A stretch of 64,000 bases of DNA from Planoprotostelium fungivorum (taxonomy: Eukaryota > Evosea > Variosea > Cavosteliida > Cavosteliaceae): positions 39,825 through 103,824 of the forward strand of contig MDYQ01000364.1 of assembly GCA_003024175.1 (NCBI GenBank), read 5' to 3'. Both the position numbers and the translations under genes were made by a program. Every line of letters starts with the position of its first letter. Position 1 is the first letter of the stretch. Shown here piece by piece: positions 1-64,000 of the stretch. Under the pieces are notes generated by a model. That model was not told where the DNA came from, ran no database searches, and was given only the letters and a program-made list of their open reading frames with translations.

Positions 1-1876
1 TAGACAGTGAGTTTTCATCGACATTTCATCGTGTTCCACCTGTCCATCGACATCTCGACTGTGGTAGAATTCGAACGGGGGTAGCCATCCACACACTGTT
101 CTGCCGCTCCAAACAATAAGACCGTCGTCGACTTAGTTAGATTCTTTCCGGAGATCAAGATCGATCCCTCGCCCTGGTACAATTTCCAATCTGATGCAGT
201 CTCCACCTCCGTGTACACGTAGCCTACAATAACGTCAGCATCTGTTCATCACGCGATTTCGTCTCACTGATGTCCACCGGTTGATGGGTTGTAAAGTCGA
301 TTCTGCTTCGATCGTACAGTTGAATGGTGTTGACGGTCAATCCACCGATGGTCCACGTCACTCGGTTCTTCGTTTGGACGGCGATGACGTAAGCCGAGAC
401 TGCTCCACCACCGTTCAATTCAGATACAGTTAACGTATTTTCCTTCTGCATTCGATTCAGTTCGTACGTGGAAGAAGAGGAGACGAACGTCGACGGTAAG
501 TGTGGAGCCTTCAGAGATCGTCAGGGTAGAGAAGGTAGCCGAACCACTGAGGACGATGTCGTTGCTGTACCGAGTCAGACTCGACGTAGGATGATGTCTC
601 ACATGAAAGTGACCGATGGGTTGGACCCTGCATCGTTGGCGGGGAAAGTTGCGATCAAATTGGCCGGGCCGACAAAGACGTTATCTGTTCCGTATATTTT
701 AGAAACTGTGACGGTGCCAGACAACACGAGGCGACAGCCTTCCGCATAGAGACTCTCAGCTTGAGCATCGCGGAGGTTGAGGGTCTGGGAGAGGTCAGAG
801 TGGCTCGTTGTAGACGAGAGATTCTCCACCTGATTGGTAACGGACAAGGATGTTTCGGAAGAGGTTGTTCTCGAGTAGGTGATGTCCATGAAGTAGCTTT
901 CACCCTCGGCAGCTGCCGCGGCGACCAACTGGAACGGTTTAGACATGACATCATGATGCGTCTCTCACGGTGAGACCTCCTGTATACACGCCACCCTCGT
1001 CGGTGATCGTGCATCGTCTAAAGTCGAAATGGGAGACGAGTGCAGAGACGCCACCGCTGTAGAGGAAGGAGGCTCCCCTCGTGCATCCCAGACCCAAATC
1101 GGTGTTCAAATTTCCTGTGTGAAATGAGCGACACGGATGATATCACGCGACACTGACCCGAGAGTCTAATAGAACTAGATGTTCCACCGTTGACGATGCG
1201 ATGGTCTTCAGTGCCGATGAGATTGATGTAACCCTTGGTGAAGTAGAGGAGCCCATTGTTGATAATATCTGCATCAACTTGGAACTGGGCTGGGGTTCGA
1301 TCGGTGGAGTTTGCTGCGGAGAAGGTCAAAGTGGCTCCTAGGTGGTTCTCAAAGGTTCCGTTGACTCTGAACTGATATGATGCATCAGTCGACTGTCATT
1401 CGAGTGGCTCACAGTGGATCTGTGGCTGAGGGTACTCGTTCCATAGTTGTTGAATGTTCCAGTTGAGATCATTGTGCTCTGCTGCTGAAGGCGTCCATTC
1501 ACGGTGACATCATCGGATACGAAGATACTTGAACCAGAAGTGATCAAGACAGAGGTCGCGTCCACAGATAAGTTGCCCACTTTCAGTGTCGAAGAAGTGA
1601 TGCGTAGGTCACTGCTCTCGATCCGCAGGGCTTGCCACACGATGCTGTCTTCGGAGGACAGCTCTGCACTTGCCCCACGGAACAAGACTGTGTCGTTCCA
1701 TGTGGGGACGTGCGGCTTCCACACAGCGAGCTATAGAGGTCGGCGTCTGTGAGAATCATCTTTGTGATACCCACATCAGTCAGAGAGACCTGGTCTGCTG
1801 TTCCGACATAAGTGCAGACATCTGCAACGGCCAAAGCGAAGAGGAGGAAGAGGAGACACAGCCGTGCTTGCTGCAT
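1..1876 (-). CDS. Secreted beta-helix-like surface protein, C-terminus off the left edge (partial)
   Basis: The start codon at 1876 opens a clear signal peptide (MQQARLCLLFLLFALAVA). A 44-nt intron beginning GTGGGT and ending CTATAG joins it in phase to a segment starting LAVWKPHVPTWND. The following exons are rich in short Val/Ile/Thr/Ser strands with Asn and Gly turns (for example VTVNGRLQQQSTMISTGTFN, then VDADIINNGLLYFTKG), the pattern of right-handed parallel beta-helix or adhesin-like extracellular proteins. Toward the left edge a stretch resembles an IPT/TIG-like beta domain (GEGSILISGKNLTKSTTVLL). At least five exons are present and the 3' end lies outside the window. I do not recognise a named family. 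Secretion is well supported. Adhesion or cell-coat function is inference. Confidence 0.6.
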
Positions 1877-2162
1877 GCGGAATGTTTGACGAATGATCGC
1901 AACCGGAAGAGAATCGTTTGTCGGGTTAGCGAGATGTCAATACATGTTGACATCTTAATCTACAACTTGTACAGGGCACTGTTGCCGTGCAACAGCTTCG
2001 GCCGGTGAATCTATTATGTATAACACTAAACGACACATTCGACTCTGTGATCATCGTGTGCATCAGCAAACGACCTATATTTCTGATACAACACCCTCAT
2101 CTTCCACCATCATGATGATTCTAACGGTTCATTACATTTATTCCTCCAACTCTTCATCGTCG

Positions 2163-3206
2163 TCACAGGGCCATCGATATCTTATCCAGAAGCACTTGTG
2201 TGTCCACTGGTGACAGCTCCGGCTTGTTCTCTATCGCTTCTATGATATCTTCCACCGTGAACATCTTAAACTGTTCCAAGCTGCCGTCTTTTCTCTTCAA
2301 CTGGAGGAAAATAAATCAAAATAAATCCTCGCGGAGTCATCGACTCACATCTTCCCTCATGATGGTTGCAGACGGACTCGCTTCACTCAAAATCTGCGTC
2401 AAATACTTCTGCAGACGTGATTTAGAAGGTGATGATGATGAGTCATCTCACTCGAATGCACATGTCTAAATATTGGATGGCCTCGGGGTGAACGTGACAC
2501 AGCGAGGCCTGCGCGGCGATGAGATTTGTTCTGTGGGTGAGAGCCAAATGCTCGCAGATGGGCGTCGTGTTCACGATCTCCTCCATTGGTTCCGTGCTTT
2601 TCGTCGTTGTCGTTGTCTATACGATGGTGTCGGTGATGGAATGCAATGGATCATCGTGATCGATCACCTCGATCTTTTCTTCGGTTGGTTTTCGTGCGTC
2701 CTTTGTGCTCTTTCTCACGCTCTTCGTGGAGCTCTCTGAGGCAACACTGCGAGTTCATGATCAGTCGAATGATGAAAGAGGGATCGTCCTCACATCTGAT
2801 TATATGCTGTCGTGCCTCTTCGAATAGAGAGTGGACCGGAATACGGTGATTGGATATTGTTTATGATGGCTTTGACAAATAAATTATGAAGGGCGACTGT
2901 TCTTCTGATCAATCGCACGGAATCGATTGATCGACCCACTGTTCTCTGACGTCTTCAGTAATGAGAGGGCCGTTGAATCCATTTCAGGTTTTGTCAATTT
3001 GGCTTGGGCGAATCGTTTGAAACAACTCCAATAAAGTTGAACGCCATCCTCTCTCCCTGAGCTCTTTTCGAGGACGATGTTGAGTTTATTTCGAATGAGC
3101 TGTGCGAATGGTAAATCGGTAGGAGATGTAGGGATGAAAGGATAGGATGAATGGAAGATCGAACCTGAAGGTTGATCCGACCGTCATTGGAGGGTAACAC
3201 GTCCAT
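2163..3206 (-). CDS. SAGA complex subunit Ada1/TADA1-like protein
   Basis: The start at 3206 gives MDVLPSNDGRINLQ, followed by an intron and a segment with the conserved Ada1/Hfi1/TADA1 pattern: a basic helix (AQLIRNKLNIVL), YW-containing core (GVQLYWSCFKRFAQAKLTK), then the typical RRTVALHNLFVKAIINNI block. TADA1 proteins carry an equivalent 'YW...L.KLSK.EFD...LHN.F..AI' region. The C-terminus (FTVEDIIEAIENKPELSPVD) is helical and ends at a TGA at 2163. In the SAGA histone acetyltransferase complex Ada1 holds a histone-fold with TAF12 and is a core scaffold, acting in the nucleus. The gene is divergent from MSH4 with about 355 bp between starts. At least four short introns are needed. The family call rests on motif recognition without an alignment. 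Confidence 0.62.
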
Positions 3207-3561
3207 TTCTAACGGCTATCGTGATGTGATGTGATCTCAAAAATGAAATAAAATATTCCGCTCACAACGATCGCTCTTGGGATGAGTTCGACAGAAGAAG
3301 CTAAGAAGAGCTTCCCTTATTCTGTTCTAATCCATCTCTGATTCCATCTATTGACTGACGAACATAAACTCTACACAATCAGATCATCTTGCATATTCTT
3401 AATAATATTGCACTTTCTTCCTTCTATGAATCGCACAAACTGAATACGTTCTGCCAATGTGATGTATCTTCATCGATAAAAGATCTTCGCCTGCCGTCTT
3501 TTGTTGGGGTCTCAAATGATTGGGCTTCTTCGAAATCTGAACAGAAGACACACGAACCACC
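3207..3561. promoter_or_regulatory. Shared intergenic region between divergent Ada1-like and MSH4 genes
   Basis: Both neighbours start outward from this 355-bp stretch. It is A/T-richer than the flanks and contains no convincing coding segment. No defined promoter element could be assigned. Confidence 0.35.
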
Positions 3562-6500
3562 ATGCAGAGGGCACGTTACGACGTACACGAAGCGAATGGA
3601 AGCGAACCTCCGAACAAGAGGTCTCGAAACAATCACGCGGCGGTGAACAACAGATCGACGGAAACGATATACGTTGTGTCCATCAGTGAGAACAAGTCAA
3701 GAGAAGTGAGTGAGAGGCGAAAGTATCACAGTTCTGACTCAATATAGATCGGACTGGCTACCATCGATCTCAAGTCGCCCAACGTCATCATCTCTCAATT
3801 CGTAGACACGCACACGTTCATTCATACCCTTAGCAAGCTCTATATCTATCAACCTGTGGAGGTGATATCATAGACACCCCTTTCTCTGAAACGTCCACCA
3901 GATCATCGTATCAGAGACAGCCACGGCCTCCGACCTCAGCGTTCTCATCCAAAATCGTTTCCCAGACGCCAACTTCACTTCTGTTCAGAGGAAGTATTTC
4001 AATGAAGACAAAGGTGGATGGCCAATCGTGCCGTCGTGCAATGACACGGAGACAGGTCTCCTTTCTCTTAAGAACCTGGTCGTGCCCGAAATGTTCTCTT
4101 CTATGGAGTTGGAATCTTCAAACAAGTTGAATGCCTCATCATGAAGAAGACTAAACGCCACGTCAGATATCTCGCCTTGGCCTCGACCGCGGCCCTTATC
4201 AAATACGTGGAATACATTCAATCCATATCCTTCTCCAGCCACTCTCTCAGGGTAAGCTGATTCTTTCTCTCCTCTCTCTTCTCTTCTTTCTCTTCTCACT
4301 TTTCCTTCTTCTTCCCTTATGATGACAGCTGACCGTCCTCTCTGCCCACTGTTCCATCATCATGGACTCGGAGACCATCCAACACCTCGAGATCATCACA
4401 AATCGCAGGAACAACGGTAGGGAGCACACTCTCTTGGGCGTAATGGACCACACGAAGACGGCCGTAGGAGCTCGATTATTGAAATCGAATCTCGTGCAAC
4501 CTCTCTGCAGTGAGACGATCGAAACATTGTGCTAAGCTGATATTACGGCAGACATCAACACGTTAGAGGCCAGGCTCGACGTGGTCGACGTCTTCTGCAG
4601 GGACGAAAAGCTCCTCTCCACTTGCAGACAGATCCTATCTCAGATCACAGACATGGACCAATTGATACACTCCATGCAGTTGATCACCGTACCCACACAA
4701 GCATCTCTTCGTGAATCGACGACGATCATCAAAGCCATCGTATCCTCACGCATCATCTCACTTCACTCGAATTCATCTTTTCATTCCATTTCATTCCATT
4801 TCATTCGATGGACTTTGACTCGAATAGATCAAGATGAAGCACACGATCGAATTGGTCTCCAGAATGGCTCCGGTCGTCAGAGATCAACCGTGCGAGCTAT
4901 TGAGAGCCATCCACGACACGTTAAGTGACGCCACTCTTCCTCGATTGAGAGACAGAATCTGTGAGGTGATATTTTTCGTCTCTCATCACTGTGACGAGAA
5001 ACCCATCACATCATCACATCGACACACGATCAGATCATCGACGAGAAGACTGTATGGAGCAAGGGAGGTGATGGTCATCCCATCGATCTACATCAACTCA
5101 CCATACGTACCAGCCAGTAACGTTCGAAATCTCATCTGCTTCGCCGTGAAGGTGAAATTTCTCCTTCTCTTCTCTTAATTCTACAAACAGCCTGGCATCA
5201 ACGGCCTCTTGGACGTAGCGAGGAAGACATACTTGGAGACCTCCGAAGGTGAAGTTGATCGTTCGGTTGTAGATCTGACTCACGTCAAAGACATGAACGC
5301 TCTGTTGAGAGACTATCAAGTCAAATACAACATGCCCCAACTCAAACTGCAGTACAACGCAAAGTGGACCTCTCCACTCTCTCTTGTCTTTCTGACGTTT
5401 GCTTCAGGCGGGGATTCTTCCTCACGCTGGATCGTCAGATCAAGTGCCTCCCGTCCGATTTCATTCAAACAATCCAACAGGGAAAGAAAATCAAGTGCAC
5501 GACCGTCGATCTACAGAGGTGAACGAGATGATATGTCTCCATCTACAACGCTGATGTAGATAGATCGAATCACAGGATGAACGATTCGATGAACGAGATC
5601 ATCATGCTGACGGGGAGAATTGTAGAAGAACTGAGTCACGACATAAGGACGTCCTTGGGTTGTATCTACAAGACGATCGATGCCGTGGCCATATTAGACA
5701 TGCTTCAGTCATTCGCTATCTACACCAAGGGATGCACGAACGCAGGTGTCTAATCTTTCTGTCGAAAGAGGAGAAGATGTCTTCTCTTCGATTTTATCTC
5801 GAAAATATTTCGTGAATTTGAAATTCTTTCGAAACTTTTCTTGAAAATATTCGGCAGCTCGGCCCGAGTTCAGTGATAACGGACCGTTGGTCATCAAGCA
5901 GGGAAGGCATCCCATAGCAGAGAAGATCTCTCCTTCTTCCTTTGTTCCGGTGTTTTATTCTATTTTATTTCTTTCTATCCGATCGCCTGACGTGTTGTAC
6001 AGAACGATACGTACGTTACGGATGCATCCAATTTCCACGTTATCACCGGTCCCAACATGGTGAGAATTTGAATTTTGAATTTTGAATCGAGCGGGAACAG
6101 TCTGGAAAGAGTACGTACATCAAGCAAGTCGCTCTGCTCACCGTCATGGCTTTCGTGGGAAGGTATTTTTGTTACATTTTATTTCATTTTATTTACATCT
6201 GACCCATCCAGTTACGTTCCCGCTCAGTACGCCTCTTTACGTATGGTCGACCGTATTTTGACCCGCCTGGGAACTGGTGATCAGGTGAAAAAAATCTCAA
6301 TCTTTTCTTCACTTTTTCTTCACCTTTTATCCATTAGAAGAGATATTGAAAAAAAGTCAGATCGAAACGAGATCTTCTTCCTTCTTCAAAGAAATGTCTG
6401 AAATGTCGTACATTTTGGGACACGTCACCGACAACAGCCTCGTTGTAGTGGACGAATTGGGACGGGCTACGTCTACAATGGATGGACTGAGCATCGCTTG

Positions 6501-7207
6501 GTCCATCAGTGAACACTTGGCATGCACCACGAAGGCTCACACTCTCTTCGTCACTCACTTTGACGTGAATTTTTTCTCCTTTCTTTTTTATATCGATGTT
6601 CAATTTTTCTTTCAATTTTGAAAAAGAAGAAATTTTTATCTCATTCTTCTTACAGGAGCTGACGGAGCTGAAGGCGATTTATCCCAACATCGATAATTAC
6701 CACATGATGGCGAGTTGTAGATGGAATATTCTCCGAATAATCTCGCTCAGGTGGAACGTATGGTTGGTACAGACGACACACGCTCTCTCTACCAGATCGG
6801 ACAGGGCGTTGTCGAACCGACACAGTGAGAAATTTCAAATACATTGATTTTACTCTTCACGGAAATGTCATGGAATTTTCGAGGAAATCTCTGAATGGGA
6901 GGCAGCTACGGTATCATGCTGGCGGCTCGGGCAGGTTTAGACAAGGACATCGTGAGGGAGGCTTTAGACATCTGCACGTCTTTAGAGAAGGAACAAGAAG
7001 AAGAGAGGACGAAGATGAAGGAAGTGTATGAGCCCTCCATCCTCTATCACGAGATCGCCCACCGTCTATATGGCCTCAAGTGGGTCCATTTCCATCATCG
7101 TTCGATGATGGGAGACTGACCGAACGAGAAGGAATTCAACATTAGATCAAGAGTCCTTGAGACACTTTATGATCGAGATGAGAAAGAACTACAAGGTCGA
7201 CGTCTAA
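3562..7207 (+). CDS. MSH4: Meiotic MutS homologue MSH4
   Basis: MSH4 pairs with MSH5 to stabilise Holliday-junction intermediates and promote meiotic crossovers. It lacks the mismatch-reading N-terminal domain of other MutS proteins. Here the N-terminus is short and reaches directly the MSH4-like block IGLATIDLKSPNVIISQF and FVDTHTFIHTLSKLYIY. The lever and clamp exons follow. The ATPase is complete once spliced: Walker A is split by an intron after GPNM and resumes SGKSTYIKQVALLTVMAFVG; a second intron precedes SYVPAQYASLRMVDRI; Walker B is LVVVDELGRATSTMDG; the switch IETRSSSFFKEMSEM and the THFDELTEL motif are present. About fifteen short introns occur. The C-terminus is RKNYKVDV and AATAAA-type signals lie at about 7230-7250. 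No frame break was seen in the catalytic part. Confidence 0.95.
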
Positions 7208-7327
7208 TGTGACGATGATGTGATGAGACGAAATAAAAAGAAATAAAATAGAGTTTACCCGAAAGTAGCAGTGACGTTTGGTTCAAGGAGAAATCAAACA
7301 TCTAATCCGGCACAAGAGACAAGCAGC

Positions 7328-9908
7328 ATGGGCAACCAACAACCGGGTGGCACAGCACCTGCGAACCACAGATCACCCAGAGGTCCAACGGCTTCAACAG
7401 CCAGACAGGCGCAGACTGGCCCCCACAATGAAGCACAAGCCAAACCCCACTCACATCACGCTCCAGCCGCACGTACAGAGGCTTCACACGCCGAACAAAA
7501 TAAAGAGAGAGCTCACACAACGAGACCGGCCGAAACGGTGAGTTATGGATGAGAAAATGATTCGTCTAACGGTGAAAATGTAGAAACCGACGACCACTGT
7601 GATCAAACAGGACGCTGACCGATACAATGATAACATTCCAGTGGAGATTCCCAGTGAAGACATTGAAACCTCAGATTTTCTCGGAGAAGGAGTGTACAGT
7701 GAAGTCTACAAAGGTATCTCATCGTCTTTCAATGCATCTGGAGTTGACATTTCCAGGATATGTCTATGGAACCCAAGTAGCTGTGAAAAAATTCAAAAAC
7801 CAAGGATTGGACCCAGCCGTCCTCCGTGAAATCAGAAAGGAAGTCGGTATCATGAGGTGATTGGACCATCTGACATTGTCTTCGATACTGATTCCATGGA
7901 GGTCTCTTCGTCACCCCAACCTCCTCCTCTTCCTTGGAGCTTGTACAGAGAAGCCCGGACACCTCATGATCGTCACCGAGTTGATGGAGACCTCGTTTCA
8001 CGAGATGAACAGCGCAGATCTGATGACGAAACTGAAGAACGCACGTCTGGCAGCCAGAGGAATGTCGTGGCTCCACTCTAGAACTCCCGTTATCATCCAC
8101 AGGTGAGACATCCATCTTCATACACCATCACTCTTCTTACTCTCTATCGTATCCTTCAAACTTTCCTCTTCTCCTTCCCATCTCCTCTTTCCTCTTCCGC
8201 GTTGTTCTCCATCATCTCGACTCATTCTTCCATCAGAGATCTCAAGCCGGAAAACATTCTCGTGGACAGCACCGGTAGCGTCAAGGTTGCCGATTTCGGT
8301 CTGTCCCTCGTGAAGGACCACAGCAAGCAGGAAGCCGAGGAGATGAGAAAGATCAGAGGTTCCCCCGCTTTCATGAGCCCCGAAGCACTCCTGGGACAAG
8401 AATTGACACCCAAAGTGAGAGCGACCCATCTCATCATCACGACGCCATCATCTCATCACACGAACACATCATCATCGTCTTATCATCTCATCATACGACA
8501 CATCATCGCTCGACCACCACCATCCAAACTGACACGATGATAGACCGACGTCTACAGCTTCGGTATGATCATGTGGGAGCTCGTCAGCAACAAGTCACCT
8601 TACGATGACCTCCACATCGAGAGCTTCGAGCAGCTGATCGACGTCATCTGCGTCAAGAAGATCCGAGAGAAGATTCCGGCTCACCTTCCCCCCACTCTAC
8701 GTCAGCTCATCGAAGCCTGCTGGCAACCCGACCCCGCCCAGAGACCCACGTACGTAACTCGAAATCTCCTCGAAATCTCACGTTCGCCAGCTTCTTGAAC
8801 ATCATCGTACTGCTCGAGACCGCCATCTTAGAGGCTGGTATAGAAGATAAGGAGGCCAGAGTGTGGTGGCAAAAGTGCTTCTCTCAAAACAACACGTTGA
8901 GGACAGACGTACCGTTCGAGACGTTCCTCATGCACTTGTCGAACCACCTACGAGTGGCTTCCAATTTGAAGATCTTCCAGGGATTGAGATCCATGTTGGG
9001 TGGGTGCATTTTATTTCATTTTATTCTCTCCGCACGATATCCCCCTCTCATTTCATTTTATTCTCCGTGGCGCACGATAGGATGATTCGATCTATTTTAT
9101 TTCATTTTAAACTCTTCGCAGTGAAGAACGATAGAGAGATCGTTCACATGGAAGACTTTGGAAACCTCCTCAAGTGGTTCGGTCCACTAGAAGAGCCAGA
9201 GAAGAATTTCCTCGGAACGGTGATTGTTCCCGGGAAATCACCCCCTGACTCGTTGTAGATGCAGAACCTCTTCAACAAGAGGTGGTTCCACGGAGATGTC
9301 TCGCAGGAGTCCGCAGAGAACACTCTCGCTGGATCCGAGCCGGGCACCTACCTCATCCGTTTCTCATCGACTCCGGGTAATTTCGCCCTGTCTAAGGTAA
9401 TGACGCCTGCATCATCTCATCACACGTGTCTCATCACATGATCTTTCATGAACACATCATATCATCCTCACATCACATCATCAACACATCACATCATCAA
9501 CACATCACATCTCCAACATCACATCATCAACACATCACATCTCCAACATCACATCATCAACACATCACATCATCTACAACACTAGACATCATCTACAACA
9601 CTAGACAACAACAACAACACTGACAACCATTACAGGTAGTAGAGAACCAGAACAAGGAGAGGATGGTCCTCCACATCCGTATCCCTCACACCGTAGGAAA
9701 GGGTTACAGCCTCACCCTCGATGGAACCACTCACCAATTCCCCTCCCTAGAGGAATTAGTCAAGACCCCCATCTTGCAGCTGGGCTCGGCTGCACCCGGA
9801 TCAAAGTACTACGCCCAGTTGAGGTGAGACGCGGACACCATGAGGAGGATTAAGAGGTGCAGGTTGAAGCAGATCGTGACGGGCTACGTGAACACGGTGA
9901 ACCAGTGA
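7328..9908 (+). CDS. SHK-type protein kinase with C-terminal SH2 domain
   Basis: The start gives MGNQQPGG, a good N-myristoylation context, followed by a Gly/Pro/His-rich linker of about 75 residues. The kinase domain has a glycine loop (FLGEGVYSEVYK), catalytic lysine (VAVKKF), HRDLKPENIL, DFG in VADFGLSLVK and GSPAFMSPEAL, all intact. After an acidic helical linker comes an SH2 domain (WFHGDVSQESAENTL) with the phosphotyrosine-binding arginine in TYLIRFSSTPGNFALSKV. Kinase-then-SH2 order is the signature of the Dictyostelium SHK (shkA-E) family, dual-specificity TKL kinases acting at the membrane. At the 3' end an unspliced reading stops at 9827 (YYAQLR). A 33-nt intron (GTGAGACG to AAGAG) keeps the frame open to 9908, just before AATAAA. 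A 200-nt intron near 9400-9635 is ATC/CAT microsatellite. Confidence 0.93.
9006..9112 (+). repeat. Intronic TTTCATTTTATT repeats in the SHK gene
   Basis: The intron between the GLRSM and KNDREIV exons holds three copies of a TTTCATTTTA(TT) motif, two of them followed by TCTC. The same motif recurs in introns of MSH4 (about 6173) and near 22230, so it looks like a favoured intron filler in this genome. Confidence 0.5.
9426..9620 (+). repeat. CAT/ATC microsatellite in an SHK intron
   Basis: Degenerate tandem units of the type CATCACATCATCAACA and CTCCAACATCACATCATC fill the intron that splits the SH2 domain, ending in ACAACAACAACACTGAC before the acceptor. Confidence 0.6.
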
Positions 9909-10265
9909 AATAAAGACGTGTCGGTGTTTCAGTTTCAGATGATGAGAGGTGTCGGTGTTTCAAAGAGGTGCCGGAAGCATTCAGCAATTGGACGTGTGTC
10001 AAACAAGCAGACGCCCCTCTTCTCAGGGTGCCATGCGCAAGCATTGTTGTATTTCACTATTTCATATCGAAGACGTGCAGATAGAGGGTGGTGTGTAGGT
10101 CAGGAACAGGTAGGGAAAGAGGAGAGAAATAACAGAAGTTGACGTTCAGGGTTTCGTGCGTGCCGAGTTTTCCTCCGATTTCACAGATAGTAGCAGTTCC
10201 CCGAACCCAAACAGAAGGACACAGATCTCGCGTGGAGAAAAGGACTGGTCACATCAACAGGCACC
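9909..10265. other. Intergenic region between the SHK and 7TM genes
   Basis: About 357 bp. It starts with a polyadenylation-like AATAAAG immediately after the SHK stop. A short direct repeat, GTGTCGGTGTTTCA, occurs twice near 9919-9962. No coding segment is supported. Confidence 0.4.
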
Positions 10266-12612
10266 ATGTACCCGGAGTGTGACCCCAGACTCTATTGGGC
10301 CAATTGTTCCGAAGATTGGCAGTATCAATCGAGGATCTTCTATCTCGCACTCTGCATATGGAACTCGGTGACTCTGATCACCATCTTCTCTCACGGTGCC
10401 TTCACATTCAGTCGTAAGGGATGGCCTCCGGTGACTCCAGAGATCCTCATCATCCCCATGGCAGTTGGAGGTCTCGTATTGGGTACTTACGCCTTCACAA
10501 TGGCATGGGCTCATGGCTATTGGGGATACTTCTCTCCCGAGCTATTGGCCTCTCTTCCATTCGCCATCTCGATCGCGTGCCACCTCTCTCTATCATTTTT
10601 GATCGGATCACTCCAGACGGCGAAGGTGTCGGATCAGATGAGCCCGAAGGCTCTAAAGAGGACGGCCATGATTAAATCGGTTATCGTTGGGGTGAGTGTC
10701 GGTTTTCGTCTAAACAACAACCATTTTAGATTGATCATCAATAGAGTATCCCCGTATTGGCCACGTTCGCAGGCGCAGCTTTCATTAGCAGGTATGGATG
10801 ACATCTCTTACGTTCTCAATGGGGCCTCTATGGACACTTATTCAGATATCCTCAATGGAGTCGTTACAGCTACATCGTAACCACCGGTACAACTGCCTTT
10901 TTTGGCCTCATCTTCGTCGTCTACATGTCCATTGTCATCCGAAAGCTGAAGAGCATGAATCTCAAAGGCACAGTCATCAAGAAGATGACATCTAAGTTGG
11001 TCCAAGCCGTCGTCTTCCAAGTGAGAATCTACATGTTCTATGTCCATGGACACATTATCATCTGTTGTGAGATGTAATCATCTCACCTCCCCCAGACCAT
11101 CTACGTCATAGCCGTCATCGTCCACGCCGCCGCTTACGATAACATCTTAAACATCGACTCCATCGGTGCATGGATGGGTGTCTATGCCGTCGAATATTTC
11201 GCGGGTACCTGGGGCATGGTCACTCTCACGTCTCTCTTAGAGAAGGAAGAGTTCACTTCGAAGGGTCTACAGAAGCTGAAACCCAGCATCATCATCTACA
11301 TGGATGACACACCGGGCAGCACAGCTACCGTGGAGATTCAGACCATCGATTCCAGTATCGGTGAGTCTGAATGTGAACATCACTTGATCACATCACGATC
11401 CATCATCATCGATCACCACGGTAACATCATGATGACATCCACCAGATGTGGACGTCAGAACTGCAAAGAGTCGATCCGTTCGATTCCCGGAAGCCAGTAA
11501 GACCAACAGCAACAGCGGTGGTGACAGTTCCGATGGAGGTAACCCTGACGCCTGCGTCGCCGGCCGTTGCCCCCCCGTCAAGGTACCCGCGAAATTTCCC
11601 CGAACCCCCGCTAAACCCTAAAACCAGATCGACGTACAGACCGCTCAGGAGCTCGCCCGGCCTCTTTGGAAGAATTGGCCCAAATCCATGAAGGACTTGT
11701 TTCGTTTCCCTCATCCTATCAATGAATGGGAGTGGAGAGCTGTCGCCACCTTCACTGGCATGATCGATGTCACTGTGCTGGTGGTGGGTGCAGCCAGGCC
11801 GGACGTCAACATCTGGTACCTGTATGCCATCATCGCGTACGGCTATCTGGTTCGTATCGCTTGCGGACCGAGGTTCGACATACAAGGTTGGGCCGTAGCT
11901 CTCCTCATCATGCCGTTATTACCCAAGTGAGTCATCGCGATGAGATCATCATCATCGTGATCGGATGATCTTGATATGATGATCTCGATCTGATGATCTC
12001 GATCTGATGATCTCGATCTGATGATCTCGATCTGATGATCTCGATCTGATGATCTCGATCTGATGATCTCGATCTGATGATCTCGATCTGATGATCTCGA
12101 TCTGATGATCTCGATCTGATGATCTCGATCTGATGATCGTGATCTGATGATCTTGATGATGAAGTGGCGGTGACTGATGAAGTACAGACCGATCTATGTC
12201 TCGGGATATCCAAAGAGATGGGGCCACTTTTTGTGTTTCGTCTTAGCCATCGGTGGTTTCTTGTGTTACGTCTGCGGACAACACACCGCCGGACAATTTT
12301 TCATCGCCGGGTTACTCATCGGTAACGCCTGCCAGGCTCTTCACTCGGTGAGTGTCATGAAGAGATGAGACAATCTCATCGTCATGGATCAACATCACCA
12401 TGCGATCATCACCATGCGATCATCACGATGATCGAGATCACATCGAGATCACCATCCTATCGAGATGATCATCATGATGACAATGTCTACAGGTGTGCTG
12501 GGCCTGCTTCTCATGGCATCTCTTTGTCGTCCTGGGTTTCGTCTCTGAAGACATCCGAATCGCCAGCCAGGCCGAATTCGTCCGAAAGGGAGAAGCCACG
12601 GGCTACCGGTGA
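10266..12612 (+). CDS. Seven-helix membrane protein fused to a DUF4395 membrane domain
   Basis: The N-terminal half starts MYPECDPRLYWANCSEDW (a short Cys-containing ectodomain) and has about seven hydrophobic helices (for example RIFYLALCIWNSVTLITIF, ISIACHLSLSFLIG, SIPVLATFAGAAFISR), resembling a GPCR-like topology. A basic Ser-rich loop follows (RSVRFPEASKTNSNSGG). A 45-nt intron at 11583-11627 joins CVAGRCPPVK in phase to IDVQTAQELARPLWKNW. The second half matches DUF4395: LFRFPHPINEWEWRAVATF, then YAIIAYGYLVRIACGP, then KPIYVSGYPKRWGHF and CQALHSVCWACFSW. DUF4395 proteins are small bacterial-type membrane proteins of unknown function. The fusion depends on the intron: unspliced reading stops at 11621, so two adjacent genes remain possible. 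The stop after GEATGYR is at 12612. Confidence 0.7.
11977..12130 (+). repeat. Tandem array of eleven 14-bp units in an intron
   Basis: The unit TGATGATCTCGATC is repeated eleven times without interruption, then degenerates. It lies in an intron of the 7TM-DUF4395 gene whose acceptor is TACAG before the PIYVSGYPK exon. Confidence 0.9.
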
Positions 12613-12857
12613 GTCCATCTACAACCAGCCGGATCTATATTTAGACTCTCCAGCTCCATGATGTGGGCGGCTTCACCCAGGACAACCAGATCGAAGACTG
12701 GAGACTCGGAGAACAACAGCCTGCAGAACTCCATCAAGGCCTCGAATCGGTTAGAGATGAACGACTTGGAGAGGTCTGAGAATGGGAGCGAATCGCCGAA
12801 CAATTCCGCTTCACCATAATAGAGATAGTTTTGTATGAGTTGTTCTATTTCGATACA
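12603..12857 (-). CDS. Possible small or partial coding segment, no start codon found
   Basis: The minus strand stays open for about 80 codons with protein-like composition (NYLYYGEAELFGDSLPFS, then LMEFCRLLFSESPVFDLVVL), ending just inside the stop of the 7TM-DUF4395 gene. No in-frame ATG and no phase-compatible splice from the upstream minus-strand gene at 12918 was found. It could be a 3' exon, a relic, or chance. I do not recognise the sequence. Confidence 0.25.
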   Translation of the reverse strand, partial: CIEIEQLIQNYLYYGEAELFGDSLPFSDLSKSFISNRFEALMEFCRLLFSESPVFDLVVLGEAAHIMELESLNIDPAGCRWTHR

Positions 12858-12917
12858 AAGTGGATCATGAATTCATCGTGAAGAGAGGAAGAGAGATACA
12901 TGAGGTTTTATATACAA

Positions 12918-13274
12918 TTAGAAGACGAACGATGAGAGCAGCATGGGAGTGTTTGTCAGCTCGAAGCCAGCAGACAGAGCCGCCAAGATGAGACAGATGA
13001 TGATGAAATGGGTGCAGATGTTTTGGAATTCCACCAGCTGCGTGTCTGAATGTAATGGCGGTGTTGGATTAGAGGATCTGCGTATCGTTCGCTCCGTAGT
13101 GGTATCCATCGAAGGCCTTGTCGGTGATTCTGCTCCCTCCACTGGCCTCATGAACTTCCTCTTTACGATGGGACTCGTGGTCGGTGATACGATTGGAGAT
13201 GCAATCGGTGACGTCTCATTCGATCGGCTCTTCTTATTGGACAACAGTTTCTGGATGAAGGAGTTCTTTCCCAT
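12918..13274 (-). CDS. Small Ser/Pro-rich tail-anchored membrane protein
   Basis: A single uninterrupted reading of 118 residues begins MGKNSFIQKLLSNKKSRS. The body has SP/TP repeats (ETSPIASPIVSPTTSP) that look like proline-directed phosphorylation sites. The last 35 residues hold one hydrophobic segment (HFIIICLILAALSAG), giving tail-anchor topology with a short lumenal end. No known family is recognised. It lies 210 bp downstream of the CofD-like gene on the same strand. Function unknown. Confidence 0.55.
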   Translation of the reverse strand: MGKNSFIQKLLSNKKSRSNETSPIASPIVSPTTSPIVKRKFMRPVEGAESPTRPSMDTTTERTIRRSSNPTPPLHSDTQLVEFQNICTHFIIICLILAALSAGFELTNTPMLLSSFVF

Positions 13275-13484
13275 GGCTTGCTCTCGTGTGGTTCGACTGA
13301 GAATGAGGCACTCCCTGCGTCCACGTTTCGGCTGAATGTCTTAGTGACACTTCGGCATGGTATGTGATCTCCTTAAACCACACTTACAAGGAGGCTGCAA
13401 CTTTTCGCAAGAAAGACTCCCTCGTACTCCCTGATGGATGATGATGATGATACAGTCGTTCGTTATTGTTGATACAGAAGACAT

Positions 13485-15162
13485 TTATTGTGAGGCGCCG
13501 CACAATTGAAAGAGGATATCACACAGATGTGATTCTACGTATCGAATTCTTCCTTTGACTCTCTCAGACGAACATTCCACCATGTGAACGCCCCACTGCT
13601 GGAATTTTTCCTTTTCGATGGAGATCTCACTGTCTCTGGCGTAGATGACATGAGTTAGATAGTCCTTTACACCGTTTTTGAGAGCCTTCTTTGTCTTCAG
13701 TCGTGTCGTTGGTGATGATGCTTGTTCTTTATGATGATGGTGATGATGTGTTTGGATGTGTAATGTTCATGATGTCGTATGTTCACCTGTCCGCGATTCA
13801 ATGCGTTCACGATGGCTGTGACGTAATCTGCTCCTTTCATCCCAAGAGTCTCTCTATCAGGGTATCCATTCAGAACCAAAATCTTATTGCATCGATTCTC
13901 TTGTATGGCTTCACCGACACCATTCAGAATGAGACAGGGGACGATACTGAGTGATGTCATCATCATGTCATCAATGGATCAGGGCGTATCACCTCGTATA
14001 GAGTGACCCCATCGAGTAGACGATGGCCTGAGTAGGTCATCTTCAGGATGAAGGATGTGGATGATGATCGATGTGAGTGATGATCGATGAGGATCTCACT
14101 CGTTCTTCTCTCAATTTCTTGATAACTTCTGGATTTGCCGAAAGAAATATCTATAAGAATTCAGAACTGATGGAGGTGATCGCCATCCATCACCTCGTGA
14201 CCATCTTCGTTGAGATAAAATATCCTCTTGATCGGTGATTGCAATGGAGCTCCTTCATCCTCCTATTGGATCCATCAATATCATCATCGACATCATGCCA
14301 CCGTTCACCTTGTCGACTATATTGCCCCCGTTCTGTATGTCATTCGGGTTCGTAAATCTGCCCGGGTGACTGATGGTGTTCTGACCCAAGATGCATGTTC
14401 CATCCGTCAGCTCCGCGCCGATGTTGATCTCTTTATTACTCGAGATGGCGGGGGCTATGAACGTCTTTCGAGGGATCTCAGACACACGACTGAACCAAAA
14501 GATGGCTGTCTCTAAAGAATTAAAGAACATGCGAGCTCCACTGATTATGGATGTATCAGCGTCAGAAGACGTAGAAAGAGTGGGTCACCTGAAGAAGAAA
14601 TTGCCCACGCTGCCGTTGGACCAATCGAATGGTTTGAGTTTTCTCATCTCGCCGTGGTTGTGTTGGCTTCGCATTACTTCAGTGTTGAAGTGGACGAGAA
14701 ACATCCGGATGGTCTCTTTGTACGTCTCTGAGATACCTACATGTCTTCAATCGAACATGTGATACAGCAGTATGCAACTGTCTGTTACCCTTCCACAATA
14801 CGTGAGAACCATCCACAATATCTAACCACTCGTGCTTGGGATGAGGTACACCCACTCCAGCACATGCGGACAGTCTGTATTGCAGTAATGCTTGCACCGC
14901 ACGATTCTCTTCAGTCGTTTCATCTGCCAATCGGATGAGACGACTTCTGATGTCTCCAATGGCGGGTCCTCCGGTGACCCTGACGATCTCCGCCGTAGAT
15001 CCACCATTATCTGATCGATCTTCAACGCGGACAGAGAGAGGAGATATATTCACCACTGATGGGAAGGACATAGGTGATGTCACTCAGACTGCCTTTCAGG
15101 TGGCTGATGATGCTGTTCAATGCGGTACCTCCTGAGAAAAAGAGAGCTCTTGAATCAGACAT
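13485..15162 (-). CDS. CofD/YvcK-like (UPF0052) family protein
   Basis: The spliced start at 15162 reads MSDSRALFFSGGTALNSIIS, the family's N-terminal GGT nucleotide-binding loop, and continues SDITYVLPIS joined by a 37-nt intron to DNGGSTAEIVRVTGGPA (the conserved DxGGS motif). Later exons give GDIRSRLIRLADE, SVGNFFFTGARMFF-like segments, INIGAELTDGTCILGQNTIS, and the C-terminal IVPCLILNGVGEAI and KILVLNGYPDRETLGM. Bacterial CofD transfers phospholactate in F420 synthesis, while YvcK-type relatives act in carbon metabolism and cell shape. Eukaryotic members have no settled role. Stop TAA at 13485. About seven short introns. The gene is divergent from the CID-domain gene, 250 bp apart. Confidence 0.85.
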
Positions 15163-15412
15163 GGCTGATGTTGATATAATGAACTCTGATGGTCTCTCCT
15201 CTCTTTCTCATGGACGTGTGACACGAAGCCCCAAAATGAGAGCACATTGAGTTGTAGTGGTCAAATTCGATGAAAATGTGGCAATCATCCAACATCATCA
15301 TATCTCTCCGTGTGGGCCAGCGGCCCCTGCAAAACTATTGAGATCAGTCAACTCGGCATCACAAGAGAAGTAAGAGGTAGATCGCATCGCAAAGCGTCCA
15401 ATCGATTCTTCA
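15163..15412. promoter_or_regulatory. Shared upstream region of the CofD-like and CID-domain genes
   Basis: A 250-bp divergent gap between two start codons. No strong element is visible, so regulation is inferred from geometry only. Confidence 0.3.
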
Positions 15413-16619
15413 ATGCCAGAGGGAGAGGCGATAGAGGAGAGGACGGCGGATGTTCTACAGAGTCTATCCTCTTCGAAAGAATCGATCAGTAAGGCAGCCA
15501 AATTCGCATTGGACCACAAAGCGCATGCTCAAGATATCTTCTTAGCTCTCCTCGATCGGATGAAGAAGGTATTCTGCGATGTAAAGACGATCGAACTGAC
15601 AGGAATAGGTGTCCAATCACAAGAACAGAGTCTCATTATTGTACTTACTGGACTCCATCTGTCAAAATGCAAAGTCGAAGAACTGTGAAGAATATCTGCA
15701 GCTAACAGAGAAGAACATCCAAGACATAGCCGTGTTATTGGCTCCCAAAGCTGAAGAGTATGCAGAGTCCTCCAAGATTATTGCAATCACGAGAAAGGTG
15801 AGGGGTGACTCACATGATGGAAAATCTAACGGCGAAAAGGTCTTTAAGATCTGGGAGAAACGAAACATCTTCGATAAAGGGGTTCTGTCTCCCATCTTTC
15901 TCATGATAGAGCAGGTGAAGACATTCTATCCATCATGTAAGAAAACTGAAACGTGAGAAGATAGAGGACAGTAACAACCAGATCACAAATATTCCCGCCT
16001 TCGATGAATGGGAACAGTCTCAGCCGGGCCAGCCACCCTCTAATGGACACAAGTCCAACACCCCCCGAACCCCTCCACATGAGCTAAAGAGGTCTTCTTC
16101 TTCGGGAAACGAACTCTCTAAGCTCTCCACGGACGAGAGACTCAAAGCCATGGAGGAGTACAGAAGAGAGGTGATGTGATATGATGCATCCTCCATCACG
16201 ATGGACACTCGTTGACCTCTTTACAGAGTAAGAGACAGAGGTGGGAAGAGAGACTCCGTCCTCCCGATGAGCCCCTCCACTCTGAATTCGAAGAGATGTG
16301 GAAAGGCCTCGATGATGATTTTGTCATCTCGGTGGTGGGAGACACTATCCAAAGGAAGGCAACTCTTCACTTTAGTCGTGACGCCGTGCCCGTATTATAC
16401 AGAATCGAACCGCCGCCGCCGCCTCCCTTACCTCATGCAGAGTCTCGGCAAGGTCAGACGAGTTCTATATTCTTTAAAACTTTAAAATATTCGAGCACGA
16501 GATTGAAGAATAGACAGGGAGTCGAAGTGCACCTCAGTCACCGTTCTCACCAACTCACGGCACAGGGCATCCGTTGTGAGTACCCTCCATGTGTTTGTGT
16601 CTTCATCATCATCGCGTGA
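15413..16619 (+). CDS. CID-domain RNA polymerase II CTD-interacting protein (RPRD/Pcf11/Rtt103-like)
   Basis: After MPEGEAIEERTADVLQ the sequence follows the CID fold of eight helices: SISKAAKFALDHKAHAQDIF, then YLLDSICQNAKSKNCEEY, then KIIAITRK and VFKIWEKRNIFD, each on its own exon. CID domains bind the phosphorylated heptad tail of RNA polymerase II and act in 3'-end processing and termination in the nucleus. Downstream are a Ser/Pro linker (SNTPRTPPHELKRSSSSG), a basic helix (LKAMEEYRRESKRQRWEERL) and a proline run. The 3' end is uncertain: an open reading runs to 16619, but a GT at about 16453 could open another intron. Whether it is an RPRD, Rtt103 or Pcf11 type cannot be settled here. 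Confidence 0.8.
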
Positions 16620-17255
16620 GCTCACATGTCATGCACAGCGTCAGACGATAACAGGAGTGAAGAGAGAATCGTATTTATTTCCGCCTCGTGAGCGAGAGGC
16701 ATGGGTGCGTGTCCATCATGCTGGAACCCTCGGATGTTTGTGTACATTTGAATCGAATAGATGTAGCCTGCTTGTCATCTTCGCGTTGATGCATCCTTCA
16801 TCGTATCCCATCGACATCGTCGTGCGAGATGTAGGTATCGTCGAGAAAGGTCGTACACGATCGTCCGATAATCACATCATCATTACTCGACACACACTCC
16901 ATCACGATATAGATACAGATATAGAAGGTACGACCGTGCAAAAAGGTAGCACAAAGTGAGACGCCACCCTTCACTCTCTCATAGTTAATACGTGTTAGTA
17001 ATCTCTAATCTGCCCATAAGTAGTTCTCTTCTATGGTCCCCGCCGGGAACCAGGCTTAACTATCAGCTATCAACGAACAGATACTGCTTAAGAGGACAGC
17101 CGGTTTTACTATATAAAACACCCCAAAGGTGGTACCAAAGGACCACTTAAAAAGTCGAAACCAACCGACTTCTCATCCAACAGTTCCTCACTTTCCATCA
17201 CATAGAAGAACCTTGAGCTACCACTAGACACGTATTATAGACGAACGAATCAGAA
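16620..17255. other. Hairpin-rich intergenic region before the RasGEF gene, possible non-coding RNA
   Basis: 636 bp without a supported ORF. It holds ACTATATAAAAC (about 17108-17119), a TATA-box-like element readable on either strand. Flanking it are a hairpin GGTCCCC..GGGAACC (about 17034-17050), an imperfect hairpin AAAGGTGGT..ACCACTT (about 17125-17148), and AAGTCG-AAACCAAC-CGACTT (about 17153-17172). On the minus strand AGTATCTGTTC occurs, as in the branch-site region of U2 snRNA, but the flanks do not match U2. A small structured RNA or the RasGEF promoter would both fit. Confidence 0.35.
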
Positions 17256-19376
17256 ATGAAATCAGATGTGTCAGAGAGACATCGAGCGAAATCATTATCC
17301 TCAAAGGATGATATGAGATCGGGCCACTTTGAAACGTTTGCAAAGAACATCATGGTGACTTGTGTGAAAGAATCACGTGAGTCATTTCAAATCGAATGAT
17401 AAAGGCTACGATGGAGTACTAACGTGATTCGAACAGTTGAGACGAAGGTTTTTCTGTATACATATAGAAGATATAGACCACCCGAAATTCTCGTGGAGCT
17501 GTGGGCGACCACCGCCCAATCCATGTTATCTACGAATGATCCAGCTCTTAACAAGTGCGTTCCTTGATATATCTCACGTCCAGATCCAACTCAACGAGAA
17601 CAGCGTCACTACATTCCTCTACATGTGGATGACTGACTTCTGGAATCATGGAGATTTCAGAACCAGCGATCAAGAAGTCATCCAAAAGATGATCCCACAA
17701 CTACCCAACTCCAATGGATTCAAATTCCTCCTCTTACGTTTGGCATCAGAGAAGAGAACTCCGAAGAGTTGTAAAGTCTATTCATCACAAGAGGAGAGGA
17801 TGGAGAAGATGAAACACCTTCGTTCAAAGTCTTTCTCTCCACAACGTCCAGGTGAGACTCCATCTTCCCTCCATATCACACAGCACGTCTCATTTTCCCA
17901 GCATCACCTCAGAACATGTCCAACCTCTCTTCGAACAACCTCAAGATCCCCACTCTCATCAGCTCCGATCCCAATCATTCCATCACCACTCGATCTTCAA
18001 CTCGCAACGTTCGATCGCCGACCATCGACGCAGGAGAGGCATCCGTCTCCATTACTCTCAACGAATATAAACCCATGGGACGATCGCGATCGAACACGCG
18101 AGCTGATGATGGACCTCCCATCATCTTCTCTCAAGTGACTGCCCTGGCCGATTTCGGCCGCTTCACCGATTTAGAGCTGGCGAGCGCCATCACGTATCAG
18201 TTTTCAAAGAGGTTCATGATGTTGAGCCCGGTCCACATCTGCCAGCACGTCGGCTGGACTCTCGGGAAGAAAGAGTCGAGTAAGGAGATCGTGGAGTTGA
18301 TCGCAACTTTCAATAAGGTGAGAAGACTTTGTCATGATGTTTGTGTTCACGTCCATCATCATCATCGTTATGATGATGATCATGATGACGATGACGATGA
18401 TGATGATGAGCATAGACTGAATGTAACGTGTAGACGAGTCGATGGGTTATCACGGAGATACTCTCTCAGAGTGAAAGGGAGGCACAGATCAATGTCATCT
18501 GCAAGATGATCGCCATCGCCAAGCACTGCGAAGCGTTGCAGAATTTCGACGGATGTCTGGCCATACTGTGTGGTCTCTCACACTATTCGGTACAAAACAT
18601 GAAAGAGGTGAGAGATACACATCTACCGTATATCATTTATTTACTTTTATTCTATCGATCTACTCGTGATGTCATCCTTTCAAATTTATTTATTCACTGT
18701 GTCCCAATCAATGCTTCTACCTCTCTCGACCTCGATGTTGATGTGTACGACAGCTGTGGCATCAACTACCGGAGAATGCAATGAAGGAGTACAAAGAATT
18801 AGAGGCAGTGATGTCACCCCTCAAAAACTTCAGAGGCTACAACGAGAAGGTTGCCAAGGGTATAGATGCACCTGCCGTTCCATACCTGGGCATCATCATG
18901 AGGTGCGTGATCGTCATCGCGATCAACTCGATCTCCATCTCATCCGCGATCGCCCGCGATCGGATCACACAATGCATGATCGAAGACACGACACGATGAT
19001 GATCATGAATTGATGATGGAACAGGGACATCACCTTCATGATGGAGAACAAGATCTACACTTCTGACGGACACATGAACGTCGATCTGATGACACAGATC
19101 TATCACAAACTCAGCATCATCAAGACATGTCAGGGATCTGTCTACGATCTCATTGTTCCGGTGAGAGACTCTCATGATGATCATCAATCACGATCACGAT
19201 CATGGATGATGATGATGCTGACACAAGGACAGCCGATTCTGATGGGATTCTTAGACAGCGTCAAGGTGATGAGCGATGATGAGAGACTGCATGAGATCTT
19301 CCTGGAGAGGTCCAACACGAAGACGAGGAGGAAGGCTTTCTCTTTTCGGTCGATCAGAAAAGTGTTCACCGGATAA
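17256..19376 (+). CDS. Ras guanine nucleotide exchange factor (RasGEF_N plus CDC25 homology domain)
   Basis: The protein begins MKSDVSERHRAKSLSSKDDM. A RasGEF_N-like region follows (KVFLYTYRRYRPPEILVELW, then NSVTTFLYMWMTDFWNHGDF), a Ser/Thr-rich linker, and the catalytic CDC25 domain: TALADFGRFTDLELASAITY, ICQHVGWTLGKKE, IAIAKHCEALQNFDGCLAIL, PAVPYLGIIMRDITFM, and C-terminal DDERLHEIFLERS. RasGEFs load GTP on Ras at the membrane. Amoebae have many and use them in chemotaxis and macropinocytosis. To connect ALNKC with IQLNENS in phase a 25-nt intron (GTTCCTTG to GTCCAG) must be assumed, among the shortest in the window. The stop follows FRSIRKVFTG. Several introns carry GAT/ATC repeats. Confidence 0.9.
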
Positions 19377-19481
19377 ATCTCTTGTTCATATGAAGAAAGA
19401 AATCGAATCGGCCGATCCGTGGGGCATGTTTCTTCTGTGTCCTTTTTGTATTGGAACTATCCCGTTGAGCACACCAACACG

Positions 19482-20556
19482 TCATCTCTGATTGTGGAAT
19501 GGGTGGCCTGAAGTTGTTGGTTGCCACTTGAAATGCGATGTGGAACTCGGACCACTGTTTGGGAAACGGATACTCATTCGTGAGTACCTCGTACAGGACA
19601 AGACGACCATTTTCTCGTTGTATTCCAATCCCGTGATCACTGAACCAGATGAGAACGGGCGTGAAAGGAAAGTAGCCTCACCTTCGGGTGCCATGAAGCG
19701 TGGTGTTCCCATGGTTCTCATGGTGGTATCTGTGGATGTCTCCTTGACCTAAAAGATGATTCAGGTGTCCCTCCTTCTAAATCGTTCGACACCCACCCTG
19801 GATAGACCAAAGTCGCTGATTTTGCCTTCTTCAGTGTGTCCATCAGGATGTTGGCGCTCTTGACGTCTCTGTGGATGATGCCCTGATACCCGAGAACGTT
19901 GTAACCGTGAAGATAAGCCAGTCCCTTTGCGATAGACCTCATCCATGTGACGATATCGTATAGCGTCTGGTAATCGTGTCTCTTCTCGTGCAGCACTTTG
20001 TGCAGACTGCCGTTCCTACATAGGGGAAAAGCGAGGTACAGTCCATCCTCTTCCGTCGTGACGACCCCCATCAACCGGATGATGTTCTCGTGATGCAGCG
20101 TGGACAGCAGCTCTGCCTCTACCTTGATCTCTTCGATCGCATTGGCCATCGAGATCGACAGTGCATCCTGCGGATCTTCTTGATTGCCACCCTCGTTCGA
20201 TGCAGCCTGCCAAAGAATCAGTACCGTCTGCTGCCGGGCTGAAATACCCAGGTCGATGTTGAGATCGGACAACTTCTCCAGTGTGACCAGTGACACTTCT
20301 GCCCTCTCTCTACCCTGAGAGCCGCTGCTGCCGCCCGCCGCAGACGAGCCTTTCATTTCCTTCTCTGTGGCCTGTAGCTCGGAGAGGATATTATCGAACG
20401 AAGGTCTCTGCTCTGGATCTTGATCCCAGCACCTCTGTACCAGTCGGACGAAGCGAGCAGGAAGGCCCTCGACTGAGGGAAGATGGGACGGATATTGTTG
20501 TGGACGACCGCGCGAGCCAATGTACCTTGTTGAGCGTACTCTGAGTAAGGAGTCTT
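19482..20556 (-). pseudogene. Decayed tandem protein-kinase relic
   Basis: Read on the minus strand, the first part is the end of a kinase C-lobe (TLARAVVHNNIRPIFPQS) that shifts frame by one base into LPARFVRLVQRCWDQDPEQR. It is followed directly by the start of a second kinase: VAIKKI lies in one frame while AELLSTLHHENIIRLMGVV lies in another. IIHRDVKSANILMD, ISDFGLSRVG and GTPRFMAPE remain. The second C-lobe (EVLTNEYPFPKQWSEFHI, then NNFRPPIPQSEM) breaks off near 19490. Both ends are missing and at least two frame breaks cannot be explained by short introns, so a pseudogene is the best call. It lies tail-to-tail against the RasGEF, 105 bp away. Confidence 0.6.
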
Positions 20557-21191
20557 AGAATCTTTTTAGTTATAAATAACAAAGAAGATTTCAGCACTTC
20601 GACGAATATAATACACTCATCAGCTCTGATTAAATAAAGGCTGATACCACATCCATCTACTCGTAATGGCAAAAGTTTATCCCTTCTGCAACGTTGAGCT
20701 GGGCACTAAGTTACATTGCAACCATCAATTTCGGCAGTGTAGTACGAGTGACACTGGCTGCGCGCCTTCTTTCTCGGTGCTCAAGATTATTCGCTCTGTT
20801 CTCTTCGCTGGTAGCAACGAAAAATTATCTGCCGATGGCTCGCTATTGCACAAACGAGCCTCGTCTGCTGACATTTGGATGAAACAAGTATCAGTAGCGT
20901 TTGGTGCGGAAGAGGCAGGAGGGCTCATTTTGAAAACTCGAGCTAATACGCGGACGTAAGGGTACATTATATGATTCTATTTATCAACGAGAGTATCTAG
21001 TCCATTTAAATCCAACCCAGCTATCAAATCACTCGTTAGGTAGAGGAAGGACTGCTATCCTTCTCCTCTTTATCCATCCATAGTTCCACTTATGTACAGG
21101 CTCTTTGTCCCAGCACCGTCATTGCGAATTGGCTGTTGTAGATGGTGAGATTTTTATCGGGCTATCGGATCGATCATCGTCATCAGCAACA
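20557..21191. other. Intergenic region, nothing convincing found
   Basis: About 635 bp. Open readings exist on both strands near 20666-20967 but neither shows recognisable domains, splice-consistent extension or biased composition. The right end holds the presumed promoter of the His-rich gene. Confidence 0.3.
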
Positions 21192-24100
21192 ATGGCAAAA
21201 GGGGGACAGAAGAAAGGTGGAAACAAGAAGAAGGCCAAGCCTAAGCACAAGAATGATCCCCCAAAATCAGAACCTGAGGTGCAGGAGCAAGCACCCAAAC
21301 AAGCTCCCAAAGAGAAGCCCAGTACGAGCAGTAATCACAGTCACGATCACTCACACGATCATTCGCACAGTCATGGACATGGTCCCTGTGGGGGTCACGG
21401 GCACAGCCATGATCACTCCCATTCTCACGGACACTCTCACGCACGTGGAAACGTTCCCAAAGGCATGCCACGTGAGTTTCTTTCGCTTCGATGGAATGAT
21501 ACGAGTTTGTCAGTGATAAATCGACAGGTGGAATGGAAGATCTCTTTGCAGCGATGATGGGCGGAGGATTCGATGATGATGACGAGGACGATGAAGACTT
21601 TCAATATCATGCCATCCACCATCTCTTTCACGTGTGTCACATATCGCCCGATCGTCCTCTCCTGATGTTCATTCAGGAGAGCATGCATTCTCCCGAAACT
21701 TGGGAGCCCATCTTGAGCAATCTCAACAGTGCCCTCTTCGTCGATACCTTCCAAGCCATCATGGCCGCTCCATCTTATCAAGTGATCGATCTCATATCCA
21801 CATCTCTCTCATCTGACTCTTCAGGTGGCAGCAGCCCACAAAGAACCCGCTCTGTCCCACGTGATCAAAGACATCAAGGTGATCCATCCCTCCATCACAA
21901 TGAACGCAAGAGATGCATCCATCTCGTCCATCGCATGAATCCACACGAGATCTCACCTCTTCAGAACGCCATCGAACAGAAGTGGCTGCACCCGTCTCAG
22001 CCTTCGAAAGCCATGTTAGATAGAGCAGTGTCTCAGTGCCCCACCCTCAATCGTCTACCGAACGTGACGTTTCCAAAGGAAATGCACGATCGATGCAAGA
22101 GCTTACTGGAGACGAAGAAAGCCAGGTGAGAGGTCGAGTGGAAGGATCGCATGTCTTACTCCTGCGAATGCAGAGTCATCCAGATGGCTCCGTTCTGGAA
22201 CGATGACATGGATCAGGTGAATTCACGAGAACATTTTATTCACTTTTATTCTTCACATCCACACGAAAGCGGCATCGATCGTATGATCAACCGAACGAAG
22301 AGAAAATTTTTCCTCTCCCATCCAATCGATGTCCATCGTCCCCACACGCTGTCTCACTGCATCTGACGAACCATTCAGGAGATCGTAACGTGGGACGAGG
22401 ATCTACACTACCGCCGCGATCGAGACAAGATCATTCATGACGATTGGGTTCAGGTGAGTGACACACCACCGTAGATCTCATCGAAATATCAGCCCGGAAT
22501 TCCGTTGGGAAGAATTCGAGTGGGTCAGTGGTCGCCTGATCACGATTACGAGGGCCAGACGAGGTTGAAATACGATCCTGCCACTTCTCTCTTTCACTTT
22601 TACTTTTGCGTGGAGAAGGCAGAGCAGTTGAACGCACAGACGGCCAACCGTGGAGCGAAGGGAGAAGAAGAAGTAGAGAAGGTGAGGAAATTACGGAGAA
22701 TATAGAATCGAAAGAGATAGGAGAAAATAGTTGGAGAAAATATGAAAAAAGAGAAGGAGAGATCTGACGCGATGTAGATTCTGGACCAGTTGGTACAAAA
22801 GTTCAAGGCGGGAAGGTTCATGAGATGGGACGTGAAAGTGAAGGACATCAAGGGAATGATCTATTACGAGTGAGTCCATCCATCACAACGTGAACGTCCG
22901 ACCTGATGATGATGATGTCTACATCACATCATCACATGAAGCATGATCACCAACATGCTGCATGATCATCACATGATGAACCGAACACATCGAGAGTAAA
23001 GACGATCGATTCACAATCGACAGATTGAAAGATGATATGAGTCTCTTGGTCTTCGATACGAACGTCTCCCCTCCCATCTACACACGCCGTGTATGCGTAA
23101 CTGCCGAAGAGCGCTGCAGCTGGAGATTACGAAGAGATTTCACACCTGGGGAGCAGATATCTACACAAGGAAGATATTTCATCATGGCAGAGACGATCGA
23201 GATCGAGAGGATGATCACAGCCATGATGCAAGCTGAAGGTGAGTGATATAGATTGTGAAGATGAGAGATAGAGAAGAGATAGAGAAGAGATAGAGAAGAG
23301 ATAGAGAAGAAATAGATGGGAGAAGATATAAATCGATTCGATATAGAAGAGAAGAACAAGAGAAATTTATTTGAAATGAAGAACAAACGAAAAGGAGAAA
23401 TGCAAATTGGAGACTGAAAGAGAGACAGGGGAAGCATTCAAATCGATGTACCTGAGAGGAATCCCCGATCTACACTCTGCCACCGGCCCCACTTTTCCCG
23501 CCAAAACCGTACGGTCCTTCCAGACTCGAGTCCACTGCGACACCATCCCCGTCCTCCACAGGTGTGACCCCGCACTACAACTCGCCACTCACCCTCCTCC
23601 CCCAGCTACCTCTTATGTGACGCAAATTTCACACCGACTGAAGACATCGATTATGAAGAACTGAGACCACACTTGATCGAAAGCTTAAGAGACGACACTT
23701 GCTTCAAGAGACTATTGATAGAGACAACCCAACAAGTGAAGGCGGTGCTGAGTTTTCCTCCGGATGTCACGGGGAAGGTGAGGGAGGCGTCGCAAATATT
23801 CGTGACGCCGGGGTAGCCGCAGATGGAGGGGATGAAGAGTTACGGGGAGGTCATCCAGAAATTGGGGACGAGCGTGGGAAATTTCAAGTTCTCGTTCGAT
23901 CAAGTGGAGGTGATCACGATCTCATCACGTATCATCAGCTGATGACGATATTGTATTCATCAGCAGCATCATCTGCCGATCTTGCTCATCATGATGACAC
24001 AATCCTCATCATCATCATCGGGTCGTGACACAATCACAGTTCATAGAAGATCAGCATCACATCGACGGAGAAGAGATGTGCAGCGCCAAGCCTAAGCCAT

Positions 24101-25035
24101 CCGATCACATCTGCACACACTGCAATCATCCAGTACCATCCACTGAACTCTTCTGCAACAACTGTGGCGTCCTCAAGGTACATTCATCCGTTCTTCCGTA
24201 TTTCCGATTATCCGATCTTCCGTTCTTCCGTTCTTCCGTTGGCTCATTGTAGATAGGAACAGAAGGATCTACCCAGAAATAAGAAGCCAGCGGTGAGACC
24301 CACGATCTCTTGTTACTTTGGCTCGGAATCAAAGTTCAATGGTAGTGGTCCACTGGCTGCGATGGATTACGATTCAGAGGAGGACATCATCGATGTGACC
24401 TACGATCAGAGGTTCATCCGCACGGTTGAATGGGGTGAACTACCTGCATCGAACACCGTCTCCAGAATCAGGTGAAGATCATGATGTGATGTGATTGATG
24501 ATTGATGTGATGTGATGTGATGTGATTGATGTGATGTGATGTGATTGATGTGATGTGATGTGATGTGATGTGATTGATGATTGATGTGATGTGATCGACG
24601 GATGTTGATGTTGGACAGGGTATTTTCAGACGAGATGGATGATTGGGAAGATGATGAGGAAGATGACGAATACGAAGGACACTATCACGGACACGACGAT
24701 GATGATGATGAAGATGGTGACATGTACGGTGATGATGATGATGACGAAGAAGGAGATGATGATGATGAGAGAGTGAGAAGAGTAACGTGTGGAGGTGAAA
24801 CTGACAGAGATAGGTTGAGATGCTATTCCAACAGATGTTCGGTCGCAGGTGATCACCACACGAAGAGGGCAAATAAAGAGAAGGACTGTCACTGTGCATC
24901 ACACGATGATCATCTTGTGTCAAAGCTGTCAGTCAATGGATACCTCCTCCCATTGACTATGTTGTTTGCTGTTTCTCATCATTGTCTTCAGCGAGGTGAC
25001 AACGATCAACCTTGCAAGAATAAATTGAAATTTTG
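21192..25035 (+). CDS. Large hydrophilic protein with His-rich N-terminus, zinc ribbon and Asp-rich C-terminus, unknown function
   Basis: The start MAKGGQKKGGNKKKAKPKHK leads into a His-rich tract of HSHDHSHDHSHSHGHG type (about residues 50-85), then an acidic run and a helical domain (MFIQESMHSPETWEPILSNL, then SYQVAAAHKEPALSHVIKDI). Exons join in phase through KKARVIQMAPFWNDDMDQ, KIIHDDWVQYQPGIPLGRIR and FKAGRFMRWDVKVKDIKGMI. Near the C-terminus a CxxC..CxxC zinc ribbon is clear (HICTHCNHPVPSTELFCNNC). The tail has long Asp runs (DDDDDEDGDMYGDDDDDEEG). The first part could be a separate gene, but the phases agree across about twelve introns. No named family is recognised. Metal binding is plausible from composition, anything further is speculation. 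Confidence 0.55.
24481..24597 (+). repeat. TGATGTGATG microsatellite in an intron
   Basis: GATGTGAT/GATTGATG units fill the intron just before the Asp-rich final exon of the zinc-ribbon gene. Confidence 0.7.
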
Positions 25036-25358
25036 ATGATGTTGAGACGTAGGGAAGAGATGGTATAGCAAACTGTTCCTGACGGCAGACATGGCTATAA
25101 TGTTCTTGGCAGTAAGATAGAGAGGATCTTCCTCAAAGGTTGACGACACCTTCTTATAAGTGTTGTCTTTGTTTCAGTGAGAGGAGTGTCCATTGAGGTG
25201 TCAATGGAGTCCTTAAGGAGAGCGTTGAGAGAATGTCCTCTGGATCTGCCTGAGATGTTCAGTCCACTCCACTGACTTGCGTTGTTCTGCTCAGTCTGGT
25301 TGAGTGTTATGCATATTATGACGCTACAAAAAAATGATCCTGAGCACTCACACATCAA
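25036..25358. other. Intergenic region upstream of the tRNA gene
   Basis: 323 bp between the zinc-ribbon gene and the tRNA. It includes a small perfect inverted repeat CCATTGA-ggtg-TCAATGG near 25192-25209. A minus-strand open reading is present but not convincing. Confidence 0.3.
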
Positions 25359-25452
25359 GACAGCATGGCCGAGTGGTTAAGGCGGTAGACTCGAATCTAA
25401 AAATAGCAATCTACTATCTTCGGATGCGTGAGTTCAAATCTCACTGCTGTCG
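25359..25452 (+). tRNA. tRNA-Ser(CGA) with a 13-nt intron
   Basis: The acceptor stem is seven perfect pairs (GACAGCA/TGCTGTC), discriminator G at 25452. The D arm reads GCCGAGTGGTTAAGGC. The anticodon stem GTAGA/TCTAC encloses loop CTCGAA, with anticodon CGA at 25392-25394, an intron TCTAAAAATAGCA (25396-25408) at the canonical 37/38 position, then A38. A long variable arm TATCTTCGGATG marks a class II tRNA, followed by the T arm GTGAG-TTCAAAT-CTCAC. A run of six T at about 25455-25460 is the RNA polymerase III terminator. Anticodon and long variable arm agree on serine. Confidence 0.95.
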
Positions 25453-26146
25453 ACTTTTTTGCGTGCTGACGATTGGTTTTTGGAAGATGTGACACCGCTA
25501 TATCATGTTATCGAACGTCATCTTTCACGCAATTATCTTTTCAGAGGTTATACTGCAAGCGTTTCGTACGATAATCCACATGTTTCGATTTTTCGGGATT
25601 ATTTTTACGTTGTAGATGTCAGAAACCTGGAATAGAGGGAGATGCACAACCCTCCCTCTATTCCATCAGGAGAAAACATGAATCGTCTGGATGTGTCATC
25701 ATATCGATGTATGTATGCAATTCTCGATCGAGTCACCCGATGATGGACGTTCTCTTCTCGAAAGTCGATCGACGCACGTCTCCTCAATCCATCGCAGTGA
25801 AGACACACGGGATGTAAACTCCGATGTAGCAAGAATACTCAAACCTTTCCATACGTCAGTGAATCAACATCCTCCGCAGCTTCTATATAACATGGGATTC
25901 CACCCATGTCATCAGATGAAAATGACAAATCAAGACCACGTCCCTTGTGCTCTTACAAAAGTCCGGAAAGACTCTCCGCAACATTCTTCCACGAGATGTG
26001 ATACATATGGATGAGTGGTCGATCGATGCGATGTGTAATCATGAAAGATCGACAAGAAGTGTGACTGTCTTCTCTATTATAGCACAAGCAATGAGGAGAA
26101 TTGTTCGTCTTTCATGATGGACATCAAAAAAGAGACCAGACGATCG
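25453..26146. other. Intergenic region between the tRNA and the RBR gene
   Basis: About 690 bp with no supported ORF. It contains the strong hairpin listed separately at 25628-25665 and a second inverted repeat ACATGGG-ATTCCA-CCCATGT near 25890-25909, preceded by TATATAA. Confidence 0.4.
25628..25665. other. Perfect 14-bp inverted repeat with 10-nt loop
   Basis: TGGAATAGAGGGAG pairs with CTCCCTCTATTCCA across the loop ATGCACAACC, with no mismatch. It lies about 175 bp downstream of the tRNA gene in non-coding DNA. It could be a small-RNA precursor, a transcription-end structure, or the end of a small mobile element. Confidence 0.75.
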
Positions 26147-27671
26147 TCAGTATCTCTTTTTACCCTTGAATACATTCAATTTGATGACCTCCGCTCGGCT
26201 TGTTGTACATCGTCCCGTATGCTGGTAGACAGTGCTTAGCTCTTGCTCTTCCCCACAGTTCCAGCAGAAGTGGGCTCCACATCGACACGTCATGTGATTG
26301 CATCCTTCGTTCTTCTCTACCGCCATCTGACAACGGGGACACCGGATGACTCTTTGACTATAATTGAACGCCTCGAACTTGGTCCCCTTGGTTGGTCTCA
26401 CCCATCCACATTCTCTCCATCGGGGATGTCTCTCCATGCATTGTGGACATAGAACGGCGTGACATCGAGCACAACGGAGTCGACCGTATCGAATGGTGTA
26501 GATATCCTGCGAACCACAGAAGCAACCTGATCGAACGTGAGATGATGGACGAATCATGTGATACGATTGTAATGATACGCACGAGGTTTCTCTTCGTTGA
26601 TAGGTGTCAAGTTTTTGATACGTTCCAAGTCTTCTGTGTGGTTTCTAGAGACGTTTAAGAATCTCTGGATGGAGGACATCTCTGCAACGGGCACCAGTTC
26701 ATTGATGAGCATCACATGAGTGCAGTCAGATGCAGGGCAAGAGATTCCGTAAGCGTTGATGTCTTCGACTCTCACGACCTTCGATGATCAGATCGAATCA
26801 GACAAGTATCCATCTCACTTGGGGTGATTCGCGGGTGATCAATGTGATTCGATGGTAAAGACGTTGAGCGTCTTTCGATTTGAAGTCGATGTAATTCGCG
26901 AGACAGGTTCGACAGAAGACGTGGTTGCATCCCTGGAAAAGTCAGAATCACACGATGGAAGTGCATTAATGGTTTACCTCCACAGTGGTTGGATCTTCAC
27001 AATCGACCAAGTCTTCCAAACAGATGAAACATCTTGTCTGTTTCTCCTTCTCCTCAGTTGGCTTTACGATCAACACATCGTCATCATCAACCATACCCAA
27101 GCTCTGTCTTAAAACATCGAGAGATCTTTCAATCTCAGTCGGATGTTGTGATGAAGTTGTCTTTCACCTGTCCAGCGAGAGATCCGATGCTTCAACGGAT
27201 GAAATGTGACCACTATTCTTCAGGAATGCAGAGCTGCTGATGAGAGAAGAGTTCTGTTGAGGAAGAAGATCCGTCAATAGAACTGGAGTTCGACCATCGT
27301 GAGGCAGTCCCAGATATTCCAAGAGGTCCTCGTCATCCAGCTCGTCATAATCACCTATCGACGTCGATTAGAACACTATGAGTTGTATCGTCTCGTGCAC
27401 CTTCTGAATCGGTCAGCCAGGATCGATCTCTTCCCAGCAAGTAATCGGAAACCTTCGATGCGGGTAGACCATTGAGATACGGCAGGTCACGATCGGCTAC
27501 GGCGCACTCGTTGTGATCGATGAGTTCCATCCCGCTCGTGTTTGTGCGTGATGATGTTGACGGGTTTATGGTGTTGGTGTGTCCAGCTGGAAGTTTTTCG
27601 GTGAAGACAATTTCCGTTCGGTGAAAGATTAAGACGTTCTTAGAATTTGAATTTTGAAGAAGAATTGCCAA
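26147..27671 (-). CDS. RBR-type (RING-IBR-RING2) E3 ubiquitin ligase
   Basis: From the start at 27671 (MAILLQNSNSKNVLIFHRTE) an N-terminal hydrophilic region leads to RING1: TRCFICLEDLVDCEDPTTVE then, after an intron, GCNHVFCRTCLANYIDFKSK. The IBR contains GISCPASDCTHVMLINELV and later CFCGSQDIYTIRYGRLRCAR and HAVLCPQCMERHPRW. RING2/Rcat is RCPRCQMAVEKNEGCNHMTC with the catalytic cysteine position after EGCNHMT, followed by RCGAHFCWNC. RBR ligases take ubiquitin from an E2 onto the Rcat cysteine before passing it to substrate. The stop follows VFKGKKRY. No ariadne or HOIP-specific domain was seen, so the subfamily is open. Confidence 0.9.
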
Positions 27672-27840
27672 TGGCCGACACTCTGTGTGGGGGAGCAGCC
27701 TCTATAGAGATGAGGATTTAGATGTATGACGACACTCTGTGGCTTGATGCACATGTGATGGACAAAGCATGAACAACATGGAATCCATAAATCAATACGA
27801 TTCTTTTATCATTTCATAAATAGTTGTGTGATCTCAAAAT

Positions 27841-29069
27841 TTAGAGGATGAGAGGAGAAGCCTTTCCCTTGAGGACCCCGCTCTCGATGATGACCTTCTC
27901 TCTGGTGACCTCTCTCACGGGCAGTTCTTCACGGATGAGAACAGATGCCTCGACGATCTTCTCGTAGATGGGTTTTGTCTCTTGGATGATGGTGGGGACG
28001 ATGACATCTTTCTCTAAAACGGGTTGCACCTCTTCGATGACTGTCTTCTTGATGCTGATGGACGTCTCAGTCTCTTCTATAGAAATGCATGGAAGGACTC
28101 ACACTTCGTTCACGATGGGTGCATGTGTCTCGACAGATCGAAGTGTGGTGTCTACGCTGACCGATGGAAGGATAATGTTCTCCGAGATGGGCGCTGATCT
28201 CTCCACCATCACTTCTCTGACTTCCGGTGCGAGCTCTCTCTTCTCGATCAGCGTGGGCTGGATCTCTGTCTCGTGCAACCTCTCGGTGATCTGTCGGACT
28301 TCCATCTGCTCACGTTCTCTGTGGATGATGGGTTGAATCTCTTCTTTCTCTACAGGGTGGATGTGTTCGTGAACGACGACATCCTGAAAGAAATTGAGTC
28401 ACCATCGTGGGACGTCTATCGGGCTCACCTTCTCGACGTGCTTCACGTTAAGAGGCTCTGCGATGACGGTCGTGGCAGCGACTGGCTCGATGACATCGAC
28501 TCTTGTCACTTCAGATCGCTCGACGTCTAACGATTCCCTCTTCCCGGCGGTTGTCATTATCTCCTTCTTCACCAGTAGCTCGTCGTGCCACATGATCTTC
28601 TCCATTTCTTCCTCTTCTACCAGCTCTTCCTCCCACGTCTTACGAGAGGGTCCGTGAGCTCTCAACAGCTTCGTGCGAAGATCGAGAATGGTCTCGTCGA
28701 TACCTGGCAGACACGACGTAACCGGCCAGGATCTCAGTGTAACGTTCGACACATCGTCTGGAATTCTCGATCTTCTCTAGCGTGTCTGTCTTGGGATCGT
28801 CTGTGGTGAGGACTGGATCGGCTGTCACGATGGAAGTTCCCCTCTTCAGAACGTATGGACGAGGACGTTTGGGAGAGAGAAGATCAGATCTTCTCGTCGT
28901 GTTGGACGTGTGTTGACGGTGAGCTGTCCACTCTTCCAGATGAGAGGTCTGAATGCCTGATGAAAAGATCAGAGACAAAGACCGAAAGAATGCATCTATG
29001 GATACTTACACGCAGTTCCTCTGATTTGTCTTTCTTGTCACCACTCTCCTTGGATGATAGATCGGCCAT
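27841..29069 (-). CDS. Hydrophilic Val/Ile/Glu-rich repeat protein
   Basis: The first ATG (29069) gives MADLSSKESGDKKDKSEELR, spliced in phase to IQTSHLEEWTAHRQHTSN. The C-terminal half is a run of imperfect 20-25-residue units with a P-[TI]-[LI] core and alternating charged and Ile/Val residues, for example HEHIHPVEKEEIQPIIHRE, ETEIQPTLIEKRELAPEVRE, and EEVQPVLEKDVIVPTIIQ. Similar low-complexity 'HxxI.P.I..E' repeats occur in stress-associated fungal proteins of unknown function. No enzyme motif or signal peptide. A structural or desiccation-protective role is only a guess. It ends LKGKASPLIL. Confidence 0.65.
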
Positions 29070-30624
29070 GAAAGATCGAACTCGAGATGACCCTGATGAA
29101 CTGTCTCTGAATGAATGTAACTCCTCCAACGAAGTTGATTCGTGTCCACGAGAGTTGTCTGCCTCACTCTCTTCTCCTTACAGATCTCTCCTGAGAAGTG
29201 GGATTAAAGGAACATCAAGAATAATCCGAGCAACAGTAACAAAGGTCGTCCAGAAGCACCAACGATCTTCTCATTGTCAAATCAGATGGAAAGAGCACAG
29301 AGAAAAGAAACAGATTGAATACAGTTTGATTTATTCAAAGTTGAGCCTTCGTGCACATTGTGTGATCGTCTCATTGCACACGAGTGAAGAAGCAACGCCG
29401 ATGTTCTACCTGGGCTGGGTACGGCCATACTCCGTACACCACAGCCTCGTCAGACACTCGCCTGCCTTCTTCGTAGAGACCCTCGAAAGGGTTGCTCCAC
29501 TCCGGCCAGAATCAATCACGTTCGTGAATCATCTGTGCGGTCGATGCAAAGACGTACAGTTTTCTGCCCGAAGGCACTACTGGCCGTACATCTTCCATCG
29601 GTTGTCGGTCTGACTAATGATAGCAGCACCGTCACCTCACATCGCCAACTCAGGGACGACAGTGTGTGATCATCCTCGAGAGGAGAGCAGAAGCTACTTG
29701 TGATCACTGTCATTTGAGATGGTCGTTGGAGGTGGCTGGGGACACGTTCTTGTCTTCTCTCGTGCAAATGAGGGTCCTCTTGAAGGTGTTGAGCCCGTAT
29801 GATCAGTCCATTGGAGATCTTGTCTCAGTCGGTGGGGCAGGTGAAGGGATCGGCTTCCGAAGGGATTCCAATGAGATGCCAAAGAGGTTGTAAGCCCATA
29901 CGCTCTTGATAGGTGTTGAAGGAGTTCTTGTCAAGTGGTGTGTTCAACCGTCGTGATTTGTATCTCAAACGAGATCCTCGATAAGATGTTCCATCGTTGT
30001 TGTGGCTGTATAGCTTTGAGGTTGCTGCTTTGTGTGCCGAGCAGAAAATGATTTGCCGGTGCCTCAAACTGCGTAAATCCCTCCCTTCTCGTCAGTTTAA
30101 CGTGACATCTGCGGTTACAACCGCAAATTCAATGGTCTAAAATACATGCATGAGGGAATCTGAAGTCACGTGACTGGGCGTTCCGCCCTATCATCGGGTG
30201 AGCGTCTGAGAGATCACGATGTGCGATGGCTGCTCTATGTGAGATCGTCACAGTCAAGAGGGTTATTACTCGGATGAATTGGCTTGTGGACATCACACAT
30301 CAGACTTCACAGAAAGCATCCGCAACACATCATACAGTTTGAAATGCGAACCAACGAAGACCGATTTATATGTTAGAGTTCTTCTCCGATCCTTACAGTC
30401 GAGTCTGCGAAGATCACGATCATCATTGGATTCTGAACAGCCATTCTCTTCTCATCCAACGATGAGAGCTCTTGACACCACAATGCAGCACATGACACTC
30501 CGCGTTCAAACGTATTTTATGTTCTTGTGTGTCCTCCCATTGAATGTGACATCCGCTCCTTCCGTCCACGTGCATTCAGATGGGCTCATAAACTGCGAAC
30601 ATCAGTCGGTGACGATCTTCATCA
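29070..30624. other. 1.5-kb region without a confident gene, weak minus-strand coding signals
   Basis: Protein-like fragments are visible on the minus strand but do not join. One reads LYVFASTAQMIHE, stops, and resumes in the same frame as FWPEWSNPFEGLYEEGRR and DEAVVYGVWPYPAQVE (about 29385-29600). Another is NTPLDKNSFNTYQERMG (about 29900). This suggests a decayed gene or one with unusual introns. At 30105-30185 there are close palindromes: TGCGGTT-AC-AACCGCA, AGTCACGTGACT and GGGCG-TTC-CGCCC. On the plus strand near 30460-30650 a short reading has a signal-peptide-like start (MTLRVQTYFMFLCVLPLNVT). None of these is strong enough for a gene call. Confidence 0.3.
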
Positions 30625-33378
30625 TCATCTCACTCGTTGGATCTCGTTGAGTAGATTCTGCATCGATCCGTAGTCTTGAAGGATAGCTTCGAACACGCGA
30701 GGTAAAACGACCTGTCCTCGTCATCAGAAGGTGTCGCCGATGACATCACGATCCATCATCACCTGTCTCGGGCTCTTCACGACGACGCTCTTCTTCAGAT
30801 ATCCCCCCAGTGTCGTCGTCCATCTATCCTCCGTCAGATCTTCCGGCCTGTAGGGGACGATGGGAGCTGAATCATCTGAACCATCGAACAGGAGGCATGA
30901 TATGATGGGTAGATTGATTCCAATGGGACCCTTTGCCCCACGGTGACCTCGGATGGCTTCGGTGAGATGCTCCATGGTCCATTCGGTCATTCCGATGAAA
31001 TATCTCTTCCCGCTGGGTCTCTCTTCGTTCTACAACGAGACGATGAGAAGGTGGATCGATCGAATTCGTGATGATGTGGATGATGGACAGAGGGACAGGA
31101 GATAAGATGGGACAGACACGATGGTTGGTCTCTCACCTTCAATTCTGGGTTGGATAGCCTACTTTGAACGTAAAACGTGTTGTAGATATTCATGTACACT
31201 GCCGTCCTCTCTTCCGGCGTCAACTCCATGACACTCAACTGTGCACGTGAGTTTTCTGCGAGTTTTCCACGACGTCTCACTGCTTGCAGTTGTGTACTGA
31301 GCAGGGCCAAACGGATGTATTCTTTTCCTCTGCTGGCGGATGTGAAATCAAATTTTCCATCTATGGTCGTATGCCTGGGGTCACCCAATATCTTCACCAC
31401 CTTTTTCCGTGAGTTTTCCTGGAAAATTCTCCGAAATTTCCTCACCTTTTCGACTAAGGATACGGACAGGCCGACTGGGTCAGTCACCTCTGACAGGTGA
31501 AATTTCATATTATTCAGAACCAAATTCTTCGGTTCGTGGAACTGATGACGTCATCACACGTCGATCTACAACGAGCCCACCTTGAATACGTAATAGAGGT
31601 CGGGCTTGTTGTGGAAGGATTGATGCTTCGACGAGAGGGAGTGGAAGACGCCTCTGTTCATGAGACCCGTCTGCCCGAATTGAACGGCGGCGTTCATGTC
31701 TAAGAAGAGTGTTCGTCTGAGCCACAGGACAAGCTTTGTACCTGGAGGTGTGAGATGAAGAGAATCGATTTGTATCCACCGTTGAAACAGTCTACACCCT
31801 TGTGTTTCGTGAGTTTGATACCGTCGACGGGGTCTAATAGTTTGATGATGCAGTCGTCGATCTTCTGTTCGTTTATGCTGTCATCCACGGGCATATTTAC
31901 AGCTGGTTCGTTTTCAGTCAAATTATTTTCCTCTTTCTTTCGTATGATTCTCTCTTCATTTTCTCTATAATATCTTCTTTGAAAAGTCTCCATTTTTTTC
32001 TTCTCTCTTCAAATTTTCTTTTCGAAAAAAATTCTTTTGAATCGTGTCTCATTTGTACGTCTCCGTCTCTCACTCGATTCAAATGAACCTCACCTCTCAG
32101 AGATAACAACTTCTCTTGATGTAACGCCTTCTTGTCTTTCCAGAACAGAGACCTCGATTTCTTCAGCTGCGCCCTCGCCTCGCTGATGTCGAACACCTGC
32201 CCACGTCATTCCCGCCGGCGGGAGATTCAAATTTCGAATCACCTCCGTCGTTCCGTCTGCCTTCACGTCTGGCATCTTGAATTCTGGATTACTTGAAATG
32301 TTCTTCACGGTGGTACCTCTTCTCAAGGCACCTCTACCAGATATGGAATCGAAATCGCTGTCGCCAAATATAGTCCTTCCCCTCGGTGATGTGAGAGTGC
32401 GCTGGATGTTGGCGTTGTTGGGTTGTTGTTCTCTGTGATGCGGTCATTACATCGTCGATCATGATCATCACCATCTCGTTTGGATGATTTGATGTGGCAG
32501 AAGAGATGTGGATGTAGAGATGAATATGAGAAGAGAAGATGAAAAGAGACAGGGTATGGAGAAATGAGATGGATGTGATCAGATGGATGTGAGGTGAAGA
32601 TGAACTCTCACGGGGAGGTAGGCTCAGATACGACTAATCTCTTGTTCATTCCACTACTCTGACTGACAGCTCTGGGCCTTTCGGGTGGTTTGTGAGACGA
32701 GATGACTAATGATGGACTCGATTCGATCTTCGGACTTCCACCCCTGAAGGTGTTTGTATCTCTTTCTATCTCTCCGTGTTCTCGTGGATCGATGGATGTT
32801 GAAAGGTGATGATTAAGAGATCGAAAATCACCTCGATGCAGAATGGCCGATGGTTCTCGAATTACGATTTCCAGCAGGTAAGTTAGCCAGGTTCGTTGAC
32901 GATAGACGATGGGCCCAGTCTTGTTCAGAGACCTCGTAATCGGTCGGTGTTAAGACAAAGACTAATGAGCTCACTCGATATTCGTCAATTGAATCCATGT
33001 AATCGTCGACTGACTGAGTACACAGAGGTGAATCCACAGATTCATGGACGTATGGCGAATCGAGAGTGATACCCGCCTGCAGTTCTTGAGCCAATTTAGA
33101 GGCGAGAACGGTGGACTCGATTCCTGCTCCTTCGTCGTCGTCGCTCTGCGATGATCAATCGGCCGTTATGGATGATTTAAGACGTATCATCGGAATGAAC
33201 GTCTTTGAACATCTCGCGAGAGACTCTCTTCTCAAGACCCACCCAATACTCTGGCGCGGGTGATTCTGGAAGGTCTGCCTCCTCCATCAAGACACTCGCT
33301 CGACCGAAATTACTATGAAAGAAGCCTGCATCTCGTCACACGATGGATCGAATGGACATGATTACCCTCTCGGTTCAT
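30625..33378 (-). CDS. DEP-domain protein with C-terminal DUF547
   Basis: The start at 33378 (MNREG) is spliced to FFHSNFGRASVLMEEADLPE. A disordered Ser/Glu-rich region and a basic coiled-coil stretch follow (FEERRKKWRLFKEDI). The DEP domain becomes visible after a 36-nt intron: KLTKHKGVDCFNGTKLVLWL, RRTLFLDMNAAVQFGQTGLM, then KHQSFHNKPDLYYVFK. DUF547 follows: LTPEERTAVYMNIYNTFYVQ, KRYFIGMTEWTMEHLTEAIR, and, after a 33-nt intron, VVLPRVFEAILQDYGSMQNL. DEP modules target signalling proteins to membranes or GPCRs. DEP-DUF547 pairing is known from plants and protists without a defined activity. The stop is at 30625. About nine introns. Confidence 0.82.
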
Positions 33379-34298
33379 GATGTGCTGTCCCCGTGTGGTT
33401 TGGTTTGGTTTGCTAATTTCTAACGGGAAGAAAATTGAATGAAAACTGCTGATTGACCTGTCAGCTGGTCAACTAAAGAAAACTAGAGGGCTGGACGCAG
33501 CAACGGGTCCTGCAGGATATAGAGGATGCATTCTTCCAGCCTGCATGATGGATGGTGGACCAACGGTTATTCATACGAACGTTCATCTTGACACGGGGTG
33601 ACGGGGTGCTCAGGAATCTGAGATCCGCTGAAGGAATACGATTCAAGCTGCGACCGATCCAAGCCACCACCACGCGAGCGTCTGTCTCTCAACAGCCTTC
33701 ATACAACACATTCGACCGTCAGCCACGCACACATCGAGACACACCGATGGCCTCTTTGAGGCATCCGGCACGATGGATCGCTTAAGAGGGTGAGAACTGA
33801 AGAGGTTTAACCATCTGAGGGAGAGCGCTCTCATCTCAGAATCCTCGCGATGTGTGGGGGTGATGTGGTGCACACGCGGCTGAAGCGGATAATTTCATCG
33901 GGCTCTTTTGGCTTCAGTGTGTTGATGGGCCAAGTCGGCATGATGTTAGACGAACTGAGCCCACCGGCTTTCTATTCGGAAAGGTGAATGCCACACCATC
34001 AGCTTCTGTTCTCCATATCCTTCCTATTTGAATGACCTGGACCACCACCCACTCATCTCCTCCTCACATCGACGAGAAGTGAATGAGACTTCCCTCGTGA
34101 TATGATATCTTGTGCAGTGATAGAAGATTGCTTAAGACAATTTGAAGACTGTCAGCGTTTGCCTAAGGAGTTCGCAGTTTGTTCGCATATCTTGCGGTGA
34201 ACCCAAAAAAAAAGAGGACAAGGTCGGAAAAAACGGGAAGGTGGGATAATCGTCGACGATTATCTCAGTCTTTTCACAGCAACACAACAGCAGGTAGC
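33379..34298. other. Intergenic region upstream of the S1/P1 nuclease
   Basis: About 920 bp. A plus-strand reading from 33851 gives a 45-residue peptide (MCGGDVVHTRLKRIISSG, ending AFYSER) before a possible GTGAAT donor, but no in-phase second exon was found. The last 200 bp, with TATCTTGTGCAG and A-rich AAAAAAAAAG, presumably holds the promoter of the nuclease gene. Confidence 0.3.
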
Positions 34299-35299
34299 AT
34301 GAAAGCCACACTTATTCTTGCCGTTCTCCTCGTAGCTCAGTGCTCCGCATGGGGTCAGGAGGGACACAAGGTTGTCGCTCAGATCGGTGAGATGAGGTAG
34401 TTTAGAGGATGGATTCTGATCGAACTGTCACAGCTGCTGATCGTCTGTCCCAAGCCAGCAAGGACTACATTTCAGAGCTACTGAAGGGAACTCAGTATGA
34501 TACTCTGCCCGATATTGCCCCTCTGGCTGACGATTACGATCACAACTCTGCTGTGAGTGGCAGGAGGTTCTTTACAAGGTACTGACCGTCTTTTTAGGGA
34601 AGATGGTCCTCCGTCTGCCACTATGTCAACCTCCCCCGTGATGCAACTGCATACGATCCCAGCTACTGTGGCAAGTGCTGTGTAGTCAACGCCATCGGTA
34701 ACTACACCAGTAAGTCCCATCCATCTTAAAATGTTCTCGTCTTGACACCCCACAGACAGAATCAGCAAGGAGCTCCAGCACGATTCTGGTGTCTGTGAAT
34801 TTGGAAGAGGCGAGGAGCCCTGCCCCCTCGAGTTCCTCACTCACTACATTGGAGACATCCACCAGCCCCTCCACGTGCGTTGTGATCTCTCACAATGAAG
34901 AAACTTCTCACACAACTGCAGGTCTCTTACGGAGATGATGCCGGAGGTAACAAGGTCAAGGTTGACTTCCTCGGCAAGCACACCAACCTCCACTCTGTCT
35001 GGGACACATACATCATCCAGAAGTGGTTGAAGGACTTCTCTGATGCCAGCGAGTACCTCGAGAAGCTCATCCAGGACAACGCCGACAAGATCGCCAAGAT
35101 CGAGGCCTCCACTGACCCCGTCGATTGGGCCAACGAATCATGGACCATCACCACCACCGACGTCTACAACTTCCAGGGAAGCGAATTAGACGAGGGCTAC
35201 TTCAAGGCCAACTTGCCCACCATCCAGTGGCGTCTCATCTCTGCTGGTGTTCGTCTGGCTGCCACCCTCAACAACCTCACTGCTAACAACAGAAAATAG
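34299..35299 (+). CDS. Secreted S1/P1-type zinc-dependent nuclease
   Basis: A signal peptide (MKATLILAVLLVAQCSA) is followed by WGQEGHKVVAQIA. The tryptophan that becomes the mature N-terminus is a zinc ligand in this family. Other ligands are visible: GH in EGHK, Asp in LADDYDHNS, His in VCHYVNLP, the FLTHYIGDIHQPLHV block, and HSVWDTYI. The family cleaves single-stranded DNA and RNA using three zinc ions, is exported or lysosomal, and releases nutrients or phosphate. The C-terminus (WRLISAGVRLAATLNNL) is the usual final helix. Four short introns are seen. Codon choice is strongly C-ending in the last exon, consistent with high expression. Confidence 0.95.
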
Positions 35300-36053
35300 A
35301 GCAGGATTGAACCTCTTTTGTAATCGATTCTTTCTTCTTTGTGATGATGGCATCTCATTCTACGTTTCATCTCGATCTGGACGATGAACGTAAGATATGT
35401 TGGTCGATTTGCCCTCTGATCTCACTCTGTGGGAGGAAACATGTGTGGTAGATTACTTGAAGATGGGTTTAGGGATGTTACATCATCAAAAAGTGAGATG
35501 GAGATCAGAAGAAAAGATCGACACGCATTTCTTCAAGATGTTCTATTAACAACCCTCTTCAGAGTATCCGGAGACCTACATCGCGATCAATAAGAGATTA
35601 CTTCTCTGTATAAGAGATCGTCTATATGTTGCTCATCTGAATGATTTGGTGTATTTTTTTCATCAGAGAACTCGTATGAGTGGTGCATAGATTTATAATC
35701 ATGGCGTGTGTCGTATAAATGAATAAAGTGAGCGTCTCTCACCTCCTCCTGATCTGTGTCTGTCTTCTCATCGTTCTTCAGTTTGCGGAAGATATCTTCC
35801 CCATGATATCACGATCTACAATCATCAACGGTTGAAATTTATTGTTGATTTATCGAACATTTATGGTGTTCAACGATGAACGAAAAAGAGGATTGGCATT
35901 CTTTCTAAACAAGTCTCTTCACGATCCATTCATCACGTCCACACAATCTCCACCATCATCTCACATCACGATCTCCACCATCATCTCACATCACGATCTC
36001 CACCATCATCTCACATCACGATCTCCATCTTACACAGTTCACTTTATACAAAT
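35300..36053. other. Intergenic region between convergent nuclease and BRPF/JADE genes
   Basis: About 750 bp without coding support. It includes three exact tandem copies of a 25-bp unit (ATCTCCACCATCATCTCACA plus TCACG) at 35946-36020, close to the 3' end of the BRPF/JADE-like gene. Confidence 0.5.
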
Positions 36054-38551
36054 TCAAGCCCTCTTCCTCCTCTTCGGCGACGTCCTCCTTACCAGCTTGA
36101 CAGGAACAGCGACACGTCCCGTGAAGGACTTCCTCTTTCTCTTCTTGTTCTTCGTCCTCTTTAGAGGTTGACTCGTCGGTGATGGAGGTGGAGGGGAGGA
36201 CGGTGCTGATGATTGTGGCGATGGACTTCGGTTCTTCTTCACGGGTGTCTTTCCGGCATTCTTCCGTGGTGAGTCATCGTCGATGATCTCTTCTTCCTCT
36301 TGTTCTTCCTCTTGTTCTTCTATCTCTTCCTCTCCACTCGATTCCTCCTTCAGTATCTCTTCCTCCTCTTCTTCTTCCTTCTCTTCTTCTTCCTTCTCTT
36401 CTTCTTCCTTCTCTTCTTCACTCTCTTCCTCCTCACTGTCCGCTGACTCTGTGGATTCTTCCTTCTCTACCTCCACGTCATCATCTGTGATCTCCTCTTC
36501 TATCTCTTCCCTCTCTTCGATCTCCTTCTCTTCTTCTCCCTCTTCTTCCTTCTCTTCTATCTCTTCCTTCTCTTCTTCCTGCTCTTCTTCTTCCTTCTCT
36601 TCTTCTTCCTTCTCTTCTTCCTTCTCCTGCATCTCATCAGACTGCATCTCATCACACGATGTCACGTCACCTCTTCGCTCGATTGTCCCCCCCTCCCCTT
36701 CTCTCGTGCTCTTCCTGCCGATCGATCCACGCTCACATTCTTCTTCTCTCCCTTCTTCTCCCTCTTCCTCCCCTTCGTCGGTGGATTCTTCACGAGTTTT
36801 CCGGGAGATTTCTTCCCCTTTCCCTCTTCTAACATCCTCCTCCTCTCTCTCAGGAGCACCTCCGTCTCGATCCATTTGATTCTCTCCTTCTTGATGGACT
36901 CTCTCTTCTTGCAGAGGTCGAGCAGTGTCCTCAGACGATCTAGATCTTGTCTGAGACGGAAGCATCTCACGCGGTACTCTCTATCGGTCAGGCCGTTTCG
37001 GAGATTGAGGCGGTTTTTCTCGTCCGGTCGCTGGATTTAGGGTTTAGCGAACGGAAGAACGGGTAAACGGAAGAACGGATGAATCACCTGAAGGAAGACG
37101 CGTAAGAGGGAGGTCCTGTGCCTCGATCTCTTCCACCTCCAGAAGAGGTACGTCTTCGATAAGAGGGTCTTTGATTCCTGTGTTTTCCTCTCGTCAAACG
37201 CAAAGTAATTGGGACTGTACAGCTGGATGACGCTGTGGAGGTGGGTCTGTTGCTGCTCGTCCAGGCAGGTGAAGCCGAAGCTGTCTTCCTTCTTGACTTC
37301 CCTGGCCTGAAGGGTCAGTTTTGGCGGGAGATTTTGGCGGGAAAGGAGATTGGGACTCACTATGGTGTGCTTCCTGCAGTACTGAGAGAACTTCTCGTTC
37401 GATTCCACGTCGATCTTGAAGCCCTCGTGACGGCCACATGTGATGTGAAAGTGCTGATTGCACTTGCTCTCTTTGCATCGCACGGAGAGACCACTCTTAT
37501 GGTCGCAGACCATGCACGTGTGGCGGGCGACCTTGGATGAGATGGAAGATGGAGTCGATATGCCATCCATCGAATCGGTATCTTCGATGATGATCTGCGG
37601 GGTCCAGAGTGCGCAGCAGAGGTGGACCCACGTCCCCTCTTCTTCCGTTTCTTTGAGAGCACCTTGAGCAGATGGACACAGAGCACAAGTCTGTGCGAAT
37701 GTGTGAGGATCGATTGAGAGTGTCGAGAGAAGGAGGCCTCACGATTTGACTCTTGTTTGGGCTCAGACATCGGTCACATTTCCAATGTTCCTCTTCATCT
37801 TCGACGCCATAACAAGCTCGGTGGACGTGGACATGACAAGTCTCGCAGAAGAGGAGAGGGTTCTCTTCTTCGTTTGAGTTGCCGTGACAGACATTGCAAT
37901 TGGTGTCTCCGTCATCTGAGAATCCAAAGAGGATATGGGGCTCTTTCATGAACCTCTGTCGCTATGTAAATAGAAGTCTTGAGAGGCTTCGACTCACAGC
38001 TGAGTTGAACTCGATCTCAAAGATCTCGATTAGAACTTCAAAAAAGTCTACGGACAGTTTCTGATGGGCGTTGTTACCATGTTTCTGGTTCACAGCAGCG
38101 ATGAATTCTTCGTCTTCTTCGTCTGCATCATATTCCGCCTTCTTCTTGTCCTCTCCATTGATCTCTGTTGAAAGGGTCAGAGGTTTTCACCATCGTCAAA
38201 ATACCTTTATGGACGTAGTAGTCAGATGGGGGCTTGAACCTCTTTCCAGGTGAAGCAGCTGTCGTCCTCGCAAGAACTCGAACGCCAGGAATGGGTACAA
38301 CTATAGAACCACTCTCTTTAATGACCCCTGTGGACAGTTCCTCTTCGGCATCAGAAGTATCATGCTGTTTTGTGTCAGCGGACTCGATCGAAATGCATTG
38401 GATCGTCCACCTTCTTTCGTTTCTTTTTCTGAGGGGTGACATCCCCAAAGAGGCCCGAGTGCTCCTCCATCTCTTTGATTCGGGCTGCATCTGTGACGAT
38501 TTCGAGTTTCGTATTCACATCGATGGCTCTAGAGCGGAGTAGTGTCGTCAT
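36054..38551 (-). CDS. BRPF/JADE-type chromatin reader: EPL1 region, PHD finger, zinc knuckle, extended PHD
   Basis: The start at 38551 gives MTTLLRSRAIDVNTKLEIV, like the N-terminus of Enhancer-of-polycomb proteins. An EPL1-like segment follows (EYDADEEDEEFIAAVNQK). The PHD finger is CNVCHGNSNEEENPLLFCET through HWKCDRCLSPNK. The extended PHD includes TWVHLCCALWTPQ, CMVCDHKSGLSVRCKES and QHFHITCGRHEGFKIDVE. A helix (TYLFWRWKRSRHRTSLLR) and RCFRLRQDLDRLRTLLDLCK match the BRPF post-PHD region. A 44-nt intron then joins an extreme Glu-rich tract (over 130 residues) and a basic nuclear tail. These proteins scaffold MYST acetyltransferase complexes on histone H3. An intron near 37031 ends in a telomere-like motif. 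No bromodomain or PWWP was found, which favours a JADE-like architecture. Confidence 0.9.
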
Positions 38552-39036
38552 AAAGGACGCACGTTGTTCTTAAACGACTCCAGCGACGTGATGATGGCAC
38601 GTGTGTTCCCTTTATGTGCTCGTTAAAATTGCGCGCGAATTATTCTCGCTTTCGCTGAGGGCCAAACTGAGAAGAAGTGTGTTCACACTGTTTCAGCCGT
38701 GTGAACAGGGGTGAGTCTTGTCTATTTGTTGGACGATTTCATCTACTGTCTAAATCATGCATAGACAGTGGGTGAGTGGATGATTAGGGTGGATGACACA
38801 GGGGACGTACTGTTTGTGTATCACGCTTTCACAATGATACATCACGAAGGGTCTTATTTCTGCCTCCTTCATCGTTTCAGCTCAGATTCTCTTACAGATG
38901 AGACGAATGAATGTACAATTCGAGCGTTTATCTGACTGGTCTCTGAGCTATTCACATGCGGTAGTGATATCTCTCGAAAAGGCAGGAGTGCGGCCTTCGC
39001 TCTCTCTTTCCATCTTGTCGATCATTGCATCCGTTT
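38552..39036. other. Intergenic region between BRPF/JADE and ubiquitin-like genes
   Basis: 485 bp. It contains TGTTCACACTGTTTCAGCCG followed by TGTGAACAGG, an inverted pair TGTTCACA/TGTGAACA (about 38681-38708), near the start of the BRPF/JADE-like gene. No ORF is supported. Confidence 0.4.
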
Positions 39037-39498
39037 CTAAGATCCTCCTCTCAGTGCAATCACAAGGTGGAAGATACTTCCCTCCGTGATATCATACGAG
39101 AATACCAATCTGTCGTCACCCATGGTACCTGTACCTCCATCAGATACAGACGTGGGTGATGTGATACGTACGACCACAGAAGATGAGCCTCTGTTGATCC
39201 CATGGGATACCCTCCATCTCTTCCAATTTCGTCTTGATATTGTGAACTCGGTCGGTACTGGTGACTCTCATTGTTGTCGTCTTTCCGCTCAATGTCTTTA
39301 TCTTACAAATGGAATCAGATTGAGATGTTCCATCCGACGCACCTTCACGAGTAACTCTTGATCTTCATGGGGTGGGAGTGTAAGGCGTTTGATCTTCTTT
39401 GAAACATGGCTGATATCGTCGTAATCTTCCTCACTATCCACAGAGGCAACCTCGTTTCTCCTCTTTAATGCTGACACGACAGAGGATGTGACCTCCAT
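39037..39498 (-). CDS. Divergent ubiquitin-like protein with N-terminal extension and C-terminal RGGS
   Basis: An exon from 39498 encodes an acidic/basic leader of about 47 residues (MEVTSSVVSALKRRNEVASV, then a KKIKRLTLPPHEDQ segment). A 41-nt intron joins ELLVK to IKTLSGKTTTMRV. The following sequence aligns with ubiquitin through LEEMEGIPWDQQRLIFCG, and after a second intron (GTCGTACG to GTACAG) SYDITEGSIFHLVIALRGGS ends the protein. Compared with ubiquitin, it keeps the beta1-beta2 turn, the EGIP..QQRLIF block, the STLHLV-like strand and the terminal LRGG, plus one extra serine. Most surface lysines are replaced. The extra residue suggests processing to a free GG as in last-unit polyubiquitin. 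It is divergent from an RGG-box gene, 182 bp apart. Confidence 0.85.
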
Positions 39499-39680
39499 CT
39501 TTCCTTCGACGTTAGAACATGCAGCCTTCTAGACGTAATCTGTCCTACCTGATCGGTGTCTATGTCGGTTGAATCTCCTGTACAATATTGCATCATCTTC
39601 CTCTGTATATGGTGTTGGCCTGATGTGATGTGTCAAGATCCGCATTTCAAAAAACACATTCGACTTTGTGGTGAGGCCAG

Positions 39681-40452
39681 ATGGAAGAAGAACCACCACA
39701 GAAGAAGAGAATGGTTCTTCCACAGCTACCTGCTGATTTCGAAGAGGATGCAGAATCTTTCGAACACACAGAACATCACGAGCCCAATCTGATTCACCAT
39801 CTACCCAACGATGAGGATGAAGACGCTCCACCTTCAGATCACGAAGATCCAATGGAACAGATGGTTCAGGTTCCTCCATCAGAAGACTCATTTGGACACA
39901 TCAGAAGATATTACAAAGACACCTTCTTCGTCGATCCTTGGGAAAAACTTCCTGTCGTCAGCGAACCACTTCCCTCTCTTCACGCCAATCGTCAATCCTC
40001 GTTTCGGCCTCCGTGTAATTTTGGACCAGACTGCAACGATCACAATCCACGTGAGTCGAATCCTCTAAATCTATCCTCACTGAAATCCATCACAGAACAT
40101 CGTGACGAATTTTATCATCCAAGGGGGGGCAGAGGCAATCGAGGTGGAAGGGGAGGAAGAGGGAGAGGAAGAGGAAGAGGCAACCGTGGTGGAAATCGTG
40201 GGGGAAGGAATCACGGTAACGAGTGAGACGTCGATCTTTGTATCATCATCACGTCTGACATGCATCCACAGACACAGACGGAACGATCATCATATGGGTG
40301 GATATACAAACGATCGTCATGCTGGTGGATATACAAACGATCGCCATGCTGGTGGATATACGAATGACCATCAGGCTGGTGGATACACAAATGATGGTCT
40401 ACCTCTATCGTTTGGACAACAGAGGAGAGGACATTGGAGGGGAAATCAGTAG
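39681..40452 (+). CDS. RGG-box protein with C-terminal GGYTND repeats
   Basis: An acidic N-terminus (MEEEPPQKKRMVLPQLPADF) leads to a conserved-looking core GHIRRYYKDTFFVDPWEKL, which resembles the 'YY..S..DPW..L' motif of MPLKIP/TTDN1-like proteins, then CNFGPDCNDHNP. A 45-nt intron is followed by a strong RGG/RG region (PRGGRGNRGGRGGRGRGRGR). A second intron gives HRRNDHHMGGYTNDRHAGGY and further GGYTNDxxA repeats, ending RRGHWRGNQ. RGG boxes bind RNA and are methylated on arginine. RNA-granule association is inference. Confidence 0.75.
40297..40398 (+). repeat. 27-bp in-frame tandem repeat (GGYTND[RH][HQ]A)
   Basis: Three full units and one partial unit of GGTGGATATACAAACGATCG plus 7 nt lie in the last exon of the RGG-box gene. 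Units vary mostly at third codon positions, so the repeat is kept as protein. Confidence 0.85.
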
Positions 40453-40596
40453 AGTTACTCACGCATCGGTTGTCGCCCAATCATCGATCGCGGGTGATCG
40501 ATTGGATGTTGATCCGCGTGTCATCGAAAATAAAATGTCACACCTCATCCATCATCATCTCGTGTAAGACATGAGTAGAATTGAAAACAAAAAACT

Positions 40597-42701
40597 TTAC
40601 AACATTCCTTGGATAGAGAGGACGATATTGTTGATGACCACTGCGATAGATACAAGAGTGACGATGATGATGGTGACCATGGCCAAGTGTGTGCCTTTGA
40701 CGTATCGATTGGGAGGAAAGACATCGAATGGAGGCTGCTCCTCTTCTGTCTCGCTCGTCACTTGTACGTGTGTCTGTCAACAGTCGGTGTGGTACTTGTC
40801 TTACTCCTTACCTCTACATCGGTCTCCTCTTTCGATGGTTCTATCTTTTCTTCTCGTGAAGTTTCACTCTTCACCTCTGATGATGAAGGATAACTGACGA
40901 TCACATCATCATCGTGATCGCGATCGTGATTCGATTCTGTCTCTTCTTCCTTCCCTTCTCGCAGTACGACAAATTCACAAGACTTCTCGTGAGATTCATC
41001 GTGGGTCATTCCTTCTTCTGTGTGTATCGTGTGTGTCTGCCGCGTGAATTTGCTCCTCCTGGATGCGATGTACAGGCAAAGTGGAATGACAAAGTTGACC
41101 ACTCCATTGATACAGAGACTCGTCCAACTGTGAAAGTGAGACGAAGAACAAAATGATCATGATGATAATGAGATGATCAGAGGGGGCGATGATGATGAAT
41201 ATGAAGGTGAATGTTTGTAGTGGATGCAGAGATTAGAGTGATATACTCGTCAATGTACTCATGATGATGTCAACTCACTTGATGACATCCAAAAAACCTG
41301 AGCCAGGATACAATAGAATCGATATGACCCAAGGAAAGACGACCGCCCAGAAGGTGGCCCAATCTATCACCTTCAGCTTCTCCTCTACAATCAACCCACT
41401 CACTCCTGTTGCATATTCCATTCTCGACCAGATTGTACTTCATGATGATAGAATACACCGCCAGTGTCGTCAGCACGGCAACCAACGGGAACAGATAGAC
41501 GCAGACGCAGGACACATAGTAGAGGGGTCTGATGTTGACCGTGCTGTCTCTTGTCATTCTACAACTTGCCACGCCAACTCACGATTCCTCTATGGCGATG
41601 AGAAGATTTGAGCCCGGGTTGAAAGTGAGAGAGAAACCTCCCAGCAACCCGATGACTGCGTAGAATACGGTCGCGGTAACTACCGAGACGGTCATCGTCT
41701 TCTTAACCGAGACCCCCGGAGCCTGCATGCGTCAGATGAGATCACGTGACGTCACAGCTCACCTTCTCGTTGCACCAACTTGGTACCGTCGTGATGAACG
41801 CAAAGTTGAATATGATGCTACCTAATACGTTGCTCTGGTCTGACGTGAAGGCAGAGACGAGTGCTGAATGAAAACCTAAGACGAAGCAGCACACCATCCA
41901 TTCGATGAAGATCAGGAGAAGCATGACTGCGGCACCTGTGAAGGTTGAGAGGTGGAAGGTGATGATGTGATGGACCTTTCTGGACGATGATGTTGTCGTC
42001 GAGATTGAAGAGACCCATCGGGATGGTGGCAGCGAGGGCCAGGAGATAGCCGATGGAGAAGACGTATTCGTCATCAAACGGTGAAGAGCCCGACTTGATG
42101 TGGATCAGATCGGTGATGATGATGTGTGATGTATAATACGATCCATTACCTCTGGAAGATGATCGGCCTGAGTCAGACCCAGAGATGAAAACCGAAAGGC
42201 GAACGTCTTTCCAAAGAGTTGGATGATGGCCTCGTCGGCAGTTTGGGCTGAGACAACGACTGCAGGAATGAAGGAGGAAATGATGGAGGCCATCAGAAGG
42301 AAGACGGTGATGATGTAAAGCCAGTGAGGGAAGAATGCCTTTGCAACTCCTGTGAATTCAACTCGTCCCTACATGATGTCAGACGAACATATCTAAAGTT
42401 TGATGGATCAGAGGAGGCATCACCTTGAATTGTTGATTACCTGGTACCCTCTCCATCGCCGCGCAGAGCATTACGGCGGACAGCCAGCTGACGCCGCCAA
42501 TCAGAAACATGGTCAAGAGAGGTCTAGATAATATCAGGATCTATTCTAAGAGGTATAGACTCACGTGACGTAGCCCGCTTGTTGGAACAAGAGGGGAACA
42601 ATCAACAAACCGGGTCCAGTGATACTGTTGACCATCAACATCACCCCTCCATAGAACCCGATGTTCTTCTCTCCACCGACCGCATCCTCTTTGGATGTCA
42701 T
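40597..42701 (-). CDS. Amino acid permease-like transporter (AAAP-like family)
   Basis: The first clear ATG (42701) gives MTSKEDAVGGEKNIGFYGGV, and TM1 contains VMLMVNSITGPGLLIVPLLF, matching the unwound 'N..GPG.L..P' helix of amino-acid transporters. About eleven membrane segments follow on separate exons (for example LYIITVFLLMASIISSFIPA, VFSIGYLLALAATIPMGLF, MTVSVVTATVFYAVIGLLGG, VCVYLFPLVAVLTTLAVYS). A long acidic cytoplasmic loop (REGKEEETESNHDRD) precedes the last helix (LAMVTIIIVTLVSIAVVI). It likely moves amino acids across the plasma or vacuolar membrane. The substrate is not predictable. The stop is at 40597. The gene is divergent from a PH-domain gene. Confidence 0.78.
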
Positions 42702-42974
42702 CTGAGATGTGCAGCTGTTAGCTGCTGCCGGAATTTCGGTTTTCACTGATTCGGTTCATTTTTATGACACGCGTTTCTTCCTTCTTTACTATAGCAGTAT
42801 AGGAGACGATCATCAGCATCATGTTGGCGCCAGAGTACGCCCGATAATACGATAATACGCCTGCTTATGTCCAAAGAAGCACATATTGACACCTTCCAGC
42901 CAGTTAAGCGTTGTAGAACTTGAGGAGTTTTCGACATGCGCTAAACCGAGGGCCACCTTCACATCGACCGAGGC
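42702..42974. promoter_or_regulatory. Divergent upstream region of transporter and PH-domain genes
   Basis: 273 bp between start codons. It contains GATAATACGATAATACG, a short direct repeat (about 42843-42860). Minus-strand readings here lack a splice path to the transporter and are not annotated. Confidence 0.35.
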
Positions 42975-44510
42975 ATGAGCGGCCATCCCGCAGGCGCTCA
43001 ACATAAGAGGTCTCGATCAGATGGTGGTGACAGCATATCGGGTGTCCCTGTAGTCGATCGAACTCAGATCTATTCGAGCCGCGCTGGCGCTGGTGGTCAG
43101 ATTGCCAGGAAGGCGGGTGCTACTCTCACTAGCAGTTCAGACGGGACAGAAGGCAGACCTTCATCATCCACTCGAACTGGTCAGGTCGATCTCTTCCCTG
43201 AACAGAAGCAGTTTGGAGTTCACATCAAAACTTACAAAGAAGGTTATCTCGACAAGTATGGTGAGAGTGATACCCTGATATTTAATCACCCTTATCGGTG
43301 TTGATGTTTGCATCAGCGACCACTGGTCATAAGTTATTTAAGAATTGGAAGACGAGATACTTCGTCATGTATAGACACCAAAAGACAATCTATCTCTGTT
43401 ACTTCCTTAGCCAGATCGTGAGAATACGACCAGACCAGCGACGTGGATGACTCACCTATTTAGGATTTCTTGGAGGGAAGGGCGTTGAACATGATCAATC
43501 TGAACATTTCCACCGCCGCTCCATTGAAAACCGAACAACGGAAACATTGCATCTCCATCGAGAACGATCAAGTCTCACTCTGGGTGGACTGTAAGACCCA
43601 AGAGAACTTCCAATCATGGATGGAGAAATTCAATCAGAGTGAGACATCTCATTTTGCATCCACGTTGACTCCCGCCAGTCTCCCTCTATCGATTCAAATT
43701 GATCAACCAACCTCATTTATTCTCATCATCACCGTCGGCATCGCCCCCGCTGACACCCGGAACATCTCCCCCACCATCACCCAGTCCAATCTCTCGCACA
43801 CACACGATGCCCACGAACTTGAGACAATCGAATGAGAGGAGGGAAGGCATACAGGGAGAAGATTTGAGGAGGTCAAAGACACAGATGCCTCAGGTGGTGT
43901 TTGACATGATGATGTGATGGCTGATGAAGATAGGATCAGACGAAGGTTCTGACGAGAGGAATGACGGGCCTCTTGACCAAACCGGGAAAAAAGGCGAACG
44001 TGAGAGGATGATGGTGGTGATGATGGTGACCGAGCGTAGAGGGAGAGTAGAAATATATCGGCTATGGCGTTGGAGACACCGGATAAGAATATGAGTCTAC
44101 CAATTTCCACGTTACCAATCGCTATCATAGAGTGAGTCGTCATCACTCCACATCATGATCATCACATATCCGCATCATCTCATCGTGATGAAAACATCAC
44201 ACCATCATCGCATCATCACACCAACACATCATCTGACTTTTCTTAGCCGATTAGGATTGGAAGGAAGACCCAACCGAACGAGAAGAAACGGGTGAGACCT
44301 CCCACTCGTCCCACCGACTCATCCTCTTCAGCATCAGTCTCCGTCTGGAAACATTCTCCGCAGGCAGTTCACCTATCTCCTCTCCCAGTCTGTCGCCCAG
44401 CCATTCACCACGCAACCACTTCTTCATTCCAACGTATAGAGCCCTTCACAACCGAGAAGATGCAGGGGGAATTGTGGCAAAGGAAACGAGTGTACAGGGA
44501 CATCCTCTGA
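42975..44510 (+). CDS. PH-domain protein (3' exon structure uncertain)
   Basis: The start MSGHPAGAQHKRSRSDGG is followed by a Ser/Gly-rich disordered region. The PH domain begins HIKTYKEGYLDKYG, continues after an intron as HKLFKNWKTRYFVMYRHQKT and IYLCYFLSQI, then DFLEGRALNMINLNIS, and closes with the C-terminal helix around the conserved Trp (QENFQSWMEKFNQ). PH domains bind phosphoinositides or proteins at membranes. Beyond 43650 the sequence is Ser/Pro-rich (PSASPPLTPGTSPPPSPS). Possible later exons include LTRGMTGLLTKPGKKAN and a Ser-rich stretch ending QGELWQRKRVYRDIL at 44510. I could not fix the splice sites of the last exons, so the end coordinate is a best guess. Confidence 0.65.
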
Positions 44511-44960
44511 TAGAAACGGAAGAATAGATGAAGAGAAAGAGGAGAGCGGTCGTTTCCACGGGTTTTTTTGTAAGCTACTCTTAACTGATCCCTGTGTGGA
44601 TCCATCAGCCGAGAATAATCAGGCATCAGATCGGCTGGTTACGACAGTTCATACAATATCTTAGGATTACTCTGAGCCGACCCTCGTGTGGATCCATCGG
44701 CCAACTACAACGAGGCCACCGGAACAATAGCCCCGATGCATCAGAAGGCATTCTAAACTGGCCCATCGAAGTTGTACAACTACAGTTGGCTGATCCATCC
44801 GCGTGAACGATGAGGCCATCACATCAGCCTACAGCTTGTCTGTACCTGTGGTTGAATCAAGTCAGCTCAGCTGGCAGACATCTATCGATTTAGACCATCG
44901 CTTTACGAGAATACGTAGCACATCTCTTTTCTGTTGCGATGACACACTCGATCAAATCTT
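44511..44960. repeat. Intergenic region with diverged direct repeats
   Basis: 450 bp between convergent genes. GTGTGGATCCATC occurs at 44594-44606 and again at 44686-44698, each preceded by CTGA(T/G)CC and followed by (A/G)GCC. A third diverged copy, TTGGCTGATCCATCCGCG, lies near 44786. The spacing is about 92-100 bp, so this may be an old tandem duplication. Confidence 0.5.
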
Positions 44961-45931
44961 TTATTCTCCCTTTCTAGCGAGTGGGTGAGGCATGAGAGCG
45001 AAGCAGAGCTCATCGATGTCAAACTTCTTTCTCAATCCATGACTGGTCGAGAATTCATATTTCGACGTCTGTATACTGTGATATGCCTTCAACTTCTGTG
45101 TGATGGTGAGTCATAACCGATCGTGAGATCTCATCTCACCGACTCCTTCTCCTCTGGAGTGCACAAACGTTTCGTCAAGAAGAGAGTGTCCCAACACAGT
45201 AGTGGCCACTCTGTGTGGTCACTCTCATCCTGCATCGATCAGTTCAGAACACAGATCACATGATGTCGTGTGCCATCACGATCGGTGATGGTCTTAGACT
45301 TACTGTAGGATGACTGTAGAATGCTGGACGTGTCGTGCGGAAGTAGATGATGAACAGGTGGACCATGAACTGACATCCTGGTTTCGGATTTCTCCCTGAT
45401 TCTTCTGGACACATCTTGCATCTAAAAGAATTCGATTCAGAGAGACAAGTCTCGTGTTATATGACTCACACCATCTGGATGATACTCGACATATCTGTAT
45501 GGTGTCATCTTCGTCGTCATCTGTGTAGAGGATGGCTCACCCAATGTATCTTGAGGGAATGTATCACTGTTCAGGGACTCGATAGTCTGTATAATGTCAT
45601 CGACTTCGGTAGTGAACTCATGAGCCAGGTTGCACTGGGATGTCAAGGTGCAGACTGCGTATTCATGTTGTGAATTCAACATGGATTTGATCGTGATGAA
45701 CCTCTTCAAAAAGCTCTTGACGATGCCCAATCTCGTTTGTTTTTCTTCTCCTCTGATTGGCGATTGAGACAAGTACATCACACGAGATGTTCACTCTGAA
45801 AAATCCAGCTCTTCTCCCTCTTCATCTAGGTCGATGCAGAAGATCTGGATGATCATTAGGAATGATTGGGTGAGGAACGTTCTCACTATCTTCTCCTTGT
45901 TGATGGCTGGTCCAAAAGATAGATCAGTCAT
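44961..45931 (-). CDS. BABAM1/MERIT40-like protein (BRISC and BRCA1-A complex)
   Basis: The start at 45931 gives MTDLSFGPAINKEKI, spliced over a 42-nt intron to IFCIDLDEEGEELDFSEGEE, the beginning of a vWA-like fold. Next come TRLGIVKSFLKRFITIKSML, EYAVCTLTSQCNLAHEFTTE and VDDIIQTIESL, characteristic of MERIT40. Later exons give MVHLFIIYFRTTRPAFYSHP, and the C-terminus reads KFDIDELCFALMPHPLARKG, equivalent to the 'LLAHPLQR' ending of human BABAM1. MERIT40 bridges subunits of the K63-specific deubiquitinase complexes BRISC and BRCA1-A. The stop TAA is at 44961. Presence of this gene implies a BRCC36-type complex in this organism. Confidence 0.85.
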
Positions 45932-46029
45932 CGTCCGCGGCAGTGTTGTGTGTCCTGATGAAAAATTGGAACATCTTCCACCACTACAACCATCACATCA
46001 CCCATTGCATATCACATCACACACCCACC
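45932..46029. promoter_or_regulatory. 98-bp bidirectional promoter between BABAM1-like and NSRP1-like genes
   Basis: Two divergent start codons are only 98 bp apart. The gap contains CATCACATCACCC and CATATCACATCACACACCC, nearly repeated elements, and no TATA box. Confidence 0.45.
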
Positions 46030-47309
46030 ATGCCTATCCAATTGACCGGCGTCGCCGGAAAGCAATACGGTCTTATCAAACCTCCCGTTAAGCCCAAGTT
46101 AACTATGGACGACGACGAAGATGACACACCAAAGAAGAAGCCCATGTCCCAGATTGCACACATCTATAACATGGAAGCACAAGCACATGGAGCTCGTAAG
46201 TTGAAGGAGGCACAAGAGCAGCAGGCCGCCATTTTAGCGGAGGACCCAAATGCATTCAGCTACGATGATGTCTATGATGATATCAAAGAGAAGAGAGAGA
46301 TTCTGAAGGGAGAGAAGGCATCGAAACAGAAGAACATGGCGCCCAAGTACAGAGAGTCCATTTTAGCTCGAGCGAAAGAGAGGGAGAGAGAACAGGTTCG
46401 TATTTCTTCAGGTCTTTATGTTCCGATTCCATCCACATCTTTGTCTAACATCTCCGTCAGGAAATCATTTACGATAGAAAAGTGAGGAAGGAGACAGAAG
46501 CAGAGGGAGACACGTATGGAGATAAGGAAAAGTTCGTCACCGCTGCTTATAAGAGGAAGTTGATCGAAGACAAACAATGGGAGGAGAAGGAGGCCAAGAG
46601 GCTTGCATTAGAAGAAGATCCGACTCGAAAGAAGGATCTGAGTGGTTTCTATAACAGCTTTTATTCCGCAGCCATCGGCGCTCAGAAGGTTGCAGAGAAA
46701 CAACAGGTGTGTATCATGATGATGCAACATCTCACCCCGTCTGATGAACAAATAGGAGGAAGCGAAAGCAGAAGAGAAGGCGGATAAAGAGAAGGAAATG
46801 CGAAGAAACGGTGAGACATCACGATGCACCATTCATCACTGACACCTGCGACAGAAGAGAGGGAGAGAGAGAACAAGAGAAGAGAAGAGGATCGACACAG
46901 AGACAGAAGAGATGACGACCGACACAGAGACAGAAGAGATGACGACCGACACAGATCGTCAAGAGATGATGATCGAAGAAGAGACGACGACCGAAGGAGA
47001 GAGAGAGAGACAGATAGAAGCAGAGACAGATCGAGGGAGAGCGACAGGAGAAGAGATGAGCCCAGACATGATGCAAGAAGAGGCGATCAGACAAAAAGGA
47101 CGGAAGAGAAGAGGGAAGAGAAGAGAGAAGAGAAGAAGGAAGAGAAGAAGGAAGAGAGAGAAGAGAAGAAAGAAGAGAAGAAGGAGGAGAAAGAAGAGAA
47201 GAAGGAGGAAGTACCTGTGCTGTCACGGAGGAATAATGAGGAAGCCGTGGAGGCAGCAAAGAGGAGAGCAGCAGAGAGAAGAGCGGCAGCAAAAGCAGCA
47301 CAGGGATAA
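46030..47309 (+). CDS. Nuclear speckle splicing regulatory protein 1-like (NSRP1/CCDC55, DUF2040)
   Basis: The N-terminus MPIQLTGVAGKQYGLIKPP is the conserved 'YGL' start of NSRP1. The DUF2040 coiled-coil follows: LAEDPNAFSYDDVYDDIKEK, APKYRESILARAKEREREQE, IIYDRKVRKETEAEGDTYGD, KEKFVTAAYKRKLIEDKQW, and KKDLSGFYNSFY. The C-terminal half is an RD/RS-like Arg-Asp-rich domain (HRDRRDDDRHRDRRDDDRHR), then Glu/Lys runs. NSRP1 regulates alternative splice-site choice in nuclear speckles, which fits a genome with this many introns. Three introns were placed. The gene ends 147 bp before the convergent RhoGAP-like gene. Confidence 0.93.
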
Positions 47310-47456
47310 ACATTCGGAAATTGAAATCTGCACGTCTCTTTGTCTGTCTCAGACACATGATGCCTGTGTTCCTCTACGGCATCGCATCATCCACCTCTCA
47401 TCACGTCTCATCAGCTGCCACGATTGAAATGAAACGACAAAAGTGAAAAATGACTT

Positions 47457-50400
47457 TTAATTCTGTACAAGGATCTTCTGCACTCTGGCCACCAACTGAG
47501 CCATTTGAATCAATTCTTCCTGACTCCTTCCATCCAATCCCTGATTGTAACCCTCAAACTTTTTCAGTATTGCACTGACGTAGCTCTCCACGCCGCTCCT
47601 GATGTACACGAGATCTTCTGCTTCTTTCTCACTGGAAGGTGAAGGCTGTCTTCCATTCAGTCTCTACTCGATTTCGATCATTTCGTACGATGGTCGTTTG
47701 TGTGCAGTTGAATTGTGATTCATCATGTATGAGAGAGAGTATTTCATATCAGCTGTGGTATGATAGAGATATCATATCAGCTGATGTATGAGAGAGTGTT
47801 TCATGTGATTGTGTCTCACGTTAGACAAGTGTTGATCGATCTTTCCCTTCAGATCTGCAGTGGGAGTCCAACTGGACTCGGTCTGTTTCAGATCCAAGAC
47901 CAACACTTTGACTTGATACACTTGATCCATCACTGAGTTGGCCAGTTCAATCGATGTGATCTGTCGTGACAGTCAGCATCATCATCATCATGTCCATCAC
48001 GATCATCGTGTCGTGACGTTCGCATCTTCTAAACTCTTTGTGGATGATCAGCCTCCTTCACCTTGGTCAACTTGGATTGAATGAATTGTAATTTCTTTCC
48101 AAATAAACTTGCCATCTCTGAGACTAATTTCTCCAATTTGGCTCTCTTCTCTGCGTCCATCTTGGTCTGTTTCCATTCAGTCTAATCACGAGATAAAGAA
48201 ATCATCTAGATTCAATAGAAGAGATGAAGGAAAAGAAATTTCTGAAAGAAGAGATATGAAATAGTTTTGAAGAGAAGAAAATAAATCACCCTCTCCCTCT
48301 CTTCTGCTTCTTCTCTCGCTCTCTTCTGTTCTTCCATCTGTCTCCTCTCTTCTTCCATCTTCTTCCTCTGTTCTTCAATCACTTTCTTCTGTTCCTCCAT
48401 CGCCTTGATCTGTTCCCTCCTGGCCCTCTCAGCTCTCAGCATCTCGTCCTTTCTCTGTTGCTTCTCTTGCAGATCTTTGTTTCTCGATTCACTGTATCCA
48501 TTCAGCCAGATGAAAAGATGAAACAGAACAACATAGAACAACCATGCATCGTATCTTATCGGTCAATGATGAAATCAGAATAATGAAGAAAGAGATCGAA
48601 TGAGAATCACATCATCTCGGCTGAGATCTGTCCCCTGTCTGCAGGGTGAACCTGTGGTACAAAAACCTTCGGAGTGGTATCAATGACCCTGTTGATTGGG
48701 ATATCAGTGGGGTAGTACTTTGTGTCGTCCTTCAGTTCGTCCACGTTGAGCATGATGGGACTGTAGCTGGCTGTCTCTCCACTCTCGTTGTAATTTTCCC
48801 TCTTGTGTCTCTCGCTCGTCTGTTCCGATGTCATTCGAACAGTTGTAGATGTTGTAGAAGACAGAAAAGTAGGAGTTGAGTATCGTATTATCATGATGGT
48901 GATGATGATCTCGATGATGATCTCGATGATGATTCATCTCAACTCACAAATTTTCCAATTTCTTCGATGAAAACTCTTCCCAGAAGCGCCAATTTGGGCA
49001 TGTGCAATTGGGCTCTCGCCCTCTGCTGTTGTTTGCAGAGGAGAAGAGGTCCGAACAAGAGCCCCAATTTGGACGGTGTGACCTGTCACGTTCGATCGTC
49101 ATCTCTTCTTCAAACTCACCATCGTTCTATCCTTGTGACACACCATGTGGTACAGAGTAATGGTCAACACGTCGAATAAGAATCGATTCACTGCGGGTAA
49201 TTTGGCCAATTCATTCTCTATCTTTTCGAATCGAGAGGCGCCGGGAGTGTCTGATCTGATCAAAAAGGATGGAGCAATGAATGAACGTGTAGATATGAAA
49301 GGAAAAAAACGAAGAGGAAATGAAAAATAGTATTGTGCGTTTGTGTGAAAGAGTGAGATCACCTGCTATGGTCATAAAGTCCTTGTAAAGAGAAGACGAG
49401 ACGATCGGTTCAGACAGAGAGGACAACCAGATCTTGATGGCCTCTCCCATGCTTCCCACGTTCTGTTTGTACAACAGATCGACATCACCTGCCCTCCATC
49501 ACAAATCCAGTTTATCCAAATCATAACAAACGATTCAGAATAAGACTCACCAGAGTTCAACACGGATAGTGGATGAAACATGAATTGCTCTTGGACTAGA
49601 ATTCCAAATATCTCCATCACGTTCACTCCTTCTACGATTCAGATCCAACTGTTCATCATACTCGTTACCATGTGTCACTCACCCTCGTGATAGATCCTCC
49701 TGAACGTGTGGTACAGTATGGAAGGCATCCTGCGTCTGTCATCGTCTGCGCGTGGCATTATATGTTCACCTCGCTTGTTCTCGGTGAGATAGACTGTAGG
49801 TCGTGAGGTCGACTCCGATGATGTCGCTCTCCGTGTGGTCTTCTACTTGGTATTCGTCGGATCTTTTGTGTTCGGAGGGTGTCTCTTCAATGGCAAGAAA
49901 GTGTTTTCGTATGCAGGACTCACCGGCTGGATTGAATCAGCCGTGTAGGAGGAGAAGACAACAGAGAAAAAGTTGTCAAGTCCGTGAAGAATGAGAAATC
50001 AAATGTGTGGATATTGGAGATGTGTGTGATGCGAGTGAACGAAGACGATCGACTCACTACTGTAGAAATCCTTCCACAATTCAGCTTGCGTGATACTCTG
50101 CGTGTTGCTCTCTGGATTTCTCTTCTGGATCTTAACTTTCCAGTAGTACAGAAAAGCCAGGGGATAGCACACTTGAGAGGCACCGAACACGTTCATCTCT
50201 CCATCCAACATAATGTCACTCAGTACCTATCATCTCGTGAATCACTTTCCAATGGCAGCTGCCTCGTGAGAATCGAACGACTCACTTCGGCCGTGTAATA
50301 CACTTTGATCGGTTCCTTTTCGTCTCCTTCGGCATCGTAAACTGTCAATGTTCGATCTAGAAGGTCATCAGTCATCACGATCATCCATCGTGCAAGATGA

Positions 50401-52064
50401 TGGCATCATGATCGCGATCATCATCGTGAAGCTTCACCTCTCCTGAGAACAAAGGCCCACAACTTTTCTCCTTCTCTTCTCGTCTTGATGGTGATCACTC
50501 CGTTGTCCTCGTCGTACGTTCCTTCGATGCGATTCAACTGGTGCACTTTGCTCGCGGTCTGATAGTCGTAAGAAGTGATACCACCTGTTGGAGAATGAGA
50601 AGGGGAGAGGAGGAGAATGAGAATGGAGAGGAGAATGAGAAGAGGAGAAGAGGAGAATTAGAGGATATGATGAGGAAGACGTGTCGATCGATGATCGATG
50701 ACAATGTGATGATCGACGATGATCAACCATGGTTGGACGATAAGATGATGATAAGATGATGATAAGATGATGATAAAAAGATGATGTGATCACCTCTGGC
50801 ATCGATGATGTAGATGAGATGTCGATCGATGAAGGAGGCGACTGCGGGTAGAGCCAGCGAGACGATCTTCCGGTGATCTTCCGCGGTGATGACAGTTGGG
50901 TAGATTCGAATCGACTTCCTATCGAGAGATGAGGAATCTTCATCATGACCGAGCGGCATGAGATGAGGAGAGGTCATCACGATATGACGTCATGAGGTCA
51001 CGTGACTCACTGATTCTGGCCCGTGCTGGCTTGGTACATAGATTGTGTCTCCAGGCACGCGATACAATTCGTATCGACCATACGTAAACTCTGATCGTAC
51101 CAAGCTGTGGCCAGCCACATTCCTTTCTCAGTGTGAGTATATGTATGTTTTAAATCTCAATCTATGTATCCAACATAGAAGAGGTCGCACCAGATGGACT
51201 GGCCTTCAATTCCACTTGTTCACCTATAGAACACATCAACATCACATCATCCATCATGATCTGACTCACCATCGGTGGTGAGACCATTCGAGATGAAGGC
51301 CGTCTTTATTCCCACGATGAGAACGAGCGGACTCTTAATTTTACACATGGACGTTTGAAGATCGACGGTCCGTTTGATGAGCATGTCACCGATGGGGACG
51401 ATCTTTCTCTCGGTTTTACTATACATCTGCTCGAAGGTGAGAGGTGATCGCTGTCTCCATCACATCTCACGATGCATGATGTTCCTCGTATGACACAGAA
51501 GACATTTTCTGTGTCTGAATACAAGACACATGTGGGGCTGTCCTTGAAGAGAGAGTTATATCCGACGTCCTCCATCTTCCAACTCCTAGGTGCCGTCAGA
51601 TGAGATCCATGGATGTGGTATACCTCTTCTCCTCGGCTTCATAGAATTGGACCGTTCCATCATCGTGATACGTGGTCAACGTGGGCCACCTCTCGTGATT
51701 GGAATCCAGCATCGGGCACTGATGAACGACCGTATCTGTGACGGCAAAATGAGCAGATCGCTGGCTGCAGATCATTCAGTGGAGGCAAACCACTTCAATC
51801 ACCTGTCGGGGACACTTTCTGAACGATGTTCGTGACCAACAATGGCCTTTGTGATTACCTGATACCCATTCAAAATGATTCTATATCAGAATGGAACTTT
51901 GAGCAGGTGCTTCAGGATCCTCTACGATCTCTCACCTGCGTTCCGGTTCCGTCATAATGTGCGCTGATGTATCCATCCGGAAGCAACTGTATTCTATTTC
52001 GTGGAAGATCTTTACTCAGGATGAACTGTGGCAATTCACCCTCTATGATGATGCGCTTGTCCAT
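47457..52064 (-). CDS. Large RhoGAP-like protein with N-terminal beta-propeller-like region, GAP arginine missing
   Basis: The start at 52064 gives MDKRIIIEGELPQFILSKDL and short beta-blade-like exons (RNRIQLLPDGYISAHYDGTG, TTYHDDGTVQFYEAEEKR, ERKIVPIGDMLIKRTVDLQT, NRIEGTYDEDNGVITIKTRR). From about 49750 a RhoGAP domain runs MPSILYHTFRRIYHE, VNVMEIFGILVQEQFMFHPL, SMGEAIKIWLSSLSEPIVSS, LPAVNRFLFDVLTITLYHMV, and VTPSKLGLLFGPLLL. The canonical GIFR arginine finger reads EIFG here, and the usual asparagine of 'NLA..FGP' is Lys, so GAP catalysis is doubtful. A coiled coil (EMLRAERARREQIKAMEEQK) and a helical tail ending KILVQN at 47457 follow. Some 17 short introns are needed. One 34-nt intron links propeller and GAP parts, so two genes cannot be fully excluded. 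Confidence 0.72.
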
Positions 52065-52242
52065 ACTGTGGGAGTCAAATAAATGTGCCGTTATGAAAAC
52101 AACAGTGCTTTACAACCATCCTCTGGATGATGGATGATGTCACTACACGTCTTCCATGCCATACAATTCATCTTTATATTCATATCCTCATCAAGATACA
52201 ACACATTCTCTTCCCTCCTTCTTTTGTTTCTCCTGCCTCAAG

Positions 52243-53674
52243 TCAATCACAATGTAGATCGGGTGATGGTCTTCTCACGCGTGTCACCTCACTATTGTCT
52301 TCAGGTGTGAGGATGCGAGTAGCGATGTTGATGAACAGTTCGAATAGATTCTCCCCCGTGGTCGATGAACACACATCGTAAAACCCTTGCAGGCCGAGTT
52401 CAGAGCCGTATACTTCCATCTGTCGTGCATCATCAGATCACGTTGATGACATGATGATCCGATCTAGGTGAGGAAAGAATCATGATGAATAAAATAACAA
52501 TGAATTGAATACGAATGTCACAATACAGAGTTGAATACACGTGACAACGACTCACGTCTTCGTTTGAGATGACACCGTTTGGAGCGATATAATCTCCCGT
52601 CTCGAAATCATCTCCTAACAACACTTCAATTCAATCAAACGAAAGTGACTCACTCTGGTCCAATTTACAACCCACTAGAAAGATGGGAGCATCCACGTAT
52701 CCAGCACACCTGATGAGAGGTATCCACTTTGTTCCCACACTGACGAAAGAAGTAGGATCTACCAGACTGCAACACCATCAGCTGTCATCATCTCACCATC
52801 GTCATCGTCCATCGATCATCCAATCCGATCGATCGATCGCGCGATCATGTGATCTTCACCTGAAGCAGATGACGAAGGCATCGACACCCAGAGATGGCAT
52901 GAAACCGATGGGAAAACAAGCCGGGTTACCCGGTACGTCGCATAATCTGGTCATGACTGTCCTTCCCTTGCAGACCAAGTGTTTGTCATAGAAGCCTGGC
53001 TCTTCGTCCGGTATATAAGATCCACCGTGGTACGGAATGTGACTGACGCCGTCAGCGCGATCGGCGATGATGGAAGGTGATCATGGCGATCACCTGATGC
53101 TCTGGGTGATCAGTTGGGTCTTACCCACGTTGCGATCGCCCATGACGCAGATGTTCATCTCGATCTTGTCGCGTGCGGTCGTCGTCCACATCGATAGAGG
53201 ATCAGATGTGAGGGTGATGGAACGTGTGGGTCACCTGTTGGAGTCTCTTCTTCCTCGATTGTTCTTCTCGAAGAGGACCGAGGACGAATTTGTTGATGAA
53301 GTGTCGTTTCGTTTGAGTTTCACCTTGGAATGCATTGACGGTTCCCAATCGATCGAATCTGATTGGTTCGTCATGAGATGTTCTCTGTATTAGAGTGTCT
53401 GAGAGTAATGTGTTTACCGTTCTGTGAAAGTTTTTGCCTTTTCCCTCCACAACTGATCATCTTCAGCTGATATGTGATTCAGTTTTGATAAGACAAGCGA
53501 GGATGTTGACATACCGATCTGTTGAAACTTTCTCGCTACAGTACAGATCCTGCATAACGTGCGGACATCTATGATTCGTTAGCAACACATTTCGGCATTC
53601 AGCGAGCCTCACTCACTTAGGATAGAAAATATTTCTTTCAAGATCTCATCTGGAAGATCTAAAATGGATGTCAT
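52243..53674 (-). CDS. F-box / Rho-like small GTPase fusion protein
   Basis: The start at 53674 reads MTSILDLPDEILKEIFSIL, then NVRTLCRICTVARKFQQI and AEDDQLWREKAKTFTER after introns: a complete F-box with its 'LP.E.L..I...L' and 'D..LW' ends. The next exons give a G domain: P-loop CVMGDRNVGKTQLITQSI, then YHGGSYIPDEEPGFYDKHLV, TRLCDVPGNPACF, the Rho-type VDAFVICF followed by VDPTSFVSVGTKWIPLI, G4-like APIFLVGCKLDQ and G5-like FYDVCSSTTGENLFELFINI. The switch-I threonine (YVPTVF in Rho) is Asp and the DTAGQ motif is DVPGN, so nucleotide cycling may be altered. It ends RRPSPDLHCD without a CAAX box. It lies upstream of the RhoGAP-like gene on the same strand, 178 bp apart. Confidence 0.85.
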
Positions 53675-53781
53675 CGTCCGATTCTGTGCGACACGATTCC
53701 GCTCATACGAAGACAGACAATCAACATCTACAACCCTCGTCATCTTCAACTTTTATCGTCTATATCCTCTCATCAAGCGAT

Positions 53782-55455
53782 TCAACTAAAAAACTCCCTC
53801 GTTCGTGCCTCAATATTTACCTGATGAAACGTTTCAACATCGATCATCTCATCATCATCTCACATCGTATCTCCTCCTGCGCACTCGCCGTCCATTTCGA
53901 TCTCAGCGTCCTCACCCTCCACAAGACAACGTCCACCCACTTCTGCACGTAGTTGTGGTAGTAGTACCACTTCCAACTGTAAGCCACTCTCACGTTAGGA
54001 TTGACGTAGATTCGACTCTGATGATATAGACTCTCAAGGTCCCTGCACATGTAATAGCACTCTGATCGAGGGCAATTGTCGTTGGCAGAATGACGGAATC
54101 GCAGTCCATTCAAGATGGGTTCTGCGTTGAAGACTGCCGCGCCGTTCCAGCAGGACTTGACGAGGAAAGGTGTGCCACTGTTTCGTGATGAATAGAAGAT
54201 GATGATCGTGATGGTGAACAAGGGGCTGATGATGGGTGATGCACAGACGATGGTGGTGATAAATGAGTTGATGAACAACGGATCAGAGACGATGACGATG
54301 AGTGAGTCGAATGAGGATGAACACGATGATGTACTGGATGATGATGAAATAAAGGTCATCGGTGATGTTCACCTGTGGAATAACTCTTGTGATGCTTCGT
54401 GTCGTACGTAAGGGTAAAAATCATCGAAATCCTCTCCCACAACATCGCGGGTGACCCATCGATCGTAAAATGCAAAGAAGAAATCTAAACCGCAGACGAA
54501 ATCAAATTCTCCTGTAAGCGTGTGAAGAGGAGACACTCGAGAATCTCGATCACCTCCACGCGTCTGGATGAGCTGCATGATGTCTTCTGCTTGGAAGTAG
54601 ATGTCGTTAAGAAAGATGATCTTCATCTCGCCCGGCTGTTGTCTCCAAATGAAACTGTTGTTCCCTGTGGATTCGTTGATATTCAGGCAAGCGTGTGAAG
54701 ACATGGGATCACATCACCTCCCATGGATTGGTTGAAGAGAGGTTCTAAGACTCGGTTTCGTATCGCAGCCAGATGTTCTATTCGATCCATACCTGGAGCC
54801 CTTCCCGTCCCTTTGGCAGTGACAATGTGGTGGGGTATGTCTAACCGATCTGCCAGACGACGAAAGTCATCTAGAAAGAGTGGAGTTTTGTCTCGGCTGA
54901 AGAATTCTGAGTGATGTTCAAAATGTGGAAGAGAGATCACCTGTCATTCTCATAGATGGAGAGGAAGATCCTTTCGGTACCGACGATGGTGACGAATCTC
55001 TCCCATTGGATCATAAAATGAGGCAACACCGCTTCATTGTTGTAGAAGTTGATGGCGATAAAATAGCGGATCTGATTGTTCTGAGAGAAAGAAGAATCCC
55101 TCTCGGTTGTATCAACCCTCGAAGCAAAAAGCAGATAGAAGATGGTCAAGATGGCTAAGGATATGATCGACTTTCGCCTGTCGATTCTACCTCTATTTCC
55201 TGATCAAAGATAGGAAGATATGACATACAAACCTCATGAGCCACGTTGAGTTTGTACATCTACCAATGAATGATGTAACGATGTTGGGTCTGAGAACACT
55301 GCAATTCTTCAAATTTCTTTCTAATTTTAAACCATTTCGTTTTGTGGGATCGAACACGACGCAGGAATCGTCTCTGACTGCTGTTCTTCTCTGCGATGCG
55401 GTGAACGTAGTACTTTACTCATCTCTTCAGAATCACTCACATCTTTGATTGGCAT
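53782..55455 (-). CDS. GT69 (CAP59/CMT1-like) alpha-mannosyltransferase, type II membrane protein
   Basis: A short cytoplasmic exon (MPIKDVSDSEEMSKVLRS; an in-frame ATG at 55476 is an alternative) is spliced to NRGRIDRRKSIISLAILTIF, a signal anchor. The lumenal domain matches GT69: IRYFIAINFYNNEAVLPHF, IFLSIYENDR, FLDDFRRLADRLDIPHHIVT, MDRIEHLAAIRNRVLEPL, then KIIFLNDIYFQAEDIMQLI with its DXX metal site, FDFVCGLDFFFAFYDRWVTR, PFLVKSCWNGAAVFNAEPIL, CPRSECYYMCRDLESL and YVNPNVRVAYSWKWYYY. Fungal members build capsule and cell-wall mannans in the Golgi. A cyst or cell-coat glycan role is likely here by analogy. It is divergent from the LRR receptor kinase. Confidence 0.88.
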
Positions 55456-55707
55456 GCGAAAAGCAAAGGAGACCATCGCCGCTGACAGGAGTTGAAATCT
55501 TGGACGAATCGCACGACCAACCCAGGGACCCACCCAATTCTTCTCTTATCTTTATCCCTGCACATATAATGAGGTCGTCCTCAAATTAAAGAGCCTGCGC
55601 CTTGAGGCACTGAAATGTTGTTGGCGTCGTAGCACCTGCCATCTTGCGGTGTCGGGGGGCCGCTTCTACTCACACTGACACACGAGCCATATTCAAACGG
55701 TTCAACC
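55456..55707. promoter_or_regulatory. Divergent upstream region of GT69 and LRR kinase genes
   Basis: 252 bp, with CACATATAATGAGG (about 55561-55574), a TATA-like element oriented toward the LRR kinase, about 135 bp before its start. Confidence 0.35.
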
Positions 55708-58700
55708 ATGCTGACGGGAGCGTCCTTCACCTTGCTGTGTCTATTGGTGTCTGTATCTTCACAGTTGACCAACGATGCAGTGGTCCTCAATGCCTTCATG
55801 CAGTTCTACAATGTGTCGGGAGGTGATGTGCACGGTGATCGGAGATACTGAAGAGACGCAGGAGACTCGTGGTTGAATAAAACGGGCTGGGGTGGAAGTG
55901 ATGTCTGTGGTTATCATGGTGTCACATGCAATAGTGGTGCCATAGTGGTAATCAACCTCAGTGAGTCGTTTCCTCCCATTGAACGCAGATATTGACGCTT
56001 TATAGGTGCGAATAATCTTTCTGGTCCGATAGACGGTGCATGGACAACATATTCACCATACTTGATGCAATTGAACATGAGGTCTGTGTCTTTCACCTCC
56101 GCCCGACTCACCCCCACAGCTCAAATTCACTGACGGGAAGCCTACCATCTACACTGTCCACATTGAATCAGCTTCAGTCCATTGATTTCTCGGGCAATCA
56201 CCTGACGGGAGCCACACCTGATCTGTCCTCCAATTCTAATCTCAAGTGGGTCCTTACCATTTCTGCATCCTTCATCTCGCTTTCGTGGTAAATGACCGTC
56301 ACAGAGAATTTCACATCGATGGAAACAAGATCAGCAGTCTCGGATCTCTCAACAATGCTGCGCTGAGATCTCTTACGTTGAATGGGAATCCACTTGGGGT
56401 GGACCTCTCTACCCTCCTGTACCTCCCTCTCTTCGAATTCAATGCATCACGATGCAGTCTGACGGGTGATTACAACATATTTCCATGAGATGCTCTGTCC
56501 TCATACACCGACAGGAGACATCTCTAGCTTGCGTCTGGCTCCTCTTCTATTGTGAGCGAATCCAGGCATCGCGTCGACTGATGGTTTCAGATCGGTGGAC
56601 ATCAGCAACAACCTCTTGGAGGGAACTCTTGAGACGATAGCCGATCACAGCCTCCTCCGCATCGCGAAGCTTCAGAGAAATTTCTTCACCGGTTCTCTTC
56701 CTGACTTTGGAAAGTTGACGCAGTTGGCCTATCTCGATCTGTCCAGGTGACACATACTATGACATATACTAGAATAAAACAAAATAAAATCGACACACGC
56801 TGAACTGCATCAGGAACTCCCTCACAGGAAGTCTGCCTCAGAGCCTGTCTAGTCTTTCTCATGTGATGATCATCCATTCTACACCCTCTCATTCTGACGG
56901 GTGTCCACAGTTGCTGTATCTGGACTTGTCGATCAATGCATTGAGTGGTGATCTACCCCAAATCTGGGGACCCTCTTATCTCTACATCGCCCTCGCCGTC
57001 AACCAATTCACGGGTGATGCGGGCTGAAATCGACAAATCTCATCCAGCTCAGGTAGCATACCTGAGTCCATCTACAACCTGAACGACCTGCAAGCCCTCA
57101 TCTTGCAGGGAAATTCTCTCTCTGGAACTCTATCACCCAACATCACAAACTTGTCGAATCTTCAGTATTTGGTCTTAGCTGCGAATCGTCTGAGTGGTCC
57201 CCTGCCTGACTTCCCCAGTCGTCTGTCGTTCATCATCGCATCCATCAACTCTTTCACCGGTGTCATTCCGCCGTCCGTCTGTTCTCTTCCGTTGGTCACT
57301 TTCGATATCAGGTGACATTAGATAGAACGTCATCATGTGTGATGTGTGATGTATGTGTATTCAGTCATAGATGTTGATGGAGAGCAGTTTCAATGGTGTA
57401 GGATCGAATATTCCTGCCTGCTTGGGAAATCTGATCTATCTACAACGACTGGCGGTGAGATCTCGTACCGAGCTCATTTTCACCTTACGTTCGTGCAGTT
57501 GAATTACAATCAATTCGTTGGAACGATTCCCGCTGGACTATCCAATCTCCGAGGCCTTACCTCTCTCTCGCTGAGGTGTGATCATCACTCATCGGTGTTT
57601 CTGATGATGACGACAGTGGAAACAATTTAGAAGGGGACATATCGTCTGTCATTCTTCCCTCCCTGGTCACTCTCGATCTCAGGTATATCGATAGATGCAT
57701 CATCGCTGAAGATCAAAGTTAAGATATTGATTGATTTCTAGTTACAATCGATTGAACGGTACTGTCCCCAGTGAGGTTTCCAGTATGACATCACTGACGG
57801 ATTTCATCTTGTGAGTCCCATCGTCGATGCGACGCAGATTGAATTCCCACAGATCGAACAATCGATTGAGCGGTGATCTTCCTCTCGCGTCTATCGGTGT
57901 CATGCCCAAACTACAGAAATTAGACTTGTCTTATAATCGTTTCACCGGTGAGATCTCAATCCATCCAGGAGACCTCCTCGACATTCATCACTTCTCACGC
58001 ACTCTTCAGGTGGCGTGCCTGGCTACGCACCCACACTGATCTACCTCTACATCCAGCAGAACAATTTCTCCTATCTTCCGGTCGATGCATTCGAGACCAC
58101 CTTTGCCCTGAGAGAAATCAACGGAGCGAACAACAATTTAGACGGTCAACTTCCGGACGGTTCGGCTCTCTCTCAAGTCTCTGTGGGTTCCAATCTCACA
58201 CTTTCGATTTCCTCTCACGCAAGACAGTACCTCAATTTGCGCGGGAACCGACTCAGAGGGGCCGGTTTTGGCAATCTACAACTCATCTCCCTGACCTACT
58301 TGGACATATCTGAGTGAGATTGGAGAGGATAACAATCGAATGACTTTCGACCAGCAATCGATTGTCTGGCATCATCACGCCCAACATCATGTCCCTCGCT
58401 GGTCTGACTTACTTTAATGTTTCATTCAATCAATTCACTGGACCAGTGAGTGGAGATAGGGTTTTAGGATTACACTGACGTGAAACGAGTTCCCCTCGGT
58501 CTCTTTGCCTCTCTTGACCACCGTGGACATTTCTCACAATTCTCTATCGGGAACACTTCCCAAGAGCCTTCCACCGAATCTGATCACCTTCTCCGCTTCG
58601 TTCAATTGTGAGTCGACGTGGTTGATTCGACTGACGTAAACAGATTTCAATGGAATTATCGACGTGGAGGCTCTGTCGACGTCGACGAGTCTGCAGACAT

Positions 58701-61247
58701 TGGATCTCAGGTGAGAACAGACCTTCACCTCCTCCAGATCGAAGAGAAGGAGACTGATACAGAGACAGTCACAACGATCTATCGGGTGAAATACCTGGCG
58801 GTCTCGGTGGTCTCTACCGTTTATCCACCCTCAACCTCTCTTCCTGTCAGTTGTCCGGAATTCTCCCCGCCTCCGTATCTTCCCTTCGTGCACTCGCTGT
58901 CATCGATTTATCCAACAACTCCCTCTCTGGATCAATCTCACCCCTCTTATCCGACCCAATCTCCATAGACATCAGTATGAATCAGGTGGCTTTCTATCTC
59001 TCGTTCCATCTCACAGAGTGTGACAGTTTGATGGAACGATGGAATGGCTGGCGGCGTCTGGTGCTTCCCTGCAGATGCTGAACGTCAGTGGGTGTGGTTT
59101 CCACGGTGACATGCCTTCTTTCACTGCGAAGACAAAGATGATCAGCATCGACATGAAAGGGAATCGATTGAACGGGACCATGGGTGACCTCAGCGGTTGC
59201 TCGCTGCTGCAGTATCTCGATTTATCGGGTGAAATCTCCGTGGAATTTCGATGGCATCTGTGCATCTCTTCTCACGTAGATCAGGTAATTCGATGAAGGG
59301 ACAGATATCTGCCGTCTCCAGTGCTGTTCAATTGATCAATCTGAGCGGAAATCAGTGAGAATCTACAAATTCGACGCGATTGCCTCGCTCATCGTGACAG
59401 ATTCCAAGTGTCGGACCGACTGATCATCACTAATCAAACGACCTGCAATCTGTCCGGAAATCCACTCCAGTGCCCCATCTCGGCTAACTTGTCCACTCTC
59501 TGCTCAGCCACGTGCACGACTACAGATCATTCTCCTGCTTCTCTTCGCCTGCGTATACAAGGCTCCATATCCAATTTCGACCAGAGATCATTCACCGCCA
59601 ACTTCTCCTCTGTACTGGGAATATCACAGGATCGCATTCGCATCGATAAGACTACCAGCGGCAGTGTCATCGTGGACAGTGTGATCACCCCTCCCACCGC
59701 CTCGGAAGAAAAGGAAGGATCTTCACAGAGAGTCATCGATCGATTCATCACAACCGTACAGAACAACCCCTCTGCGTACGCTACGTACGGTATTGATGTC
59801 CTCCTCAACGGCACGGCATCCCCCATACCACAAGATACCACCGGCAACGACCGCTCTATATCGGGTGGCGCCATAGCTGGTATTGTCGTTGGTAGCATTG
59901 CCTTCATTCTCTTGGTAGTTGCAGTTGCCATGCACTTTATGTACAAGAGGAAGATTGGCGTCTATTCGGGATATCAGGGAGTCATGATTGACATGTCCAA
60001 TTTCAACATCGGTGCGGCAAAGAAGAGCATCCTCAACTGGGACGAGCTGAAAGACGTGACGAAGATTGGAGAGGGAAGTTTTGGCATTGTGAGTACGAGA
60101 TCACCTGTCAATCTGATCAGACGCACAGGTCAGTCAAGCCACGTGGAGAGACATCTTGGTTGCAGTCAAGCAGGTGAGACATCCAAGCAAATCGTCATAC
60201 TGAGAGAGAATAGGTCAGGGCGGAACACATCAACGAAGAGCAAGTGTCCTCTTTCTTGGCAGAAGTGGCCATTGTGCAGGGACTGAGAGCTCATCCCAAC
60301 GTGGTCATGTTCATTGGACTGACACTCCCCCCTCACCCTCTCAGTCTCGTGACGGAATTCTGCGAGGGAGGCAGTCTCTACAATTACCTTCGAAGAAATG
60401 CCGTAGAATTTGAACAGAAGGTTAAATTCATCCAAGGAATTGGTGAGATGATGCAACAAGACGGTTGCTGATTGGGATACAGCGTTAGGAATGCTCCATC
60501 TTCATTTGGAGAAGGTGAACCAAAGTGTGGTGGATCTGACATCAAACAGATTGTCCACAGAGATTTAGCCGTGCGTAACATCCTTCTGTCCAAACACTTG
60601 GAACCCAAGGGTGAATATCTCTTCTATAGAGATACAAACAGTTTGACGTGAAATACAGTTTCCGATTTTGGTATGTCCAGATCTGAAGTGAAGGACAGCA
60701 ATCAGACCGCTTCCACCATTGGTCCTCTCAAGTGGATGTCACCTGAAGGTATATTCTATCGTCTACAATCAGCCACTAACTTTCTCAGCTCTTTGCAGAG
60801 AGTACAGCATCAAGTCTGACGTCTTCAGCTTTGGTGTCGTTGTTTGGGAGATCCTGAGAGGTGAGACGAAACAAAAGAGAGGAGTTGAAAGACAATAGTG
60901 ATGGACCCCTGGGAGGAGTATTCACCAGTGGAGGCAGCCATTGCAGTCTCTACAAGAGGAGAGAGACTCCCCATTCCTGCAGACTGTCACCCCTCCCTCA
61001 TCAAGCTGATGAACTGTGAGCTGTCATGGAATTTGCTCTGGGCATGTTGTCTGACAATGTTGTAGTGTGCTGGCAGACTCTACCGGAGGACCGTCCTGAT
61101 TTTGCAGAGATATGTGCTCATTTGGAGATGAATCATGAGGTGTCCATCACACCAACGGATATGGTAGAGTCATTCAAGGAGACGCCTGATGGACCTGTCT
61201 ATACCCCTGCTCCTTTGAATTACAATGACACACGTGATGTGGTTTGA
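55708..61247 (+). CDS. Leucine-rich-repeat receptor kinase, tyrosine-kinase-like
   Basis: A signal peptide (MLTGASFTLLCLLLVSVSSQ) leads to an LRR N-cap with WLNKTGWGGSDVCGYHGVTC, as in plant LRR receptors. About twenty plant-type LRRs follow (LTGSLP, LSGPLPDF, NNFSYLP and similar), most spread over separate exons. A juxtamembrane domain with N-glycosylation sites precedes the membrane helix AIAGIVVGSIAFILLVVAV. The kinase has IGEGSFGI, VAVKQV, HPNVVMFIGLTLPPHPLSL, IVHRDLAVRNILL, VSDFGMSRSEVKDSN, GPLKWMSPEA, SDVFSFGVVVWEIL and CWQTLPEDRPDF. HRDLAVRN and KWMSPE are tyrosine-kinase-like signatures, so tyrosine specificity is possible. All catalytic residues are present. More than thirty introns. 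It is the last complete gene before the subtelomere. Confidence 0.93.
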
Positions 61248-61419
61248 ATACGCTTGGGGCAAAGGGCATAAAAATGTATCTTATTAAAATAGCTGTGGGA
61301 AATTGAATTTGTACTCATCGCTCTGTTTCTGGGGGCTGAGAATCATACTCTCCCTGTTATTGTCGGCCCCCCTCGAGTTGTAACAAGAGCCCCCACGCGG
61401 AATAATTTTGACACTTTTT

Positions 61420-61990
61420 GTAAGGAAGCGTAGAATCGATTTGTGATTCCGAGTTGTAGACCAAAATATTGGAAAGAGATATCTCTGAACGACACACAAC
61501 CTTGTCATAAATAAACCATTCAAGGCCTCTTCGCCAAAGAAGAAGTCAGGAACCTTTTCTCGCCTATTTCTATCGTGGAATCCGCCTCTGACGTGAGTCT
61601 AACTCTTACATTCCTTGAATCTCTCGACTCACAAACGAGATCGATCCCATCATAATCCTTCGAAACATCTTTGGTCAAACATCGACTAAATCCTTTGCAA
61701 CTCAGTCCAACGTCGTCAGACTTCGATTGAACGCATTGGAGGACCACCTTGTGGTCATATAATCTTACCATTGAACATAAAACAACCTTTGCCCTAAAAG
61801 GCCACGTTATTTTATCCTCTGATTCTCTTCTCTTGATTCTGCCATCGTGATCCTCCCTTGAAAACATCTGACCAATTGTTTTCAGCAATCATGCCTCTCT
61901 CCACCCTCGTTACACCCGGAGTTGGGACCAGGATTATAAAGCAGATCTGAAAATCGATTGAGAAGAAGAACTCTCAAAGGGCAGACAAGG
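61420..61990 (+). repeat. Subtelomeric element, copy A (5' end of the gag-like element, broken)
   Basis: From TGTAAGGAAGCGTAGAATCG onward this matches copy B and, from 61444, copy C almost base for base over 547 bp. The element's ATG is at 61891, but a TGA at codon 20 (after IIKQI) ends the frame, where copy C reads CAA. The copy stops at GCAGACAAGG directly against an N. Confidence 0.9.
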
Positions 61991-61991
61991 N
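61991..61991. other. Single N at a repeat breakpoint
   Basis: One undetermined base marks the exact right end of copy A. The sequence beyond (CTTTCAACCTACC) does not continue the element. Confidence 0.95.
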
Positions 61992-62090
61992 CTTTCAACC
62001 TACCAATGTGTTCTCCATGTACAGCGTGAGAAGTGAGGTGTGAAATACCGGATAGATCTTGATGGAGGGGGGTAAACTCAATACGTAAGT

Positions 62091-62355
62091 GTAAGGAAGC
62101 ATAGAATCGATTTGTGATTCCGAGTTGTAGACCAAAATATTGGAAAGAGATATCTCCAAACGACACACAACTTTGTCATAAATAAACCATTCAAGGCCTC
62201 TTTGCCAAAGAAGAAGTCAGGAACCTTTTCTAGTCCATTTCTATCGTGGAATCCGCCTCTGACGTGAGTCTAACTCTTACATTCCTTGAATCTCTCAACT
62301 CACAAACGAGATCAATCCCATCATAATCCGTCAAAACATCTTTGGTCAAACATCG
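62091..62355 (+). repeat. Subtelomeric element, copy B (diverged, truncated)
   Basis: It shares its left boundary (GTAAGGAAGC) with copy A but differs at a dozen or more positions. It ends at CAAACATCG, where a telomere-like patch begins. Confidence 0.85.
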
Positions 62356-62357
62356 GA

Positions 62358-62372
62358 GGTTAGGGTTTAGGG
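62358..62372 (+). repeat. Interstitial telomere patch
   Basis: GGTTAGGGTTTAGGG, two telomere units in the same orientation as the chromosome end, lies within three bases of the truncated end of copy B. Confidence 0.85.
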
Positions 62373-62718
62373 TCGTCAAGTGCTCTGATCAGCTCTATGA
62401 CTGGAGCTACTGTCAATCACAATATATCATTCAATAGATCTCGTCAAGAGGTGTTGAATGACATATAAATGTTGTGCCAACTATGTCGTATAGTGGATAT
62501 ATAGCACTCGCAATGGTATTCCTCTTTTGACCCCCGTCAGGGGGTCCTGCCTCATACACGGTGACAAATGCCACTCATTCTATATCCCCTTTGACCCCCG
62601 TCAGGGGGTCATGTATGTCATTGGTCAACACTTGTACAAAATTGAGACACTCTGATGTTGATGATGATGATTACTTTATCAAAGTTCTATTCCTTTCTAG
62701 ACTTCTTTCTCTTGGCAA
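62373..62718. other. Unique subtelomeric segment with paired hairpins
   Basis: About 346 bp, no ORF. Two identical inverted repeats GACCCCC-GTCA-GGGGGTC occur at 62529-62546 and 62593-62610, each in a context of CCT(C)TTTTGACC or CCCTTTGACC. A GATGATGATGATTAC tract precedes TTTCTAGACTTCTTTCTC and the second N. Confidence 0.7.
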
Positions 62719-62719
62719 N
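62719..62719. other. Single N at a repeat breakpoint
   Basis: One undetermined base marks the exact left end of copy C, mirroring the N at the right end of copy A. Confidence 0.95.
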
Positions 62720-63266
62720 TGATTCCGAGTTGTAGACCAAAATATTGGAAAGAGATATCTCTGAACGACACACAACCTTGTCATAAATAAACCATTCAAG
62801 GCCTCTTCGCCAAAGAAGAAGTCAGGAACCTTTTCTCGCCTATTTCTATCGTGGAATCCGCCTCTGACGTGAGTCTAACTCTTACATTCCTTGAATCTCT
62901 CGACTCACAAACGAGATCGATCCCATCATAATCCTTCGAAACATCTTTGGTCAAACATCGACTAAATCCTTTGCAACTCAGTCCAACGTCGTCAGACTTC
63001 GATTGAACGCATTGGAGGACCACCTTGTGGTCATATAATCTTACCATTGAACATAAAACAACCTTTGCCCTAAAAGGCCACGTTATTTTATCCTCTGATT
63101 CTCTTCTCTTGATTCTGCCATCGTGATCCTCCCTTGAAAACATCTGACCAATTGTTTTCAGCAATCATGCCTCTCTCCACCCTTGTTACACCCGGAGTTG
63201 GGACCAGGATTATAAAGCAGATCCAAAAATCGATTGAGAAGAAGAACTCTCGAAGGGCAGACAAGG
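62720..63266 (+). repeat. Subtelomeric element, copy C (intact 5' part)
   Basis: Nearly identical to 61444-61990, with only a handful of differences (for example CTTGTTACACC versus CTCGTTACACC). It continues without break into the coding part of the element. Confidence 0.9.
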
Positions 63267-63946
63267 CCGCTGCACGAGCTGCTGCAAGAGCTCTTCATAA
63301 GGAGGCATCCAAACCAGTGTCCCCTCACCCCAGAGAAGAGCCCTCTCCAGACCCTGTCAAGCCCTCTGAAGATGACAGTACAGCCCGTGACGCCTCGTCT
63401 GATGCCTCATCCAGCGAGATGGAGACCTCCTCAATCACCCAGAAGGAGCTCACCTCACTTTACAACGAAGTGGCCGCGCTGAGAACCCAACTCTCAATTG
63501 TCCAGCAGCATGCCACGGATTTAGAGGTAGAACTTATCGACAAAAGGTCTCTCCATCAACCTATTCCTAAGCCTGTGACCTTCCCAAGGCCTGCTACCTC
63601 GTCCTTGCCGGCCACACCTTCTCTCCGAGACCTCCCTGTCTACGCTCAGTCAGGGGTTCGACCAATTCCAACTGTCACCCAAATCCCCACGGTTGTACCT
63701 CCTGTCATTGAGCAAGATTCACTTCAAGTTGACCATTTGGGGGCAGGAATCATCCCTTTGACAACTCCAGTTGATGTCCTTCCGAGATTCCTCACTGAGT
63801 CACGTGCAAGACGCCCCTTGAAGGAGTCTCTCTCCAAACACGAGAGGAAAGTCACCGCTTCAACGAGTAAGCCTGAGCCTCTGCCAAACAAGTGTTCAAA
63901 CGAACAGCTCCAGTCTCACCTCACTCGTTTGGACAACGGGGTTTAG
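63167..63946 (+). CDS. Gag-like subtelomeric ORF, 3'-truncated by the telomere
   Basis: From MPLSTLVTPGVGTRIIKQ the frame runs 259 codons, with no intron. It has an Ala/Lys-rich helix (RRADKAAARAAARALHKE), a Ser/Pro/acidic linker, a coiled coil (LTSLYNEVAALRTQLSIVQQ) and a Pro-rich stretch. The last codons, GGG GTT TAG, come from the telomere repeat, so the true C-terminus is lost. Such coiled-coil plus disordered composition resembles the first ORF of retrotransposons, but no nucleocapsid knuckle or enzyme domain is visible. It could instead be a subtelomeric gene family. The duplicated and broken copy A supports mobility or recombination. Confidence 0.55.
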   Translation: MPLSTLVTPGVGTRIIKQIQKSIEKKNSRRADKAAARAAARALHKEASKPVSPHPREEPSPDPVKPSEDDSTARDASSDASSSEMETSSITQKELTSLYNEVAALRTQLSIVQQHATDLEVELIDKRSLHQPIPKPVTFPRPATSSLPATPSLRDLPVYAQSGVRPIPTVTQIPTVVPPVIEQDSLQVDHLGAGIIPLTTPVDVLPRFLTESRARRPLKESLSKHERKVTASTSKPEPLPNKCSNEQLQSHLTRLDNGV

Positions 63947-64000
63947 GGTTTAGGGTTTAGGGTTTAGGGTTTAGGGTTTAGGGTTTAGGGTTTAGGGTTT
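63938..64000 (+). repeat. Telomere repeat array (TTTAGGG)n
   Basis: About nine perfect GGGTTTA units run to the window edge, oriented as the G-rich strand 5' to 3' outward. This is the plant-type heptamer, also found in various protists. Confidence 0.98.

Follow-up and report, generated by a model that had tools for sequence, protein, structure and literature searches.

To our knowledge, RhoBTB is the case in which a Rho domain forms part of a cullin-ligase adaptor. In RhoBTB proteins the Rho domain is followed by two BTB domains, the first of which binds Cul3 in RhoBTB2 (PMC1257465), and both RhoBTB1/2 and RacA of Dictyostelium lack a CAAX motif (PMC8305917). The gene considered here lies in a 64,000-nt stretch of the Planoprotostelium fungivorum genome (the window). 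Its predicted product would resemble RhoBTB and RacA in combining an atypical Rho domain with a cullin-ligase adaptor domain in the absence of a CAAX motif. It would differ from RhoBTB in carrying a single F-box before the G domain, with Skp1-CUL1 as the predicted partner, where RhoBTB has its two BTB domains behind the Rho domain and binds Cul3; no BTB match was found by Pfam in the assembled window protein. A RhoBTB may exist elsewhere in this genome; at two loci with two neighbouring BTB matches each (C84 and C76), a Rho domain was not detected in 3-kb stretches that cover some 2 kb of sequence upstream of these matches.

Multidomain proteins in which ARF-family GTPases are fused to F-box or BTB are described in PMC8358228, so the general kind of fusion is known. 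These ARF-F-box proteins, as presented there, share with the genes described below the pairing of a small GTPase with an F-box, but their GTPase belongs to the ARF family, whereas that of the window gene is Rho-derived and those of two further genes of the same genome are Ras-derived. The original prediction had taken the arrangement to be one not known as described. This holds for a Rho domain within the literature searched, no Rho-F-box protein having been found among the openly licensed articles listed, but it does not extend to small GTPases at large in view of the ARF-family fusions. The term ‘F-box’ does not occur in the main text of PMC3188802, and a paper on Naegleria fowleri (PMC8296547) cites reviews of F-box and BTB within its references on small GTPases, with a supplement that may list F-box-Ras fusions. 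The GTPase-F-box fusion is a kind of protein already known, of which the Rho and Ras versions are, as far as could be seen, new.

The source genome is intron-rich (36.86 Mb in 471 contigs), and we joined exons in silico by GT-AG borders and frame, with later refinement of the third intron. The resulting model runs on the minus strand from 53674 to 52243 and has nine exons (Table 1), not the six first proposed, encoding a 295-residue protein without internal stop, or one of 293 residues if the alternative acceptor before the P-loop exon is used. Exon 1 might instead start at an in-frame ATG farther upstream, at 53743, and an in-frame stop forces the acceptor of exon 9 to lie next to 52420, as judged by eye. 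The F-box exons stand directly 5′ of a complete Rho-like G domain on the same strand, as had been claimed.

Table 1. Exons of the window gene (window positions, in silico splicing) and the two other F-box-GTPase genes of the genome.
Feature	Location	Strand	Content
Exon 1	53617..53674	-	F-box start, MTSILDLPDEILKEIFSIL
Exon 2	53515..53568	-	F-box middle
Exon 3	53418..53466	-	F-box end, EDDQLWREKAKTFTE
Exon 4	53235..53358	-	Linker, FDRLGTVNAFQGETQTKRHFINKFVLGPLREEQSRKKRLQQ; absent from the junction originally proposed
Exon 5	53094..53164	-	P-loop, IEMNICVMGDRNVGKTQLITQSI; start at 53164, or at 53158 by the higher-scoring path
Exon 6	52860..53042	-	Degenerate switch I SYIPDEEPGFY and switch II CDVPGN
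Exon 7	52654..52766	-	LVDPTSFVSVGTKWIP and G4 motif VGCKLD
Exon 8	52556..52614	-	Rho-insert region
Exon 9	52243..52419	-	G5 DVCSSTTGENLF; C-terminus ...DLHCD; donor 9.8, acceptor 6.3
C134 F-box-Ras gene	L001 (C134:130500-135500), about 1518-2856	+	F-box, then nearly canonical Ras
C66 F-box-Ras gene	L002 (C66:189000-194500), about 3797-2088	-	F-box, then degenerate Ras-like domain

Both domains of the one assembled protein score above the Pfam gathering thresholds. The F-box-like family PF12937 matches residues 4-46 (E 1.3e-12, 47.7 bits against a cut-off of 24.3) and PF00646 scores 37 bits against 20.5, while Ras matches residues 100-274 (E 2.4e-12). Together with the RhoU match given below, these Pfam scores are the independent sign that the domains are no chance resemblance; the spliced scans of the DNA carry less weight. 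In those scans the F-box reached 136, compared with a best score of 73 in 140 reversed-sequence scans, with a 33-row profile that includes the window's own F-box; the G domain reached 114 against 109 in the reversed-sequence null, barely above it.

The Rho ancestry of the G domain is seen from several sides. Among solved structures, RhoU gives the best match (E 4.8e-17) and Rac1 the next, and when the G domain alone was compared with solved structures, the 60 matches listed, of 98, were all Rho, Rac, Cdc42 or plant Rac-like proteins. The 12 best matches of a spliced search over the fetched loci were of Rho type. A tree built from 33 of this genome's G domains places the window sequence inside a 14-row Rho clade with support 99/100, on the longest branch of the tree (3.86 changes per column), a length at which rows are placed unsurely; its highest identity to any other row is 30%. 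Apart from its own exons, no close copy of the G domain was found genome-wide, the next match having an E of 3.3e-4, and a search outside the genome gave 5 pattern matches in viral_contigs, none of them a relative.

The sequence motifs first described are all present: the P-loop reads GDRNVGKT, DTAGQ is replaced by DVPGN, Asp occupies the position of the switch-I Thr, and the stretch LVDPTSF..V..KW is there. The C-terminus likewise bears out the absence of a CAAX box. Aligned with Rac1, the domain has Gly12 replaced by Arg, Ala13 by Asn, Thr35 by Asp and Gln61 by Asn, and it keeps the P-loop Lys and Thr, Asp57 and Gly60, together with the G4 K..D (CKLD) and the G5 Ser (CSS). The region of a putative Rho insert between G4 and G5 is of nearly full length in the same alignment and dissimilar to Rac1 in sequence. 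RhoU and Rac1, the best structural matches, differ from the window protein in retaining the switch-I Thr and DTAG(Q) and in having no F-box. With Asp and DVPGN in place of the functional Rho switch residues Thr35 and DTAGQ, the domain would be at most an atypical Rho. From the residues kept and changed, nucleotide binding appears possible and efficient hydrolysis unlikely, with the GTP-sensing switch I altered. The description ‘nucleotide-locked’ is one option only: the P-loop Lys and Thr, Asp57, Gly60 and the G4 and G5 residues are retained, but Thr35 and Gln61 are lost and position 12 is Arg, so that the domain could bind a nucleotide and not cycle it, or be largely insensitive to nucleotide.

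Whether the two domains form one protein turns on the splicing between exon 3 and the P-loop. Splice sites were scored with a matrix from 19 GTPase loci of the same genome, for which 72 introns were collected from homology-guided models and the 64 of 38-110 nt kept; the matrix was trained on those same 64 introns, so its scores are relative, and some of the odder references may be alignment artefacts. In six introns of the model (1/2, 2/3, 5/6, 6/7, 7/8 and 8/9) the donor ranks among the best 9% of the window's GT sites, and the acceptors score 1.8 to 7.0; the acceptors of 5/6, 6/7 and 7/8 are low in the reference range, with 3, 4 and 3, respectively, of the 64 references at or below them. Between exon 3 and the P-loop we enumerated paths that need either a single GT-AG intron or two, each intron being 25-350 nt long, and none of the 84 in-phase paths gets by with one. 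The direct junction of TFTER to CVMGDRN proposed at the outset therefore cannot be right in that form and was dropped; a linker exon (exon 4) is required. In the best-scoring paths intron 3/4 is a 59-nt intron (53417-53359) with a donor of 6.4 and a strong acceptor of 8.4, and replaces an earlier model of 35 nt with an acceptor of -1.2. The donor of the linker exon, at 53234, is good (7.3). In-phase paths onward into the G domain exist, but the acceptor of intron 4/5 scores -3.3 (intron end 53165) or -0.7 (53159), in both cases below all 64 reference acceptors, the lowest of which scores 1.2. A branch-point-like CTGAT is found at 53202, which is 37 nt ahead of 53165, and no AG intervenes; in the reference introns such a motif lies 9-13 nt from the acceptor in 48 of 64 and at 20 nt or more in one. 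The stretch before 53191 offers an acceptor-like context that lacks an AG, and 1.4% of window positions score higher, including others in that stretch. Codon usage was uninformative here, the exons ranging from -0.16 to +0.31 per codon; a longer first version of the linker exon scored -0.11 (its other frame -0.16), and the three frames of intron 4 scored -0.29 to -0.50. On balance, with the strongest support being indirect and coming from the C134 and C66 genes described below, we consider it probable that the F-box and the Rho-like domain are made as one protein.

The weakness of the exon 4/5 acceptors lets an alternative survive in which two tandem genes encode a short F-box-only protein and a stand-alone degenerate Rho protein. 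The former would end at the stop at 53204-53202 that exon 4 meets when read unspliced (...RLQQVTHTFHHPHI), or at 53233-53231 (...RGRRDSNR) if the third intron were one of 33 nt, whose fair acceptor (4.5) leads into that stop; the latter would start at the ATG at 53191 (MWTTTARDKIEMNICVMGD...) or at that at 53158, both in frame with the G domain, whose reading frame is open back to 53230. Degenerate Rho-like GTPases beside which no F-box was detected do occur in this genome (C359 and C152, see below). Two tandem genes would, however, leave only 10 or 43 nt between stop and start (39 or 72 nt with the 33-nt intron), compared with apparent gaps, estimated by eye, of about 100-169 nt to the CAP59-like gene upstream, 178 nt to the reading frame downstream and 165 nt behind the C66 gene. 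Also against two genes, the donor at 53234 is good, and the F-box-GTPase genes at C134 and C66 are firmly joined. We regard two separate genes as unlikely, though not negligibly so, and retain a single fused gene as the preferred reading.

The two other genes emerged when F-box matches were paired by eye with the listed Ras matches, of 180, giving three candidates. In the C134 gene, the Ras domain carries GAGGVGKS, YDPTIEDAY, DTAGPEEY and NKCD, ends in a CAAX box (CTLM), and keeps the other core motifs as judged by eye. Its joining intron (1837-1954) is in phase with a donor of 9.5 and an acceptor of 8.9, at a locus outside the training set, and Pfam gives E 1.1e-11 for F-box-like and 2.4e-49 for Ras, with a protein that omits 8 residues present in the best splice path. 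The C66 gene has GSTCSGKT, NTSGVEEY and GNHLE and a CAAX box CIIS; a long insert precedes switch II, and both G3 and G4 are degenerate. Its three joining introns are in phase, with donor/acceptor scores of 8.4/7.6, 10.2/6.3 and 9.6/7.2, and one of its 7 in-phase models, used as Pfam input, gave E 6.2e-11 for F-box-like and 1.1e-25 for Ras. In both genes each domain exceeds the Pfam cut-offs. The presence of these two better-supported F-box-Ras genes in the same genome makes the F-box-GTPase design look real. They share with the window gene the order F-box, linker, G domain and the loss of the catalytic Gln, which is replaced by Asn in the window protein, Pro in C134 and Val in C66 (aligned by eye); they differ in that their G domains fall into a 5-row Ras clade (support 100/99), while that of the window falls into the Rho clade, and in possessing CAAX boxes. 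Provided that the window gene is indeed fused, the two clades imply that F-box and GTPase were joined at least twice. A locus at C316 was rejected as a fusion: its Ras ends with ...CNIL*, and the F-box gene downstream is separate.

F-boxes are found at 108 places in the genome, or at 152 with a laxer limit. In addition to the loci L001-L003, 40 F-box stretches were scanned (L036-L075, of which three span less than 2.2 kb), and in none of these 40 was a fused GTPase found; at L058 and L066 Rabs lie near an F-box as separate genes. The scan gives the top chain on each strand, and the G domain of the window gene itself barely exceeds the null, so a degenerate GTPase could be missed by it. Conversely, 41 stretches around GTPases (L016-L035 with short flanks, L076-L088 and L089-L096; 39 loci, L087 and L088 being second readings of L030 and L035) contained no F-box above the null, the nearest being L086 at 72 against 73. 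Further F-box-GTPase fusions may be present in the genome. This survey also brought up two Rho-like GTPases with no F-box detected nearby. A degenerate Rho-like GTPase with a CDVPG motif as in the window protein lies on the plus strand of L088 (C359:23200-28000) at 2896-3448, with no F-box above the null in 4.8 kb, and a divergent one with an altered switch region on the plus strand of L087 (C152:4200-8500) at 2693-3266, with no F-box above the null in 4.3 kb.

What such a fused protein might do is suggested by its parts. We propose that the window gene product acts as an SCF substrate adaptor with the Rho fold as its recognition module, a reading to which we would assign a probability of roughly 0.55. 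It would be one soluble protein of ~295 residues, in which an N-terminal F-box is followed by a basic linker, ~40 residues long, and by a G domain that derives from Rho and evolves fast. The F-box would dock on Skp1-Cul1; hydrolysis would be disabled through the loss of Gln61, Gly12 and Thr35; and the Rho-fold surface would capture a protein of the Rho pathway, perhaps an effector, GEF, GAP or GDI, for ubiquitination. A Skp1 gene is present in the genome (C268, E 1.5e-23), as are cullin genes on several contigs, among which Cul1 was not distinguished from other cullins. The idea of an SCF counterpart of RhoBTB, as first put forward, gains from the strong junctions of the C134 and C66 genes, the grouping of the G domain with Rho and the Skp1 and cullin genes, and loses in that the junction first stated was wrong and the corrected one is weak. 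Tentatively, and with the balance of our expectation against it, one may go further and imagine in this protist a small class of SCF ligases targeted by small GTPases, arisen independently at least twice (once from Rho and at least once from Ras), each without the catalytic Gln. A CAAX box would anchor the Ras-type members to membranes, and the partner-binding surfaces of Rho or Ras would choose the targets for ubiquitination at the membrane or in the cytosol. If this SCF version and the two Ras versions are true, small-GTPase folds have been wired repeatedly into ubiquitin ligases by evolution, and the F-box-GTPase genes would supply natural constructs with which to ask if substrate selection by a GTPase fold is possible in the absence of nucleotide cycling.

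The main functional competitor of the adaptor reading is that the SCF complex ubiquitinates the fused GTPase itself, whose level would then be set by turnover and not by the GTPase cycle. The catalytic Gln is lost in all three fused G domains, so that control by hydrolysis would be poor, and the C134 and C66 proteins with their CAAX boxes could otherwise stay active on membranes. The window protein has no CAAX box, however, and F-box proteins generally recruit substrates other than themselves, and we hold this scenario to be rather improbable. Still less probable is a once-working F-box-Rho fusion now in decay, a reading that would account for the branch length, the missing switch residues and the poor acceptors but sits poorly with nine exons free of stops and frameshifts, with the retained residues of the P-loop (Lys and Thr), Asp57, Gly60, G4 (K..D) and G5 (Ser), and with the high-ranking donors (top 9%) of the other introns. 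A substrate adaptor with a Rho-derived recognition module remains the reading we prefer.

A few other features were observed in the window. Directly upstream of the F-box exons lies a minus-strand gene (53847-54713), two frames of which match CAP59_mtransfer (PF11735, Cryptococcal mannosyltransferase 1). Pfam also recognises pieces of a protein kinase (19721-20554, minus strand), a PHD-like zinc finger (37040-37738, minus strand) and an NSRP1-like splicing regulator (45904-46482, plus strand). A 94-nt tRNA, probably intron-containing, is found by Rfam at 25359-25452 on the plus strand and is not reported by ARAGORN.
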